The notes beneath the pieces were generated by a model that saw nothing but the letters and a program-made list of their open reading frames with translations, made no database searches and had not been told where the DNA came from. A program made the position numbers and the translations under genes. A stretch of 52,944 bases of DNA. It comes from Minisyncoccota bacterium (GTDB lineage Bacteria; Patescibacteriota; Minisyncoccia; Phycocordibacterales; UBA918). The DNA is taken from positions 1 to 52,944 of the forward strand of contig CALJTT010000005.1 in assembly GCA_937975855.1 (NCBI GenBank), given 5' to 3'. Every line of letters starts with the position of its first letter. The stretch's first letter is position 1. Of the stretch, positions 1 to 52,944 are shown piece after piece.

Positions 1-535
1 CGCCGGCGCCCGTTCGCCGCGCACCACCTCGATACCCAATTAGGAAATGTTTTGGGTCTTCGTCTAGATCAATAAAATCATCAACCGCTGCGCGCAGAGC
101 TGATGATGCACTGCGACCAAACGTAATCGCTTCTACCTGGCAGCCCATACTCTGGATGTACTCAACGCCAGGGATAAAATCGCCGTCACCGGTGGCGAAC
201 ACAATGGCGTCGACTTTGTTAGCGAGTTTAATTCCATCAACCACCATCCCGACGTCCCAGTCGGCTTTTTTGGCTCCACCGTAGAAAATCTGTAGGTCTT
301 TGGTTTTGATCTCAATCCCAATTTTTTCCATCGCCTCAAAGAAAGCGCTTTCTTCACCGCCCTCTGTGTTTACCACGTATGAAACGGCGCGGATAAGTTT
401 GCGGTCCTGCACTGCTGCTGACACAACGTTAGCAAAATTAACCTTCGATTTGTATAAATTCTTGGCTGAGTGATACAAGTTTTGTGTATCGATGATCACC
501 GCTACGCGCTGATCGGGGTGTCTAATTACAGACAT
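1..535 (-). CDS. NYN/LabA-type (DUF88) protein, 3' part outside window
   Basis: Minus-strand reading from CAT at 533-535: MSVIRHPDQRVAVIIDTQNLYHSAKNLYKSKVNFANVV...VDAIVFATGDGDFIPGVEYIQSMGCQVEAITFG; acidic NYN-like motifs (IIDTQNLY, TGDGDF). Confidence 0.85.
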   Translation of the reverse strand, partial: MSVIRHPDQRVAVIIDTQNLYHSAKNLYKSKVNFANVVSAAVQDRKLIRAVSYVVNTEGGEESAFFEAMEKIGIEIKTKDLQIFYGGAKKADWDVGMVVDGIKLANKVDAIVFATGDGDFIPGVEYIQSMGCQVEAITFGRSASSALRAAVDDFIDLDEDPKHFLIGYRGGARRTGAG

Positions 536-698
536 ATATATAGTATTAAAATAAGTAAGTGAGTCACTACCTGTGACTCGTGTCGTTGTTATAAAAAAGA
601 AACAAGGAACGACAAGTCCACTATAGCGTAAATAAAGGAAAAAGAAAGCGGCCCGTAAAGTGCGGGCCGCTGACAGTTTTGTATTTGTTCGACAAAGA

Positions 699-1418
699 TC
701 AGTAACCAGTGTCTCTTCGAGCTTTCTCACTCATCACGACCAGCAGTGGAACCTTGGTGACATGGATAAGCTTCAGCCACTCGATTGGGCTGGGTACCGA
801 ACGTGACATGAAGTCGATGGGAATCGGCGGTTTGTCTTTGCCGTATCCCCAGCGACTTTGCCAGTCCGACGGACTGCTGCGGTTGACATGTTTATCAATG
901 ATCAGCAGTACCTGCCCGTTGACTTTCTGAATTGCCTGGACCTCCTCCTTCAAACGATCCATATGTTCAGGCGTCAAGTAGGTTGTGCCATTACCACCGC
1001 TCATGGAAGGACGATGTTGGTCTCCAAACGTTGTGATGGTCAACTGACGTTGGTCAGCAACGGGTGCATTGTCTCTGCCAGGTATCCACATCGCACCGTG
1101 TTTGTCGTTGGGGCCGATAGCGATCGTTGGAGCCTGTGGCCTGCCATTTCCCGCTGGATTCAGCAGGAGGTGGCCAGTCCGAGTCTGGTACTCATTCCGG
1201 AATCCCGGCCCCATACCACCGTCGGTATCGATGCCCCAGACTCCCTGAACGTTTTGCACGAACGTTAACGAACTCCCAGTATGGACACCGGTTGGCGCGG
1301 GCGGACTAGCCTGTAGAGCAAGCATCTCAGCGCTACGCACCATTTGTTCTTGGGCTGAGAAAACCCAGCCACCCATAGATTCAGGGTCGAGGTATTCAGG
1401 AATGTTAGTTGAAGTCAT
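699..1418 (-). CDS. hypothetical protein
   Basis: Long ORF; start MTSTNIPEYL preceded by GGAGGA RBS; no family recognised. Confidence 0.65.
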   Translation of the reverse strand: MTSTNIPEYLDPESMGGWVFSAQEQMVRSAEMLALQASPPAPTGVHTGSSLTFVQNVQGVWGIDTDGGMGPGFRNEYQTRTGHLLLNPAGNGRPQAPTIAIGPNDKHGAMWIPGRDNAPVADQRQLTITTFGDQHRPSMSGGNGTTYLTPEHMDRLKEEVQAIQKVNGQVLLIIDKHVNRSSPSDWQSRWGYGKDKPPIPIDFMSRSVPSPIEWLKLIHVTKVPLLVVMSEKARRDTGY

Positions 1419-1524
1419 AGCTTCCTCCACAAGTTTGAATGACCGCAAGATCTTTTTGGTCTGCAGTAATCATAATCACTTTTAACGAGTGGCAAACACC
1501 ACCATACGGTGGTAAGGTACACCT

Positions 1525-2283
1525 ATGAACATACAAGACTCACAAAGTAACCCTCTGGAGGCCATTGGCCTGTCCAAAAACGAAGCTCGGCTGTACTGCA
1601 GTTTGGTTGAACATAACAGCACGACGGTCAGTGAACTGTTTAAAAATACCGGCGTCCACCGACGTAACATCTATGACTCGCTGGAACGACTACTGGAGAA
1701 AGGCCTTATTTTTCAGGTCCTCGAAGCCAAGGAAAACACCTACAAGGCCGTGCATCCGCAGAAGCTGTACGAGATGTTGCGTGAGCGCGAGGCGGCTGCG
1801 TCTCCCACTATCGACGTACTGACCAAAAGTTTTGAAACGCAGCCTCAGACCGACGCAGCGTTTATTTACAAAGGCCGAGAGGGTTATAAAAACTACATGC
1901 GCGACCTGGTGCGTGTCGGCGAGCCGGTGTACTTCCTTGGTGCTAAGGCACTGTGGTTTACTCCCGGGATGGACCTACGTTTCTTGACCGACTTTCAAAA
2001 GACTATGAAGAAACAAGAAAAGCAGTACAAGACCCTATTCGACCCGCGTGTGCCAGACGAGTTGCCAGAAGCTATGGAAAAAGTTGGTGGCCAATACAAA
2101 GTGTTACCCAAAGGCGCCGAGACCGTAGGTGTGATGGACGTGTTTGGTGACTACGTGGTGTCGTTCACCAGTGCTGGTGTGGGTGACTTTGGTGAGGATG
2201 GAAAGATATTCGTGACCATCAACCGCGACCTGGCTGATAGTTATCGCACTTGGTTTGATTTGATTTGGGATAGTATTAAATAA
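1525..2283 (+). CDS. TrmB-family HTH transcriptional regulator
   Basis: N-terminal winged helix (GLSKNEARLYCSLVEHNSTTVSELFKNTGVHRRNIYDSLERLLEKGLI) plus TrmB-type C-terminal region. Confidence 0.85.
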   Translation: MNIQDSQSNPLEAIGLSKNEARLYCSLVEHNSTTVSELFKNTGVHRRNIYDSLERLLEKGLIFQVLEAKENTYKAVHPQKLYEMLREREAAASPTIDVLTKSFETQPQTDAAFIYKGREGYKNYMRDLVRVGEPVYFLGAKALWFTPGMDLRFLTDFQKTMKKQEKQYKTLFDPRVPDELPEAMEKVGGQYKVLPKGAETVGVMDVFGDYVVSFTSAGVGDFGEDGKIFVTINRDLADSYRTWFDLIWDSIK

Positions 2284-2368
2284 ATTTACTAGACATCAGT
2301 CAGGCTATTTACATAGAGTCGTATTATTAGTACGGTAGCAGAGGTGCACCTTGAAAACGGAGGCAGTA

Positions 2369-3439
2369 ATGCTTGTGCAAATTTTGAACTTACGGTTCTA
2401 TGACTGGACGCGATATACCCAGACTCTGGGGTTTCCTGCTATAGATAACTCCGGTTATTCGTTCTTTGTAGGACACAACCTCTCAAGTTATTCTAACAAG
2501 CGTATCTCAAGATACCGGGGTAAGTTTGACTCATACATAAAGAGGTTCGAAAAGCCGAATCGCAAAATTTCGAATCTTCTCGCGGTAGTCGGAGTGATGC
2601 TTGCGGTCGTCGCGGGGGTGTTGTTGTTTCCTGAACTGGATAAAGTTGTCAACTCGAGCCAAGGACTTTTGGCAGTTTTTGCTTACGTACTGTTGCTGAC
2701 AATCTTGGTCATTTCCCCAAACCAGCTGTGGGCCTTGAAGACGATTCATCAGATGAAGTCAGACTTGCCCGCTATGCAGAAGAAAGTCAGAGCTAAACTG
2801 GACGAGATCTACCAAGACAACGATGCTGACCTAGAGTTGTCGACTATGGTGCCAAAGTGGTTACAACAGTTTCAGGCTACTTTATCGGATGACGGTCTAG
2901 CCTGTAATCCTGCTCAGCGGGTAACGGCTGGCGACGATTGCTCCTGGCGTGTTGTTGACGTTCAAGCTTCGGGAACTGGTTCGTTGACCGGTCGTGATGT
3001 CACCATTTTCGTATCGAATGATCACGGTGAAGGTCGGACGCTGATTCAACCAAGTCGCGACACAGTCGAAACCTGGTTCAAAGATCAGCTGGCCAGGATG
3101 CGAGTTGGCGTTCGTGAAGGCACCCACACAATGGCGGCAATCAAGGCAGTTGATGCTTCAGAGGTGCTGGCAGTTGCCTGGCAGTTCCCAGATGACGTGA
3201 TGACCGAAGCTGCCCGGCTGAAGGCTATGACAGAAATGAAGTTGTCTGAACGTCCAGCGGTGGAGATCTATGGACAAGCGTGCGACGAGGGACAGATTCT
3301 CGTTTCAGGCATTGCCTACGCTGACCGCGAGGTTCTCTATGCCCCGACCCAGACCGTTCTGGCATTGGCTGGCGTAGTTGCTAGTCACCTATCTAGTGTG
3401 GGTGATCACCCTGCTCTGGAAGGCAAGATTGCAGCCTAG
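2369..3439 (+). CDS. hypothetical protein with two central transmembrane helices
   Basis: ORF with GGAGG RBS before ATG 2369; hydrophobic LLAVVGVMLAVVAGVLLF and GLLAVFAYVLLLTILVI. Confidence 0.7.
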   Translation: MLVQILNLRFYDWTRYTQTLGFPAIDNSGYSFFVGHNLSSYSNKRISRYRGKFDSYIKRFEKPNRKISNLLAVVGVMLAVVAGVLLFPELDKVVNSSQGLLAVFAYVLLLTILVISPNQLWALKTIHQMKSDLPAMQKKVRAKLDEIYQDNDADLELSTMVPKWLQQFQATLSDDGLACNPAQRVTAGDDCSWRVVDVQASGTGSLTGRDVTIFVSNDHGEGRTLIQPSRDTVETWFKDQLARMRVGVREGTHTMAAIKAVDASEVLAVAWQFPDDVMTEAARLKAMTEMKLSERPAVEIYGQACDEGQILVSGIAYADREVLYAPTQTVLALAGVVASHLSSVGDHPALEGKIAA

Positions 3440-3501
3440 CTGCAGCCAAACAGTCCTCGAAAACAAACAGCGCGCTTCGGCGGGCTGTTTTTTACTATAA
3501 A

Positions 3502-3536
3502 ACAAAATCTCACCTCTTTGCAAGGTGAGATTTTGT
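3502..3536. terminator. bidirectional Rho-independent terminator
   Basis: 13-bp perfect stem ACAAAATCTCACC/GGTGAGATTTTGT between convergent genes. Confidence 0.8.
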
Positions 3537-3550
3537 TCGTGTTTTGAAAC

Positions 3551-3817
3551 TTATCGCTTGAGGCCCATTTTTTCGATCAGGGCTTCGTACGCTGCGAAGT
3601 CTTTCCTTTGGATGTACTTCAGGTGCTTGCGGCGATCCGCTACCATCTGCAGTAGTCCACGACGTGAGTGGAAGTCTTTTTTGTGAGTTCGTAGGTGTTT
3701 GGCCAGTTCTTCAATCTTTCGACTAAGGAGTGCTACTTGTGCCTCTGGTGAACCAGTGTCACCTTCGTGTCGCTGTGTTTTTACCAGCGTGTTCTTCTTG
3801 ATTTGCTTTGATAGCAT
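3551..3817 (-). CDS. rpsO: 30S ribosomal protein S15
   Basis: Hallmarks HEGDTGSPEAQVALLSRKIEELAKHLRTHKKDFHSRRGLLQMVADRRKHLKYI. Confidence 0.97.
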   Translation of the reverse strand: MLSKQIKKNTLVKTQRHEGDTGSPEAQVALLSRKIEELAKHLRTHKKDFHSRRGLLQMVADRRKHLKYIQRKDFAAYEALIEKMGLKR

Positions 3818-3974
3818 GTAGGGTAAAAGTTACGTCAGCTGCAGTATATAGTCCACGATCTAAGGTGTGTGGTACCGCGAGCGACGGTCAATCCAAAATT
3901 TGGATTTCAGAATACTAGCATAAATTGAGAAAAAATCAAGGACCCAGCGTTAGCCGGGTCCGTAGGTGTGCTTT

Positions 3975-4286
3975 TTATTCCTCGAGGTAATCACCAGGAA
4001 ACAATCGACGATTCTCCCGATCGATTTCTCTTTCAGCGTGGGTCATACCGCGCTGAAGTCGAATTCGTGGGTCAGGAATTTCTTTCCAGTTCTCGTCGGT
4101 TTGCTGTTCGAAGTGGTATGAGTAGCGAAGATCGCCACCGTCCCATTCCTGGTAACCCAGAGGGTCGACACCGTAAATGTTGCTGGGTGGGTATTTGCGA
4201 CTTAAGTCACGGATACACCGACCTTCCCACTTCACGGTTTCAGATTTTTTGTTATGTTCAATAGATGTACAGATGACTCGTAGCAT
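3975..4286 (-). CDS. hypothetical protein
   Basis: 103-aa ORF with GGACCC/GGGTCC hairpin downstream. Confidence 0.5.
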   Translation of the reverse strand: MLRVICTSIEHNKKSETVKWEGRCIRDLSRKYPPSNIYGVDPLGYQEWDGGDLRYSYHFEQQTDENWKEIPDPRIRLQRGMTHAEREIDRENRRLFPGDYLEE

Positions 4287-4530
4287 ATCGTTCTCCTTGG
4301 ATGGTGGAACGATAGCGTTATTTCCCGCTTCCGAGGCCGAAGGGACTAAGAACCGTATATTGACCAGCGCGACTGATGGCTACATCTTCGCTGGCTGCTG
4401 TCACTGACAGCATTAGGTCGCCGCAAATGGCTTGACTCAGTTTTTATATTATACATTTTTTACACAAAAAGTCAATTTGTAATAAATGTCGCAAAATAAT
4501 TAATCCCGTTTATTGTTATAATCGTTTTAC

Positions 4531-5442
4531 ATGGACATTCAATCTTTGAAACGTCAGTTCCTGGAGTACCTCGAGATCGAACGGGGACGCAGTGTGAAGA
4601 CAGTCGAGAACTACGACCGTTACCTAGAGCGGTTTATTGAGTTTGCCAAGGTAAAGAAACCAACTGACATCACCGAGAAACAGATCCGCGAGTTTCGAAT
4701 GTATCTCAACCGACAGAAAGGAACTAAGGTCGGTGGTCGAATGGAGCCAATGAAACGCCGGACGCAGAACTATTACCTCATTGCCCTGCGCGCGTTTCTA
4801 AAATACATGAGGAAGTTGGACATCAAAGTAATATCGCCAGAACAGATTGAGTTGGCCAAGGTGCCTGATCGATCGCTTGACCTTATTTCACATGCCGAGC
4901 TGCAGCGACTGCGAGCGGCGCCAAACACAAAAGAAATCGAAGGTAAACGTGACAGGGCCATCCTGGAGTTGTTGTTCTCGACTGGGCTGCGTGTGTCCGA
5001 GCTGTGCGGCCTGTCGATCGACGATGTTGATCTGACACGCGACGAGTTCTCAGTGCGCGGAAAGGGCGACAAGGTACGAGTGGTGTTTTTGTCCGATGAT
5101 GCCCGCGCTGCCTTGCAGAGCTATTTAAAGGCCCGCAAAGACTTGGACGACGCGATGTTTGTTCGGTACGGCAGAAAGGTAAACGACGGTGGCGAGTTGC
5201 GACTGCAACCACGCGCTGTGCAGAGAATATTAAAGAAATACGCGACGCTAGCGGGAATAACGCGCAAAGTCACCCCACACGTCATCCGTCATTCATTCGC
5301 GACTGACCTGCTACAAAACGGAGCTGACATCCGCAGTGTGCAGGCTTTGCTTGGCCACGCCAGCATCAATACTACCCAGGTGTACACACACGTCACCGAC
5401 AAGCACCTACGCGAGGTGCACAAGAAGTTTCATGGGAAATAA
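4531..5442 (+). CDS. XerC/XerD-type tyrosine recombinase
   Basis: SAM-like N-terminal domain and catalytic motifs TGLRVSEL...HVIRHSFATDLLQNGADIRSVQALLGHASINTTQVYTHV. Confidence 0.95.
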   Translation: MDIQSLKRQFLEYLEIERGRSVKTVENYDRYLERFIEFAKVKKPTDITEKQIREFRMYLNRQKGTKVGGRMEPMKRRTQNYYLIALRAFLKYMRKLDIKVISPEQIELAKVPDRSLDLISHAELQRLRAAPNTKEIEGKRDRAILELLFSTGLRVSELCGLSIDDVDLTRDEFSVRGKGDKVRVVFLSDDARAALQSYLKARKDLDDAMFVRYGRKVNDGGELRLQPRAVQRILKKYATLAGITRKVTPHVIRHSFATDLLQNGADIRSVQALLGHASINTTQVYTHVTDKHLREVHKKFHGK

Positions 5443-5479
5443 GGAAACCGGCCCAGGTAAGGGCCGGTCTTTATGTTGA

Positions 5480-5887
5480 TCACACAAGTGAACCTCCTCC
5501 GTCAGAATCGGTTACAAGTGTCGGGCGTGTTAGAGACTGTCCACAGACACCTTCAGAGTAAGGTTTTACAACCATGAAGGCGCCACCTGTTCTCATAACC
5601 CACCATGAAAGGTGTGTTTTATGGAGGTCGCAGAGACGAAATACTTCTTCTCTGGTCAGTAGTTTTGTTTCATCTCCAGCCGATTCAGGATTAGCTTCTC
5701 TAGATTTCCTTTCCCAAGCAGCCCAGCAAGCTTCACCAAAGGTGCCGTCACCAGTCATAGGCCAGAAGATAGCGAATGAAGGGTCGTCTTGCCGTTGAAC
5801 GAGGCTAGTTGTCAAAGGAGGAGTTTTATGTCCGCGTTCCTGTGACGACGTCGTCCCGCCACCTGTATGCAAGGTGTCATGTAGCAT
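5480..5887 (-). CDS. hypothetical protein
   Basis: 135-aa ORF between two terminator-like hairpins. Confidence 0.45.
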   Translation of the reverse strand: MLHDTLHTGGGTTSSQERGHKTPPLTTSLVQRQDDPSFAIFWPMTGDGTFGEACWAAWERKSREANPESAGDETKLLTREEVFRLCDLHKTHLSWWVMRTGGAFMVVKPYSEGVCGQSLTRPTLVTDSDGGGSLV

Positions 5888-5930
5888 GTGATTCTCCCTG
5901 TATTTGTAATGAACAATAAAGTACGAAACA

Positions 5931-5959
5931 AAAAGCGCTCCCAGTCGGGAGCGCTTTTT
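5931..5959. terminator. Rho-independent terminator
   Basis: AAAAGCGCTCCC/GGGAGCGCTTTT perfect stem. Confidence 0.75.
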
Positions 5960-6086
5960 GTAATAGTGATGTTTCGTCTTACACTAAAGCCCCCGACTGA
6001 GTCAGTTCTGGAACCACTGGGACGAGAGTGTGTGTGTAAGCCATCGTGAATTCAGTATTTCACGATTTAAAATTCTTGGCAAGTAT

Positions 6087-6452
6087 TTAAGCAGCTAGGC
6101 CGTGATAGATAGAAATTGCAACTGTGTCTGAGTTTGCGCTGAATGTGCCTCGGTCGCTGGCGTAGAAAAATGTTCCTTCAATGTCGATTCGGTGTAGGTA
6201 TGCCTCGTCAGTGTCGATCAGTTCTGATTGTCGCAAGAGGCTGCCCTGTGCCGTGACTGCAGTAACTCGCCCGAAAGGGTCGGTTTCAAAATGCATCGGC
6301 ACTACGACGGTTTCCCGCGGGAAGTGCCCGTTGTCTTTGATTGAACTGGCTGTGAGGATATCAGCATGGAAAAATGCTGGCAGTACGAGCGATAGTACAA
6401 GCAGGCCGCCGCACCAAAGGAGAATATTGAATCGTTGTTGTTTCGTAAACAT
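6087..6452 (-). CDS. hypothetical exported or membrane-anchored protein
   Basis: N-terminal hydrophobic helix ILLWCGGLLVLSLVLPAFF. Confidence 0.6.
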   Translation of the reverse strand: MFTKQQRFNILLWCGGLLVLSLVLPAFFHADILTASSIKDNGHFPRETVVVPMHFETDPFGRVTAVTAQGSLLRQSELIDTDEAYLHRIDIEGTFFYASDRGTFSANSDTVAISIYHGLAA

Positions 6453-6550
6453 GACAGTCTTATATCATAAATAAAGTATTTGTCAATAGATAAACAGACG
6501 ACCCTGTTAAGGGCCGTCTGTTTATCTAGATTGTTTATTCTAGCCTTGTA

Positions 6551-7615
6551 CTATAGTCGCCAAATCTTTCGAGCTGCCTTCCAAACAAATCGAGCTGCGA
6601 ATATAAGTACCAGTAGATATAGTCCGTATTGCACAACGTATAGCAGGAAGATTCCAAAGAAGGCAGTCAGACCAATTAGTGTCTGAGTAAATTTGTCACT
6701 GAGGTCTTCCCAGGCTCGCTCCCACATGCGGCTGTGTTCGCCCACTTGTACAGGGTTAGAGCGACTGAAGTTTGCGTAAAATTCTACGACGTTCAGACGT
6801 TCGCTCAGGTCAGCTGACTGCTGGGCGTAGTTGCTCAGTTGGCTGGTGAGGCTGATCTTACGCTGGGTTAAATAGTCGATTTGCTGAAGCTTTTCTCGGA
6901 TTGCTTCGCTGAGTGTTGCGGCGTCTTTGTTGCTGCGGGCGAACGTTACGATTTCGTCGTAGGCAACTTCTGCCTCTGCAAGTGTTCGTTCGACACTGGC
7001 AAGTTGTTGCCGGACAATGTTACTTTGGTTGTCTAGATTTTCTTTATGTCGGGTGACACTCTCGGTGTTGCGACTGATTGTGACATCGCTTGACGATTCA
7101 AATTGTGACAGCACACCAGCGACTCGATCTTCCTCTACAAAAAATCGAGCGTTACAGTTGTTTACGTTAGTGTTGATGTACTTGAAGTGGATTGCCTCTT
7201 CCGCCTTGAGGTTCGTCAGAGTCTCGCAATGATTTTCAAACTTGCGACTATTGGCATGCAGGTTATATGAGGTTGTTTCGTATCGCTCGAGACCAGACGT
7301 GTATCCGTCTGGTTGAGGCACAGGCACCATTACGGGTTCAGGGCGATAGCTGCTGAGCATGTCGTCAGCGTAGTTTCCATCCATGGCTCGACCCATACTT
7401 GGCGCCATCGCAACACTTTCTTCCATGGCTATCTCGTCCATGTACACACCACCGTAGCCCGGTTCGAAGAAGGCTTGTTTGTTGTAGCCAGTGTTGTTAA
7501 AACCGACTCCTCCAAACAAAGTCTGGAACACGACCAACGAAACAACGAGGGTAATAAACGCCCCTAACCCAAACAGGCCAAAGCGTACAAATTTGTTTTC
7601 TAAGAGCGGCATCAT
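6551..7615 (-). CDS. DUF4349-type membrane protein
   Basis: N-terminal TM, central YETTSYNLHANSRKFENHCETL...coiled-coil, two C-terminal TM helices. Confidence 0.75.
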   Translation of the reverse strand: MMPLLENKFVRFGLFGLGAFITLVVSLVVFQTLFGGVGFNNTGYNKQAFFEPGYGGVYMDEIAMEESVAMAPSMGRAMDGNYADDMLSSYRPEPVMVPVPQPDGYTSGLERYETTSYNLHANSRKFENHCETLTNLKAEEAIHFKYINTNVNNCNARFFVEEDRVAGVLSQFESSSDVTISRNTESVTRHKENLDNQSNIVRQQLASVERTLAEAEVAYDEIVTFARSNKDAATLSEAIREKLQQIDYLTQRKISLTSQLSNYAQQSADLSERLNVVEFYANFSRSNPVQVGEHSRMWERAWEDLSDKFTQTLIGLTAFFGIFLLYVVQYGLYLLVLIFAARFVWKAARKIWRL

Positions 7616-7656
7616 AGGTAATGAACTTTAACTATTATGAATATATTGTAGCAAAT

Positions 7657-7699
7657 AAAACTAAACCGGCAGAGCTATGAAGCCCGCCGGTTTAGTTTT
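7657..7699. terminator. Rho-independent terminator
   Basis: 14-bp stem AAAACTAAACCGGC/GCCGGTTTAGTTTT. Confidence 0.75.
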
Positions 7700-7715
7700 A
7701 GTCGTAGTATTGTGT

Positions 7716-8564
7716 TTAATCAGCGTACAACCCAAGTGTCGCCAACACTCCGGCCCAGTTTTTTGTCCACTCGATCAGATCGCGAGTTTCTAGTTCTACT
7801 GTTACAGCAGGGATGCCTATACTCGCCAGCCATCCCTCGGCGTCACCAGTGATTGGGTATGCGGTCCAGAGGCCGGCTGCTTCATACCCGGCGGCTGTGG
7901 CGTAGGTGTTCATGATAGTCTCTGTGCCTGGCAAGACGCCTGCTCCACATTCGCTGGTGAACACCGCTCCACCCTTGCTGTGCCAGAACACGACACCTTC
8001 AGGAGTGTTTGCAAGAACGTAGTCACGTAGTGCTGCTGCCTCTGGTTCGGAAAATGCTGATGCGCCGGCACTGACAGTCTGCCCGAGCCAGGTGCTGGTC
8101 GCCGCCCATCGACAATCAAAGTTACGGTTCAGGTCGATGTCGTTGCCGTTAAACCGACGAGCTTGTTTACTGGCCTGTGCTGGTTGTGCGTAGCCGTCGG
8201 GGTTGAGATTTGGGATGATGTGGACGGTGACGTTTTCCGGAATGACCATCTGGTTGATCTGAAATTCTTCGATCACGCCCTCAGCCAGTCTGACAGTGTT
8301 TTCCTCATAGCCGCCGTGGATACCACCAACGAACAGCACGTCATTTTCTCCGTTGCCAAATGTGTGGGCAGTGATGTCACGTCCTGCAACTGATTTTCCA
8401 ATAACTGAAACAGTCGAAGTTGGAACTACTACAACCGGTGTTTCTATTACCATAGCTGGTTCGGGCTGTGGTACCGGGGCTGCCGGTACTGGCCAGTACG
8501 CCCAAACGGCGAGGAGCACTACTCCTAATGTCAGTAGTGCTCCAAAAATAGTCGCCTTATTCAT
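7716..8564 (-). CDS. M14-family zinc carboxypeptidase, membrane anchored
   Basis: GGIHGGYEENTVRLAEGV, PNLNPDGY, NDIDLNRNFDCRW, VTVELETR; N-terminal TM. Confidence 0.85.
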   Translation of the reverse strand: MNKATIFGALLTLGVVLLAVWAYWPVPAAPVPQPEPAMVIETPVVVVPTSTVSVIGKSVAGRDITAHTFGNGENDVLFVGGIHGGYEENTVRLAEGVIEEFQINQMVIPENVTVHIIPNLNPDGYAQPAQASKQARRFNGNDIDLNRNFDCRWAATSTWLGQTVSAGASAFSEPEAAALRDYVLANTPEGVVFWHSKGGAVFTSECGAGVLPGTETIMNTYATAAGYEAAGLWTAYPITGDAEGWLASIGIPAVTVELETRDLIEWTKNWAGVLATLGLYAD

Positions 8565-8570
8565 ACTGGT

Positions 8571-9467
8571 CTAGTTGGCTGAAAGAAGTTCTAGTACAGC
8601 CTTCACACCAGCTTCGTTCTTGTTCCATTCAGTACTTTCTCGATCAGACAGAAGAACGCTGATAGCAGGGATACCCTCTTCAGCCAACCAGTTGGTCATG
8701 TCTCCGTTGATTTGGTACGCGTCGAACTCTGCCTCGACTGGGTAGCCAGCAGATGCTGCAAAGGTGGCCGCAAGTTCAGCAGACGCTTTGCTCGGTGCAC
8801 CTTCACATGCGCTTGGGTACACCTTGCCTTCTGCTGCGAACCAGACTACTGCTCCGACAACGTTCACTTCGGCTACGTAGTCACGCAGTGCTGCTGCTTC
8901 TGGTTCTGAGTAAGCCGCGCTTCCTCCACTCACAGTCTGGTCACGCCACTTACTGCTTGCTGCCCAGTCGCAACCAAAGTTACGATTAAGGTCAACGTCG
9001 TTTGCGTTGAATCGGCTGCCGCTAGCGAGTCCGTCAGGGTTCATGACTGGAATCACTGTCACACGCATTCCTTCTGGCACAGCTTCTTCATTTTTTGTTA
9101 GGTAGTCAATTAACTCTTCCCCTAGTGCTACAGTGTTGGCAGAGTCTGCGCCGTGCACACCAGTGATAAATAGAACTTCATTTGTTCCATTACCAAAGTG
9201 ATGAGCAGTTAGTTCAGTTTCGTTTACTGAGCTACCGATTTTCATTTCACTAGCGTAAGTCATAGTGTCTTCTGTGCTACTTGCCAGTAGTTCGTCCAAT
9301 GGCTGTGCGCCGTCGCCAATTCCGCCATCTGGCTCTACCGGTATGGTTTCAACTGGTGGCAGGTCGTTATTTATGGTTTGACCCTCTCCACTTCCGCTCA
9401 ACATATAAGCGCCAACGCCGAGTGCTAGTAGGATTAATAATGCCAAAATAAGGTGTGTTGTTTTCAT
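8571..9467 (-). CDS. M14-family zinc carboxypeptidase-like, membrane anchored (paralog of 7716-8564)
   Basis: TGVHGADSANTVALGEEL, PVMNPDGL, NDVDLNRNFGCDW; start MKTTHLILALLILLALG. Confidence 0.83.
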   Translation of the reverse strand: MKTTHLILALLILLALGVGAYMLSGSGEGQTINNDLPPVETIPVEPDGGIGDGAQPLDELLASSTEDTMTYASEMKIGSSVNETELTAHHFGNGTNEVLFITGVHGADSANTVALGEELIDYLTKNEEAVPEGMRVTVIPVMNPDGLASGSRFNANDVDLNRNFGCDWAASSKWRDQTVSGGSAAYSEPEAAALRDYVAEVNVVGAVVWFAAEGKVYPSACEGAPSKASAELAATFAASAGYPVEAEFDAYQINGDMTNWLAEEGIPAISVLLSDRESTEWNKNEAGVKAVLELLSAN

Positions 9468-9577
9468 ATGATAGGTATTGTACGTAAGACGCAGCGATTT
9501 GGCCACCTTGTCACACTTTTTGCTTGCTAGGATGGCTTTTGCCAGTATAGTAATAATATAATTTTAGATATTCACTT

Positions 9578-9880
9578 ATGGCTATTTTACTTAAAAACTT
9601 GCTCGCCTCTCTATTACTAGCTTTCGTTATGGGAATGTTTGTGACAACAGTTCATGCAAATGAAGGAGGAGCTGGGGAATTTAATTTTCAGCAACACTTA
9701 GATAGCGAGGAGATCGAGAATACAAATACAAGTGTTGAAGAAGAAAATCATGATCACAGTTCGCACGACCATGGTTCAGACGAAGAGATAGCGAAACTCA
9801 AAGCACAGGTGCGAGTCCTGATGGAAAAATTAATTGAGTTGTTGACAGCTCAGTTGGCAAAGCAGAATGCTGGTCAGTAG
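9578..9880 (+). CDS. small exported His-rich hypothetical protein
   Basis: Signal-peptide-like N-terminus; HDHSSHDHGSDEE segment. Confidence 0.6.
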   Translation: MAILLKNLLASLLLAFVMGMFVTTVHANEGGAGEFNFQQHLDSEEIENTNTSVEEENHDHSSHDHGSDEEIAKLKAQVRVLMEKLIELLTAQLAKQNAGQ

Positions 9881-9888
9881 TTGCGCAG

Positions 9889-9929
9889 AACAAAAAGAAC
9901 GGCGGCCGATGGCCGCCGTTCTTTTTGTT
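9889..9929. terminator. bidirectional terminator between convergent genes
   Basis: 19-bp perfect stem AACAAAAAGAACGGCGGCC/GGCCGCCGTTCTTTTTGTT, 3-nt loop. Confidence 0.85.
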
Positions 9930-9934
9930 TGTCT

Positions 9935-12376
9935 CTATACTGATGCCAGTTCTACGTCTGCACTAGTCAGGTTTATCGTGCCTCCCTTTTGGATTGCTCC
10001 GGCGATGATCTTGCTAGCGACTGCTTCTTCGATTACATCTTGGATGACACGTTGCATCGGGCGAGCACCGAATTCTGGGTGGTAGCCTCGCTCGACTAGT
10101 ATCTGCAATAGTTCGTCCGAGACTTGCAGTTCGTAGCCTTGATCTTTAACTCGTTCATATAGTCCCTTCAACATCATGCCGGCGACCTGGAATTGTTCGC
10201 CGCGGTTAAGTGGTTCAAATATAATAGTGCTGTCAAACCGGTTGATAAGCTCGGGTCGGTAGATGCCGTCACGGATTATCTTTTGGATGATCTCGTCGTT
10301 TAGGTGGTCTAGTTCTTTTCGGTTTTGGACTGTTTCGAGGATGAGCTTGCTACCGGCGTTACTGGTTGCAATGATGATGCAGTTACGTGCGTTGATTACT
10401 TGTCCTCGACCGTCGGTGAATTTTCCTTCGTCTAGTACCTGCAGAAAGATGTCGTGTACCGGCTGGGCGGCTTTCTCAAACTCGTCGAGCAGAACCACGC
10501 TGTACGGATGCTCACGCATGAGTGAAGGTAATACCCCAGCGTGTTCGCTGGTTCCAACTAGACGTTCGACCGCGTCGACACCGCTGTACTCCGACATGTC
10601 GAGTCGGCGCAATGTATGTTCCCCACCAAAGAAAACTGTTGCCAACGCTTTAGCCGTCTCGGTCTTCCCTACACCAGTTGGCCCAAGGAACAGGAATGAC
10701 CCAATTGGCTTTTCGCTTGACTGAATCCCGGCCCGCGCCCGGCGCATTGTGCCGGCGATGGCGTTCAGGGCATTTTGCTGGCCAATGACTAGTCGGTGCA
10801 AGTTGTCCTCTAGGTGCATCAGCTGGTCTCGCTCTTCTTCACCGATTGGGCCGGCTGGCATGCCGGTACGTTCGTTGATGACCTCGTAGACTAGATCCTC
10901 GGTGACTACACTTACACCGTTGCCGGTAGCTTTGCTATTAACACCAAGCAAGAGAGAGATCGCCTTGTCAGGCATGACTCCCTCAACGATGTAACGGTCG
11001 GCTGCCTCGGCGACTGCAACTAGTGCCCCGTAGGTAATAAGCGAGTTATTTTTTCGTTCTTCTTGCAGTGCGATTTTCTGTAGGACTCGAACGGTGGCAC
11101 TTCGGTCAGGGGTTTCGATTAATACTTCGGAGAAACGCCGTACAAACCCACCAAGAGTCTCGAGGTGCGAGTGGTACGCGCTGGGAGTATCAGTTGCGAT
11201 AAAGTGAATGTTCTGTAGTCCCAAATACTGGTCGATCAGTTCTGGCACGTACACGCCCAACGCTTCGGCTTCTTTAATAAACGTACTGAGGTTTTCGATC
11301 ACCACAATGATGTGGCCAGCCCTGGTCGCCTCGTCGAACATAGTGAGTAGTGTTAGCTCGAGTGATTGCTTGTCTTTGTGCGCAGCGAACAAGCGATTGG
11401 TGTCTAGTACATATATATGTTCGCCGGTTAGTGAGTCGATTGATTGGCCGCTTTTCATTCGGCGCGCGACCTCCATCACCAGGTCGATTTTTCCAACGCC
11501 GGCTTCACCAACAATTAAGACGTTGCTGGCTTTGCCTTGGGCCAGGATGCCCTCGATCTTCTCCACCTTTTCTGCGGCAAAAGCGCTGTCGCGGGTAAGA
11601 GTAGAAAAAACCGCGCTGGTGCGAATGTCCCGAGAGAACTTCTTTAGTTGATATGCAATACCGTAAGACAGCTCGGTACCGACGCCTTCAGTTTTAGACA
11701 AGTTGTCACGACTCCACCACCGGGAAAATCTTTTATTCTCGTGATAAGTTCCCACTACCCAACGTAGCGACCCCAGGAATATTTCTTCACGAATGCCGTG
11801 CTGTTTTAACATCTCTGCAAAGGCAACGTCGTTTTGCAGGATGTATTTTCCGAGTCCGATCAAACTAAAGACTTCCTCTTCTGGCAGTGCCACCATCGCC
11901 GCGGTGATCTGTTGTCGCGGGTTGGTTAAATAGTTTTGGATTGACTCTAGCGGCACGTTCGATCGCAACAGAACCGTCTGACCAAAAGTCGATGTAGCAA
12001 AAGCGTGCGCGATGTCGTCTTCTTTCTTGAGAATCGTTCGGGCGACTTCGTATGTCACGCCGCTGATCGGACGCTCTTCGATCCCGAGGATAGAAGTTAA
12101 CCCTTTGAAGTAGTAGCTGTTGTGATAACACTTGGCCAAAAACGCGTCGAGCCATAGCGCTAATCCCATCAGTGAAATTCCGGCTGCGACGTTGCGATAT
12201 TCAGTCAGGCCCGGTACGAGTGTCGGTGCAAAAAAGGATACAGCTGTAGCAACAGTGCCAAGCAAGAAAGCAAAAAATCCTAGGTGCCGCAGCCGATCGA
12301 GAGCGCGCCGGCTGACGAGCCTTTCCAGCGCCACTGCTGGCTGATATTGTCTGATGTCGTCTTGCAGGGTTTTCAT
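9935..12376 (-). CDS. membrane-anchored Clp-type (ClpC-like) double AAA+ ATPase
   Basis: D2 Walker A GPTGVGKTETAKALA and Walker B SVVLLDEFEKA, C-terminal D2-small domain ALVERGYHPEFGARPMQRVIQ-like; two N-terminal TM helices. Confidence 0.9.
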   Translation of the reverse strand: MKTLQDDIRQYQPAVALERLVSRRALDRLRHLGFFAFLLGTVATAVSFFAPTLVPGLTEYRNVAAGISLMGLALWLDAFLAKCYHNSYYFKGLTSILGIEERPISGVTYEVARTILKKEDDIAHAFATSTFGQTVLLRSNVPLESIQNYLTNPRQQITAAMVALPEEEVFSLIGLGKYILQNDVAFAEMLKQHGIREEIFLGSLRWVVGTYHENKRFSRWWSRDNLSKTEGVGTELSYGIAYQLKKFSRDIRTSAVFSTLTRDSAFAAEKVEKIEGILAQGKASNVLIVGEAGVGKIDLVMEVARRMKSGQSIDSLTGEHIYVLDTNRLFAAHKDKQSLELTLLTMFDEATRAGHIIVVIENLSTFIKEAEALGVYVPELIDQYLGLQNIHFIATDTPSAYHSHLETLGGFVRRFSEVLIETPDRSATVRVLQKIALQEERKNNSLITYGALVAVAEAADRYIVEGVMPDKAISLLLGVNSKATGNGVSVVTEDLVYEVINERTGMPAGPIGEEERDQLMHLEDNLHRLVIGQQNALNAIAGTMRRARAGIQSSEKPIGSFLFLGPTGVGKTETAKALATVFFGGEHTLRRLDMSEYSGVDAVERLVGTSEHAGVLPSLMREHPYSVVLLDEFEKAAQPVHDIFLQVLDEGKFTDGRGQVINARNCIIIATSNAGSKLILETVQNRKELDHLNDEIIQKIIRDGIYRPELINRFDSTIIFEPLNRGEQFQVAGMMLKGLYERVKDQGYELQVSDELLQILVERGYHPEFGARPMQRVIQDVIEEAVASKIIAGAIQKGGTINLTSADVELASV

Positions 12377-12768
12377 ATGGTGATTAAAAACAAACTAAGA
12401 CTGCCTCCGACCAGGCCAATGATAATAACGGGCAGTAATATCCAAGTGATGTAAATGAGCATCCCCACACAGAATGTGACCAACAGCGCGACTAGTCCTA
12501 TTAGTATGAGTACTGTCCGCACAATCGCCCCAATAACTCGTGACAGTATATTGATGACAACAAAGCCAGCCAGGTCTTCAAAATTCCAGGTGTTGCCGCG
12601 ACCCTCAGTCACTCGTTTGAACGGCGCAAACCACGACCGCATCAGTTGTGGAATAGAAAAGAAGTGAACGACAAACCAAAGATAGTTGCGCCACACACCA
12701 CCGATCTCCCGCCAGGCCCGAGTATAGTGCCAAACAAAGTAGTCGTATATGATGAGTGGGAGGAACAT
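12373..12768 (-). CDS. small integral membrane protein
   Basis: Hydrophobic; overlaps start of the Clp-type gene by 4 nt, same strand. Confidence 0.65.
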   Translation of the reverse strand: MFLPLIIYDYFVWHYTRAWREIGGVWRNYLWFVVHFFSIPQLMRSWFAPFKRVTEGRGNTWNFEDLAGFVVINILSRVIGAIVRTVLILIGLVALLVTFCVGMLIYITWILLPVIIIGLVGGSLSLFLITI

Positions 12769-12903
12769 TACAAATAGTATATCAAATAAAAAGACCGCGG
12801 CTTACCACGGACTTTCCTCTCCTGAGAACTGGTGTCGCAGTTCTCGGGCGTGCATAGCTCTTCTCGGCTATATCTTTTTTGTTGATTTTTGTTTTGCCTG
12901 CTC

Positions 12904-13500
12904 CTAATCCTTTTTTGTTCGGGCACTTTCCTCCTTCAATTCTTCAGTAGAGAATGTTGTGAGACCAACAATGACTAGGATCACAAATATGATCCACAAT
13001 AGCCAGCTGGTTCTGGTATAGGTTCGTGTAGCCGAGAAGCTTTCGAGCGAGCCTTCGATTTTCGAACTAAACGTTAGACTTCTCCAGGACGGATGCTTTA
13101 AGGCGAAGTCGGTGTTGTTTACGGCCCAGGTTGTCGTCCAGCCACCGTCCTCGTCTCTTTCATGGTTGAGTTTTGTAGCGTAGGAAACCCTGATGACAGG
13201 ATCCTCGGCTTGTTCTTTGCATGTACGCGTTTTTTTATCACGTTTCAAGCAGAGCAACATCTGTTTAACACCTACGTGTACGACGCGACCATCTACAGAG
13301 AGTTGTTTTATTTTCGCCACCGTCACGTTTTGGCTGGTTCCATGACTTGAAGTCAGCCAGTTTACTTTAGTTTTTTCGTAGTTCTCCGGTTTCCAGAAAT
13401 CCTCACTGATATCATGTGGAGGTGTGGCACGAAAATTAGAGATTGCTACAACCGCCGCTAAAGAAAGAAAAAAACAACCGAAAATTTTTGAAAGTGACAT
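12904..13500 (-). CDS. hypothetical membrane protein
   Basis: N- and C-terminal hydrophobic helices. Confidence 0.6.
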   Translation of the reverse strand: MSLSKIFGCFFLSLAAVVAISNFRATPPHDISEDFWKPENYEKTKVNWLTSSHGTSQNVTVAKIKQLSVDGRVVHVGVKQMLLCLKRDKKTRTCKEQAEDPVIRVSYATKLNHERDEDGGWTTTWAVNNTDFALKHPSWRSLTFSSKIEGSLESFSATRTYTRTSWLLWIIFVILVIVGLTTFSTEELKEESARTKKD

Positions 13501-13642
13501 TCTATGCCCCCTTAGATAAAAACAAAACGATCCAACCGCGCCGGATCTTCTATGTTTGTTATAGCGGTTGCATTTTTGTTTGTCAATGAAAAGAAAACCG
13601 GCGCGCCCTTAGGCTACGCCGGTTTTCTTTAACTCTTACAGC

Positions 13643-13900
13643 TTACGCTGCTGCCTCTTCGGCTGGAGCGTCGTCGTTTGCTGCGTCATCTGCTGGTGCA
13701 GCGGCTGCTTTTGTTACGTTGGCTGCAGCTGGTCCTTTCGGTCCTTCTTCGATGTCGAAAGTCACTGTGTCGCCTTCGTTGATTTCGTCAAAGCCTTCGC
13801 CTTGAACTGAAGTTGCGTGAAAGAATACGTCCTTTTCACCTTCTTCTGGTTTGATAAATCCGAAACCTTGGTCTCGCTTGCTGATGATTGTTCCTCGCAT
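13643..13900 (-). CDS. cold-shock domain protein with Ala/Asp-rich C-terminal tail
   Basis: MRGTIISKRDQGFGFIKPEEGEKDVFFHATSV...GDTVTFDIEEGPKGPAAANV. Confidence 0.95.
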   Translation of the reverse strand: MRGTIISKRDQGFGFIKPEEGEKDVFFHATSVQGEGFDEINEGDTVTFDIEEGPKGPAAANVTKAAAAPADDAANDDAPAEEAAA

Positions 13901-14013
13901 GTTGTTCTTTTTATGTTTTTATAAACAAAACGTCACTTCTCCTCTCTAGTGGTGGATTGGTTTTAGCAATGCTTTGTTATTGGTAGTAAACCACAGTGGG
14001 AATAGTTTGCAAG

Positions 14014-14655
14014 CTAAAATTTCGTTGTTTCGTCGTTTAGCAACGGCACGAACTCGATTCCCGCTTCGTCTAACTGACCAGCAAACAGTCCGTGAGTCAG
14101 TGCTATTCCTGCTTCACTTAACACTGCATCGTGTATGGGAAAAGCTTTCTCAGGTTTTACTTCTTTGGCGTAGCGAATGGCGTCGCTAGCTTTGCACCAC
14201 GGCCCGGCCACTGGCAGTGCTAGAACCCGAACGGGTTTTTCTGGGTTTGTGTATGCGTCGCCTGGGTAGAACAGTTCGTTGTTTATAAAGTAGCCTGTGT
14301 TTTGCACTATCCCGTACTCGTCAATGATCTCGACATGTTCACCGTCGAATGCTTCGATGGCGATTCCTTCATGGTCGGCTGTATCGCGACCTTCGACGAC
14401 TGTAAACGTGACACCAAGATCAGTCAGAACCTTCCCGACACTGGTATTTGTCATGACGATAGCGTTAGGATTTTTCTCAAGCATTGCTTGTAGTGACTCA
14501 CTGTGTAAATGATCAGCGTGTTCGTGGGTGATGAGAATCAGGTCGATGTTCTCAACCTCGTTTTGACTGGTACTGAACTTGCCCGGGTCAGTAAGGATCC
14601 GCTTCCCAGCTACTTCGACCAGTAGGCAGCATTGTCCGTATTTGGTGATTTGCAT
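14014..14655 (-). CDS. MBL-fold metallohydrolase
   Basis: LILITHEHADHLHSESL, LFYPGDAY, IHD motifs. Confidence 0.9.
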   Translation of the reverse strand: MQITKYGQCCLLVEVAGKRILTDPGKFSTSQNEVENIDLILITHEHADHLHSESLQAMLEKNPNAIVMTNTSVGKVLTDLGVTFTVVEGRDTADHEGIAIEAFDGEHVEIIDEYGIVQNTGYFINNELFYPGDAYTNPEKPVRVLALPVAGPWCKASDAIRYAKEVKPEKAFPIHDAVLSEAGIALTHGLFAGQLDEAGIEFVPLLNDETTKF

Positions 14656-14667
14656 AATTTAAATTTA

Positions 14668-15024
14668 CTACTTATCAGACCACACCGCTAACTCGTTCCC
14701 ACTCGGGTCGGTGAAATGAAAACGGCGGCCGCCGGGAAAGGAAAAGATTTCGTTGACGATTGTACCGCCTGCTGTGCGGACGCTGGCTTCGCTCTCTGCC
14801 AGATCGTCGGCATATAGGATTGGGGTTGTGCTCCCCTTTAAGACTTCACCAATATAAAATCCGCCGTCGATGTGGTCACCTTTGAAGTCGATGTAGGACA
14901 GTTTGTCACCGTCAAAGTAGTCAGTGAATTTCCAATCGAAAGCTTTTGAATAAAAGTCTTTGATCGAGTCAAAGTCCGTACAGGCAAATTCGATGTACTG
15001 GATCTGTTGGTTGATGAGTTTCAT
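14668..15024 (-). CDS. VOC (glyoxalase/bleomycin-resistance) family protein
   Basis: IQYIEFACTDFDSIKDFYSKAFDWKF...FHFTDPSGNELAVWSD. Confidence 0.9.
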   Translation of the reverse strand: MKLINQQIQYIEFACTDFDSIKDFYSKAFDWKFTDYFDGDKLSYIDFKGDHIDGGFYIGEVLKGSTTPILYADDLAESEASVRTAGGTIVNEIFSFPGGRRFHFTDPSGNELAVWSDK

Positions 15025-15049
15025 ATAGATAGATTACGATTTAACAAAC

Positions 15050-15490
15050 TTACTTTTGGTGACGCGCTGGGTCGAATTGCTCAAGTAGCAGCTCGACATT
15101 TGGAAATAATTTGAACTGATCAGCGTTGTCTTTACCTAGCCAGTCGATCGCGATGCATTCGTCTGACGGCGTGAAGTCAAGATGTTCGAGAATGGTCTCA
15201 TAACAAACATTTGATCCCCATTTGGGCTTGTATCTGATCAAGATGTCACCGGCTACAAAATAAGAAGGATGGTCGGCAATCCAGCTGGCCTGCAGTCCCA
15301 TCTCTTCCTGTAGCTCTCGTTGTAATTCGTCAGCGGGCTTGGCTCCCCAGTCCAATCCTCCCCCGGGCAAGTCCCACATGTCCGTGTCTTCGTTGCGAGC
15401 AACTAAAAACTTGTCACGCGTTTCGTTCAACACTAACGCCTTGACGCTGATGCGATAAAAGCATTCCGGCACCTCAGTAATATTATTCAT
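15050..15490 (-). CDS. NUDIX hydrolase
   Basis: Nudix box GGGLDWGAKPADELQRELQEEMGL. Confidence 0.9.
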   Translation of the reverse strand: MNNITEVPECFYRISVKALVLNETRDKFLVARNEDTDMWDLPGGGLDWGAKPADELQRELQEEMGLQASWIADHPSYFVAGDILIRYKPKWGSNVCYETILEHLDFTPSDECIAIDWLGKDNADQFKLFPNVELLLEQFDPARHQK

Positions 15491-15529
15491 ATGTTCAGCC
15501 TACCGCATCAACATAATCGCGGCAATTGG

Positions 15530-16147
15530 TTAGTGATTGTGTTGCTCTTGCTCAAACACGTGCGCTGAGTCAGCTGGCGAGTCGGGACTGAGTAACAGTA
15601 ATTCGCAATTTCCAAAGTGGAAGTCTGTTAACACTTCCTTCCATTCTAGGTTGTAATATGCAGCGTAGAGCATTTTCCCGATGTCACCATGGGTGACAAG
15701 TAAAATAGATCCAGCATGATGTTTGTTTTGTAGCTCGTGTAAAAGTTCCTGTGCTCGCTTGATTACATCAGGAAACGTCTCTCCTCCTTCAGGTGAAAGG
15801 AAATATGTAATGACATCAGTTTCAATAATATTAGGACTACAGAGCTCTTTGATCGACGAGATCGGCTTTCCGCTCATTGTGCCGAAGTCTCTCTCAATCA
15901 AGTCTGGGTGAACAGTCGGCTTCTCTTGATCTAAAGTTTCGCAAATAATCTCTGCTGTGTGTTTAGCCCTCTCCAAGGGTGAACAATAAACAGCGTCAAA
16001 CTTGAGTCCGGTTTCTTTTATATGTGCTGCAGTAGTCTTGGCTTATTCTAAACCAAGCTCAGTCAAAGGTTCGTCCCGGTGCCCGTTGAGTATCCCGTTG
16101 GCGTTGTCGACGTTTTGTCCGTGGCGAGCGATGTAGATGTTAAGCAT
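15530..16147 (-). pseudogene. histidine phosphatase (phosphoglycerate-mutase-like) family, interrupted by in-frame TAA
   Basis: ATG at 16145-16147 reads MLNIYIARHGQNVDNANGILNGHRDEPLTELGLE-stop-AKTTAAHIKETGLKFDAVYCSPLERAKHTAEI...; stop codon at 16043-16045. Confidence 0.8.
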
Positions 16148-16222
16148 AATTCGAGTATAGCATCAGCTTGTCGATAGCGTGTGAAAGGAGTATTGTAAAC
16201 AAAATCAGAGGGGACTACAGGC

Positions 16223-16405
16223 ATGTGTAACATCCGTTCGTTTCTTTTTGTGACGTTCTTCTCGTTCTTTCCAAGCGTCACAACAACAGCAGAAGAAGGC
16301 CACACCCTTCCGCATGTCGTGATCGCGGCCGACCAAAGTGGCAGTATGCACTCGAGTAAAAATATCCGCGTTCAAACCACAGCTATCATCAACGCGGTAG
16401 AAAAA
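16223..16405 (+). pseudogene. 5' fragment of a secreted vWA-domain-like protein
   Basis: RBS plus signal peptide plus VVIAADQSGSM (MIDAS DxSxS-like); family resemblance lost after about codon 60, where the reading runs antisense into a NUDIX fragment. Confidence 0.5.
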
Positions 16406-16638
16406 TATCTGACGATGTGTTCCTGTGTCCAGTCGGCTGGGCCGACCAGTGTGATGTCGAGACCAGCCTCTTCCATCGCTTCTCTTTTAACTGCTTCATT
16501 CGGGTCTTCCCCTGGATCGACGTGTCCGCCTGGTCCATACCAACGTTTGTATTTGTCGTGCATGCGCAGAAGAACTGCATCGTCATTAACAATAAATACT
16601 TCAACACAAAGGTCGAGTGCGTAGTGTAAGTGGGCCAT
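16372..16638 (-). pseudogene. 3'-truncated NUDIX hydrolase
   Basis: MAHLHYALDLCVEVFIVNDDAVLLRMHDKYKRWYGPGGHVDPGEDPNEAVKREAMEEAGLDI then no C-terminal half. Confidence 0.7.
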
Positions 16639-16647
16639 AGAATTTAA

Positions 16648-17190
16648 TTATACCTGAGTCTGTAAAAATTCTCGCACTGCCTCGATCGGTTTAATTTTTA
16701 AATACGTCTCGTAGTTGTCTTCTTCGTTTAGTTCGGCGCGAGTAACAGTGTGTCCGTCGGGGATGTATATCACGTCCCAGCCGAACGCTTCTCCGTCGTA
16801 CGGATGTTCTGGGATCGTACCAGCATGTTCACCGCTCCAGTATTTTTCTACGGTACCGTCGTAGTAGCCGTACGTGCATTTCGCTACACAGCCCCGACCC
16901 TTGCCGTCGACCAGGCGACACAGTTCTTCGTACCCCAGCTCTTCCACAAACGATTTTATATAAGTGCCAGGCAGTCTGCCCATGGCTTCAAACTCGAGGG
17001 ATACGTCTTCGACTAATACCGGCTCGCCCACCAGCTTGTAGGCCTGATGAACTTTATGTTGCATAATCTCTTGCTGGTCGAGAGACTGAATTTCCTCCAG
17101 GTCAACTTTCTGATGTTTGATCGGAAGTCCCAAAAGTTTCTCCAAGTAGTCAGCTTTGTTTTGATTGCCGGTTATAAAGGTGACGTTCAT
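16648..17190 (-). CDS. rdgB: non-canonical purine NTP pyrophosphatase (RdgB/HAM1 family)
   Basis: FITGNQNKADYLEKLL...VLVEDVSLEFEAMGRLPGTYIKSF...GWDVIYIP. Confidence 0.85.
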   Translation of the reverse strand: MNVTFITGNQNKADYLEKLLGLPIKHQKVDLEEIQSLDQQEIMQHKVHQAYKLVGEPVLVEDVSLEFEAMGRLPGTYIKSFVEELGYEELCRLVDGKGRGCVAKCTYGYYDGTVEKYWSGEHAGTIPEHPYDGEAFGWDVIYIPDGHTVTRAELNEEDNYETYLKIKPIEAVREFLQTQV

Positions 17191-17193
17191 AAA

Positions 17194-17724
17194 CTATTTG
17201 AAACGCAATTCTCCCCCTTCAAGCAATTCGAATCCTTTTAGTGTAGTTAAGTATTCAGGGTCTTCGCCAGTCTCGTGATCGGAAAATTCTTCCGCCACAA
17301 CTTCTTTCTTGCGATCAAGAATATCTTGCTTGGTGAACCATTCGAACATCGAGTGATCCTCGGGATCGAGCTTGATTTGATCGATTGGCTCTACAAACTG
17401 GGCAAAGTAGATGACTTCTATAGAGTGTGAACCTTTCACGTCGTTCATGTACGTGAACGAACCAAACGGGTCGCCGACGGTGATGGTCATTCCAAGCTCT
17501 TCTGTGATTTCGCGCTTGAGACCGGCGACGATGTCTTCACCAAAGTCCACGTGCCCGCCTGGCAGTTCGAATACTCCGGGCAGGAAAGCTTTGGTGTCGG
17601 CTCGTTTGGGCATAAATAATTTATGCTCGCCATTAAATTCTTGATGGATAAAGCCGCAGGCGCTGATCACCTGTTGTCCGTGTGCCGGGGTGGCACTGTC
17701 GTGAGATGTTTTAGTCATACTCAA
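17194..17724 (-). CDS. NUDIX hydrolase
   Basis: GGHVDFGEDIVAGLKREITEELGM Nudix box. Confidence 0.9.
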   Translation of the reverse strand: MSMTKTSHDSATPAHGQQVISACGFIHQEFNGEHKLFMPKRADTKAFLPGVFELPGGHVDFGEDIVAGLKREITEELGMTITVGDPFGSFTYMNDVKGSHSIEVIYFAQFVEPIDQIKLDPEDHSMFEWFTKQDILDRKKEVVAEEFSDHETGEDPEYLTTLKGFELLEGGELRFK

Positions 17725-18027
17725 TTATATTAAATTTTGTAAGAGATACCACGGTGCGTTACCGCCGGCGCTGTAGTGATCTCAATGTAGCATTAGCTGA
17801 CGATCTTGCCTAGCGCTTGCCCTGCCAGTATTCCTTTGCTACTGTGCGGGTATGACATTGTTTCAAGTCATCGCAGCGCAGCATCATATTCCCGCACCAA
17901 CAGGCGGGACTGGTTTGCGTTGATCTTGAAATGAATACTCTCACAAGATGAACGTAACCCCCTCCCGCGTGGAGGGGGTTTGCCGTTGCGCCTATGAAAG
18001 CAACTACAGTTCATTAGAGAAGAAGGA

Positions 18028-18936
18028 GTGTCAGCGATGACACCAGCAGAACAAGTCGAGCGGTACTTTTGGGGGACGACAGCACAATCGGACCATATTG
18101 GGGCCGAGGTCGAAACGTCGTTTATAACCAGTGGAGGAATTCCGATTTCTCTGGATGTGTCACAGCGCATCATGCGTGACCTGGTTAACAATGGGGGGTG
18201 GCGCGTTGGCGATACAAAGAATGATGGAGAGTTCATCGCAACTGTCGTCAGTCCGTTTGGCGACGTGCTGTCGTATGAGTTGGGTCGACAGAATCTTGAG
18301 TTGGCGACAGTGCCAGTCGATCCGGCTGGTCTGATTGCTCACACTCGCAAGCAGCTGGATGTTGTCTATCGGGTTGCTGCAAAGCACGATGCCTACCCGC
18401 ACTTTGCGCCAATACTCGATACGAACGAAGATTTGTTGGCATTGCCAGACAAGCGCGACGTCACATGGCTGACTCTCGACGGTCGTTCGGCACTTCGACC
18501 GCTGGCTACCATTTCGTCAGTGCAGTTTACGCTGCCGGTTACCGTCGATACAGCAATACCAATTCTTAACCGTTTTGGTGCCCAAGTTGCTGAGTTTCTG
18601 GCGGACTATCCTCAGGAAGATGTGTGGTATCAGTACGTCGCTGAGTCGTCGGCTGGTTACCGGTCGGATCGCTACGGTGGTCCGTCACACTTCGAATCGC
18701 TCGCAGACTATTGCCAACAGCTTGTTCAACACGATGTTGTCGTTGATACAAAGTTGGTGCCGATGGCACAAGTCGACACTCTAGACATTCCCTTGTTCCT
18801 TCGGTCGGTGTGGTGGTATTCCCGTTTGCGGAAACACGGTGACCAACTGTGTGTCGAGGTGAGGCCGTTGCCCCGCCGCGGTGACGACCAACTAGACCAC
18901 CAACTACAGCGCGTTCTAGCAGTTGCGCGCGGATAA
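18028..18936 (+). CDS. glutamate-cysteine ligase-like (GCS2-fold) protein
   Basis: GAEVETSF near N-terminus, LSYELGRQNLELATVPVDP, SSVQFTLPV, CVEVRPLPR; fold-level resemblance only. Confidence 0.5.
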   Translation: MSAMTPAEQVERYFWGTTAQSDHIGAEVETSFITSGGIPISLDVSQRIMRDLVNNGGWRVGDTKNDGEFIATVVSPFGDVLSYELGRQNLELATVPVDPAGLIAHTRKQLDVVYRVAAKHDAYPHFAPILDTNEDLLALPDKRDVTWLTLDGRSALRPLATISSVQFTLPVTVDTAIPILNRFGAQVAEFLADYPQEDVWYQYVAESSAGYRSDRYGGPSHFESLADYCQQLVQHDVVVDTKLVPMAQVDTLDIPLFLRSVWWYSRLRKHGDQLCVEVRPLPRRGDDQLDHQLQRVLAVARG

Positions 18937-19039
18937 CAATCGGAGGAGCTAAACCGGCTCCTCCCCTTTCTCGAGGTTTGCATCTGACTGATGGAAGTCT
19001 CGACGAAGGTTATATAATCAAAACTCACAACAATTCCCC

Positions 19040-19528
19040 ATGAACTACATGTTTGGCTACGGCTCTATTATGAACAAGACCAGTTTGGCAAAAACCATCG
19101 CCGACCCGAGTGATGCGATTCCCGCCGAGTTGCAAGGATACCAGCGCAAGTGCAATGCGTTGTGTTTAGAAGTACGTGACGGTCACTCCTACCTATATAT
19201 GAACATCGTCCCGAATGAATCTATGTCTGTGCATGGCATGTTGGTTCCTGTTACCGACGAGGAGTTAACTTTGATGAAAGAGCGAGAGGCTGAATATACA
19301 GCCGTTAATGTGACCTCTCAAATATCGCCTGCTATAGAAGGTGAGATTGTAGCGTTTGTTGCACCCGATGCTCCGCGACCTGATTATAAAATCCCCCGTA
19401 GCTACCTCGACACCTGTACGCGAGATATGGACGAGGTCGAGCGTGAGCAATGGATAGCTGATACCATCATAGAAAACGAGGTCGTCGAAGATCTTGATGA
19501 TCCAATTTACGAAAACGCTGCGTTTTAG
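19040..19528 (+). CDS. gamma-glutamylcyclotransferase-like protein
   Basis: MNYMFGYGSIMNKTSLAKT...GMLVPVTDEELTLMKEREAEYTAVNV. Confidence 0.75.
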   Translation: MNYMFGYGSIMNKTSLAKTIADPSDAIPAELQGYQRKCNALCLEVRDGHSYLYMNIVPNESMSVHGMLVPVTDEELTLMKEREAEYTAVNVTSQISPAIEGEIVAFVAPDAPRPDYKIPRSYLDTCTRDMDEVEREQWIADTIIENEVVEDLDDPIYENAAF

Positions 19529-19598
19529 GTGTTTGGACACAACCAATGAAAAAGGCCCGAGTACGAAACGCGGGCCTTTCCCTGTTCGTTCTCGGGCC

Positions 19599-19745
19599 TT
19601 AATAGTCTGAAGCGATATCGTGTCGGAATTCAAGCGTGCCAAGCTTGCCGCAACTATGAATTTGCGAGTAAGCTGCGGTGCGTGCTGCGGCGATATCACT
19701 TTGACGGTGCACCAGCACGGCAATCCGGCCGCCGTCTCCGAGAAT
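19599..19745 (-). pseudogene. 3' remnant of an ATP-grasp ligase (GARS-C/PurD-like C-terminus)
   Basis: GDGGRIAVLVHRQSDIAAARTAAYSQIHSCGKLGTLEFRHDIASDY-stop; nothing recognisable upstream. Confidence 0.4.
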
Positions 19746-19759
19746 CTGTCCTTCTGAAA

Positions 19760-20287
19760 CGCGTCGAGTTGCAGCGTGGTACAGATTCGCCAGACCGTGC
19801 ATCCCTTGTGGAAGAACCTGTGGCACAGATCAAACACGATCTCACCACTGTGCTTGCCCCCAAGTTAATCCGTCTGGGTGCTCTCGGGTATCAGTGCTGT
19901 GATGTGCTGTGTGATCAGTCTGGTCAGTTGTATTGGACGGATCTCAACCCTCGTCCTGGGGCGATCGTCTATGTCTATGAGCTGGTGAAGCGTCTGGTAC
20001 AGCAGCACCACCTTTACCCCTTGGACACTGCGACGGACACACCCAATACGGGAGTGTATCACCGCAGCGTTGCTCTGCCAGCAGGCTGCCGGACATTCCA
20101 GGCAGTGCAGCAACGGCTGGGAGACTTGCTGCCGCCTGACGGGGAGGGATTTGTAGTGGTGGGCAATCCCGGCCTTATCCCGTTTGGGAGTCTCGACATC
20201 ACGGCAGTGGTGTCACGGTATACAGGTGATAACAGCGCTGTGGCAGCATCGCTTTGGTCGCAGGTGGATCATACACTTAGTCAGTGA
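19760..20287 (+). pseudogene. 5'-truncated ATP-grasp ligase C-terminal part
   Basis: LIRLGALGYQCCDVLCDQSGQLYWTDLNPRPGAIVYVYELV; the track ORF start at 19682 lies inside the antisense remnant. Confidence 0.5.
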
Positions 20288-20367
20288 AATGGTCCGATCA
20301 GCAAAAACAAAAAAGAGGGGTTCGCCCCTCTTTTTCTTATAGTAAAGAACATTGCTATACTTCTTGC

Positions 20368-21180
20368 ATGAAACTCTATTCGTGGAACGTTAATGGTATT
20401 CGGGCGGTGCAGAAGAAGGGTTTGCTTGAACCTTTTCTGGCGAAACATCAGCCGGATGTTCTGTGTATCCAGGAAACAAAGGCTCAGCCTGACCAGGTCG
20501 AGGATGATTTTGCTGAGTTGTTCCCTGAATACCACCAATATTGGTACTCAGCCGAGAAAAAAGGCTACAGTAGCACGGCCATTTTCACCAAAACTGAACC
20601 ATTGGACGTATTGAACGGATTGCCAGAAGATATAGTAAAAGCCTTTGATTTAAAAGATTCATACGGTGATACTAATAACGAAGGGCGCGTGATGGTGGCT
20701 GAGTACGATCCTTTTTACATCGCGACAGTCTATACCCCAAATGCCAAAGACGACTTGTCGCGTATAGCTACGCGGCAGCAGTGGGACCCGGCGTTTCTGG
20801 CATACATGAAACAGCTGCAGACGGTGAAACCGGTCGTGTTTTGTGGCGATTTCAATGTGGCACATACGGAACTGGACCTGGCGCGACCAAAACCTAATGT
20901 AGGGAAGAAGGGATTTACAGCAGAAGAACGGTCGGGGTTCGATGCGATGTTGGCCGCAGACTTTGTCGATACCTTGCGAGTGTTCGAGCCTGAAACAACT
21001 GATCTCTATACCTGGTGGAGTCACTGGGGTGGAGCGAGGGAACGTAATGTTGGCTGGCGGATCGACTATGTAATGGCACACGAGAGCCTTAAAGATTTGC
21101 TGCAGAACGCACGAATCCACCCAACTGTATTAGGGAGTGATCATTGTCCAGTGTCGGTAGAAATGGCCGTGGAACTATAA
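20368..21180 (+). CDS. xth: exodeoxyribonuclease III / AP endonuclease
   Basis: MKLYSWNVNGIRAVQKKGL, CIQETKAQPDQ, CGDFNVAHTELDLARPK, WRIDYVM, GSDHCPV. Confidence 0.95.
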   Translation: MKLYSWNVNGIRAVQKKGLLEPFLAKHQPDVLCIQETKAQPDQVEDDFAELFPEYHQYWYSAEKKGYSSTAIFTKTEPLDVLNGLPEDIVKAFDLKDSYGDTNNEGRVMVAEYDPFYIATVYTPNAKDDLSRIATRQQWDPAFLAYMKQLQTVKPVVFCGDFNVAHTELDLARPKPNVGKKGFTAEERSGFDAMLAADFVDTLRVFEPETTDLYTWWSHWGGARERNVGWRIDYVMAHESLKDLLQNARIHPTVLGSDHCPVSVEMAVEL

Positions 21181-21244
21181 AAGACACTTATCCCCACTTA
21201 TACACAACTTGTCCTTTACACTGTCCTTGAGAGTGCTATTCTCT

Positions 21245-21570
21245 ATGTAGGCCCAGCAAGGGCGCGCAACTCCCCCGGTGAGATCTGCACAGGAAACATC
21301 CTGAACAGACCCCACCGGAGGAATCGTAAAGAGATCATTCACAAGAACTGAGTTTATTACCTCCAAACTCTATTTGAACAAATTTTGTTCAAAACCACCC
21401 AAAAACGATCATTTCTACAAAGAAAAGATCAAGTACAACGAAGAGCTTCAACACCGGTTCGATCATTTAGATCACCACATGAAGCTACAATAGCTTCAAG
21501 CAAGCTCCAAAAGGCCCGGAAGTCGGGCGGCCAGGATACTGGCCATCGACTCCCGGGCCTTTTCTAATGC
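21245..21570 (+). ncRNA. candidate structured non-coding RNA
   Basis: Promoter-like TTTACA-N16-TATTCT, nested stems CCGGTG/CACCGG (21275-21318) around AGGA-aaca-TCCT (21291-21302), GC-rich hairpin terminator near 21513-21565, no convincing ORF. Confidence 0.4.
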
Positions 21571-21591
21571 TTGGTTCTAATATAAAAGACA

Positions 21592-23067
21592 TTAATTAAC
21601 CTTATGCTCCCGTTTAATGTCCTTTAAAGCAGCAGCTTCTTCCTCTTCTTGTTTACGTTTCCCTGCCTCGGCCAATTCCCTTAATTCTTTTTCCTCTAGT
21701 TTAAATAGTTCCACACCGCGGGCCTCCATATGTTCGACTGTGTTTTTACTCGCGTCCTCTAACGCTTCTTCAAGTAGAGCGTGTAACACCCAACCTAGTT
21801 TACGTCCAGGCTTCTCGCCGGTTAGTTCCATCAAACGATCTCCGTTTGTCTTGAGCATTTTGACGCTGATTGGGTCGCGCAACGCTTCGTCTACCATCGC
21901 TTTGTATTTACGAAACCGAAAGGGCTGTTCTTTGGGTCGCCCAGTACCTACTCGGTCACAAACCCTTAAGTTTAAGAGGTTTTCGATGTTATCTTCCCCT
22001 ATCCGGGTGATGGTTCGCCTCACTGCCGACAGAGTAATCTCGTCTGGGTCAGCAAAAAACATATGCCAGCGCACCAGGTTAACGACTTGTTCAGTTAGTT
22101 CGCGCGGTGCCCGCAGATGTTTGAGGATAGACTTGGCCATTCTGGCTCCCACTACCTCATGACCGTAGAAAGAGTATTCCTTGTGCTTCCCTTTTCCTCG
22201 AGTGCGCGGTTTGGCCACATCGTGTAACAGGGCCGCATAGCGCATAAACAAAGGATATTCCTTGTCTGCCGCTGCCTGACAGGTCCGCAGATTGTGCTCG
22301 TAGACGTCAAACGCATGCGCCCCGCCCTGGTCACAGCCGATTCCTTCTAGTAGTTCTGGAATGACGTATTTGAGCAAACCTAGGCGTTCCATCATGACAA
22401 TCCCTTGCAACGGGGTGTCTGACATCAAGAGTCTTGAGAACTCGTCTGCAATTCGTTCGACAGCAATACGTTCTAGGTTAAGGCTATTTGCATGAATGGA
22501 CGCCATGGTCTCGCTTTCAATAGCAAAGTTAAGCTGAGCTGCCAGACGCACCGCCCGCATCATACGCAGAGCGTCTTCGTTAAAGCGTTCATCTGGGTTC
22601 CCTACGGTCTTGAGGCGCTTTTTCTCTAGGTCCCCTGCCCCGTCAAACAGGTCAACTGTTGTTTGGTCGGCAATGCGGTAGGCAATGGCGTTGATGGTGA
22701 AGTCCCGCCGTTCCAGGTCCTCTTCTAGCGATACACCAAACTCGACCTTGTCAGGTCGTCGGGCGTCTGAGTACTCGCTTTCGGTTCGATATGGGGTGAC
22801 CTCGATGATTTGCAGAGTCTCTGCCTCGCTATCAGTTTTAACTCCGACAGTTCCAAAATCGTTGTTACAGAAGGTTTCATCCTCGCCCCACAACGCTTGA
22901 ATTTGGCCTGGGTGAGCGTCTGTCGTCAGGTCCCAGTCTTTTGGAGTGCGTCCCAGCAGCAGGTCACGCGTGCATCCACCCACCAAATACGCTGTATAGC
23001 CAGCCTTTTCCAGGGTGTCTGCAACGTGTTGTACCTCAACAGGGATATTGGTGGGAGAAATTTGCAT
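21592..23067 (-). CDS. CCA tRNA nucleotidyltransferase / poly(A) polymerase family with HD domain
   Basis: YLVGGCTRDLLLGRTPKDWDLTTDA, RRDFTINAIAYR, LLHDVAKPRT; start MQISPTNIPVEV. Confidence 0.95.
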   Translation of the reverse strand: MQISPTNIPVEVQHVADTLEKAGYTAYLVGGCTRDLLLGRTPKDWDLTTDAHPGQIQALWGEDETFCNNDFGTVGVKTDSEAETLQIIEVTPYRTESEYSDARRPDKVEFGVSLEEDLERRDFTINAIAYRIADQTTVDLFDGAGDLEKKRLKTVGNPDERFNEDALRMMRAVRLAAQLNFAIESETMASIHANSLNLERIAVERIADEFSRLLMSDTPLQGIVMMERLGLLKYVIPELLEGIGCDQGGAHAFDVYEHNLRTCQAAADKEYPLFMRYAALLHDVAKPRTRGKGKHKEYSFYGHEVVGARMAKSILKHLRAPRELTEQVVNLVRWHMFFADPDEITLSAVRRTITRIGEDNIENLLNLRVCDRVGTGRPKEQPFRFRKYKAMVDEALRDPISVKMLKTNGDRLMELTGEKPGRKLGWVLHALLEEALEDASKNTVEHMEARGVELFKLEEKELRELAEAGKRKQEEEEAAALKDIKREHKVN

Positions 23068-23132
23068 CGTTCTATTGTAGCAAAATAACGTTGCTTTTTC
23101 GCTTGTTTGACGTATCATGTCAACGTTCACTT

Positions 23133-23204
23133 GCACCTATAGTGAAATGGATATCATTACTGACTTCGGATCAGTCGTTGGGGGTTCGAATCCCTCTGGG
23201 TGCA
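23133..23204 (+). tRNA. tRNA-Arg(TCG)
   Basis: Acceptor GCACCTA/TGGGTGC, anticodon stem ACTGA-CTTCGGA-TCAGT, T-loop GGGTTCGAATCCC. Confidence 0.93.
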
Positions 23205-23398
23205 CATAAACAAAAAGATCTACCTTTAGGTAGGTCTTTTTGTTTACTGGTTAGCATCTGGGATGAGAAAGGCGGAAAAACACAGTCTGGGAGACTGTGA
23301 ATTTGAGCCAGGGTCGTGAGCGTATAGTTTCAAGGAGCAAAGCGACTATGAAAGTAACGACTCCTGACCGAATCCCTCTGTTTGTTATAATCACTGGA

Positions 23399-23683
23399 AT
23401 GGAACTATTGGAAAAATACCTAGAGACGTTTAAAAAAGAAGGTTTTTCTAGTGTCTATGCGTGGGAAGATCCAGCTGGCACCACCTATCCTGAACATGCG
23501 CACAAAGGCAAAGTCTCCCTGGCCGTAACAGCTGGCTCAATTACCTTTGATTTTGAAGGTGCGAAGAAAGGGTTGGTCGCTGGCGATCGGTTTGATGTTC
23601 CCGTGGGAGCGTTACACACAGCCGTTGTTGGTCCAGATGGTTGGGCTGTAATGGTGGGTGAAGAGATTGAGGGCGACTCGTAA
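23399..23683 (+). CDS. cupin-domain protein
   Basis: YPEHAHKGKVSLAVTAGSITFDFEG...GDRFDVPVGALHTAVVG. Confidence 0.85.
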   Translation: MELLEKYLETFKKEGFSSVYAWEDPAGTTYPEHAHKGKVSLAVTAGSITFDFEGAKKGLVAGDRFDVPVGALHTAVVGPDGWAVMVGEEIEGDS

Positions 23684-23728
23684 AGATGTGCTGCAATTGA
23701 AGTAGTTTTTGTTATATACTTGTAGCAT

Positions 23729-24013
23729 ATGGAACTCTCGGAACGCTACATGCAAACATTCGAAGATGAAGGCTTCCCTTCTGTTTACGAATGGACTGAC
23801 CCGGCCCGGACTGAATACCCAGAACATGCTCACAAAGGCAAAGTGTCTTTGTTCTTGACCGACGGGTCAATCACTATCGATTTTGAAGGAACTTTTAAGG
23901 AATTAAAGGCCGGAGACAGATTCGATGTGCCAATCGGCAAATTACACACAGCTACGGTCGGCCCACGCGGGTGGATTGTAGTGGTTGGCGAGGAATTTGA
24001 GGAGGGGCCATAA
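23729..24013 (+). CDS. cupin-domain protein (tandem paralog)
   Basis: YPEHAHKGKVSLFLTDGSITIDFEG...GDRFDVPIGKLHTATVG. Confidence 0.85.
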   Translation: MELSERYMQTFEDEGFPSVYEWTDPARTEYPEHAHKGKVSLFLTDGSITIDFEGTFKELKAGDRFDVPIGKLHTATVGPRGWIVVVGEEFEEGP

Positions 24014-24115
24014 ATTAATTTGCACAATAAGCAGCAAAACAATCCCGCTTACCCTAGCGGGTTTGTTTATATCTCAAACGAAACATATGTAAATAGTATA
24101 TAATATACAAACTAT

Positions 24116-24781
24116 ATGGTTCGGAATCAGGAAAATTATGATCAGGCGGTGCAATTGCGAGAGCGCGGCTTTACCCTGCAAGAGATCGCTAGGGTATGCG
24201 ATGTGTCGAAGTCTACGGTCAGTAAATGGTTGAAAAACAACGCTATTTCAGCGAATATCACCAAACAAAACAAACGTCGGGCTGGGCAAGAAAACGCCAA
24301 GCGACTGAAGCTGATGCAGAAGGCGCGTGGTGTCGAGCGCGCGACTCGGTACTCTGAGTCACTAAAAAATGCTGAGACAGAGTTCAAGCACTACAAAACC
24401 TCTACCCTCTTTATGGCTGGTCTTATGTTGTATTCAGCGCACGGTGACCGCCAGAACGCGTCTAAGGTGCGGTTCTCCTCAACGGACGCTCAGGCCCACA
24501 AGATCTTTATAAAGTTTGCCAAAGAGTACCTGGGCGTTGATGTGGGTGACATACGTTTGTGGTTACAGCTGTATCAGGATCAAACCGAATCTGTCTGTAT
24601 GAAACGCTGGAAGAAATTCACTGGTCTTCCCTACCAACAGTTTTATCGCACCCAATTTGTGCAAACGAATACAAAAAACGCATTGCATTATGGTGTTGGA
24701 AATACTATAATCAGCCGCACAGTTTTGCAGAGAAAGTTACTTAAATGGGTAGACTTAGCGCAGAAAGAGCTTGCAAAATAA
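24116..24781 (+). CDS. HTH plus LAGLIDADG-like domain protein
   Basis: AVQLRERGFTLQEIARVCDVSKSTVSKWLKN HTH; FMAGLMLYSAHGD...VRFSSTDAQAHKIFIKFAKEYL. Confidence 0.65.
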   Translation: MVRNQENYDQAVQLRERGFTLQEIARVCDVSKSTVSKWLKNNAISANITKQNKRRAGQENAKRLKLMQKARGVERATRYSESLKNAETEFKHYKTSTLFMAGLMLYSAHGDRQNASKVRFSSTDAQAHKIFIKFAKEYLGVDVGDIRLWLQLYQDQTESVCMKRWKKFTGLPYQQFYRTQFVQTNTKNALHYGVGNTIISRTVLQRKLLKWVDLAQKELAK

Positions 24782-24796
24782 GGATACTTTCACACC

Positions 24797-24867
24797 GCGG
24801 CTATAGTTAAGTGGTATAACACATCGTTGCCAACGATGAATCAAGAGTTCGATTCTCTTTAGCCGCA
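24797..24867 (+). tRNA. tRNA-Gly(GCC)
   Basis: GCGGCTA/TAGCCGC acceptor, CATCG-TTGCCAA-CGATG anticodon arm, GAGTTCGATTCTC T-arm. Confidence 0.95.
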
Positions 24868-24963
24868 CCGTCAACAAAACACCAGCTGATGCTGGTGTTT
24901 TGTTTTGAAAGATTGTGCATGTAGCTGACGTATACTAGAAATATAGACATTTATTTTCTTACT

Positions 24964-25608
24964 ATGAAACAAACATCACAATCAGGTTTTTCAACGTTAC
25001 AAATCATTCTTGCCCTAACGGCCACTGCGGTTGTGTTTGGTTTGATATCGACCTTCTCGGGATCGCCTAAAGAGCAAGTGACGGCTGATACGTCAGGGGA
25101 AGTTAGAGAGAGTGACACTCCAATCGAAACATACGCCAACAACAAAGCTGCCGAATTGGTTGCCCCAGCAACAGAGGCAATAACAGAAAAGAACGAGGAA
25201 ATAAAGGCTGAAATGGACGTGGAGACAGTTGAGACGCCGATTGTTGAGTCAGAACCCGTTGTCGTAGAAACAGCCCCTACCCCAGAGCCGGTAGTTGTTG
25301 CGACGGCAGGAACTTTTACAGAATATGATGAGTCGAAGCTTGCGGCGGATGGTACTAATGTGTTGTTCTTCCACGCTGATTGGTGTCCGTCTTGTCGTGG
25401 CTTAGAGAAAGACCTGAATGCTAATCTCAGCGAGATTCCAGAAAACGTGCATATTTTAAAGCTAGATTACGACACTGAGACTGAATTGAAGAAGAAGTAT
25501 AAGGTTATTCGGCAGCACACTATGGTTGTGGTTGATGCTGACGGGAATGAGATTAAGAAATTAACCGGTCTAACTAACACGCTCAATCAGGTTCTGAGCC
25601 AGCTTTAG
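24964..25608 (+). CDS. membrane-anchored thioredoxin-like protein
   Basis: N-terminal TM; NVLFFHADWCPSCRGLEKDL active site CPSC. Confidence 0.88.
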   Translation: MKQTSQSGFSTLQIILALTATAVVFGLISTFSGSPKEQVTADTSGEVRESDTPIETYANNKAAELVAPATEAITEKNEEIKAEMDVETVETPIVESEPVVVETAPTPEPVVVATAGTFTEYDESKLAADGTNVLFFHADWCPSCRGLEKDLNANLSEIPENVHILKLDYDTETELKKKYKVIRQHTMVVVDADGNEIKKLTGLTNTLNQVLSQL

Positions 25609-25611
25609 TCT

Positions 25612-26355
25612 ATGGAAATTGAGACACTAACACTTTCCTTCCTAGCCCTGTCATTTTTCTCTGGAGTTTTGACAGTTTTGGCGCCTTGCATATTACCTTT
25701 GCTGCCGGTAATCATTGGTAGTAGCGCTGGTGCACGCAGCAAAGCTACGCCGTACATCGTCATTGGTTCCCTATCGCTGTCGATTATCGTGTTTACTTAC
25801 CTTCTGAAGGCGAGCACGCTGTTTATCGACATCCCGACGTCATTCTGGGCTTATTTTTCAGGCTCTATTCTACTTGTGATTGGTTTGATTTTTGCCTTCC
25901 CTGCCCTATGGGAGCGCGTACCAGGGGTTAGCAAGCTATCGACCAGCGGAAATGCCGTTATTGGCAGCGGGTACACCAAGAAAAGCTTTTGGGGCGACGC
26001 AACTATTGGTGCTGCCCTTGGCCCAGTGTTCTCTAGCTGCAGTCCCACCTACTTCCTTATCTTGGCTGCTGTTCTCCCTGCTAGTTTCTGGCTAGGTACG
26101 GTGTATCTACTGGCGTATGTTGCCGGATTAGCCTTTGTGTTGTTAATGATTGCCCTACTTGGCCAACGGTTTGTGAGCAACATCGCTTGGGCCGCCAATC
26201 CTCACGGATGGTTCAAACGCGGAATCGGCGTGCTGTTCCTGGTAGTTGGTCTAGCTATCTTTACAGGCTTAGACAAACAGTTCGAAGCGTTTATTCTTGA
26301 TACAGGCTTCAACACAGTACAGTTTGAGAACCGTCTGTTAGAGGAAACTCTCTAA
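25612..26355 (+). CDS. CcdA/DsbD-like transmembrane electron-transfer protein
   Basis: Multi-TM; SGVLTVLAPCILPLLPVIIG and GPVFSSCSPTYFLIL. Confidence 0.88.
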   Translation: MEIETLTLSFLALSFFSGVLTVLAPCILPLLPVIIGSSAGARSKATPYIVIGSLSLSIIVFTYLLKASTLFIDIPTSFWAYFSGSILLVIGLIFAFPALWERVPGVSKLSTSGNAVIGSGYTKKSFWGDATIGAALGPVFSSCSPTYFLILAAVLPASFWLGTVYLLAYVAGLAFVLLMIALLGQRFVSNIAWAANPHGWFKRGIGVLFLVVGLAIFTGLDKQFEAFILDTGFNTVQFENRLLEETL

Positions 26356-26461
26356 CTGTGTAAAAGACTGGGGATATGGGGATAAAGGACAGACTAACCA
26401 GTCTGTCCTTTATTGTTATTTGTTATAATACAAGGATATTATGGATATATACTTAGATATA

Positions 26462-26951
26462 TGTACCACGTGAAACGTTATACATGAAACAAGTTGATAA
26501 AAAAGGTAAAAGAAACCAAGTTGGTGCGTATGGTGAACAAATTGGTGTTAGATTCCTTGAAAATAAAGGTTTCTCTATTCTAGACACAAATTACCTCAAG
26601 AAATGGGGTGAAATTGATATTGTTGCACGGGAAACGGTGGGCAAGAAGGAGTTAGTTCACTTTGTGGAGGTTAAAACCGTTTCTTATGAAACAAGGGAAG
26701 CTTTAAATAATGCCGTTTCCCATGAAACTTGGCGGCCAGAAGAGCAGGTGACAGCATCTAAGCTTAAGAAGCTGCATAGAGTGATAGAAACTTGGCTATT
26801 GGAGCATAACTACGAATTTGACTGGCAAATAGACGTTCTGGCAGTAAGGATTGTTTTGCAAGAGAAGCACGCGACCGTGAAGTACATCCCTAATGTTATT
26901 TAGTTTAAGTAGTTTCATGTGCAACAGGGTATAGGTGTACCACGTGAAACG
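26462..26951. repeat. cluster of five parS-like palindromes
   Basis: 26462-26477 TGTACCACGTGAAACG; 26678-26693 CGTTTCTTATGAAACA; 26714-26729 CGTTTCCCATGAAACT; 26911-26926 AGTTTCATGTGCAACA; 26936-26951 TGTACCACGTGAAACG. Confidence 0.55.
26484..26903 (+). CDS. yraN: YraN-family (UPF0102) putative nuclease
   Basis: GAYGEQIGVRFLENKGFSILDTNYLKKWGEIDIVARE...HFVEVKT. Confidence 0.9.
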   Translation: MKQVDKKGKRNQVGAYGEQIGVRFLENKGFSILDTNYLKKWGEIDIVARETVGKKELVHFVEVKTVSYETREALNNAVSHETWRPEEQVTASKLKKLHRVIETWLLEHNYEFDWQIDVLAVRIVLQEKHATVKYIPNVI

Positions 26952-27063
26952 TTTGTCACTACATTATTCTTTATAATAATTAATATTGTTTGTAATTTGG
27001 CAGAACACTTTTGCTCAAAAGAAAACCGTCCAGACTAGATGTCTGGACGGTTTTCTTTTTCTG

Positions 27064-27134
27064 TCGGGGAGCGGAGAATCGAACTCCGGCCACACGCTCC
27101 CAAAGCGCGTACACTACCATTATGCTACACCCCG
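27064..27134 (-). tRNA. tRNA-Pro(TGG)
   Basis: CGGGGTG...CGCGC-TTTGGGA-GCGTG...CGGAG-TTCGATT-CTCCG...CTCCCCG; one T-T mismatch in acceptor stem. Confidence 0.85.
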
Positions 27135-27296
27135 AGCGAGCTGGCAGATAAAAGTTTACTTTTATCTGAGCTGCGAGCGAAGGGGTGAAAGCTTTTGCTT
27201 ACACCCTCGGAACGTTGTTCCACTTCACGCTCGAACTGGTGACCAATGTGTCACCAAAGTCCGCAAAATATACCACCTCTACGACAAAAATGCGAG

Positions 27297-27671
27297 TCAG
27301 TTAATCCTTCCAAGTAATGCAGAAAAATCGCCCAGTCGGGTCACGCTAGAATGAAAGTGGAAAATAGTCTCGTCACTATGGTGACCAATGGCGTATATTG
27401 GAACATTGTTTGCTAAAGCTGCGCCCATCTCAACATACATTCCGGTGCCGCCAGGATCGCCGACTATTATAAAAAATTCAGCCTCAGCTATGGCCTCAAT
27501 CTCAGTTGTGGCTAGTTGTGCAGCATCAGCAAGGTGCTTTGTGTATGGTCGATCAAAATAATCCGCTTTAGTCCAATCGAAGGTCATCTTGTGATCTCGT
27601 TTATTCAGCTCCTTGATCATTTCCTGTACCTCAGGAATACGTTTGGTTCGTGACGAAATATAGAATCTCAT
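27297..27671 (-). CDS. nucleoside 2-deoxyribosyltransferase-like protein
   Basis: MRFYISSRTK...AIAEAEFFIIVGDPGGTGMYVEMGAALANNVPIYAIG. Confidence 0.7.
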   Translation of the reverse strand: MRFYISSRTKRIPEVQEMIKELNKRDHKMTFDWTKADYFDRPYTKHLADAAQLATTEIEAIAEAEFFIIVGDPGGTGMYVEMGAALANNVPIYAIGHHSDETIFHFHSSVTRLGDFSALLGRIN

Positions 27672-27720
27672 GTTCTGAATTATACATAATTACAAATCTG
27701 GTAGAATGTGAGAAATTTCT

Positions 27721-28602
27721 ATGGAACTCTGGTTTTTATTTGCTATTGCAGGGATGTTGTTTTCGGGATTGTCCAACTTTATTTTTAAGTTGGCAGCAAA
27801 GAATAACTTTGATTCGGAAGCTTTTAGTTTATATGGTGGAGTTACTTCTATAATTTTGTTGACACCTGTAGTGCTCTTGTTCGACACGTTTTATTTGGAG
27901 CAACCAGTCGCTGCGGGGATAATTTTTGTGGCCAGTATCGTCGCGGCGTTCATTGGAGTGTGGAAGGTGTACGCTTTGCGTTTTATTGATACAACGATTT
28001 ACTTTCCTTTGTTCAAGCTGCTTTCACCGCTGATTGCAATTATGATTGGGGTATCATTTTTTGCTGAATCTTTTTCTGGGAAGGAATGGATTGGTCTAGG
28101 GTTAGGGCTTGTGGTTCCTCTACTTTTAATCAATCGAGCAGAGAGTCAGAGACAAAATAACTTGCTGTATGGACTTATGTTGGTAGGGCTTACTGGAGCA
28201 TTGTCTGCCTCGGTAGCGGCCGCTCACAAATGGGCGACTGATCTGTCACCAAACGCACTTACTTTAACTTTGGCTGCTGGCTTCGGTATTGTTGTTGGGT
28301 CTTGGTTAGCATTGATTTTAAAGCGCGGAGTTGTAGCTGGAACTCAGCATATCGTGCAAGTAGAGAATAAAAGGCAGCTTCTCATTTGGGCGACCGCCCG
28401 AAGTGTAGTGGTTAGTGCGTCAGTAGCGTTGGTCTTGTATGCGTACAGTGCCGGCGGTTCTTTGGCAGTGGTGCACACGATCCACTCCATGTACATCCTC
28501 ATCCCCATAGTCCTCGCCATCATCTTCTACAACGAACACTGGAACTGGCAGAAGGCTACAGCGATTGTGTTGTCTGTCGCGTCGTTGGCTTTGTTGGGGT
28601 AG
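27721..28602 (+). CDS. EamA/DMT-superfamily transporter
   Basis: 10-TM pattern ending LIPIVLAIIFYNEHWNWQKATAIVLSVASLALLG. Confidence 0.85.
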   Translation: MELWFLFAIAGMLFSGLSNFIFKLAAKNNFDSEAFSLYGGVTSIILLTPVVLLFDTFYLEQPVAAGIIFVASIVAAFIGVWKVYALRFIDTTIYFPLFKLLSPLIAIMIGVSFFAESFSGKEWIGLGLGLVVPLLLINRAESQRQNNLLYGLMLVGLTGALSASVAAAHKWATDLSPNALTLTLAAGFGIVVGSWLALILKRGVVAGTQHIVQVENKRQLLIWATARSVVVSASVALVLYAYSAGGSLAVVHTIHSMYILIPIVLAIIFYNEHWNWQKATAIVLSVASLALLG

Positions 28603-28627
28603 GGGGATAGTTTGTTATAATGCCAAC

Positions 28628-29113
28628 ATGAGTGAACGACATAAGGCAGTACCGTCTTCTTACTTAATTCTTAGGAAGGAAGGAAAAATTTTGTTAGGTA
28701 AACGCTGCAACACAGGTTATTACGACCAATGGTATGGAGTTCCTGCCGGGCACGTTGAAGAAGGAGAGTTGCCATTGGCTGGATTGATTCGCGAATGCGA
28801 AGAAGAAATCGGTATAACTCTTGACCCAGCAGATGTCGCGCTGGCCCACACGATGTACCGTGGTCAGCAGGCAGATGGTACAGAACGTGTAGACTTCTTC
28901 TTTGTGGCCGAGTACCAGGAAAAATACGAGCCAACCAATCAGGAACCAGACAAATGCTCAGAGTTATCGTGGTTTTCTGAAGATGCTTTGCCGAGCAATG
29001 TAATGCATCATGTTGTGGTAGCGATCGGGCATGTAACTGCGGGAGATATTTACTCTGAACTTACAGCCAAGGAGATCCTGGAGCATGACAAAGCCTACGA
29101 GGAAGGGATTTAG
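28628..29113 (+). CDS. NUDIX hydrolase
   Basis: GHVEEGELPLAGLIRECEEEIGI. Confidence 0.92.
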   Translation: MSERHKAVPSSYLILRKEGKILLGKRCNTGYYDQWYGVPAGHVEEGELPLAGLIRECEEEIGITLDPADVALAHTMYRGQQADGTERVDFFFVAEYQEKYEPTNQEPDKCSELSWFSEDALPSNVMHHVVVAIGHVTAGDIYSELTAKEILEHDKAYEEGI

Positions 29114-29218
29114 TATGAAAAAACAAGTATTTTATATTCATGGGGGTGAGTCGTAGATAGATAGTAGGTAAACGTTTTATTGCAGTGCAATTATAATAGT
29201 CGTGGTACATTAAGTTTT

Positions 29219-30163
29219 ATGTATAGTCCAAAACCAATCAAAGAACACTTTTTGCCAGCAGAAGACGGTCACAAAGTTTATTTTGCAGAATACGGAAATC
29301 CTGACGGGACTCCAATCGTATCACTCCATGGTGGTCCTGGTTCACAGTGTAAACCAAAGCATGCCGGTCGGCTTAATTTAGAAAAGTATCGAGTGATTAT
29401 CTTTGATCAGCGCGGATGTGGCAAAAGTGAGTACGAAGACATGCTTAAGGAGAACACTACCCAGAAATTAGTTTCAGATATAGAGCGAATTCGGGAAGTA
29501 TTAAATATCGACAACTGGTTCGTTACTGGTGGAAGTTGGGGGTCCGCCTTATCACTTGTCTACGCACAAACGTACCCAAAGAGTGTCCGTGGGCTTTTGG
29601 TTTCCGCTATCTTTTTGGGGGATCAGTCTAGTGTTGACTGGTTTAGTAGTTCTGTCGGATCTTCCACTCTATATACAGATGTTTGGGAGCACAGAAATCA
29701 ATCGCTGGTAGATTGTGGTTTGACAGAGGGAGCTACTGCTCAACAAATAAATGAGAGTCTAAACAACTCAGAAGGTGAAGCTCAAAAGAAATTAGTTGCG
29801 TCCACTATGAATTGGGAAGGTAATTTAATGAGCGCGCAGAGTGACGTGTCATACATGACACCAGATGAGGTGAGTGAGGAAGATGTTACTTATGCAAAAA
29901 TATTCATGCACTACGAAAGTAACGGTTTCTTTTTTGAACCGAATCAAATCTTGTCCAACGTCGAAAAAATAAAGACAGTTCCGATGATCACCGTGCATGG
30001 CCGGCATGACATTTTATGTCCGTTCAAGAGTGCTTGGGATTTGCACAAAGCTCACGGCAACTCTGAAATTGTCCCGTTGCCCCAAAGTAACCATGGGTTT
30101 TCAGCTGATGGTGAAATTGCTAGACGGTATGCATTTGAGAGTTTTTTGTTGAAACACGCTTAA
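29219..30163 (+). CDS. alpha/beta hydrolase, prolyl iminopeptidase-like
   Basis: SLHGGPGSQCKP, FDQRGCGKSEYEDMLKENTTQKLVSDIERIRE, VTGGSWGSALSLVYAQ. Confidence 0.9.
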   Translation: MYSPKPIKEHFLPAEDGHKVYFAEYGNPDGTPIVSLHGGPGSQCKPKHAGRLNLEKYRVIIFDQRGCGKSEYEDMLKENTTQKLVSDIERIREVLNIDNWFVTGGSWGSALSLVYAQTYPKSVRGLLVSAIFLGDQSSVDWFSSSVGSSTLYTDVWEHRNQSLVDCGLTEGATAQQINESLNNSEGEAQKKLVASTMNWEGNLMSAQSDVSYMTPDEVSEEDVTYAKIFMHYESNGFFFEPNQILSNVEKIKTVPMITVHGRHDILCPFKSAWDLHKAHGNSEIVPLPQSNHGFSADGEIARRYAFESFLLKHA

Positions 30164-30218
30164 TCGCGTGAAAGATTTAGCCCTCTCGCCCGTCTTCGAG
30201 TATAATGGTCACTAATAT

Positions 30219-30833
30219 ATGAGTGATCAGGTAGCACATACTGATATGGGTGGGGAATCAAGTGGATACGAAGCTCGATTCTTAGAAGCGTACGACGAAT
30301 ACAACGACGCTCTCTTTCGGCATGCCAAATTGCGAATCAGCAACCACGAGCGTGCGATTGATCTGGTTCACGACACATACACCAAAGTTTGGGCTTATGT
30401 ACGTCAGGGATACGAGATCAAAACCTTTCGACCATTTTTATACAAAGTGTTGAACAACCTCATCATCGATGAGTATCGAAAGAAGAAAAATCAATCGCTC
30501 GACGCCTTGCTCGAACAAGAGGGGATTGACGAGGGCAGTTTTGAGGAGTTGTCGGAGAGTTCTGTTGAAGCATTAGCCGCGACCCTTGATGGTCGCAAGG
30601 CGTTTGACCTGCTTGACGAGTTGCCAGACACGTATCGTGAGGTGATCATTTTGCGCTTTGTCGACGGACTTGGCCCCAAAGAAATGGCCGAGCTGATCGA
30701 AGAGAAGGAGAATGTTATCTCAGTTCGAATCCATCGAGCGCTGAAGATACTTCGGCAAAAGATCGAGGCAGCCGATGAACTGGCTACTGAGAAACGTAAA
30801 GCCGCCGCCCGAAAGAAAAAAGCTACAAAATAA
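30219..30833 (+). CDS. ECF-type sigma-70 family RNA polymerase sigma factor
   Basis: HERAIDLVHDTYTKVWAYVRQ (region 2), PDTYREVIILRFVDGLGPKEMAELIEEKENVISVRIHRALKILR (region 4). Confidence 0.9.
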   Translation: MSDQVAHTDMGGESSGYEARFLEAYDEYNDALFRHAKLRISNHERAIDLVHDTYTKVWAYVRQGYEIKTFRPFLYKVLNNLIIDEYRKKKNQSLDALLEQEGIDEGSFEELSESSVEALAATLDGRKAFDLLDELPDTYREVIILRFVDGLGPKEMAELIEEKENVISVRIHRALKILRQKIEAADELATEKRKAAARKKKATK

Positions 30834-30835
30834 AC

Positions 30836-32362
30836 ATGAAACGATTCAGCGAACAATTTCATAAAAAATCTCAGACTGTAAAGCTCAACAAAGCCGAGCA
30901 GGCTGATTTGCGTTCCCGAGTTGTTTCGTACATGGAGTATCACCCATTGCCGGCAGAGATGAAATTGACTTCAGCAGCCAAAACTAAAAAAGCATCTGCT
31001 CAACCTATAATGCGCGAGCCTTTTGCTATTTATAACGTACCGTTTGCTCAGTTATTTAAATTCGGCAGTATGTTTGCTTTCATCATGGTGATGGTGGTGC
31101 CATTTGTCGCCGAGCGAGCTATTCCTGGCGACACTCTCTACGCCGTCAAGGTTAATTTTAATGAAGAAGTACGCAGCACTTTGGCCTGGAGTCCATATCA
31201 AAAGGTTGAATGGGAAACTGTTCGTTTGAATCGCCGCATCGCCGAGGCGAAGTTGCTGCAAAAAGAAGGCCTTCTTACTGATGTGGTTGAGGCTGAAGTA
31301 GCCGCCGCGGTAAAGTACCACGCTGAAAACGCCAAAGCCGAGATCGAAACCCTGCGCGCTTCAGACGCCGACGAAGCAGCCATTGCTTCTATTGAACTTG
31401 ATGCAAACCTGACACTGCAGGCACAGTCTTTTGACTCTGTTTTAGGTGACGAAGCAGCTGGTTCAACTGGCACCGACCTAATTGCTGATGCTATTGACGC
31501 TTCATTAGTTAAACAACTTTCAAACGCAACTACCAGTTTGCCCGCCTTGCCAAAACTCATTGCTCGTGTCGAACAAAACACCACCCGCGTACGAGAGCTT
31601 GAGAAGACACTTATCGGCCAAGTTGGCTCCGAGGTTATGTCTGACGTGACGCGTCGTATTGTAGACCTAGAGCGAGTAGCGGCTGAAGCATTCAACCTGC
31701 CAGAAGAAGAGGTAAAGAAAGCCCAGACGTTGTTGGTTGACGTTATCAGCCGGGCTCAGACTTTGGTTGTGTACATGACGGAACTAGACGTGCGTGAGAC
31801 TGTCGCGATCAACACAGCCGTGCCAGTAGTCCTCACAACCGATGAGATTAACATCAACCGCACAGAAATAATGAGCCAGATTGATACTTATATTTCTCAG
31901 ATCAACAATAGCGAAGTGGAAGAAGAGGCTTTGTTGGAGAAGTTGGCTGTAGCAGCGCAGCAGATGGAGGATATAAAAGCTGAACTGCAGGACGTTGATG
32001 TCTATGAGACTTACCTAGCACGTAGCGCCGACGCACTAGCTCTTGGCCACGATGCTGTTATCTTGATTGAGCAGTCAGGTGTGTCAGTTTCTAACCAGAT
32101 CCCCGCAGTGGGCGTAGCCAGCAGTACAGAATCTATTGCAACCAGCACAGCCACATCTACAGAGGAGATCGCAGAGCCATCTGAAGAAGAAACGCCCGTT
32201 ATGGAAACCGGTGATATCGAAATAGTCGCAAGTACCACTGATCAAATCATCGAGCCAGTAGTGCCTACCAGCACAGCCCCGACAACTGAAGAGGTTGACG
32301 TCGTAGACGATATTTCGTCTAGTAGCACCCAAACACAGTCAGAACTTGACGAAGAAATTTAG
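30836..32362 (+). CDS. DUF5667-type membrane protein, possible anti-sigma partner
   Basis: Single TM then AIPGDTLYAVKVNFNEEVRSTLAWSPYQKVEWETVRLNRRIAEA; adjacent to sigma gene. Confidence 0.75.
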   Translation: MKRFSEQFHKKSQTVKLNKAEQADLRSRVVSYMEYHPLPAEMKLTSAAKTKKASAQPIMREPFAIYNVPFAQLFKFGSMFAFIMVMVVPFVAERAIPGDTLYAVKVNFNEEVRSTLAWSPYQKVEWETVRLNRRIAEAKLLQKEGLLTDVVEAEVAAAVKYHAENAKAEIETLRASDADEAAIASIELDANLTLQAQSFDSVLGDEAAGSTGTDLIADAIDASLVKQLSNATTSLPALPKLIARVEQNTTRVRELEKTLIGQVGSEVMSDVTRRIVDLERVAAEAFNLPEEEVKKAQTLLVDVISRAQTLVVYMTELDVRETVAINTAVPVVLTTDEININRTEIMSQIDTYISQINNSEVEEEALLEKLAVAAQQMEDIKAELQDVDVYETYLARSADALALGHDAVILIEQSGVSVSNQIPAVGVASSTESIATSTATSTEEIAEPSEEETPVMETGDIEIVASTTDQIIEPVVPTSTAPTTEEVDVVDDISSSSTQTQSELDEEI

Positions 32363-32493
32363 AAGAGTATATTGAATTTATGCAGTTTGTGTACCAAAAT
32401 CGATCAGTCAGTAAAAACGTCGCGATCGCTTCGATTCTGCTGCTGATCCTGCTCGTTTAGCAGGTCAGTTTTGGTATAAGAACACAGCACGCT

Positions 32494-32539
32494 CCTAATC
32501 AAAACCGACCCGCCCAAATGCAGGTCGGTTTTGATTAGG
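32494..32539. terminator. strong Rho-independent terminator
   Basis: 17-bp perfect stem CCTAATCAAAACCGACC/GGTCGGTTTTGATTAGG. Confidence 0.75.
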
Positions 32540-32580
32540 GATAAAAAGTTCTTTGCGTAACAACAAGATGGGAGGAAAAG

Positions 32581-32865
32581 ATGATCCAAATATTTCAGTG
32601 GGTGAAACGGCTCTGGTTTAGCCCTGATCCTGGTGGACGAATCACCTTCGAAACAGCTTTTGCTGGATGGACAGGAGAAGCACTCGAGTGGTCGCGCGAA
32701 CGTGCCGAAGCTGGGTTTGACGGTTACGGAGATCCACTACCAACCAGCCTGATCGAATCTGCAAGGGTTCTGTCAACACAATGGTCCTACGGACCGCCGC
32801 CGCCAATCTGCCCACGTCTGCTGGCAGAAACACATGGGGCAGGTTGCCTCGCAACAACATCCTGA
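32581..32865 (+). CDS. hypothetical protein
   Basis: 94-aa ORF with GGGAGGAAAAG RBS. Confidence 0.5.
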   Translation: MIQIFQWVKRLWFSPDPGGRITFETAFAGWTGEALEWSRERAEAGFDGYGDPLPTSLIESARVLSTQWSYGPPPPICPRLLAETHGAGCLATTS

Positions 32866-32876
32866 GGAGGAACAGC

Positions 32877-33104
32877 ATGAGACGGAGAAGTTTTCTCTTA
32901 TCAACAGCAGCATTTGTGGCCGCTGCCGTGACACCAGTCGCGGCAGCAGAGTCACTTCCCGAACTAGTCCAAGCTTTTCTTCGTACACACGGCGGAGAAG
33001 TCGAAATGAAACTCTCGGTAATGTTCGGTGGATGGGTGACTTTCGAGAATGCAAGTGCTGATCAGGTTTACCAAGCGATCGCTTCAGTTCAGCTGGACTA
33101 CTAA
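32877..33104 (+). CDS. small exported hypothetical protein (Tat-like or Sec signal)
   Basis: MRRRSFLLSTAAFVAAAVTPVAAA signal with AGGAGGAACAGC RBS. Confidence 0.55.
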   Translation: MRRRSFLLSTAAFVAAAVTPVAAAESLPELVQAFLRTHGGEVEMKLSVMFGGWVTFENASADQVYQAIASVQLDY

Positions 33105-33107
33105 ACC

Positions 33108-33383
33108 ATGGACGGAACGGCACCAGGCAAAGGAATTCATCCAGGGAAAGTTGCAGATCGCGAGGAAGTCCAGATAGCTCTTAAAAGAGTTGCTCTAGAC
33201 GATCCAGCAATCGTGTCCGATCTGTGCAACTTACGATTCACCGTGCACTGGTTAAGGGGATACATCAAGGTCCGCACCAAGGATCGTGGTCCTGACAACG
33301 TGGTGACTCATTACGAAGCGATGAGGCACGTCATGGCGAAAACGACTTTGCGAGTGTCCAAACGGGACGAAATGACCCTTTGA
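33108..33383 (+). CDS. hypothetical protein
   Basis: 91-aa ORF starting 3 nt after the previous stop; terminator downstream (AAACCCGCGCC/GGCGCGGGTTT). Confidence 0.5.
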   Translation: MDGTAPGKGIHPGKVADREEVQIALKRVALDDPAIVSDLCNLRFTVHWLRGYIKVRTKDRGPDNVVTHYEAMRHVMAKTTLRVSKRDEMTL

Positions 33384-33449
33384 CCTCTTTTTGTGTACAA
33401 CGAAACCCGCGCCGGGAAACTGGCGCGGGTTTGTTCGTTTTCGTTCTTT

Positions 33450-34358
33450 TTAAGAAGGGAAGCTTAGCCAGTCCTTGTAGTCCTCTTCCTGGCCACACAC
33501 TATATTGAAGAAAGTTTGTTTGATTTCATTCGCAGCTGTCAGATCGTACTCAGCCAGAGTCTTGCCTTTTTGATCAATTTTATCAATGGGCGATATTTCA
33601 GCTGCTGTACCAGTAAAGAATGCACTATCAAAATCAGCCACTTCATCTAGCGTGATGTCTCGCTCTACTGTTGTGTAACCCATGTTACTTGTGAAGGTAA
33701 TGACTGAATCGCGAGTGATCCCAGCTAGAATTTTGCCAAGTTTTGGTGTGTGTAGTTCCTTTCCTTTGATAAAGAATATGTTTTCGCCTGGACCTTCTGC
33801 GATATTGTCATTATGGTCAAGTAGCAGGGCCTCCAGATAACCGTTCCTTTTTGCTTGGACAGTAGCCAGAATAGAGTTTACATAGTGACCTGAAATCTTT
33901 GCGTCGCATATCGTGCTTTTTTCAGATATGCGTCGGTAGTCGGATACTTCCACTGATACAGAGTCAGCTAGATACTGGCCCCAGGCCCACGCAGCTATAA
34001 ACACGTGTGTACTGTTTTTGGTTGGGTTGATGCCCATTGAGCTGTCGTCAAAGTACACTATTGGTCGAATGTATGCTTCGGATAGGTTGTTCTCAGTGAC
34101 TGCCTGATGACACGCTTCCATTAATTCAGACTTTGAGTAGGGAATTTCAAGGAATATTTTTTCAGCCGAGTAGAAAAGACGATCGACGTGTTCTTCCAGT
34201 CTGAATATGTGAGTTTTGTTGTCAGTTGTTTCGTAAGCCCGAATTCCTTCGAACACACCAGACCCATAATGGAGCGTATGAGTAAGCGGTGACAAATTCG
34301 TTTCGCTAAATGGAACCAAAGTGCCGTTTAGCCAAACTTTATGATTTTTTTCTAGCAT
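33450..34358 (-). CDS. ilvE: branched-chain amino acid aminotransferase (class IV)
   Basis: HTLHYGSGVFEGIRAYET, EAYIRPIVYFDDSSMGINP, EGPGENIFFIKG, GITRDSVITF. Confidence 0.92.
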   Translation of the reverse strand: MLEKNHKVWLNGTLVPFSETNLSPLTHTLHYGSGVFEGIRAYETTDNKTHIFRLEEHVDRLFYSAEKIFLEIPYSKSELMEACHQAVTENNLSEAYIRPIVYFDDSSMGINPTKNSTHVFIAAWAWGQYLADSVSVEVSDYRRISEKSTICDAKISGHYVNSILATVQAKRNGYLEALLLDHNDNIAEGPGENIFFIKGKELHTPKLGKILAGITRDSVITFTSNMGYTTVERDITLDEVADFDSAFFTGTAAEISPIDKIDQKGKTLAEYDLTAANEIKQTFFNIVCGQEEDYKDWLSFPS

Positions 34359-34535
34359 AAGAAGTAAAGTGTATCAAAAAATGATCGGGCATGCATTTCT
34401 AAGTCACCCTCCTTCCTTTTTTTTGAGTGCTGTGATATATTGAAATTAATGAAAATTTTACAAACAGCCTCATATTTCTTTTGGTTTACCAACCGGGAAA
34501 CTCGGGCTGTTTTGACGTAATGTGAACACATTCTC

Positions 34536-34573
34536 AAAAACCGCGGGTTTCCTACAAGGAACCCGCGGTTTTT
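34536..34573. terminator. GC-rich terminator
   Basis: AAAAACCGCGGGTT(t)CC/GGAACCCGCGGTTTTT stem. Confidence 0.75.
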
Positions 34574-34704
34574 GTTGGTCGAAAGAAGGATATATTCTAA
34601 AAATGTCTTGCTTTCGGCTCACAATCTCAGTGAGTTCGAATCAACGGGGCCGACCATCGGACGCCCAAACTTAGATCTTCAACAATAAACGAAAGGGCAG
34701 TAAG

Positions 34705-35790
34705 ATGCTTGACTCTACAGACGGATTCGATCCGACTCAATCGCAACCACTTTCAATTGGAGGGTGGGAGACCCAAATAAGCGATCAGCCAGTCGTTTTG
34801 GCGAAGTGGCAGAGAGGCCGGCTGGAAACAGTACTGAATCAACAGTATTTGCCGGCAGTTCGGGAACTATTTCTGGGTAAGCGCCCACAAGGTAATCGGT
34901 GGTTTGCTGAGCAAAATGCGCCGGCGCCGATAGTTAGATTCGACATGGCGCCGATGATCGATGTTCCCGACGAATCGGGTAAAGAAGATCAAGTCACAGC
35001 AGCGCGCGCTGCCGTGGGGCTGGGTATCTGGGAGATCGAGGCAAACACGGCTGGACTTGGCATAGCCACGAAATTGGGTTTGCCGGTTGCGGCACGTCTT
35101 TTCTCCACCCTGCAACAATCTGGTATAAGTCGTATTGGGTATGCAGCGTCAGAATCACGTTCTAACCAAGCTGGTGATTTGCAAGTGCTGATGTCCAATC
35201 TGGAGTCTTACGGAGTGGAAACTGTTCCGGTTAATCTGGACGGCGAAATTCCGGCCGACCTGCCGCTATGGCTTCGCGCTGGAGCAGAGGACTTGGTGGC
35301 TGGCGGTTCGTTGCTGAGTCGACTCCCGCAATGCTTGATGTGGCATCCTGATGGTGGCGGATCGAAACAGTATCTCTTCGATCTTGATCCAAGCGTCACA
35401 CGTGCAAGCGATATCGTAAATCTTGCGTCGGTTCCAACTCGGTTTGACACAGGTGTGGTGCTCAAGCCTATCAATGGTTGGGGCGCTCGAGACATAACCA
35501 TACACGCTCGGGAACAGCCGTTTAAAAAACGGTCAGACAAGGCTGGTCGTTTGTTTTCGACCCTCCAGAGACTCCGTGCACAGGGCGCGGACTCGCAGTA
35601 TCTGCTGCAACGGTTTGCGCCGCCGCAGTCCATTGGTGAGGGCTTTCTGGCGTGGCGAGTGTTGGCGGTGTGGCAGCCTAAGCGACAGGCGTACCAGATC
35701 ATCGGGGGTATCTGGAACTACCGCAAGGGCGATATTCGCTTGCACGGTACACCAGAAACGATCAACGGTCCGATATTAGTCGATAAATAA
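34705..35790 (+). CDS. ATP-grasp-like hypothetical protein
   Basis: VVLKPINGWGARDITIHA and YLLQRFAPPQ resemble ATP-grasp nucleotide-binding segments; family unassigned. Confidence 0.5.
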   Translation: MLDSTDGFDPTQSQPLSIGGWETQISDQPVVLAKWQRGRLETVLNQQYLPAVRELFLGKRPQGNRWFAEQNAPAPIVRFDMAPMIDVPDESGKEDQVTAARAAVGLGIWEIEANTAGLGIATKLGLPVAARLFSTLQQSGISRIGYAASESRSNQAGDLQVLMSNLESYGVETVPVNLDGEIPADLPLWLRAGAEDLVAGGSLLSRLPQCLMWHPDGGGSKQYLFDLDPSVTRASDIVNLASVPTRFDTGVVLKPINGWGARDITIHAREQPFKKRSDKAGRLFSTLQRLRAQGADSQYLLQRFAPPQSIGEGFLAWRVLAVWQPKRQAYQIIGGIWNYRKGDIRLHGTPETINGPILVDK

Positions 35791-35800
35791 CCTCGTCCTC

Positions 35801-35829
35801 AAAGGGGCGTCGCACTGCGACGCCCCTTT
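35801..35829. terminator. Rho-independent terminator
   Basis: AAAGGGGCGTCGC-act-GCGACGCCCCTTT. Confidence 0.8.
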
Positions 35830-35861
35830 CTCAATTATTAATTATCAATTAAGATGTTGTT

Positions 35862-36764
35862 ATGAGTAAATTTTCAATTGCCATTCACGGAGGAGCGGGT
35901 GCGCTGAGTGACGTGAGTGAGCATCGAACAGCTTTGACCGAAATTATTAACGAAGCCGCTAACTTGGCTTCTAATGCGTCGGCAATTGATGTGGTCGAGC
36001 GAACAGTTGTACTTTTAGAAAACCATCCGTTGTTTAACGCTGGGAAAGGTTCTGTTCTAAACAATAAAGGTGAAGTCGAGTGTGACGCTGCGATCATGAA
36101 TGGTACAGATCTCGATGCTGGGGCTGTTGCAGGAGTTAGAGGAATTAAAAATCCCGTCGCGTTGGCTCGAAAAGTTATGAGTGATAGCGAGCACGTGATG
36201 CTGGTAGGTGATGGAGCTTTAGAATTCGCCGCAAGTGTTAACGCTCCAACGGAGCAGCTAGATTATTTTGTCGTAGAGTCACGGCTGAAGCAGCTAGAAG
36301 AAGCAAAAAAAGCCGGCAAGGTTGTACTTGATCACAGTGATACTGAAGAAGAGAAGTTGGGTACAGTCGGTGCTGTGGCAATTGACGATAAGGGAAATCT
36401 AGCGGCAGCAACCTCTACCGGGGGTATTGTTAACAAGAAGTTTGGGCGAGTTGGTGACTCTCCGGTAGTCGGTGCAGGCGTGTACGCAGAGAATGGATTG
36501 TGTGCTGTTTCTGCAACTGGGTTTGGTGAGCAATTTTTACGCACAACCCTGAGTAAACATATTGGTGACTGGATGAGATACAATCATGTTGATGCTCAAT
36601 CAGCTGCTCAGGCTGGCATTGACTATCTGGTTGAAAAAGTGAATGGATTGGGTGGTGTGATTGTGGTTGATGCAAATTATAATATCGGTATTGCTCACAG
36701 TACCCCATTGATTTTGTCGGCTAGTATTTGTTCGGGAGAGACAGGCGCAAGACTTGATTTTTAA
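35862..36764 (+). CDS. isoaspartyl peptidase / L-asparaginase (Ntn hydrolase)
   Basis: IHGGAGAL, NAGKGSVLNNKGEVECDAAIMNG, GTVGAVAIDDKGNLAAATSTGG with nucleophile Thr. Confidence 0.93.
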   Translation: MSKFSIAIHGGAGALSDVSEHRTALTEIINEAANLASNASAIDVVERTVVLLENHPLFNAGKGSVLNNKGEVECDAAIMNGTDLDAGAVAGVRGIKNPVALARKVMSDSEHVMLVGDGALEFAASVNAPTEQLDYFVVESRLKQLEEAKKAGKVVLDHSDTEEEKLGTVGAVAIDDKGNLAAATSTGGIVNKKFGRVGDSPVVGAGVYAENGLCAVSATGFGEQFLRTTLSKHIGDWMRYNHVDAQSAAQAGIDYLVEKVNGLGGVIVVDANYNIGIAHSTPLILSASICSGETGARLDF

Positions 36765-36773
36765 TTCAAAGAG

Positions 36774-36802
36774 AAAAGCCGTCGGACCCCTCCGACGGCT
36801 TT
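36774..36802. terminator. Rho-independent terminator
   Basis: AAAAGCCGTCGGA-ccc-TCCGACGGCTTTT. Confidence 0.8.
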
Positions 36803-36991
36803 TCCCATTTGGGTTTAAGAATATTCTAGGAAAGAACTACGCTATATACTTCCCGCGCCGCTATCTTCAGTCATGCGGGAATTGCTATGATACGCTTGCT
36901 TACTAAACTTACAATAAAATGCGTGTGTACATTGAGTGAATCTGGTCAATCTGATACGCTTCCATTAAGTTGTCAATAAAATCATCTCGTT

Positions 36992-38098
36992 ATGTTTGAA
37001 TCGCTCTCGTCCTTTGTAGCCACATATGTACCAATTACCCACGTCACTTTGCCTATGTTTGGGGTAGTAGACGTACATAAATTAATAGTAGCCGTTGCTG
37101 TTTTTCTGGTTCTGTCCGCTTTGTTTTGGTTTTTGCGGATGATCTTGTTGGTGCGGTTGGAGACATTGGCAGGGCGCACCGTTCGGAAATTCGACGACAC
37201 AGTGGTCGAGGCGATTCGGTCGATTCGACCCTGGGTCTACGTTTTGGTGTCCTTGTACGCCGCGCTGTCACTGTATGAGATGCCGGATACATTTGGACGA
37301 GTTGTTACGGGAGCGTTGTTGTTGGCGTTTGTGTGGCAGGCGATTCAAGTTGTGCGATGTTTCATTTCTTACACAGTTACTAATTACTTAGAGAAGGACG
37401 AGGACGGTGACGGGGAAGTTGACCCAGCATCAGCCACGATGTCGCATCTGGTCACGTTGATAGCTCAGATTTTGTTGTGGGTGGTTGGAATTATATTTGT
37501 TTTGTCGAACATCGGTGTCGAAGTTACTTCATTGATCGCTGGGTTAGGGATTGGCGGGATCGCGGTGGCGTTTGCGCTGCAGGGAGTTTTATCTGACCTG
37601 TTTGCTTCATTTTCGATTTACTTTGACAAGCCTTTTCGCATCGGTGACTTTATTGTTGTCGGATCAGACTCGGGTACGGTCGAGAACATCGGGGTAAAGT
37701 CCACACGATTGCGAACCTTGCAGGGTGAAGAGTTGGTGATCAGTAACGCCGAACTTACAACCGCTCGTGTTCAAAATTTTAAAAAGATGAACGAACGACG
37801 TGTTTCTTCCGAAGTTGGCATTACATACGAAACACCGCAAGAACGAGTCCGAGAGGTGAACGGAATTGTGGAACGAATCTTTGCTGACATGGAAGGGGTG
37901 CGGTTTGATCGCACGCACCTCAAAAGTTTTGGTGACAGTGCGCTTATTTTTGAGATTGTTTACCATGTAGAGACTTCTAATTATGCTGAGTTCATGGATG
38001 TTCAACAGCAGTTCAACTTTACCTTGATGGAACGGTTTGCCGAGGTTGGTATCGAGTTCGCCTACCCAACGCAGACTATTTACCACAAAGCGGCATAA
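36992..38098 (+). CDS. MscS-family mechanosensitive channel
   Basis: GLGIGGIAVAFALQGVLSDLFASFSIYFDKPFRIGDFIVV. Confidence 0.95.
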   Translation: MFESLSSFVATYVPITHVTLPMFGVVDVHKLIVAVAVFLVLSALFWFLRMILLVRLETLAGRTVRKFDDTVVEAIRSIRPWVYVLVSLYAALSLYEMPDTFGRVVTGALLLAFVWQAIQVVRCFISYTVTNYLEKDEDGDGEVDPASATMSHLVTLIAQILLWVVGIIFVLSNIGVEVTSLIAGLGIGGIAVAFALQGVLSDLFASFSIYFDKPFRIGDFIVVGSDSGTVENIGVKSTRLRTLQGEELVISNAELTTARVQNFKKMNERRVSSEVGITYETPQERVREVNGIVERIFADMEGVRFDRTHLKSFGDSALIFEIVYHVETSNYAEFMDVQQQFNFTLMERFAEVGIEFAYPTQTIYHKAA

Positions 38099-38112
38099 GT
38101 CTAGATGGATAA

Positions 38113-38147
38113 AAGAAAAGGCGCGCCCCGCGGGCGCGCCTTTTCTT
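38113..38147. terminator. bidirectional terminator
   Basis: AAGAAAAGGCGCGCCC/GGGCGCGCCTTTTCTT. Confidence 0.85.
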
Positions 38148-38157
38148 GTTGCTTTGT

Positions 38158-39240
38158 TTAATTTCCTTCTTGCAAGATGGCTAGTAGGAATGGTGTGAGA
38201 GTCTCTTCGAACACTTGTGATCGGATTGCCAGATTGCCTCCCAGGTGCCCATCAAGTGAAAATCCAGTTTCTTCCTCGATTGTCATCTCAACGTGCGACA
38301 GAGTTATGGCTCGCAGGCTGCCTGGTCCGTCTGTGGCGTCGTCACCGCGGGTTACGATCATTCCGATAACGTTCCCATCAGCGTCAAGCACTGGCCCTCC
38401 AGAGGCGCCCTCAGCACCCACAACACTGCCTCGGATTGAGAACACATCAGCTCGGTTTGATCCAAATGTATATAGTTCAGAAATACTAGTGTCTGCCCGC
38501 CTCGGGATCAGATCGGTGGCCGCTCCTCCTCGCAACAAGTCACCGGCTGGGTAGCCCGCAGCAACAACGTCAGAATTTCTGTCATTAGTTGAAAGGAATT
38601 CGGTAGAGTAAGGCAGGGCAGGGAAGGCAGCTGGAAGTGGCAGTCCACTGATTGTCCCGTCTACATACAGCAAAGCATAGTCACGCTCTCCGGTGCCAGT
38701 TGGAACAGCGTCGTTTAGTACAGAGGCGTTTTCCTGCACCCAGGCTGGAGGAATGTATAGCAGGGCAGCAGTGTACATCGCGCTGGCTGGGTTGCCAGAA
38801 CGGATGACGCATTCCGCCTCGCCATAGTCGTCGGTTGCCGCCAAGAGCAGGAACTGCGCCACATGTGCGTTGGTCATGATGACTCCGTCTGGGTCGATAA
38901 AGAAACCAGTTCCGGTGGTGGTGCGAATCTGTGTCTCAGTCCGGAACGTACAAAAAATATTCACCGTTGCATCCAGAGGGTCGCTGGTGGTCGGGTCGCT
39001 CAAACCAACCGCGTTCCCAACCGCAGCTTGTTGGTAAGCGGCGCTTTTTAAAAGAATATCAGGAATAGAAGATAGACGACTCGGAAGTTCGTTCATGAAC
39101 GACCCCTGATTCGATTCTTCCACCATCGCTGATGGCGCGCTGTCGTCGCTAAATAAGTTTGTAATACCACCGGCGAGGGAGTTGGTTAAGGCAACGTAGC
39201 CAGTAAGTATCCCAATAAAAAGATCAGAAATAAATGACAT
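38158..39240 (-). CDS. trypsin-like serine protease, membrane-anchored
   Basis: GTGFFIDPDGVIMTNAHVAQF, DYALLYVDG, GASGGPVLDADGNVIGMI (His-Asp-Ser triad). Confidence 0.85.
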   Translation of the reverse strand: MSFISDLFIGILTGYVALTNSLAGGITNLFSDDSAPSAMVEESNQGSFMNELPSRLSSIPDILLKSAAYQQAAVGNAVGLSDPTTSDPLDATVNIFCTFRTETQIRTTTGTGFFIDPDGVIMTNAHVAQFLLLAATDDYGEAECVIRSGNPASAMYTAALLYIPPAWVQENASVLNDAVPTGTGERDYALLYVDGTISGLPLPAAFPALPYSTEFLSTNDRNSDVVAAGYPAGDLLRGGAATDLIPRRADTSISELYTFGSNRADVFSIRGSVVGAEGASGGPVLDADGNVIGMIVTRGDDATDGPGSLRAITLSHVEMTIEEETGFSLDGHLGGNLAIRSQVFEETLTPFLLAILQEGN

Positions 39241-39315
39241 ATGTGAAAGTATAACATCGAGAACTCTTGTTTATTTACCACAATTTGTTTATACTCTCGA
39301 TCACATATTCTAATC

Positions 39316-39386
39316 GCGGGATTAGTTAAATGGTATAACATCTGCCTTCCAAGCAGAGGTCAGGAGTTCGATTCCCCTATCCCGCA
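39316..39386 (+). tRNA. tRNA-Gly(TCC)
   Basis: GCGGGAT/ATCCCGC acceptor, TCTGC-CTTCCAA-GCAGA anticodon arm, GTTCGATTC T-loop. Confidence 0.95.
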
Positions 39387-40841
39387 CATCATCGAAAAAC
39401 TAGCATCAGAAGGGGTGTTTGCTAGTAAGTCATACGGACTTTTAACCTTAGTTTCCAATACTTTTCTATCTTTCAGCGAACCGTTCGATAGTACTTCGTA
39501 GGCTATTTCTCGCTTCCGCTTTGGCGATGCCTTCACATACCTAGATTTGGCCCTATTGCTGAACAAAAACAGGTTTTTCGTCCGTTCGAGAGTGACGTAC
39601 GGGTCTTGGTGGTTCTGCTTCATTTGTTGCAAATTTTGCTCGAGTGACAACTTTGCCAGTTTAATTTCTTTTTGCTTTTCGTCGTAGATTGTCTGGTCGA
39701 TATTGCTAGCCAGAAAGGCATCAAGTAGTCGACCTTCCTTTTCTTTGATGGCAGTGATTTCAGTTTCAAGGTTTGCTAAGACCTCAGTATTGAACGTGTC
39801 TTCATGCTCAACCTTTTCTTTGGCTGCTTGGTACATGAGTTCAATTAACTCTTCGTCAAACTTGATATCGTCAAATATCTGCACAAACTGCTCTTCCAGT
39901 TTCTCTTGTCTTAAGAATAATTTCTTCTGGTCGCAGATACCTTTCCCATTAGTGCAGTGATAATACGTGTAGCCTTTTTGTACCTCTGCGGTAACGGCAC
40001 ACCCACAGACACCGCAGGTAAATAGTCCAGTTAGCGGGAAGAGGTGTTTTTGTTTGCGAGGTTTCGCACCACCCGTCATTACCTCTTGGCAAGTTTCAAA
40101 CTTGTCTTTGGTTGTCATGGTCGGACAGGCTGATTTGTAATAGTTACCACCGTAACGAATTATTCCGTGGTAAATAGGGTTCTGCAAAATGTGACGTACG
40201 GTACCAGGATGTACTTTTTTGCCAGCAGTGGTTCGCAAACCTCTTTGATATAATTCAGCAGCTAATTCCTTAAAACTGTATCTACCAGTTGAATAGAGGT
40301 CGAACATTATCTGCACGTACTTGCTACGCACAGGGTCGAGTATAAGTGTCTTGTCGGCTTTGTTATTTAGATAGCCAAATGGTGCGTAGCAGGGGTAGCC
40401 ACCTTGGTTTAGTTTCTCTCGATTTCCCCGTTTGACATTCTCAGACAGGTCTCGCGAAAATTGGTTTGCCACACCAAGTTCAAACAACATCAGATAGACA
40501 GGTTCACTAGGTAGGTATTCCTTACTGGGAGTCTGGATACTTTTTATGACTGACTGTTGCAACAGGTCAATTACCAAACCACCATCGACTAAGTTTCGAG
40601 CTAGTCTGTCCAGTTTCCACACCAACAACCCGTCAGCTTTACCAGACTGAATACGATTCATCACTTCAGCAAACACTGGCCTGCCAATTGTTTTAGCAGA
40701 GCGGCTTTCATGGTGGACTTCAGATATTTCAAGATTATTTCTAGCTGCATACTCACGCAACTCTCGCTCTTGTGCATCCAGTGATTGAACTTGTCTGTCT
40801 TCAGATTCTTGTGATTTTCGGCAGTATAAGATGTATTTCAT
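39360..40841 (-). CDS. large serine recombinase (resolvase/recombinase/zinc-ribbon)
   Basis: YCRKSQESEDRQVQSLDAQ, LLVWKLDRLARN, recombinase domain, zinc ribbon CGVCGCAV...CTNGKGIC; last codons lie inside tRNA-Gly 3' end. Confidence 0.95.
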   Translation of the reverse strand: MKYILYCRKSQESEDRQVQSLDAQERELREYAARNNLEISEVHHESRSAKTIGRPVFAEVMNRIQSGKADGLLVWKLDRLARNLVDGGLVIDLLQQSVIKSIQTPSKEYLPSEPVYLMLFELGVANQFSRDLSENVKRGNREKLNQGGYPCYAPFGYLNNKADKTLILDPVRSKYVQIMFDLYSTGRYSFKELAAELYQRGLRTTAGKKVHPGTVRHILQNPIYHGIIRYGGNYYKSACPTMTTKDKFETCQEVMTGGAKPRKQKHLFPLTGLFTCGVCGCAVTAEVQKGYTYYHCTNGKGICDQKKLFLRQEKLEEQFVQIFDDIKFDEELIELMYQAAKEKVEHEDTFNTEVLANLETEITAIKEKEGRLLDAFLASNIDQTIYDEKQKEIKLAKLSLEQNLQQMKQNHQDPYVTLERTKNLFLFSNRAKSRYVKASPKRKREIAYEVLSNGSLKDRKVLETKVKSPYDLLANTPSDASFSMMCGIGESNS

Positions 40842-40860
40842 ATGATAACGATCGTTAGCA

Positions 40861-41688
40861 TTACGTCACAGTATATAAACTTCGTAATTCTTGCAACTGG
40901 TTAGTATCTAGATTGTATGTTGCATGAAATGTTGGGTTCTCAACTACTGGTCTGTCTTCGTTTGGTTTAGTTATGTATGCGTACATAGGTTTATAGTCTG
41001 ATAGATAATCCATAATCTCTCCCGCTATGTGTTCATAGGAAACTATCTCAGGTTTATACAGACCTCTACTAGAGAAGTATTTCTTTCGCCCGATAAGACG
41101 TTTATCCAGCGCGTCTTTAGTCAGATACTTTGTCATGTACAACTCAACGTTTGGGACGTTAGTAATATTCTTCTTTTTGATAAAACCCTGCTCCCACAAT
41201 GCTGCAAATTCACCCGTTAAGTATTCATGACGAGCGTTAATCATTGGTAAGTTAAAGAATGCTGCATGGTAGTGAACTGCACCTCGGTCTTGGAATTCTG
41301 GTACGACAACATATTTCACGACGCACTCTTTCGTGCCAAAAGTGTGATAGTTGAGTCGTTTGATGTAATTGGTGAATAATGGATTAGCTTCCTGGACGGT
41401 TTTAATATTTTCGTGGATGGTATAGGTAATAAATTGAGGTTTAATAACTACATCTTGTTCATCTTTCCACATTCGTGCATTAGCATTCACTAGACGTATC
41501 AGAGCATTTTTTGTACGACTCAATGAACTAGCGGTAATTTCTTGCTCATGTAAGGCACGACGTTTCCGATATGGCGCCTGTTTTCTGCTTGATTCCAAGT
41601 TAAACCCAACAGGCTTGGCAAACTGCTGTGCTTCTACGATGTGGCCAGAAATGATTATTTTGTAATAACTAACTCTTGCTCTGCTCAT
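40861..41688 (-). CDS. HUH-type rolling-circle replication initiator-like protein
   Basis: DRGAVHYHAAFFNLP (HUH-like) and VELYMTKYLTKD...YFSSRGLYKPE; start MSRARVSYYK; track start at 41907 runs through a hairpin region. Confidence 0.75.
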   Translation of the reverse strand: MSRARVSYYKIIISGHIVEAQQFAKPVGFNLESSRKQAPYRKRRALHEQEITASSLSRTKNALIRLVNANARMWKDEQDVVIKPQFITYTIHENIKTVQEANPLFTNYIKRLNYHTFGTKECVVKYVVVPEFQDRGAVHYHAAFFNLPMINARHEYLTGEFAALWEQGFIKKKNITNVPNVELYMTKYLTKDALDKRLIGRKKYFSSRGLYKPEIVSYEHIAGEIMDYLSDYKPMYAYITKPNEDRPVVENPTFHATYNLDTNQLQELRSLYTVT

Positions 41689-41699
41689 GAATGGTGTCG

Positions 41700-41935
41700 A
41701 ATTATGTGTATATAAAATCAAGTCACTTTCTGCTCCGCAGAAAGGCCGTCGTGCGGCCTTTCGCCTCACCCCTTTCGGGGGTGAGGGCGAGGCGAAGGCC
41801 GACCGCGACCACCACCCACCTCTTTCGGGAAGGAAAATGACGTGTAGAGTTGCGCAAATGACGCCAAGTGAGACTGCGCCCGCTCGACAGACACAGCAAT
41901 ACCGCACCTTCGTTGCAGGTATTGCTGATATCTCT
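41700..41935. other. hairpin cluster, candidate replication origin of the element
   Basis: Consecutive hairpins TTCTG-ctcc-GCAGAA, AAAGGCCG-tcgtg-CGGCCTTT, CTCACCCC-tttc-GGGGGTGAG, AGCAATACC...GGTATTGCT directly upstream of Rep. Confidence 0.4.
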
Positions 41936-42028
41936 CTACGAGTGCGTGACTAAACTCCATGTTGCCACCATATAAAAAAGGCCGTACAAAGGGTACGGAA
42001 CAGATATGGAATTATTCTGCAATTAAAA

Positions 42029-42868
42029 TTAACCTTTTAAATCAAGGTAATAACCGTATCCTGTTTCACTCTTGATAATGTCTTCATTAAGACGTTCTTT
42101 AACTGGAAGGATGCCAAGACGTTGTTTAATGTTGCGAATAACTACAGTGAGCGATTCTTTATCGGGTTTAGTCACTTTTTCTACACCTGGCTTGAGACAT
42201 CTAATAAGGTCTAGGTATGGCGTACGATAATTATCAGATGTATACAGTTCAGCAATCACCCGAAATTCTTGCGAAGTAACATTAAAACTACTGGTAACGT
42301 TGCCTAAATTAAAATCTCCAGTCTCTAGGTTTAAAGCAAACACATCTTGTGATTTTATTTCTTCTACTGGTTGAGATGTAGCTAGGGCACTGACTAGCTC
42401 TAGATGTAGATTTTTGATTTCACGTACATACGAATCACGCTCACCTTCGAACCAATGCAAATATGACTTTAGTTGCTCGGTACGCTCTCGTTTAGTGAAA
42501 AATTCATGACCATTGAGCCACTTTTTCATTCGAGGATGATCTTTTCCCCAAATAAGAAGTAGCGCTACAGGGTCTTGCTGTTCATCTGGTTCGTGGCTGT
42601 TCCAGTAGTGTTTGATTGGCAGATACACCCGAACATAAGACATTATAAAATAAGCCTGATGAAAATTAGATTGTTCGACTTTGATGTTATCTGTATTCAG
42701 TTGAACTTTGCGATAAAAATCCTTCTCTTCAGCATCAAGAACTGCCTTTAACTGTGGGGTGTCGAGTATGAATTTTATGTACCCGTGGATGTGTTTGTAA
42801 TAATCGGTATCTGACTGACTTTCCTCAATAGCCTGCAGCCGTCTATCCAGAAGATTAACTAATTCCAT
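42029..42868 (-). CDS. protein with C-terminal OmpR-like winged helix
   Basis: FNVTSQEFRVIAELYTSD...VVIRNIKQRLG...IIKSETGYGYYLD. Confidence 0.6.
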   Translation of the reverse strand: MELVNLLDRRLQAIEESQSDTDYYKHIHGYIKFILDTPQLKAVLDAEEKDFYRKVQLNTDNIKVEQSNFHQAYFIMSYVRVYLPIKHYWNSHEPDEQQDPVALLLIWGKDHPRMKKWLNGHEFFTKRERTEQLKSYLHWFEGERDSYVREIKNLHLELVSALATSQPVEEIKSQDVFALNLETGDFNLGNVTSSFNVTSQEFRVIAELYTSDNYRTPYLDLIRCLKPGVEKVTKPDKESLTVVIRNIKQRLGILPVKERLNEDIIKSETGYGYYLDLKG

Positions 42869-43074
42869 TACACCAAATCTTTAATGTCTACCTTAAGAGC
42901 CTTCGCAAATTTTTCCATACTGGTCAAAGTGATGTTTTTCTCACCTCGCTCAATCATCCCCACGTATGTTCGGTGTACGTTGGCCAGTTCACCAAGCCGT
43001 TCTTGAGAAAGATCGCGTTCATCACGCAGACTACGCACTCGTTTACCAAAGTTAGTTAGGATACGTGGTTTCAT
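42868..43074 (-). CDS. XRE-family HTH regulator
   Basis: RVRSLRDERDLSQERLGELANVHRTYVGMIERGEKNITL. Confidence 0.92.
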   Translation of the reverse strand: MKPRILTNFGKRVRSLRDERDLSQERLGELANVHRTYVGMIERGEKNITLTSMEKFAKALKVDIKDLV

Positions 43075-43129
43075 TACATACAGGGTATGTAATTGCTAAC
43101 TTTGATTCTACATACTATAGTTAGCACAT

Positions 43130-43408
43130 ATGTACTGCTATGTTTATATTGTCCAATGCGCTAACGGTGGTTTGTATACAGGTATTACCAAGAATCTACG
43201 TAGGCGAATCAGGCAACACAACGGCATCACAAAAGGTGGTGCGTACTATACCCGCATGCATCGACCAGTTTTCTTTGTACATATCGAAAGATATCCGACT
43301 AGAAAAGCAGCAAGACTGAGGGAATTAGAGATACAGTCTTGGGGTCATGATGAAAAATTACTTTTATTGAAGCAAACAACTAAAGCAGAGGTGCTGGCGG
43401 CAATTTGA
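43130..43408 (+). CDS. GIY-YIG nuclease-domain protein
   Basis: CYVYIVQCANGGLYTGITKNLRRRIRQHN. Confidence 0.92.
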   Translation: MYCYVYIVQCANGGLYTGITKNLRRRIRQHNGITKGGAYYTRMHRPVFFVHIERYPTRKAARLRELEIQSWGHDEKLLLLKQTTKAEVLAAI

Positions 43409-43508
43409 ATACCTGATTTACTTTACATGTGTAAAAATATGTGCTATTATATTGCCAGCCTTGGGTAATATCCCAATGTTCCAACTACAACCAGCCTAGA
43501 GGTGTCCA

Positions 43509-43919
43509 ATGTCTAAAGTTGATTCCCGCAAGTTCACTGTGGTGACCTTCTATCGTCCAGGTTCTTTCTTCTCGGAAGAATCCACGCAAGAGGTCACAAC
43601 GCATGACCCGAAAGAAATTGCCAAACTGGCACCAGAACACTCATTTTGCTTCACCATTCGCGACTACGTGGCCAAAACGACCATTGTCGACGGCGAAGAG
43701 TTTGAAAAAACGGAAGCAGAAGGTGAATCCACCGGCCGCTTTTATATCGGCGGCAGTGTCTATACTGTCGACGAAATGAGGGCGCAATTTGGGGAAGATT
43801 CCGACAAGCGTATCCTTATTTCAAACATGGAAAGCAATGGTTGGCCAGCCGTTATTCAGTGCAAAACTGGAAACTGGCAGCCATTTGGTGAAAAGGACGA
43901 ACTTCTCGAAGCCGCCTAA
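43509..43919 (+). CDS. hypothetical protein of the integrative element
   Basis: 136-aa ORF with promoter-like TTTACA-N17-TATTAT upstream and CAGCCCA/TGGGCTG terminator downstream. Confidence 0.7.
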   Translation: MSKVDSRKFTVVTFYRPGSFFSEESTQEVTTHDPKEIAKLAPEHSFCFTIRDYVAKTTIVDGEEFEKTEAEGESTGRFYIGGSVYTVDEMRAQFGEDSDKRILISNMESNGWPAVIQCKTGNWQPFGEKDELLEAA

Positions 43920-44220
43920 CAGCCCATAAGCGTAAGTCCCACGACTTCGTTTGTGGGCTGCTTTTGTTAAAATCTGCCCAAAACTGTTCGAACATCGTTG
44001 AACAGCCCGCACCAATGAAAAGCGCCTCCGGGCGTTTTTCGTTTGGGCGGGATAAGCAAAGCATTGCTTTGCGTGGGGAATCGAAAAGAGTGAACATGTT
44101 GCGCGCAGCGAAGCGAGCACGACAGTGAACGGCGGGGTCGCGTAGCACAGTAGTTTGGAGACGAAGTCGAACAAAATACTGATGCGAAGGTGTTCGATTC
44201 CCCTTTGTTATACTGACTAC

Positions 44221-44673
44221 ATGGAAACTATTACCTACCAGAACCTCACAACAACTGACGAGCTAGATATATTACTTGGCAAAGAATCAAGATATAAAGA
44301 TTTTCATTATCTCTATGAAACAGAAACGATTGATTTATTAAAGCGTAACTTCACACTAGTAAATGGTCTGTATCTGTTTGCATTGCACGATGCTGCTTTC
44401 GCTGGTTTCGTGTCCTGTGACACTGACTGGTGGGAACCCAATTGTTTTTTCTTGCGTGAGTTATTTGTCAGCCCAGATTTCCAAGGTCAAAAAATTGGTT
44501 TTACATTGGTACAAAAATGTATTGACCACGCCAAGCTACATAACGCGGAAAAGTTGATCACACAAACTGCTCACGAAAATATTCCAATGCAGACTCTTTG
44601 TGAATCGTTTGGTTTTAAAAAATGGGATAATCCACGTTGGGACGACGGCATTAATTACAAGTTATCTTTATAA
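44221..44673 (+). CDS. GNAT-family N-acetyltransferase
   Basis: FFLRELFVSPDFQGQKIGFTLVQKCIDHAKLHNAEKLITQTAHENIPMQTLCESFGF. Confidence 0.88.
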   Translation: METITYQNLTTTDELDILLGKESRYKDFHYLYETETIDLLKRNFTLVNGLYLFALHDAAFAGFVSCDTDWWEPNCFFLRELFVSPDFQGQKIGFTLVQKCIDHAKLHNAEKLITQTAHENIPMQTLCESFGFKKWDNPRWDDGINYKLSL

Positions 44674-44684
44674 ATAATTTACCC

Positions 44685-45194
44685 ATGAAAGATAACTTTG
44701 GAGCGGTCTGTGAAGAGGCGATTAGAATTCTGGTCGAGCACATGCCAACAGCGGACACTCTTATCAAACCAACTTTGCTGCACAGTATTAGAGTAGGTAC
44801 TTATCTATACAACAATAGATACTCCCAAAACATTGTTCTAGGTGGTTACCTCCACGACATAATCGAAGATACAGAAATAGATAACAAACTTATCGAAGAA
44901 AAATTTGGTAAGTCGGTTCTCGATATTGTCCTGGCTAATTCTAAAGATCCAAGCCTGGCTGAGGATACAAATCAAGAGTTGCTGCAAAGATGCCTTGCAT
45001 ACGGGGAGGATGCTTTGGTTGTAAAGACGGCTGATATTTTAGATAATTATAAATACTACAAAATAATCAATAGCCAAAAAGGTCTGGACGACTGTTCAAG
45101 AAATACTGAGTATCTTTTACAAATAGTCCCAGCCGATTTTGAGAGTGAGGTCTTTACAGAACTTAAGGAATTTCACGCTGACGTGAAGGACTAA
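44685..45194 (+). CDS. HD-domain phosphohydrolase
   Basis: LLHSIRVGTYLY...GYLHDIIEDTEID. Confidence 0.85.
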   Translation: MKDNFGAVCEEAIRILVEHMPTADTLIKPTLLHSIRVGTYLYNNRYSQNIVLGGYLHDIIEDTEIDNKLIEEKFGKSVLDIVLANSKDPSLAEDTNQELLQRCLAYGEDALVVKTADILDNYKYYKIINSQKGLDDCSRNTEYLLQIVPADFESEVFTELKEFHADVKD

Positions 45195-45243
45195 TTTTAC
45201 AGTCTTCGTGCCGGTGGTGTCTTTGGTCTGGTACAATTTCTGA

Positions 45244-47364
45244 ATGAAAGAAGATGGATTTCCGCCACCAGAGAGAGAAGTTGACGCTATAGAAATTTTG
45301 GAAGAGCGTTTTCCTGAATCTGAATATGTTTCAGAGATAACCCACCCAGAAACTGGCGAGTCTTTTCGGGTTTTTGACTTGCAAACAATGAAAGACTTTG
45401 TTGGCAAGAGGCTGGAAGTTTCTTTGCAAAACAAAAAACACCGCGTCAATAAATTCAAAGTCTTAAACGCTTTGTTTGAGAGACATCAAGGAGAAATTTG
45501 TCTAACTTCTGAGCAAGTTTCACAAGGTAATTTTGATGCGAAACCTTTATTCTACTCCCCGGTCTCTGCCGAGAGTGCAGGAGATTCACTTGAAATCGCA
45601 GACGCTGAATTCCAGATACCTTTATGGGAATTAAGGCCTACAGAACTTAGCGATCGTGATCGAGAATATCCTACAGAAGGAGAAGACTCTCTCACTAACC
45701 TTGAAGCATATGCAGGAATTACATTATTTCATCCAGATTACGGTGATGCTAGGCGCAACCCAAGGGATGGTAAATTATACGTAAAGAATCCTGACTATGA
45801 CTCACAAGATCCCGAGAGTCCCAAAAGAATAGAGCTCAACGATACTGCTCTTCGTTTGTATAATTTGGCCAGCGCCTTGAGAACTAGAAAAACTGCAGAC
45901 GGTCTCGAGAATAGGACTGCCCGAGAGGGTCTATTAGAAGACTTGCCGAACTTGTTAGCGAGTGGCGCGCTAAAATTAGAGGACTTGCCAGAAGTAACCT
46001 TGTCAAAAGATGGAGGGTATCATGAAGACTTTATTGACAAGCAAGTTGCAAAAAATGGATTTGTGAACCTGGCTGGCGTTCGCCAGTATTCTGGCAAACA
46101 ATATGCTGGTATGGAAGTTCGTTCACTAGGAAAAGAAAATGCGATAGTTTTTGATTCCGAAGGAAATTTGGTTTCCAGCTTTACAGTAGTGCCAAAAGGA
46201 TTAGCGATTACAGACGAGGTGGAGAGTACGGGTAAGATTATCCCCCGGACTAACGCCAAGTTAACCAAGCCGATCCACGTTAACTACAAAAAACTGGTCC
46301 CTGATGTTGATGAAGGATTTCGTTCGGAAACAGTTATTCATAAACGGGAGGCAATCGCAGCACAAGTTACGCAGGCAGTTAGGCAGATCTTAGAGCTTGC
46401 AAATAACGCTGAGGCGTTGCTAAAAAGTGAGTACAATGAAGATATTGTTGACGCCAACATGGTCACAGCAGTCCGGAATGATTTACTTGATCAGGCGAAA
46501 AGGGTGATTGTTTTAGCGAGTACCAGCCCTGACGCCGAAATTCTAGAACAACAGTTAGAGATCTTTGAGGCAGACACTCGTGCATTCGTGGCGTTGAGTA
46601 AAAACACAGGCTTAGAACAATTGCTTGAAAGACCACTAGAAAAAGTTCCAGCCTCCGAGTTATCAGAGGATGACAAAACAACCATGCGTGATTTACTGGA
46701 GGCTAATTATTTGGCTGAATATCCTGGCGAAGAAAACGAATCTTTCCGTGACGGCGTCGCCGCTTCTTTTGAAGATGCTTTACAATTACCGGATACAGAA
46801 TTTTTTATACTTCGTGATCAAGACCGAATAGTGAGTTTCAATCGGTTTGACCACATGGAAGATAAACAGGGTCAGTTGCAATATTTTGGCTCCTTTAATG
46901 CCAGCCCTCTATATAAGGGAATAGGTGGAAATTTGTTAGAAGAAACTATTGCTGTACGTTTGCAAGAAACAGAGAGAATCTTTGCCCATTGCGATCCCAA
47001 CTCCGTCATCAGCCAGAAGTACATCGAGTCAGGTTTTTCAGCCACGCAGTTAGGTGAAGCTTGGGGTAAGCCAAGTTTTGAAATCTGGCGTTCCAGAAAA
47101 TCAAACGACGATCTGAAAACCAAAGTAATGTCAATTGAAGATTTAAAAGATCTGGCCTCGGTTTCTGTGAGTCCAGATGATGATTATTTTGTACGTGAGG
47201 TTGAAGAGAAAGACTCTTTCGAAGAGCTTGATGATGGACTATCTTATCTTTTGACTCGTTATTTTACACACGAAGGCAAAACTTACGCTGCGTTTGAGCT
47301 AAATACAGAATTATCTAAATCTTTTGTACACGTAGAGCCTGAAGAGGAAGGGCTTGTTGCCTAG
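45244..47364 (+). CDS. large hypothetical protein with C-terminal GNAT-like domain
   Basis: 706-aa ORF; FFILRDQDRIVSFNRFDHM...GSFNASPLYKGIGGNLLEETIAVRL...SQKYIESGFSATQLGEAWGKPSFEIWRS. Confidence 0.75.
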   Translation: MKEDGFPPPEREVDAIEILEERFPESEYVSEITHPETGESFRVFDLQTMKDFVGKRLEVSLQNKKHRVNKFKVLNALFERHQGEICLTSEQVSQGNFDAKPLFYSPVSAESAGDSLEIADAEFQIPLWELRPTELSDRDREYPTEGEDSLTNLEAYAGITLFHPDYGDARRNPRDGKLYVKNPDYDSQDPESPKRIELNDTALRLYNLASALRTRKTADGLENRTAREGLLEDLPNLLASGALKLEDLPEVTLSKDGGYHEDFIDKQVAKNGFVNLAGVRQYSGKQYAGMEVRSLGKENAIVFDSEGNLVSSFTVVPKGLAITDEVESTGKIIPRTNAKLTKPIHVNYKKLVPDVDEGFRSETVIHKREAIAAQVTQAVRQILELANNAEALLKSEYNEDIVDANMVTAVRNDLLDQAKRVIVLASTSPDAEILEQQLEIFEADTRAFVALSKNTGLEQLLERPLEKVPASELSEDDKTTMRDLLEANYLAEYPGEENESFRDGVAASFEDALQLPDTEFFILRDQDRIVSFNRFDHMEDKQGQLQYFGSFNASPLYKGIGGNLLEETIAVRLQETERIFAHCDPNSVISQKYIESGFSATQLGEAWGKPSFEIWRSRKSNDDLKTKVMSIEDLKDLASVSVSPDDDYFVREVEEKDSFEELDDGLSYLLTRYFTHEGKTYAAFELNTELSKSFVHVEPEEEGLVA

Positions 47365-48155
47365 ATCTCTACTCCACCAGCACATCCCCACAAACTCTCA
47401 AATAAATACTTGTGTGTACCAGCAATAAACTGGTCGGTGATAATGATCCCCACCATGTATTCGTCAGTCAACGTAATATAAGACACTTTGTTGTCATATA
47501 TCTGCATGACGGTCTGAAAGGAAGAAAGCGACTCGCCAGCCTTTATGAGCTTGGTGTGAGTCACTTCTCCGTCATACGAAGTCAAAAATTTTCGGGCCTC
47601 AGGAGAATCAATTACTAAACCACGCTTCTTTACATCTTTGTCTTCCCTCATAACGGAATACTCGGCGTTGAGATCAGGTATATATTTAGAAATAGATTCC
47701 AGATCTGCGTAGGTAAGAATCTCTTCTGTGGCAGTGAGGCTATCCATCAACACTTCCCAAACTCCGTCCTTTCCTTCATAAAACTGCACACCTGGCTTTC
47801 CGACACTTAGGTTAAATAGAGACGATAGTTTTCCAGAGGTGGTCAAGAACTGTTGTCTGGTCCGTTCGATACGCTCTTTTTGGTCGTCGATTACTTTAGA
47901 TATCGCCACTGGATGTTTTGGCACGAAACGCGCCACCTTGCTGCCAGTGCTTACTTTTTGGGCTAGTTCAAGAGTAATTAATTCCTCAAGTATTTTATAT
48001 ACAAATGGCCGTGATAGGGCCGTACCGCTTGGAATAGCTTTAGCGATAGAGCTTGCTGGAGACTCTCCCAGCTTTAAAAGCACCTCATATACAATAGCTT
48101 GCTCGCTTGAAAGGCCAGCATCGGTGATTTGTTGGGTATATTCTAATTGGATCAT
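47361..48155 (-). CDS. TrmB-family HTH transcriptional regulator
   Basis: ITDAGLSSEQAIVYEVLLKLGESPASSIAKAI...SRPFVYKILEELITLELAQKV. Confidence 0.85.
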   Translation of the reverse strand: MIQLEYTQQITDAGLSSEQAIVYEVLLKLGESPASSIAKAIPSGTALSRPFVYKILEELITLELAQKVSTGSKVARFVPKHPVAISKVIDDQKERIERTRQQFLTTSGKLSSLFNLSVGKPGVQFYEGKDGVWEVLMDSLTATEEILTYADLESISKYIPDLNAEYSVMREDKDVKKRGLVIDSPEARKFLTSYDGEVTHTKLIKAGESLSSFQTVMQIYDNKVSYITLTDEYMVGIIITDQFIAGTHKYLFESLWGCAGGVEI

Positions 48156-48283
48156 GGTTGTATAATAACAGCTATTCTTGTAATTGTCACAATACTGTGA
48201 CAGAAATATGTTGATAAATAAGTAATTTGAGCACTTAAAAACAACAATATAAGCAGATATAGCAACATGTTTGTATAAAGTAT

Positions 48284-48312
48284 TTGACAATACAATAATA
48301 ATCTGCTATAGT
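48284..48312 (+). promoter_or_regulatory. sigma70-type promoter
   Basis: TTGACA (48284-48289), 17-nt spacer, TATAGT (48307-48312). Confidence 0.8.
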
Positions 48313-48318
48313 ATAGAA

Positions 48319-48917
48319 AGTTAAGAAGCAAGACAAGGAGAGAGAACCGAGTCACTTCAAGGAGAGAGATCCTTCCAGGGAATCAAGAGAAATACAACCC
48401 GAGACGCTCACGCAGCAAAGCTGCTGGTGACCACAGCCAAAAGTGTGGCAGACAAAGAGTGAAAGGAACAACTTGTATCACTCAACGATTCGTTTGCAGA
48501 TGCTGGAAAGAGGCCGCAAACCCCTTTCATCACAAGGCATCACCCGCAAAACCCGCAATCATTGATTGCAGGAACGTCGGCTGGGCACAACTCCCTAACC
48601 AAGAGTTGTTTCCAGAAACGTTCCTTAGCCCTGACCTGATAAGTCAAGGATGAGAGGAGAGAGAATTGACAACTGAATATCAAACAAGCTGCCGGGCTAA
48701 ACACCTGGTGGCAGAAACTGGAACACAAGCGAACCAAAAACTGCTTGTGTCTCCACACTACACCCCAAGCCTTAGATAGGAGTTGGAGGGTGGTGTGGCG
48801 ATCTCAGGAGAGAGCCCGTTCAGTATCTATGCAGGGAGTACCTGTAGTAGCAATAGTCTGAATGAAAACGGTCCGCCATACGCAATAGTGCGTAGGATCA
48901 CAGAGGGAGTACCTCAA
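48319..48917 (+). ncRNA. ~600-nt structured leader RNA
   Basis: Multiple stems, e.g. GCAATC-att-GATTGC (48555-48569), ACAACTC/GAGTTGT (48587-48609), ACACAAGC/GCTTGTGT (48723-48750), CCACAC-ta-CACCC/GGGTG-GTGTGG (48753-48798), TACGCA-atag-TGCGTA (48879-48894). Confidence 0.5.
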
Positions 48918-49616
48918 ATGCAAATCGTATTTAAAACCGCCGATGACCGTGATTTTTCCAGTGTTGATTTTCAACGCTGGATTGAGACGGAAGGGGTCGG
49001 TTTCGAGACTGACTTTGATTCTTGTGCCAGCTTCTCTGAAGCGGGCAGCGAAAAACGCCCACGTTTAGTGTGGACGACTTCTTGGTCTGGTTTTGTTTAC
49101 AAGTGGATCGTAAACAAAAAGTGGTGGGTCTATGATGGTGCTGAGAAAGGTTTCTTAGCCCAAGACCTCCTGCCGCCAGTTCTGGCTGAGGCCAAAGACG
49201 TGGAGATCGTCCGTGTCTTTGGTACTTACGGAAACTTCGAGGGCCCAGATGCTCTCGAATCCTACCAGAGCGCAAAGCGCTGGTGGGAAGAAATCACAGG
49301 GGTCTTCTACGACTCCTTTGAAACGTTCGGCTTCTTCCATCACGGTGGGTGGAAGAAGTCGGAATGGACCAAGCTCGTTTATGAGCTGGTTCAGAACCCC
49401 GAAATGCAGTTCGAAAACCTCGACGAAGCCGAGGTTGCTCGACTGGAAAAAGCCGAGGCGATCACATGGGCCTATCGTAGGCTTTGTGACCGCACTTCGG
49501 GTGGTCACAGTATTGGCGCAGGACGTATGAGCCTCCGCCAATTTGCTGAATTGATCGTCTACATGCGGTCAATTCACCAGGATCATTGGCCGAATACGCC
49601 AGTGACTCCGATGTAA
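48918..49616 (+). CDS. orphan hypothetical protein A, hairpin-tiled CDS
   Basis: ATG 48918 after AGAGGGAG; 232 aa; no recognisable family. Confidence 0.7.
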   Translation: MQIVFKTADDRDFSSVDFQRWIETEGVGFETDFDSCASFSEAGSEKRPRLVWTTSWSGFVYKWIVNKKWWVYDGAEKGFLAQDLLPPVLAEAKDVEIVRVFGTYGNFEGPDALESYQSAKRWWEEITGVFYDSFETFGFFHHGGWKKSEWTKLVYELVQNPEMQFENLDEAEVARLEKAEAITWAYRRLCDRTSGGHSIGAGRMSLRQFAELIVYMRSIHQDHWPNTPVTPM

Positions 49617-49835
49617 AAACTGTTCCGGGGCGTTCGCGCCTCGGAACCTTCTCGAACTGAAGTAAAAAGTTTATGGTTTTCTTAAACTACAAGATGGCAT
49701 CTTGGTTTGAGATTCTTATAAAGTGTCTGATTTGTTCAGATGCTTTTAGGAAATACCGCTCAAACCGGCCTGCTTAGCAGGAAACAATAGTTTGGTGAGT
49801 CTCATGATGAGGCGATAAATCCGGGAGGATTAGAT

Positions 49836-50261
49836 ATGCTCAAGTTTGAAGCAACTTTCGGCGTCACCGCCGGTTACGGTCACGGCAACGCCGGTGGCAC
49901 CGCCGATCCAGCGGCCGTCGTGGCCCGCGTTTGGCGTGAGGCACTGGAGGCAGAATTTGCTGTTTCCAAAATTTTGGTCGGCGGCATTGTGACCGCCGGT
50001 CGGGTGGTTTACCCGGCCGACTTTGGCTGCCCGGATGATGGGGAGGTCGTCGCCACAGTCAGTGGCGATGCTAATCCAAAATTCGTCGAGCCTGACAAGC
50101 TCGACGATTTCCGCGAGGCGGTTATTCGCGTCGTGGAAACGGTCAAGGACGCGCTCAAGCAAGAGCGCGTTCAGCTGGTATTCGCCAGCAACTTTGGGTT
50201 CGTTTACTACGAACCCGAGTCGACCGGCGGGACGCAGCGCTGGGGTTGCGCTGCAGACTAA
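49836..50261 (+). CDS. orphan hypothetical protein B, hairpin-tiled CDS
   Basis: GGGAGGA RBS before ATG; 141 aa. Confidence 0.72.
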   Translation: MLKFEATFGVTAGYGHGNAGGTADPAAVVARVWREALEAEFAVSKILVGGIVTAGRVVYPADFGCPDDGEVVATVSGDANPKFVEPDKLDDFREAVIRVVETVKDALKQERVQLVFASNFGFVYYEPESTGGTQRWGCAAD

Positions 50262-50482
50262 AAGAATGAAGAGTGACGACAGGTCGCTCTTCATTTTCCG
50301 GCAGGAAATAAATCATGCAGGTTGGTTAAGTCTCGCAGGTTGGTTTGGTTACCAGACTGCGAGCTCCATTTGAGGACTTCATTGCGTATGCGGTGGAGAG
50401 TTCAAATGGGGATATAAAACCCAAAGAAATGAGGAGTAACACTCCGCCAAAAGTGAGTGTAAAAAATTGAAGGAGAAAAGAA

Positions 50483-51193
50483 GTGGGAAAGAAACGTAGA
50501 GGCAATAGAAAAAATAATTTTTCTCCTCTGGCTACAACGCCAGAGGCAGCGGAAAAAATAAACAAAAATCAGCGCCTGCAAGAAATTTTGCAGGCGCTTG
50601 GCGCCGAACCGACACTCTATCGAAAGATAGGGAGTCATTCGTATTACGGTACGGGTGGCGATAGATGGAGGTCATCGACCCTCAGGTCCTACCAGACGGT
50701 CACCTATCAGGTGACCGGCGGAAAAAGGATTGATATCGGTGATCTCTCCCAAAAGGAGCTGGTCAATGCGGGAATTCGCATTGTGGATCAATCATGGGAA
50801 GAAGCGCAGGCGGCTGCCGAAAAGCAACGTCGCCTGCGTAATGCTGTCCGGCGTGCGATTGAAACGACGCGATATGAGATCGTGTCGTTTAGTAAAAAGT
50901 CGAACACCAAAGGCATTCGAGCTAGCCGCCAGGGTACGTTACTACAGCTGCGCGCTCGACCGCATGATTACGGTGAGCGCGTAAACGTAAATGGTGACTT
51001 TGGTGGTCATCGTTTACGCAACATGGGTGGCGGATACACGAGTATTCGCCGTGTCGACCAAAACAAGTGGGTGAACATGCCTGCAAAGTTCTGGTCACTT
51101 CAGCAAGACGAATTGTGTGACTTTCTAGCACAGTTCGTCACAGAAGAGGATTTGGCCCAAGAAAACAAGGGAGAATGTCGTGACGCAATTTAG
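50483..51193 (+). CDS. orphan hypothetical protein C, hairpin-tiled CDS
   Basis: GGAGAAAAGAA RBS, GTG start; 236 aa, basic N-terminus. Confidence 0.72.
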   Translation: MGKKRRGNRKNNFSPLATTPEAAEKINKNQRLQEILQALGAEPTLYRKIGSHSYYGTGGDRWRSSTLRSYQTVTYQVTGGKRIDIGDLSQKELVNAGIRIVDQSWEEAQAAAEKQRRLRNAVRRAIETTRYEIVSFSKKSNTKGIRASRQGTLLQLRARPHDYGERVNVNGDFGGHRLRNMGGGYTSIRRVDQNKWVNMPAKFWSLQQDELCDFLAQFVTEEDLAQENKGECRDAI

Positions 51194-51599
51194 TCTTAAA
51201 TCCAGGAGGCGACTCTTAGAGAGTCGCCTCGACTCTCTCCAGAAGCGAGTCGAAAACGCGAAATGGTTCTTGCTAGGACTAGATGTCCAGCAGAAGCCTT
51301 TTGTTCTCGGGGAGGAAAGTATCTTCTATGGAGTTAGGGTATATCCTTACTTCCATGAAGAGGTTGATAAACTCGAACGAGAAATAAAAAAAGACCTGAA
51401 AAGGGTCAAAGACAAAATTACCGAGATCAACGTGCACCTCAAGCGAGGTGCACGACCGAAAGAAAAAGATTTGGGTCGAGCGTTCACCGAATCTCGGTTC
51501 GGGACTAGTGACAGAGTTTACTTCGTTACGAGTCATGTCTTTGCTGGCCAAGAAATAAACGGACAGACGCTTGAATATATCAATCGTTTATGCAAATGA
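51180..51599 (+). CDS. orphan hypothetical protein D, overlaps C
   Basis: 139-aa ORF starting inside 3' end of C, GGGAGAA RBS-like; Lys/Arg-rich coiled segments. Confidence 0.65.
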   Translation: MTQFSLKSRRRLLESRLDSLQKRVENAKWFLLGLDVQQKPFVLGEESIFYGVRVYPYFHEEVDKLEREIKKDLKRVKDKITEINVHLKRGARPKEKDLGRAFTESRFGTSDRVYFVTSHVFAGQEINGQTLEYINRLCK

Positions 51600-51628
51600 T
51601 TGATCGAGGTTCTTCCAAAGTAAAGGTT

Positions 51629-51663
51629 ACCCCAACCGCACGGTTATGTGGTTGGGGGTTTTA
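51629..51663 (+). terminator. terminator of the orphan operon
   Basis: ACCCCAACC...GGTTGGGGG followed by TTTTATT. Confidence 0.75.
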
Positions 51664-51957
51664 TTAGACTCCCGAAACATCGGTGGTCTATAGAGTTATT
51701 CCTACAAAACAGACGATATACCATACTGCGTACATTTTCGTGTCACGACCACTGTCGGGCTCGATCTATCTCTCTCCGTGTACGCTTGGTATGTCTTCTG
51801 TGTTGTGGGTGTAATGTATTTAAAACACAAAACCGCCCTGGCTGAGGACGGTCTTGCAATTGTGTGATGGGAAATAGTGGTGGTAGCCTCTAAGTATTTC
51901 CTACATAGTGTTTTACCTCCACTACCCAAAAATTATAGCATACGAGTTTTGAGAAAA

Positions 51958-51990
51958 AGAAAAGGCGGGACAATTAGTCCCGCCTTTTCT
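51958..51990. terminator. terminator downstream of HU gene
   Basis: AGAAAAGGCGGGAC-aatta-GTCCCGCCTTTTCT. Confidence 0.8.
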
Positions 51991-52004
51991 TTGTACCTGC
52001 CTGT

Positions 52005-52277
52005 TTATTTTACAGAGTCCTTTAGAGCCTTTGCTGCTCGGAACTTTGGTACCCGCATTGCTGGCACTTGAACAGCTTCTCCTGTTCGTGGGTTTCGAGC
52101 TTCTCGAGCGTTTCGCATCTTTGCTTCAAAGATACCAAACCCTGCGACTGATACTTGATCCCCATCTTTCATCGCTGCTTCGATTGTTTCGAAGACGCAG
52201 TCTACTGCGCGCTCTGCGTCAGCTTTTGTAGTGTCGAGTACCTCGTGCACTTTGCTGGTGATGTCTGCTTTGTTCAT
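52005..52277 (-). CDS. HU-family DNA-binding protein
   Basis: MNKADITSKVHEVLDTTKADAERAVDCVFETIEAAMKDGDQVSVAGFGIFEAKMRNAREARNPRTGEAVQVPAMRVPKFRAAKALKDSV. Confidence 0.97.
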   Translation of the reverse strand: MNKADITSKVHEVLDTTKADAERAVDCVFETIEAAMKDGDQVSVAGFGIFEAKMRNAREARNPRTGEAVQVPAMRVPKFRAAKALKDSVK

Positions 52278-52450
52278 AGTGTTAAAAATTATTCAGTCGT
52301 GCGTATCGCGACGTGCCGCACGGTTATTAATGCAGTACAAGCATTATATAGTAACGTATCTTAAAAGCGCAATCAGCCGCACAGGGAAAAGGTGTGTTGT
52401 AATTTATTCTGCTTTTGCGCAAAGCTCGCCCGGTTGTTAGGATACCCAAC

Positions 52451-52944
52451 ATGAAAATTGGAGTAATGGGCGCAGCCGGCAGTTTTACAGAGCAAGCCGC
52501 CCTGACGTACGCAGCAAAAAATAATTGGAATGATCCAGACGGAAACTTATTGGTAGAGATAACCGCTGTACTGCAGGCCCTCTCAGACGGTGTGGTCGAC
52601 GTGGCTGTATTTCCGATTCAGAACTCTGTCAGTGGCATTGTCGAGTCGTCTATTCGCGGCATGGCGCAGTTTACGTTCACGGTAGAAGATCTGTTCGAGA
52701 TGGAGATCGACCAAAACTTGCTGGTAAAGCCTGGAACCACAGCTTCACACGTGACCGAGATTACATCACAACGTCCAGCGATTGGGCAGTGTAAGTCTTA
52801 CCTAGAGCGTGTGTGGGACGGCACAACTGTCAGCGAGTATGTCGATACAGCCAAAGCCGCCGCTGACCTGTCGAACGGCACCCTGTCAGCTACAACTGCG
52901 GTCATCGCGTCAGCTCGATGTGCAGAGATCTACGGGCTAGAGAT
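52451..52944 (+). CDS. pheA: prephenate dehydratase (partial, runs off window)
   Basis: MKIGVMGAAGSFTEQAALTYAAK...VAVFPIQNSVSGIVESSI...AKAAADLSNGTLSATTAVIASARCAEIYGL. Confidence 0.85.
   Translation, partial: MKIGVMGAAGSFTEQAALTYAAKNNWNDPDGNLLVEITAVLQALSDGVVDVAVFPIQNSVSGIVESSIRGMAQFTFTVEDLFEMEIDQNLLVKPGTTASHVTEITSQRPAIGQCKSYLERVWDGTTVSEYVDTAKAAADLSNGTLSATTAVIASARCAEIYGLE

What the first reader, a model, noticed from the sequence alone, without database searches (positions are those of the whole stretch)
48918..51604. Coding sequences of four orphan genes are tiled almost continuously with perfect or near-perfect stem-loops
Read base by base, more than 30 stems lie inside ORFs A-D. They are mostly 7-13 bp with 3-9 nt loops, spaced every few tens of nucleotides, often with G-U pairs where codons constrain. 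Examples in A: 48958-48980 CCAGTGTTGA-ttt-TCAACGCTGG; 49091-49119 TTTTGTTTAC/GTAAACAAAA; 49236-49259 TTCGAGGGC/GCTCTCGAA; 49329-49360 (13 bp); 49548-49575 GAATTGATCG/CGGTCAATTC. In B: 50083-50107 TCGTCGAGC/GCTCGACGA; 50148-50171; 50196-50216 GGGTTCGT/ACGAACCC; 50234-50254 GCAGCGC/GCGCTGC. In C: 50571-50598 AGCGCCTGCAA/TTGCAGGCGCT; 50697-50717 CGGTCACCT-atc-AGGTGACCG; 50862-50890 AAACGACGCGAT-atgag-ATCGTGTCGTTT; 51107-51139 GACGAATTGTGT/GCACAGTTCGTC. In D: 51206-51230 GAGGCGACTCT-tag-AGAGTCGCCTC; 51431-51454 CGTGCACCTC-aagc-GAGGTGCACG. Ordinary genes of the window do not show this on inspection. The coding sequence therefore appears co-selected for local RNA (or ssDNA) folding. Known precedents for such dense structure in coding RNA are compact single-stranded replicons such as leviviruses. 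Here it is chromosomal, with no recognisable polymerase or capsid. Candidates: a structured functional mRNA, a packaged or protected RNA, or a domesticated or integrated single-stranded replicon.
Basis: seen in the sequence. Interest (0 to 1): 0.9.

Follow-up and report, generated by a model that had tools for sequence, protein, structure and literature searches.

The report
Bacterial operon with virus-like folded mRNA
A four-gene unit in the chromosome of an ultra-small bacterium makes an mRNA folded from end to end as densely as the genome of an RNA virus, and similar gene islands carrying CRISPR-signal enzymes occur in unrelated members of the same phylum, which suggests a so far undescribed class of DNA-encoded genes selected for RNA folding.

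Summary
Under codon-preserving shuffles genes A–D fold 9–14 kcal/mol per 120 nt more stably than expected (z −6.8 to −9.3). Seven control genes of the window score −1.9 to +1.4. By the same measure MS2 and Qβ reach this level; E. coli, Thermus, T7, phiX174, M13 and a jumbo phage do not. Folding covers one transcription unit (about 48.3–51.66 kb), leader and spacers included, and stops at its edges. G·U outnumbers A·C in the stems (33:9, against 96:81 in the rest of the window), so the sense RNA is the likely target.
Gene B is not an orphan. It is a SAM-AMP-lyase homologue (PDB phmmer E 1e-15, catalytic Glu and Gln kept), related to type III CRISPR accessory proteins. A, C and D have no relatives.
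Structure-blind protein searches found three more densely folded islands in other Patescibacteria families, with Csx3-AAA, a lyase-like protein, MoxR/VWA or an RNA helicase. Homologous island genes are dense in both genomes compared, yet share few stems and show no excess compensation. Selection therefore appears to act on general foldedness.
Leading but unproven mechanism: RNA armour against RNA-directed attack, alongside enzymes that remove CRISPR alarm signals. An RNA replicon is not supported.

The parts
47361..48155 (-). TrmB-type transcriptional regulator, divergent from the operon; itself not folded
   Evidence: Pfam TrmB E 2e-6; 29% identical, E 1e-30, to a TrmB gene divergent from the G144 island; folding z near 0
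48284..48312 (+). sigma-70-type promoter TTGACA-17-TATAGT, with TG before the -10
   Evidence: 11 of 12 consensus matches; position fits the start of folding between 48.3 and 48.55 kb. As many promoter-like sites are expected by chance in this stretch, so it is a prediction
48317..48917 (+). structured leader of about 600 nt with four GGAGAGAG motifs
   Evidence: dinucleotide-shuffle z -5.4; motif positions
48918..49616 (+). gene A, 232 aa, no relatives found
   Evidence: AGGGAG upstream of ATG in the sequence; codon-shuffle z -7.6; no hits
49836..50261 (+). gene B, 141 aa, SAM-AMP-lyase homologue (PADLOC Mvol_0529 family)
   Evidence: PDB 9lqd/9gad E 1e-15; PADLOC E 1.6e-19; Foldseek 9gab E 9e-10; E70, Q109, C65, Y59 conserved; codon-shuffle z -6.8
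50483..51193 (+). gene C, 236 aa, no relatives found; most strongly folded
   Evidence: codon-shuffle z -9.3; no significant hits; AF2 model poor, pLDDT 46
51180..51599 (+). gene D, 139 aa, overlaps the end of C, no relatives found
   Evidence: codon-shuffle z -7.0; no significant family or PDB hit; not searched in other genomes or phages
51630..51665 (+). intrinsic terminator ending the transcription unit
   Evidence: 11-bp stem then T-rich tail

Best explanation
This is one transcription unit whose whole mRNA (leader, four genes, spacers) is under selection to be densely and locally base-paired, to the degree of an RNA-phage genome. It is one of a class of accessory islands in Patescibacteria that share this property and carry enzymes related to type III CRISPR signalling: a SAM-AMP-lyase homologue here, Csx3-AAA and a lyase-like protein elsewhere. 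Shown by computation: the folding excess, its limits at the transcription unit, the G-U bias, the loss of individual stems between homologous island genes while density stays, and B's homology with its catalytic residues. Inferred: the folding leaves little single-stranded RNA, so the transcript resists RNA-directed attack (crRNA-guided type III surveillance or single-strand-specific RNases, own or foreign), while B destroys SAM-AMP, the alarm molecule of type III-B systems. I put about 0.85 on RNA-level selection for general foldedness in a recurrent class of islands, and about 0.3 on the armour-against-RNA-attack function.
For: Codon-shuffle z -6.8 to -9.3 for A-D, with MS2 -5.0 to -11.2 and controls near 0. 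Yardsticks, mean excess in kcal/mol per 120 nt: E. coli -1.5, Thermus -2.4, T7 -1.3, phiX174 -0.5, M13 -2.1, jumbo phage -1.2, MS2 -9.6, Qbeta -7.5. Untranslated parts are equally folded and the signal stops at the unit's edges. G-U:A-C 33:9 against 96:81, Fisher p 0.005; sister islands pooled 123:77 against 38:51 in host stretches, p 0.003. Unpaired positions are 54% A. Islands in G108, G418 and G144, retrieved by protein only, are all folded while their neighbours are not. Cyanobacterial Csx3-AAA genes and the B homologues of Clostridium and a jumbo phage are not folded beyond z -1.9, so folding belongs to the islands, not to the protein families. Few stems are shared between homologous island genes (30/474, 122/689, 21/198) and two-sided changes keep pairing at about the chance rate. 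B homology. Csx3.
Against: No expression, probing or activity data. No direct link between foldedness and resistance to any nuclease or CRISPR complex. No Cmr2-type Cas10 in 38 genomes of the genus and no CRISPR array in the assembled genome, so the supposed attacker is unidentified; the genome is 66% complete. B's homologues in a jumbo phage and Clostridium do without folded mRNA. G-U:A-C is also 2:1 in E. coli, and the operon's bias is not significant against that baseline (p 0.17). The G108 lyase-like protein is a weak match. The G144 island is less uniform. A, C and D are unexplained.
Confidence: 0.4

Rival explanations
1. Foldedness serves expression: a long-lived or slowly translated mRNA protected from the cell's own RNases, or translation gated by an RNA helicase, with no conflict role.
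For: Whole-unit folding with the start regions of C and D more open than their bodies (unpaired 0.80 and 0.57 against 0.40 and 0.35). The G144 island contains a DEAH helicase with RNA-helicase-type accessory domains. Katz and Burge, cited in PMC6544989, report structural selection in bacterial genes.
Against: Ordinary genes in this genome reach nowhere near this level. Start regions of A and B are hardly more open than the rest. It does not explain confinement to accessory islands with CRISPR-signal enzymes.
Confidence: 0.3
2. The unit passes through a packaged, transferred or replicated RNA stage: a domesticated RNA-phage-like genome or satellite.
For: Folding density equals MS2 and Qbeta; length about 3.35 kb; A-rich unpaired positions.
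Against: No polymerase, coat or reverse transcriptase hit; chromosomal promoter and terminator; sister islands are larger and encode AAA+, VWA, helicase and Csx3 proteins; no phage or viral-contig hit for A or C.
Confidence: 0.08
3. The hairpins are a mutational product, such as template-switch conversion of imperfect to perfect palindromes in foreign DNA under weak selection.
For: Near-perfect stems with short loops; islands are accessory and partly orphan.
Against: DNA-level palindromes would give equal G-T and A-C mismatches, but 33:9 is seen. Folding stops at the transcription unit. In the G108-G418 and G108-G144 pairs density persists while stems turn over.
Confidence: 0.1
4. The islands come from a donor lineage whose whole genome has strongly folded genes, so the feature is a donor signature.
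For: Islands are patchily distributed; the G144 and G108 Csx3-AAA proteins are 76-77% identical across families.
Against: None of the bacteria and DNA phages sampled comes near this level. The cyanobacterial and Clostridium relatives are unfolded.
Confidence: 0.12

Closest known systems
Leviviricetes (MS2, Qbeta) genomic RNA and genome-scale ordered RNA structure of RNA viruses
   Same: Coding and non-coding RNA folded beyond codon constraint to the same degree
   Different: DNA-encoded and chromosomal, no polymerase or coat hit, different proteins, 4 to about 10 genes per island
[quoted passage not shown] PDB 9gad; PMC12255297)
   Same: Gene B: homologous sequence and fold; catalytic Glu and Gln and the lyase-specific Cys kept
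   Different: No cas genes nearby or Cmr2 in the genus; two AMP-pocket threonines replaced; family genes tested elsewhere are not folded
Phage-encoded SAM-AMP lyase, candidate AcrIIIB4 (PMC12255297)
   Same: Orphan lyase without a CRISPR locus, plausible counter-defence role
   Different: Bacterial chromosome, no fused N-terminal domain, folded mRNA
Individual bacterial ORFs under structural selection (PMC6544989: 2.54% of bacterial ORFs on average)
   Same: Synonymous codons arranged for extra folding
   Different: Here all genes and spacers of a multi-gene unit, and the extreme outliers among 508 ORFs of the genome
MoxR-VWA (RavA/ViaA-like) modules and Csx3-AAA of type III CRISPR loci
   Same: Encoded in the sister islands G108, G418 and G144
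   Different: Not present in the window operon; no cas genes recognised within these islands

Membership tests
SAM-AMP lyase (Mvol_0529 family) | Homologous sequence and ferredoxin/PII-like fold | tested here: met
   phmmer E 1e-15; PADLOC E 1.6e-19; Foldseek to 9gab E 9e-10, phage SAM lyase only 7e-4
SAM-AMP lyase (Mvol_0529 family) | Catalytic Glu (E71) and Gln (Q108), and Cys66 conserved in SAM-AMP lyases | tested here: met
   E70, Q109 and C65 in B; roles from PMC12255297
SAM-AMP lyase (Mvol_0529 family) | AMP-pocket residues W64, F84, T110, T112 | tested here: inconclusive
   F84 kept as F83; W64 is F63; T110 and T112 are R111 and Q113. W64 is not conserved in all members
SAM-AMP lyase (Mvol_0529 family) | Located in a type III-B locus with Cas10 and CorA | tested here: not met
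   No cas genes recognised around the operon; no Cmr2 in 38 genus genomes; no array. CorA was not searched
SAM-AMP lyase (Mvol_0529 family) | Cleaves SAM-AMP and not SAM | not testable with these tools
   needs an enzyme assay
Leviviricetes or ssRNA replicon | RNA-dependent RNA polymerase gene | tested here: not met
   No significant Pfam, PHROG, NCBIfam or PDB hit for A, C or D
Leviviricetes or ssRNA replicon | Coat and maturation proteins | tested here: not met
   Same searches; no match to phage records for A, B or C
Leviviricetes or ssRNA replicon | Genome-wide dense RNA folding | tested here: met
   Level equals MS2 and Qbeta
Integrated ssDNA replicon (Microviridae, Inoviridae) | Rep or morphogenesis genes and comparable folding | tested here: not met
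   No such genes recognised; phiX174 and M13 excess only -0.5 and -2.1
Known structured RNA family (Rfam) | Match at gathering score | tested here: not met
   None in the operon; with relaxed thresholds nothing inside 48.25-51.88 kb either
Conserved functional RNA structure | Compensatory substitutions at paired sites in homologues | tested here: not met
   Sister islands only: two-sided changes paired 34/82, 29/70, 9/17, about the chance rate; not testable for A-D

The most novel reading that the evidence does not exclude
A class of DNA-borne conflict islands keeps every transcript folded like an RNA-virus genome, by selection on overall foldedness and not on particular structures, so that RNA-guided or RNase-based immunity cannot reach them, and couples this to enzymes that erase type III CRISPR second messengers.
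Probability: 0.28. Interest if true: 0.95.

Novelty: categorically new. Interest (0 to 1): 0.82.

Why it matters
Genome-scale RNA folding has been treated as a hallmark of RNA viruses. Finding it in DNA-encoded bacterial gene islands, recurrent across families and tied to CRISPR-signal enzymes, gives a test bed for why whole transcripts fold. If the armour reading holds, it would be a counter-defence that acts through synonymous codons and would be missed by every protein-based search. It also offers a simple genome scan (codon-shuffle folding excess) for finding such islands.

Tried and rejected
Chance or codon artefact: rejected with codon-preserving, dinucleotide-preserving and combined shuffles. 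DNA palindromes or mutational origin: disfavoured by G-U bias and unit boundaries. ssDNA replicon: phiX174 and M13 are not folded this way. Property of the lyase or Csx3 gene family: rejected, relatives in Clostridium, a jumbo phage and cyanobacteria are not folded to this degree. Known RNA family: none. Homologues of A and C: none in the genus or about 24 other genera of the order, in viral contigs or phages. Weak B hits in G128 and G177 and the 4e-4 family hit in G418 C22 look like chance: ordinary surface or housekeeping genes, unfolded where tested. Early apparent folding near HU in G006 was a terminator and tRNA region. AF2 of C alone gave no usable model. VWA and Csx3-AAA had no relatives in viral contigs. 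The leader motif GGAGAGAG is not shared as a cluster by the sister islands. A first attempt at a whole-window scan timed out.

Full report
SETTING. In the one relative looked at closely, G006, the HU side leads to tRNA and other genes and not to this operon, so the operon is accessory. I could not check read coverage; that both flanks belong to the host rests on gene content.

OBSERVATION. Stem density, stem coverage and folding energy were tested separately. Near-perfect stems occur at 13.6 per kb in the operon against 5.4 in the rest of the window. Stem coverage of A, B, C and D exceeds all 200 codon-preserving shuffles of each. The mean MFE of 120-nt windows is 9 to 14 kcal/mol lower than in codon-preserving shuffles (z −7.6, −6.8, −9.3, −7.0), against −1.9 to +1.4 for seven control genes of the same window. 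A shuffle that also keeps every dinucleotide changes only 6–11% of bases in A–D and still gives z −3.2, −3.0, −5.8, −2.3. Over 508 ORFs in essentially all assembled bases of the genome, the ORFs covering A, B and C are the strongest outliers (my ORF caller took a wrong-strand frame over B, and D was below its length limit).

HOW EXTREME. With the same measure, mean excess per 120 nt was: E. coli −1.5, Thermus plasmid −2.4, T7 −1.3, phiX174 −0.5, M13 −2.1, a 193-kb phage contig −1.2, MS2 −9.6, Qβ −7.5. Among what I sampled, only RNA-phage genomes resemble A–D.

RNA, SENSE STRAND, WHOLE TRANSCRIPT. Leader (z −5.4), spacer A–B (−5.6) and spacer B–C (−6.8) are as folded as the genes. Folding starts between 48.3 and 48.55 kb, just after a promoter-like TTGACA-17-TATAGT at 48284-48312, and fades around the terminator at 51630-51657; the regulator gene upstream is near zero. 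In stems, G·U outnumbers A·C 33:9 against 96:81 in the rest of the window (p 0.005). A·C would be as common as G·T if DNA were the selected form, and commoner if the minus strand were. Caution: in E. coli the ratio is itself 77:39, so this rests on comparison within the genome. Unpaired positions are 54% A, as is usual for structured RNA (general knowledge).

GENE B. B is homologous to the SAM-AMP lyase of C. botulinum type III-B CRISPR (PDB 9gad/9lqd, E about 1e-15, 32% identity) and to PADLOC Mvol_0529 (E 1.6e-19). A model from four homologues (pLDDT 76) finds this enzyme first in the PDB (E 9e-10), with the phage SAM lyase much weaker (7e-4). The residues needed for activity according to PMC12255297 (E71, Q108) and the conserved C66 are kept as E70, Q109 and C65; two AMP-pocket threonines are not. 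So B is a member by sequence, fold and catalytic residues; its substrate is untested. No Cmr2-type Cas10 was found in 38 genus genomes and no CRISPR array in the genome. B's nearest relative outside is in a 193-kb phage contig (38%).

A CLASS OF ISLANDS. Three islands in other families were retrieved without reference to folding. G108 was found with a profile of B and its PDB relative (E 0.001; PADLOC family E 3e-6). G418 was found with G108's VWA protein (67%). G144 was found with the AAA-Csx3 family. All three are folded: G108 genes z −4.3 to −9.2 while murG beside them is +1.4; G418 MoxR, VWA and 884-aa genes −5.2 to −7.7; G144 up to −9.5. Their contents: Csx3-AAA (7e-60, 3e-48 and 1e-58), a Csx3 domain recognised by PDB Csx3 entries, a MoxR of the MoxR-VWA ternary type, VWA, and a DEAH helicase with HA2 domains. 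The G144 island, like the window operon, faces a divergent TrmB gene (29% identity, E 1e-30). TrmB genes may be common in these genomes, so this is only suggestive. Their cyanobacterial Csx3-AAA relatives inside type III loci are not folded (z −0.6, −1.9), nor are Clostridium lyases (+0.3, −0.8; phage −1.8). The folding belongs to the islands. A second, smaller case in the same genome is a pair of putative secreted orphan proteins on contig C28 (L074:9487-10534, excess −9.7 and −11.0).

WHAT IS SELECTED. For three homologous gene pairs (VWA and MoxR in G108/G418; Csx3-AAA in G108/G144) both copies are dense, yet only 122/689, 30/474 and 21/198 predicted pairs are also predicted in the partner. 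Pairs changed on both sides re-form in 34/82, 29/70 and 9/17 cases, close to the 4/9 expected if both bases change at random (the expectation is my estimate). This points to selection for foldedness in general, not for particular structures. For A–D no such test is possible, as no folded homologues were found.

MECHANISM. Shown by computation: dense folding of a whole transcription unit, island-specific, with stem turnover in the sister islands; a lyase homologue with intact catalytic residues. Inferred: protection from RNA-directed attack. Type III CRISPR finds foreign RNA by pairing with crRNA, and B's family removes SAM-AMP; Csx3 removes cA4 (PMC12409355). Islands that hold such enzymes without recognised cas genes read most naturally as counter-defence, or as conflict modules that must keep working while RNA is being cut. 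PMC6544989 raises small-RNA-based immunity as a possible reason for the higher structure of viral ORFs. No attacker has been identified here, and the expression-stability rival is about as likely.

LIMITS. All results are predictions from sequence. Few islands are known. The G144 signal is uneven. Frames in the sister islands were taken from simple ORF calling and some listed ORFs are spurious. The literature search covers open-access papers only; no report of such bacterial islands was found.

Noticed in passing
L074:9487-10534 (own genome, contig C28): A second strongly folded unit: two small proteins with signal-peptide-like starts and no Pfam match, followed by a hairpin, between a PRTase/PQQ-repeat-like gene and ruvA.
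   Followed up: partly
window 51810-51950, minus strand: A stretch next to HU resembles by eye a stretch at the same place in relative G006 (L029 about 1118-1195); possible small RNA, no Rfam match at gathering score.
   Followed up: partly
L068:11400-20000 and L069:1-3300 (genome G108): Island between murG and murC with two Csx3-AAA proteins, a lyase-like protein, MoxR and VWA genes, strongly folded.
   Followed up: yes
L126:9800-18300 (genome G144): Folded island with Csx3-AAA and a 1228-aa DEAH helicase, divergent from a TrmB gene.
   Followed up: partly
L065:8001-8378 (IMGVR_UViG_3300026538_000054): A 193-kb viral contig encodes a SAM-AMP-lyase homologue 38% identical to B: a candidate anti-type III CRISPR protein.
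   Followed up: no
L069:9763-10134 and L117:7605-8207 (genome G108): Two further stretches with very strong codon-shuffle folding excess (about -14) in frames that look non-coding; perhaps structured RNA genes.
   Followed up: no
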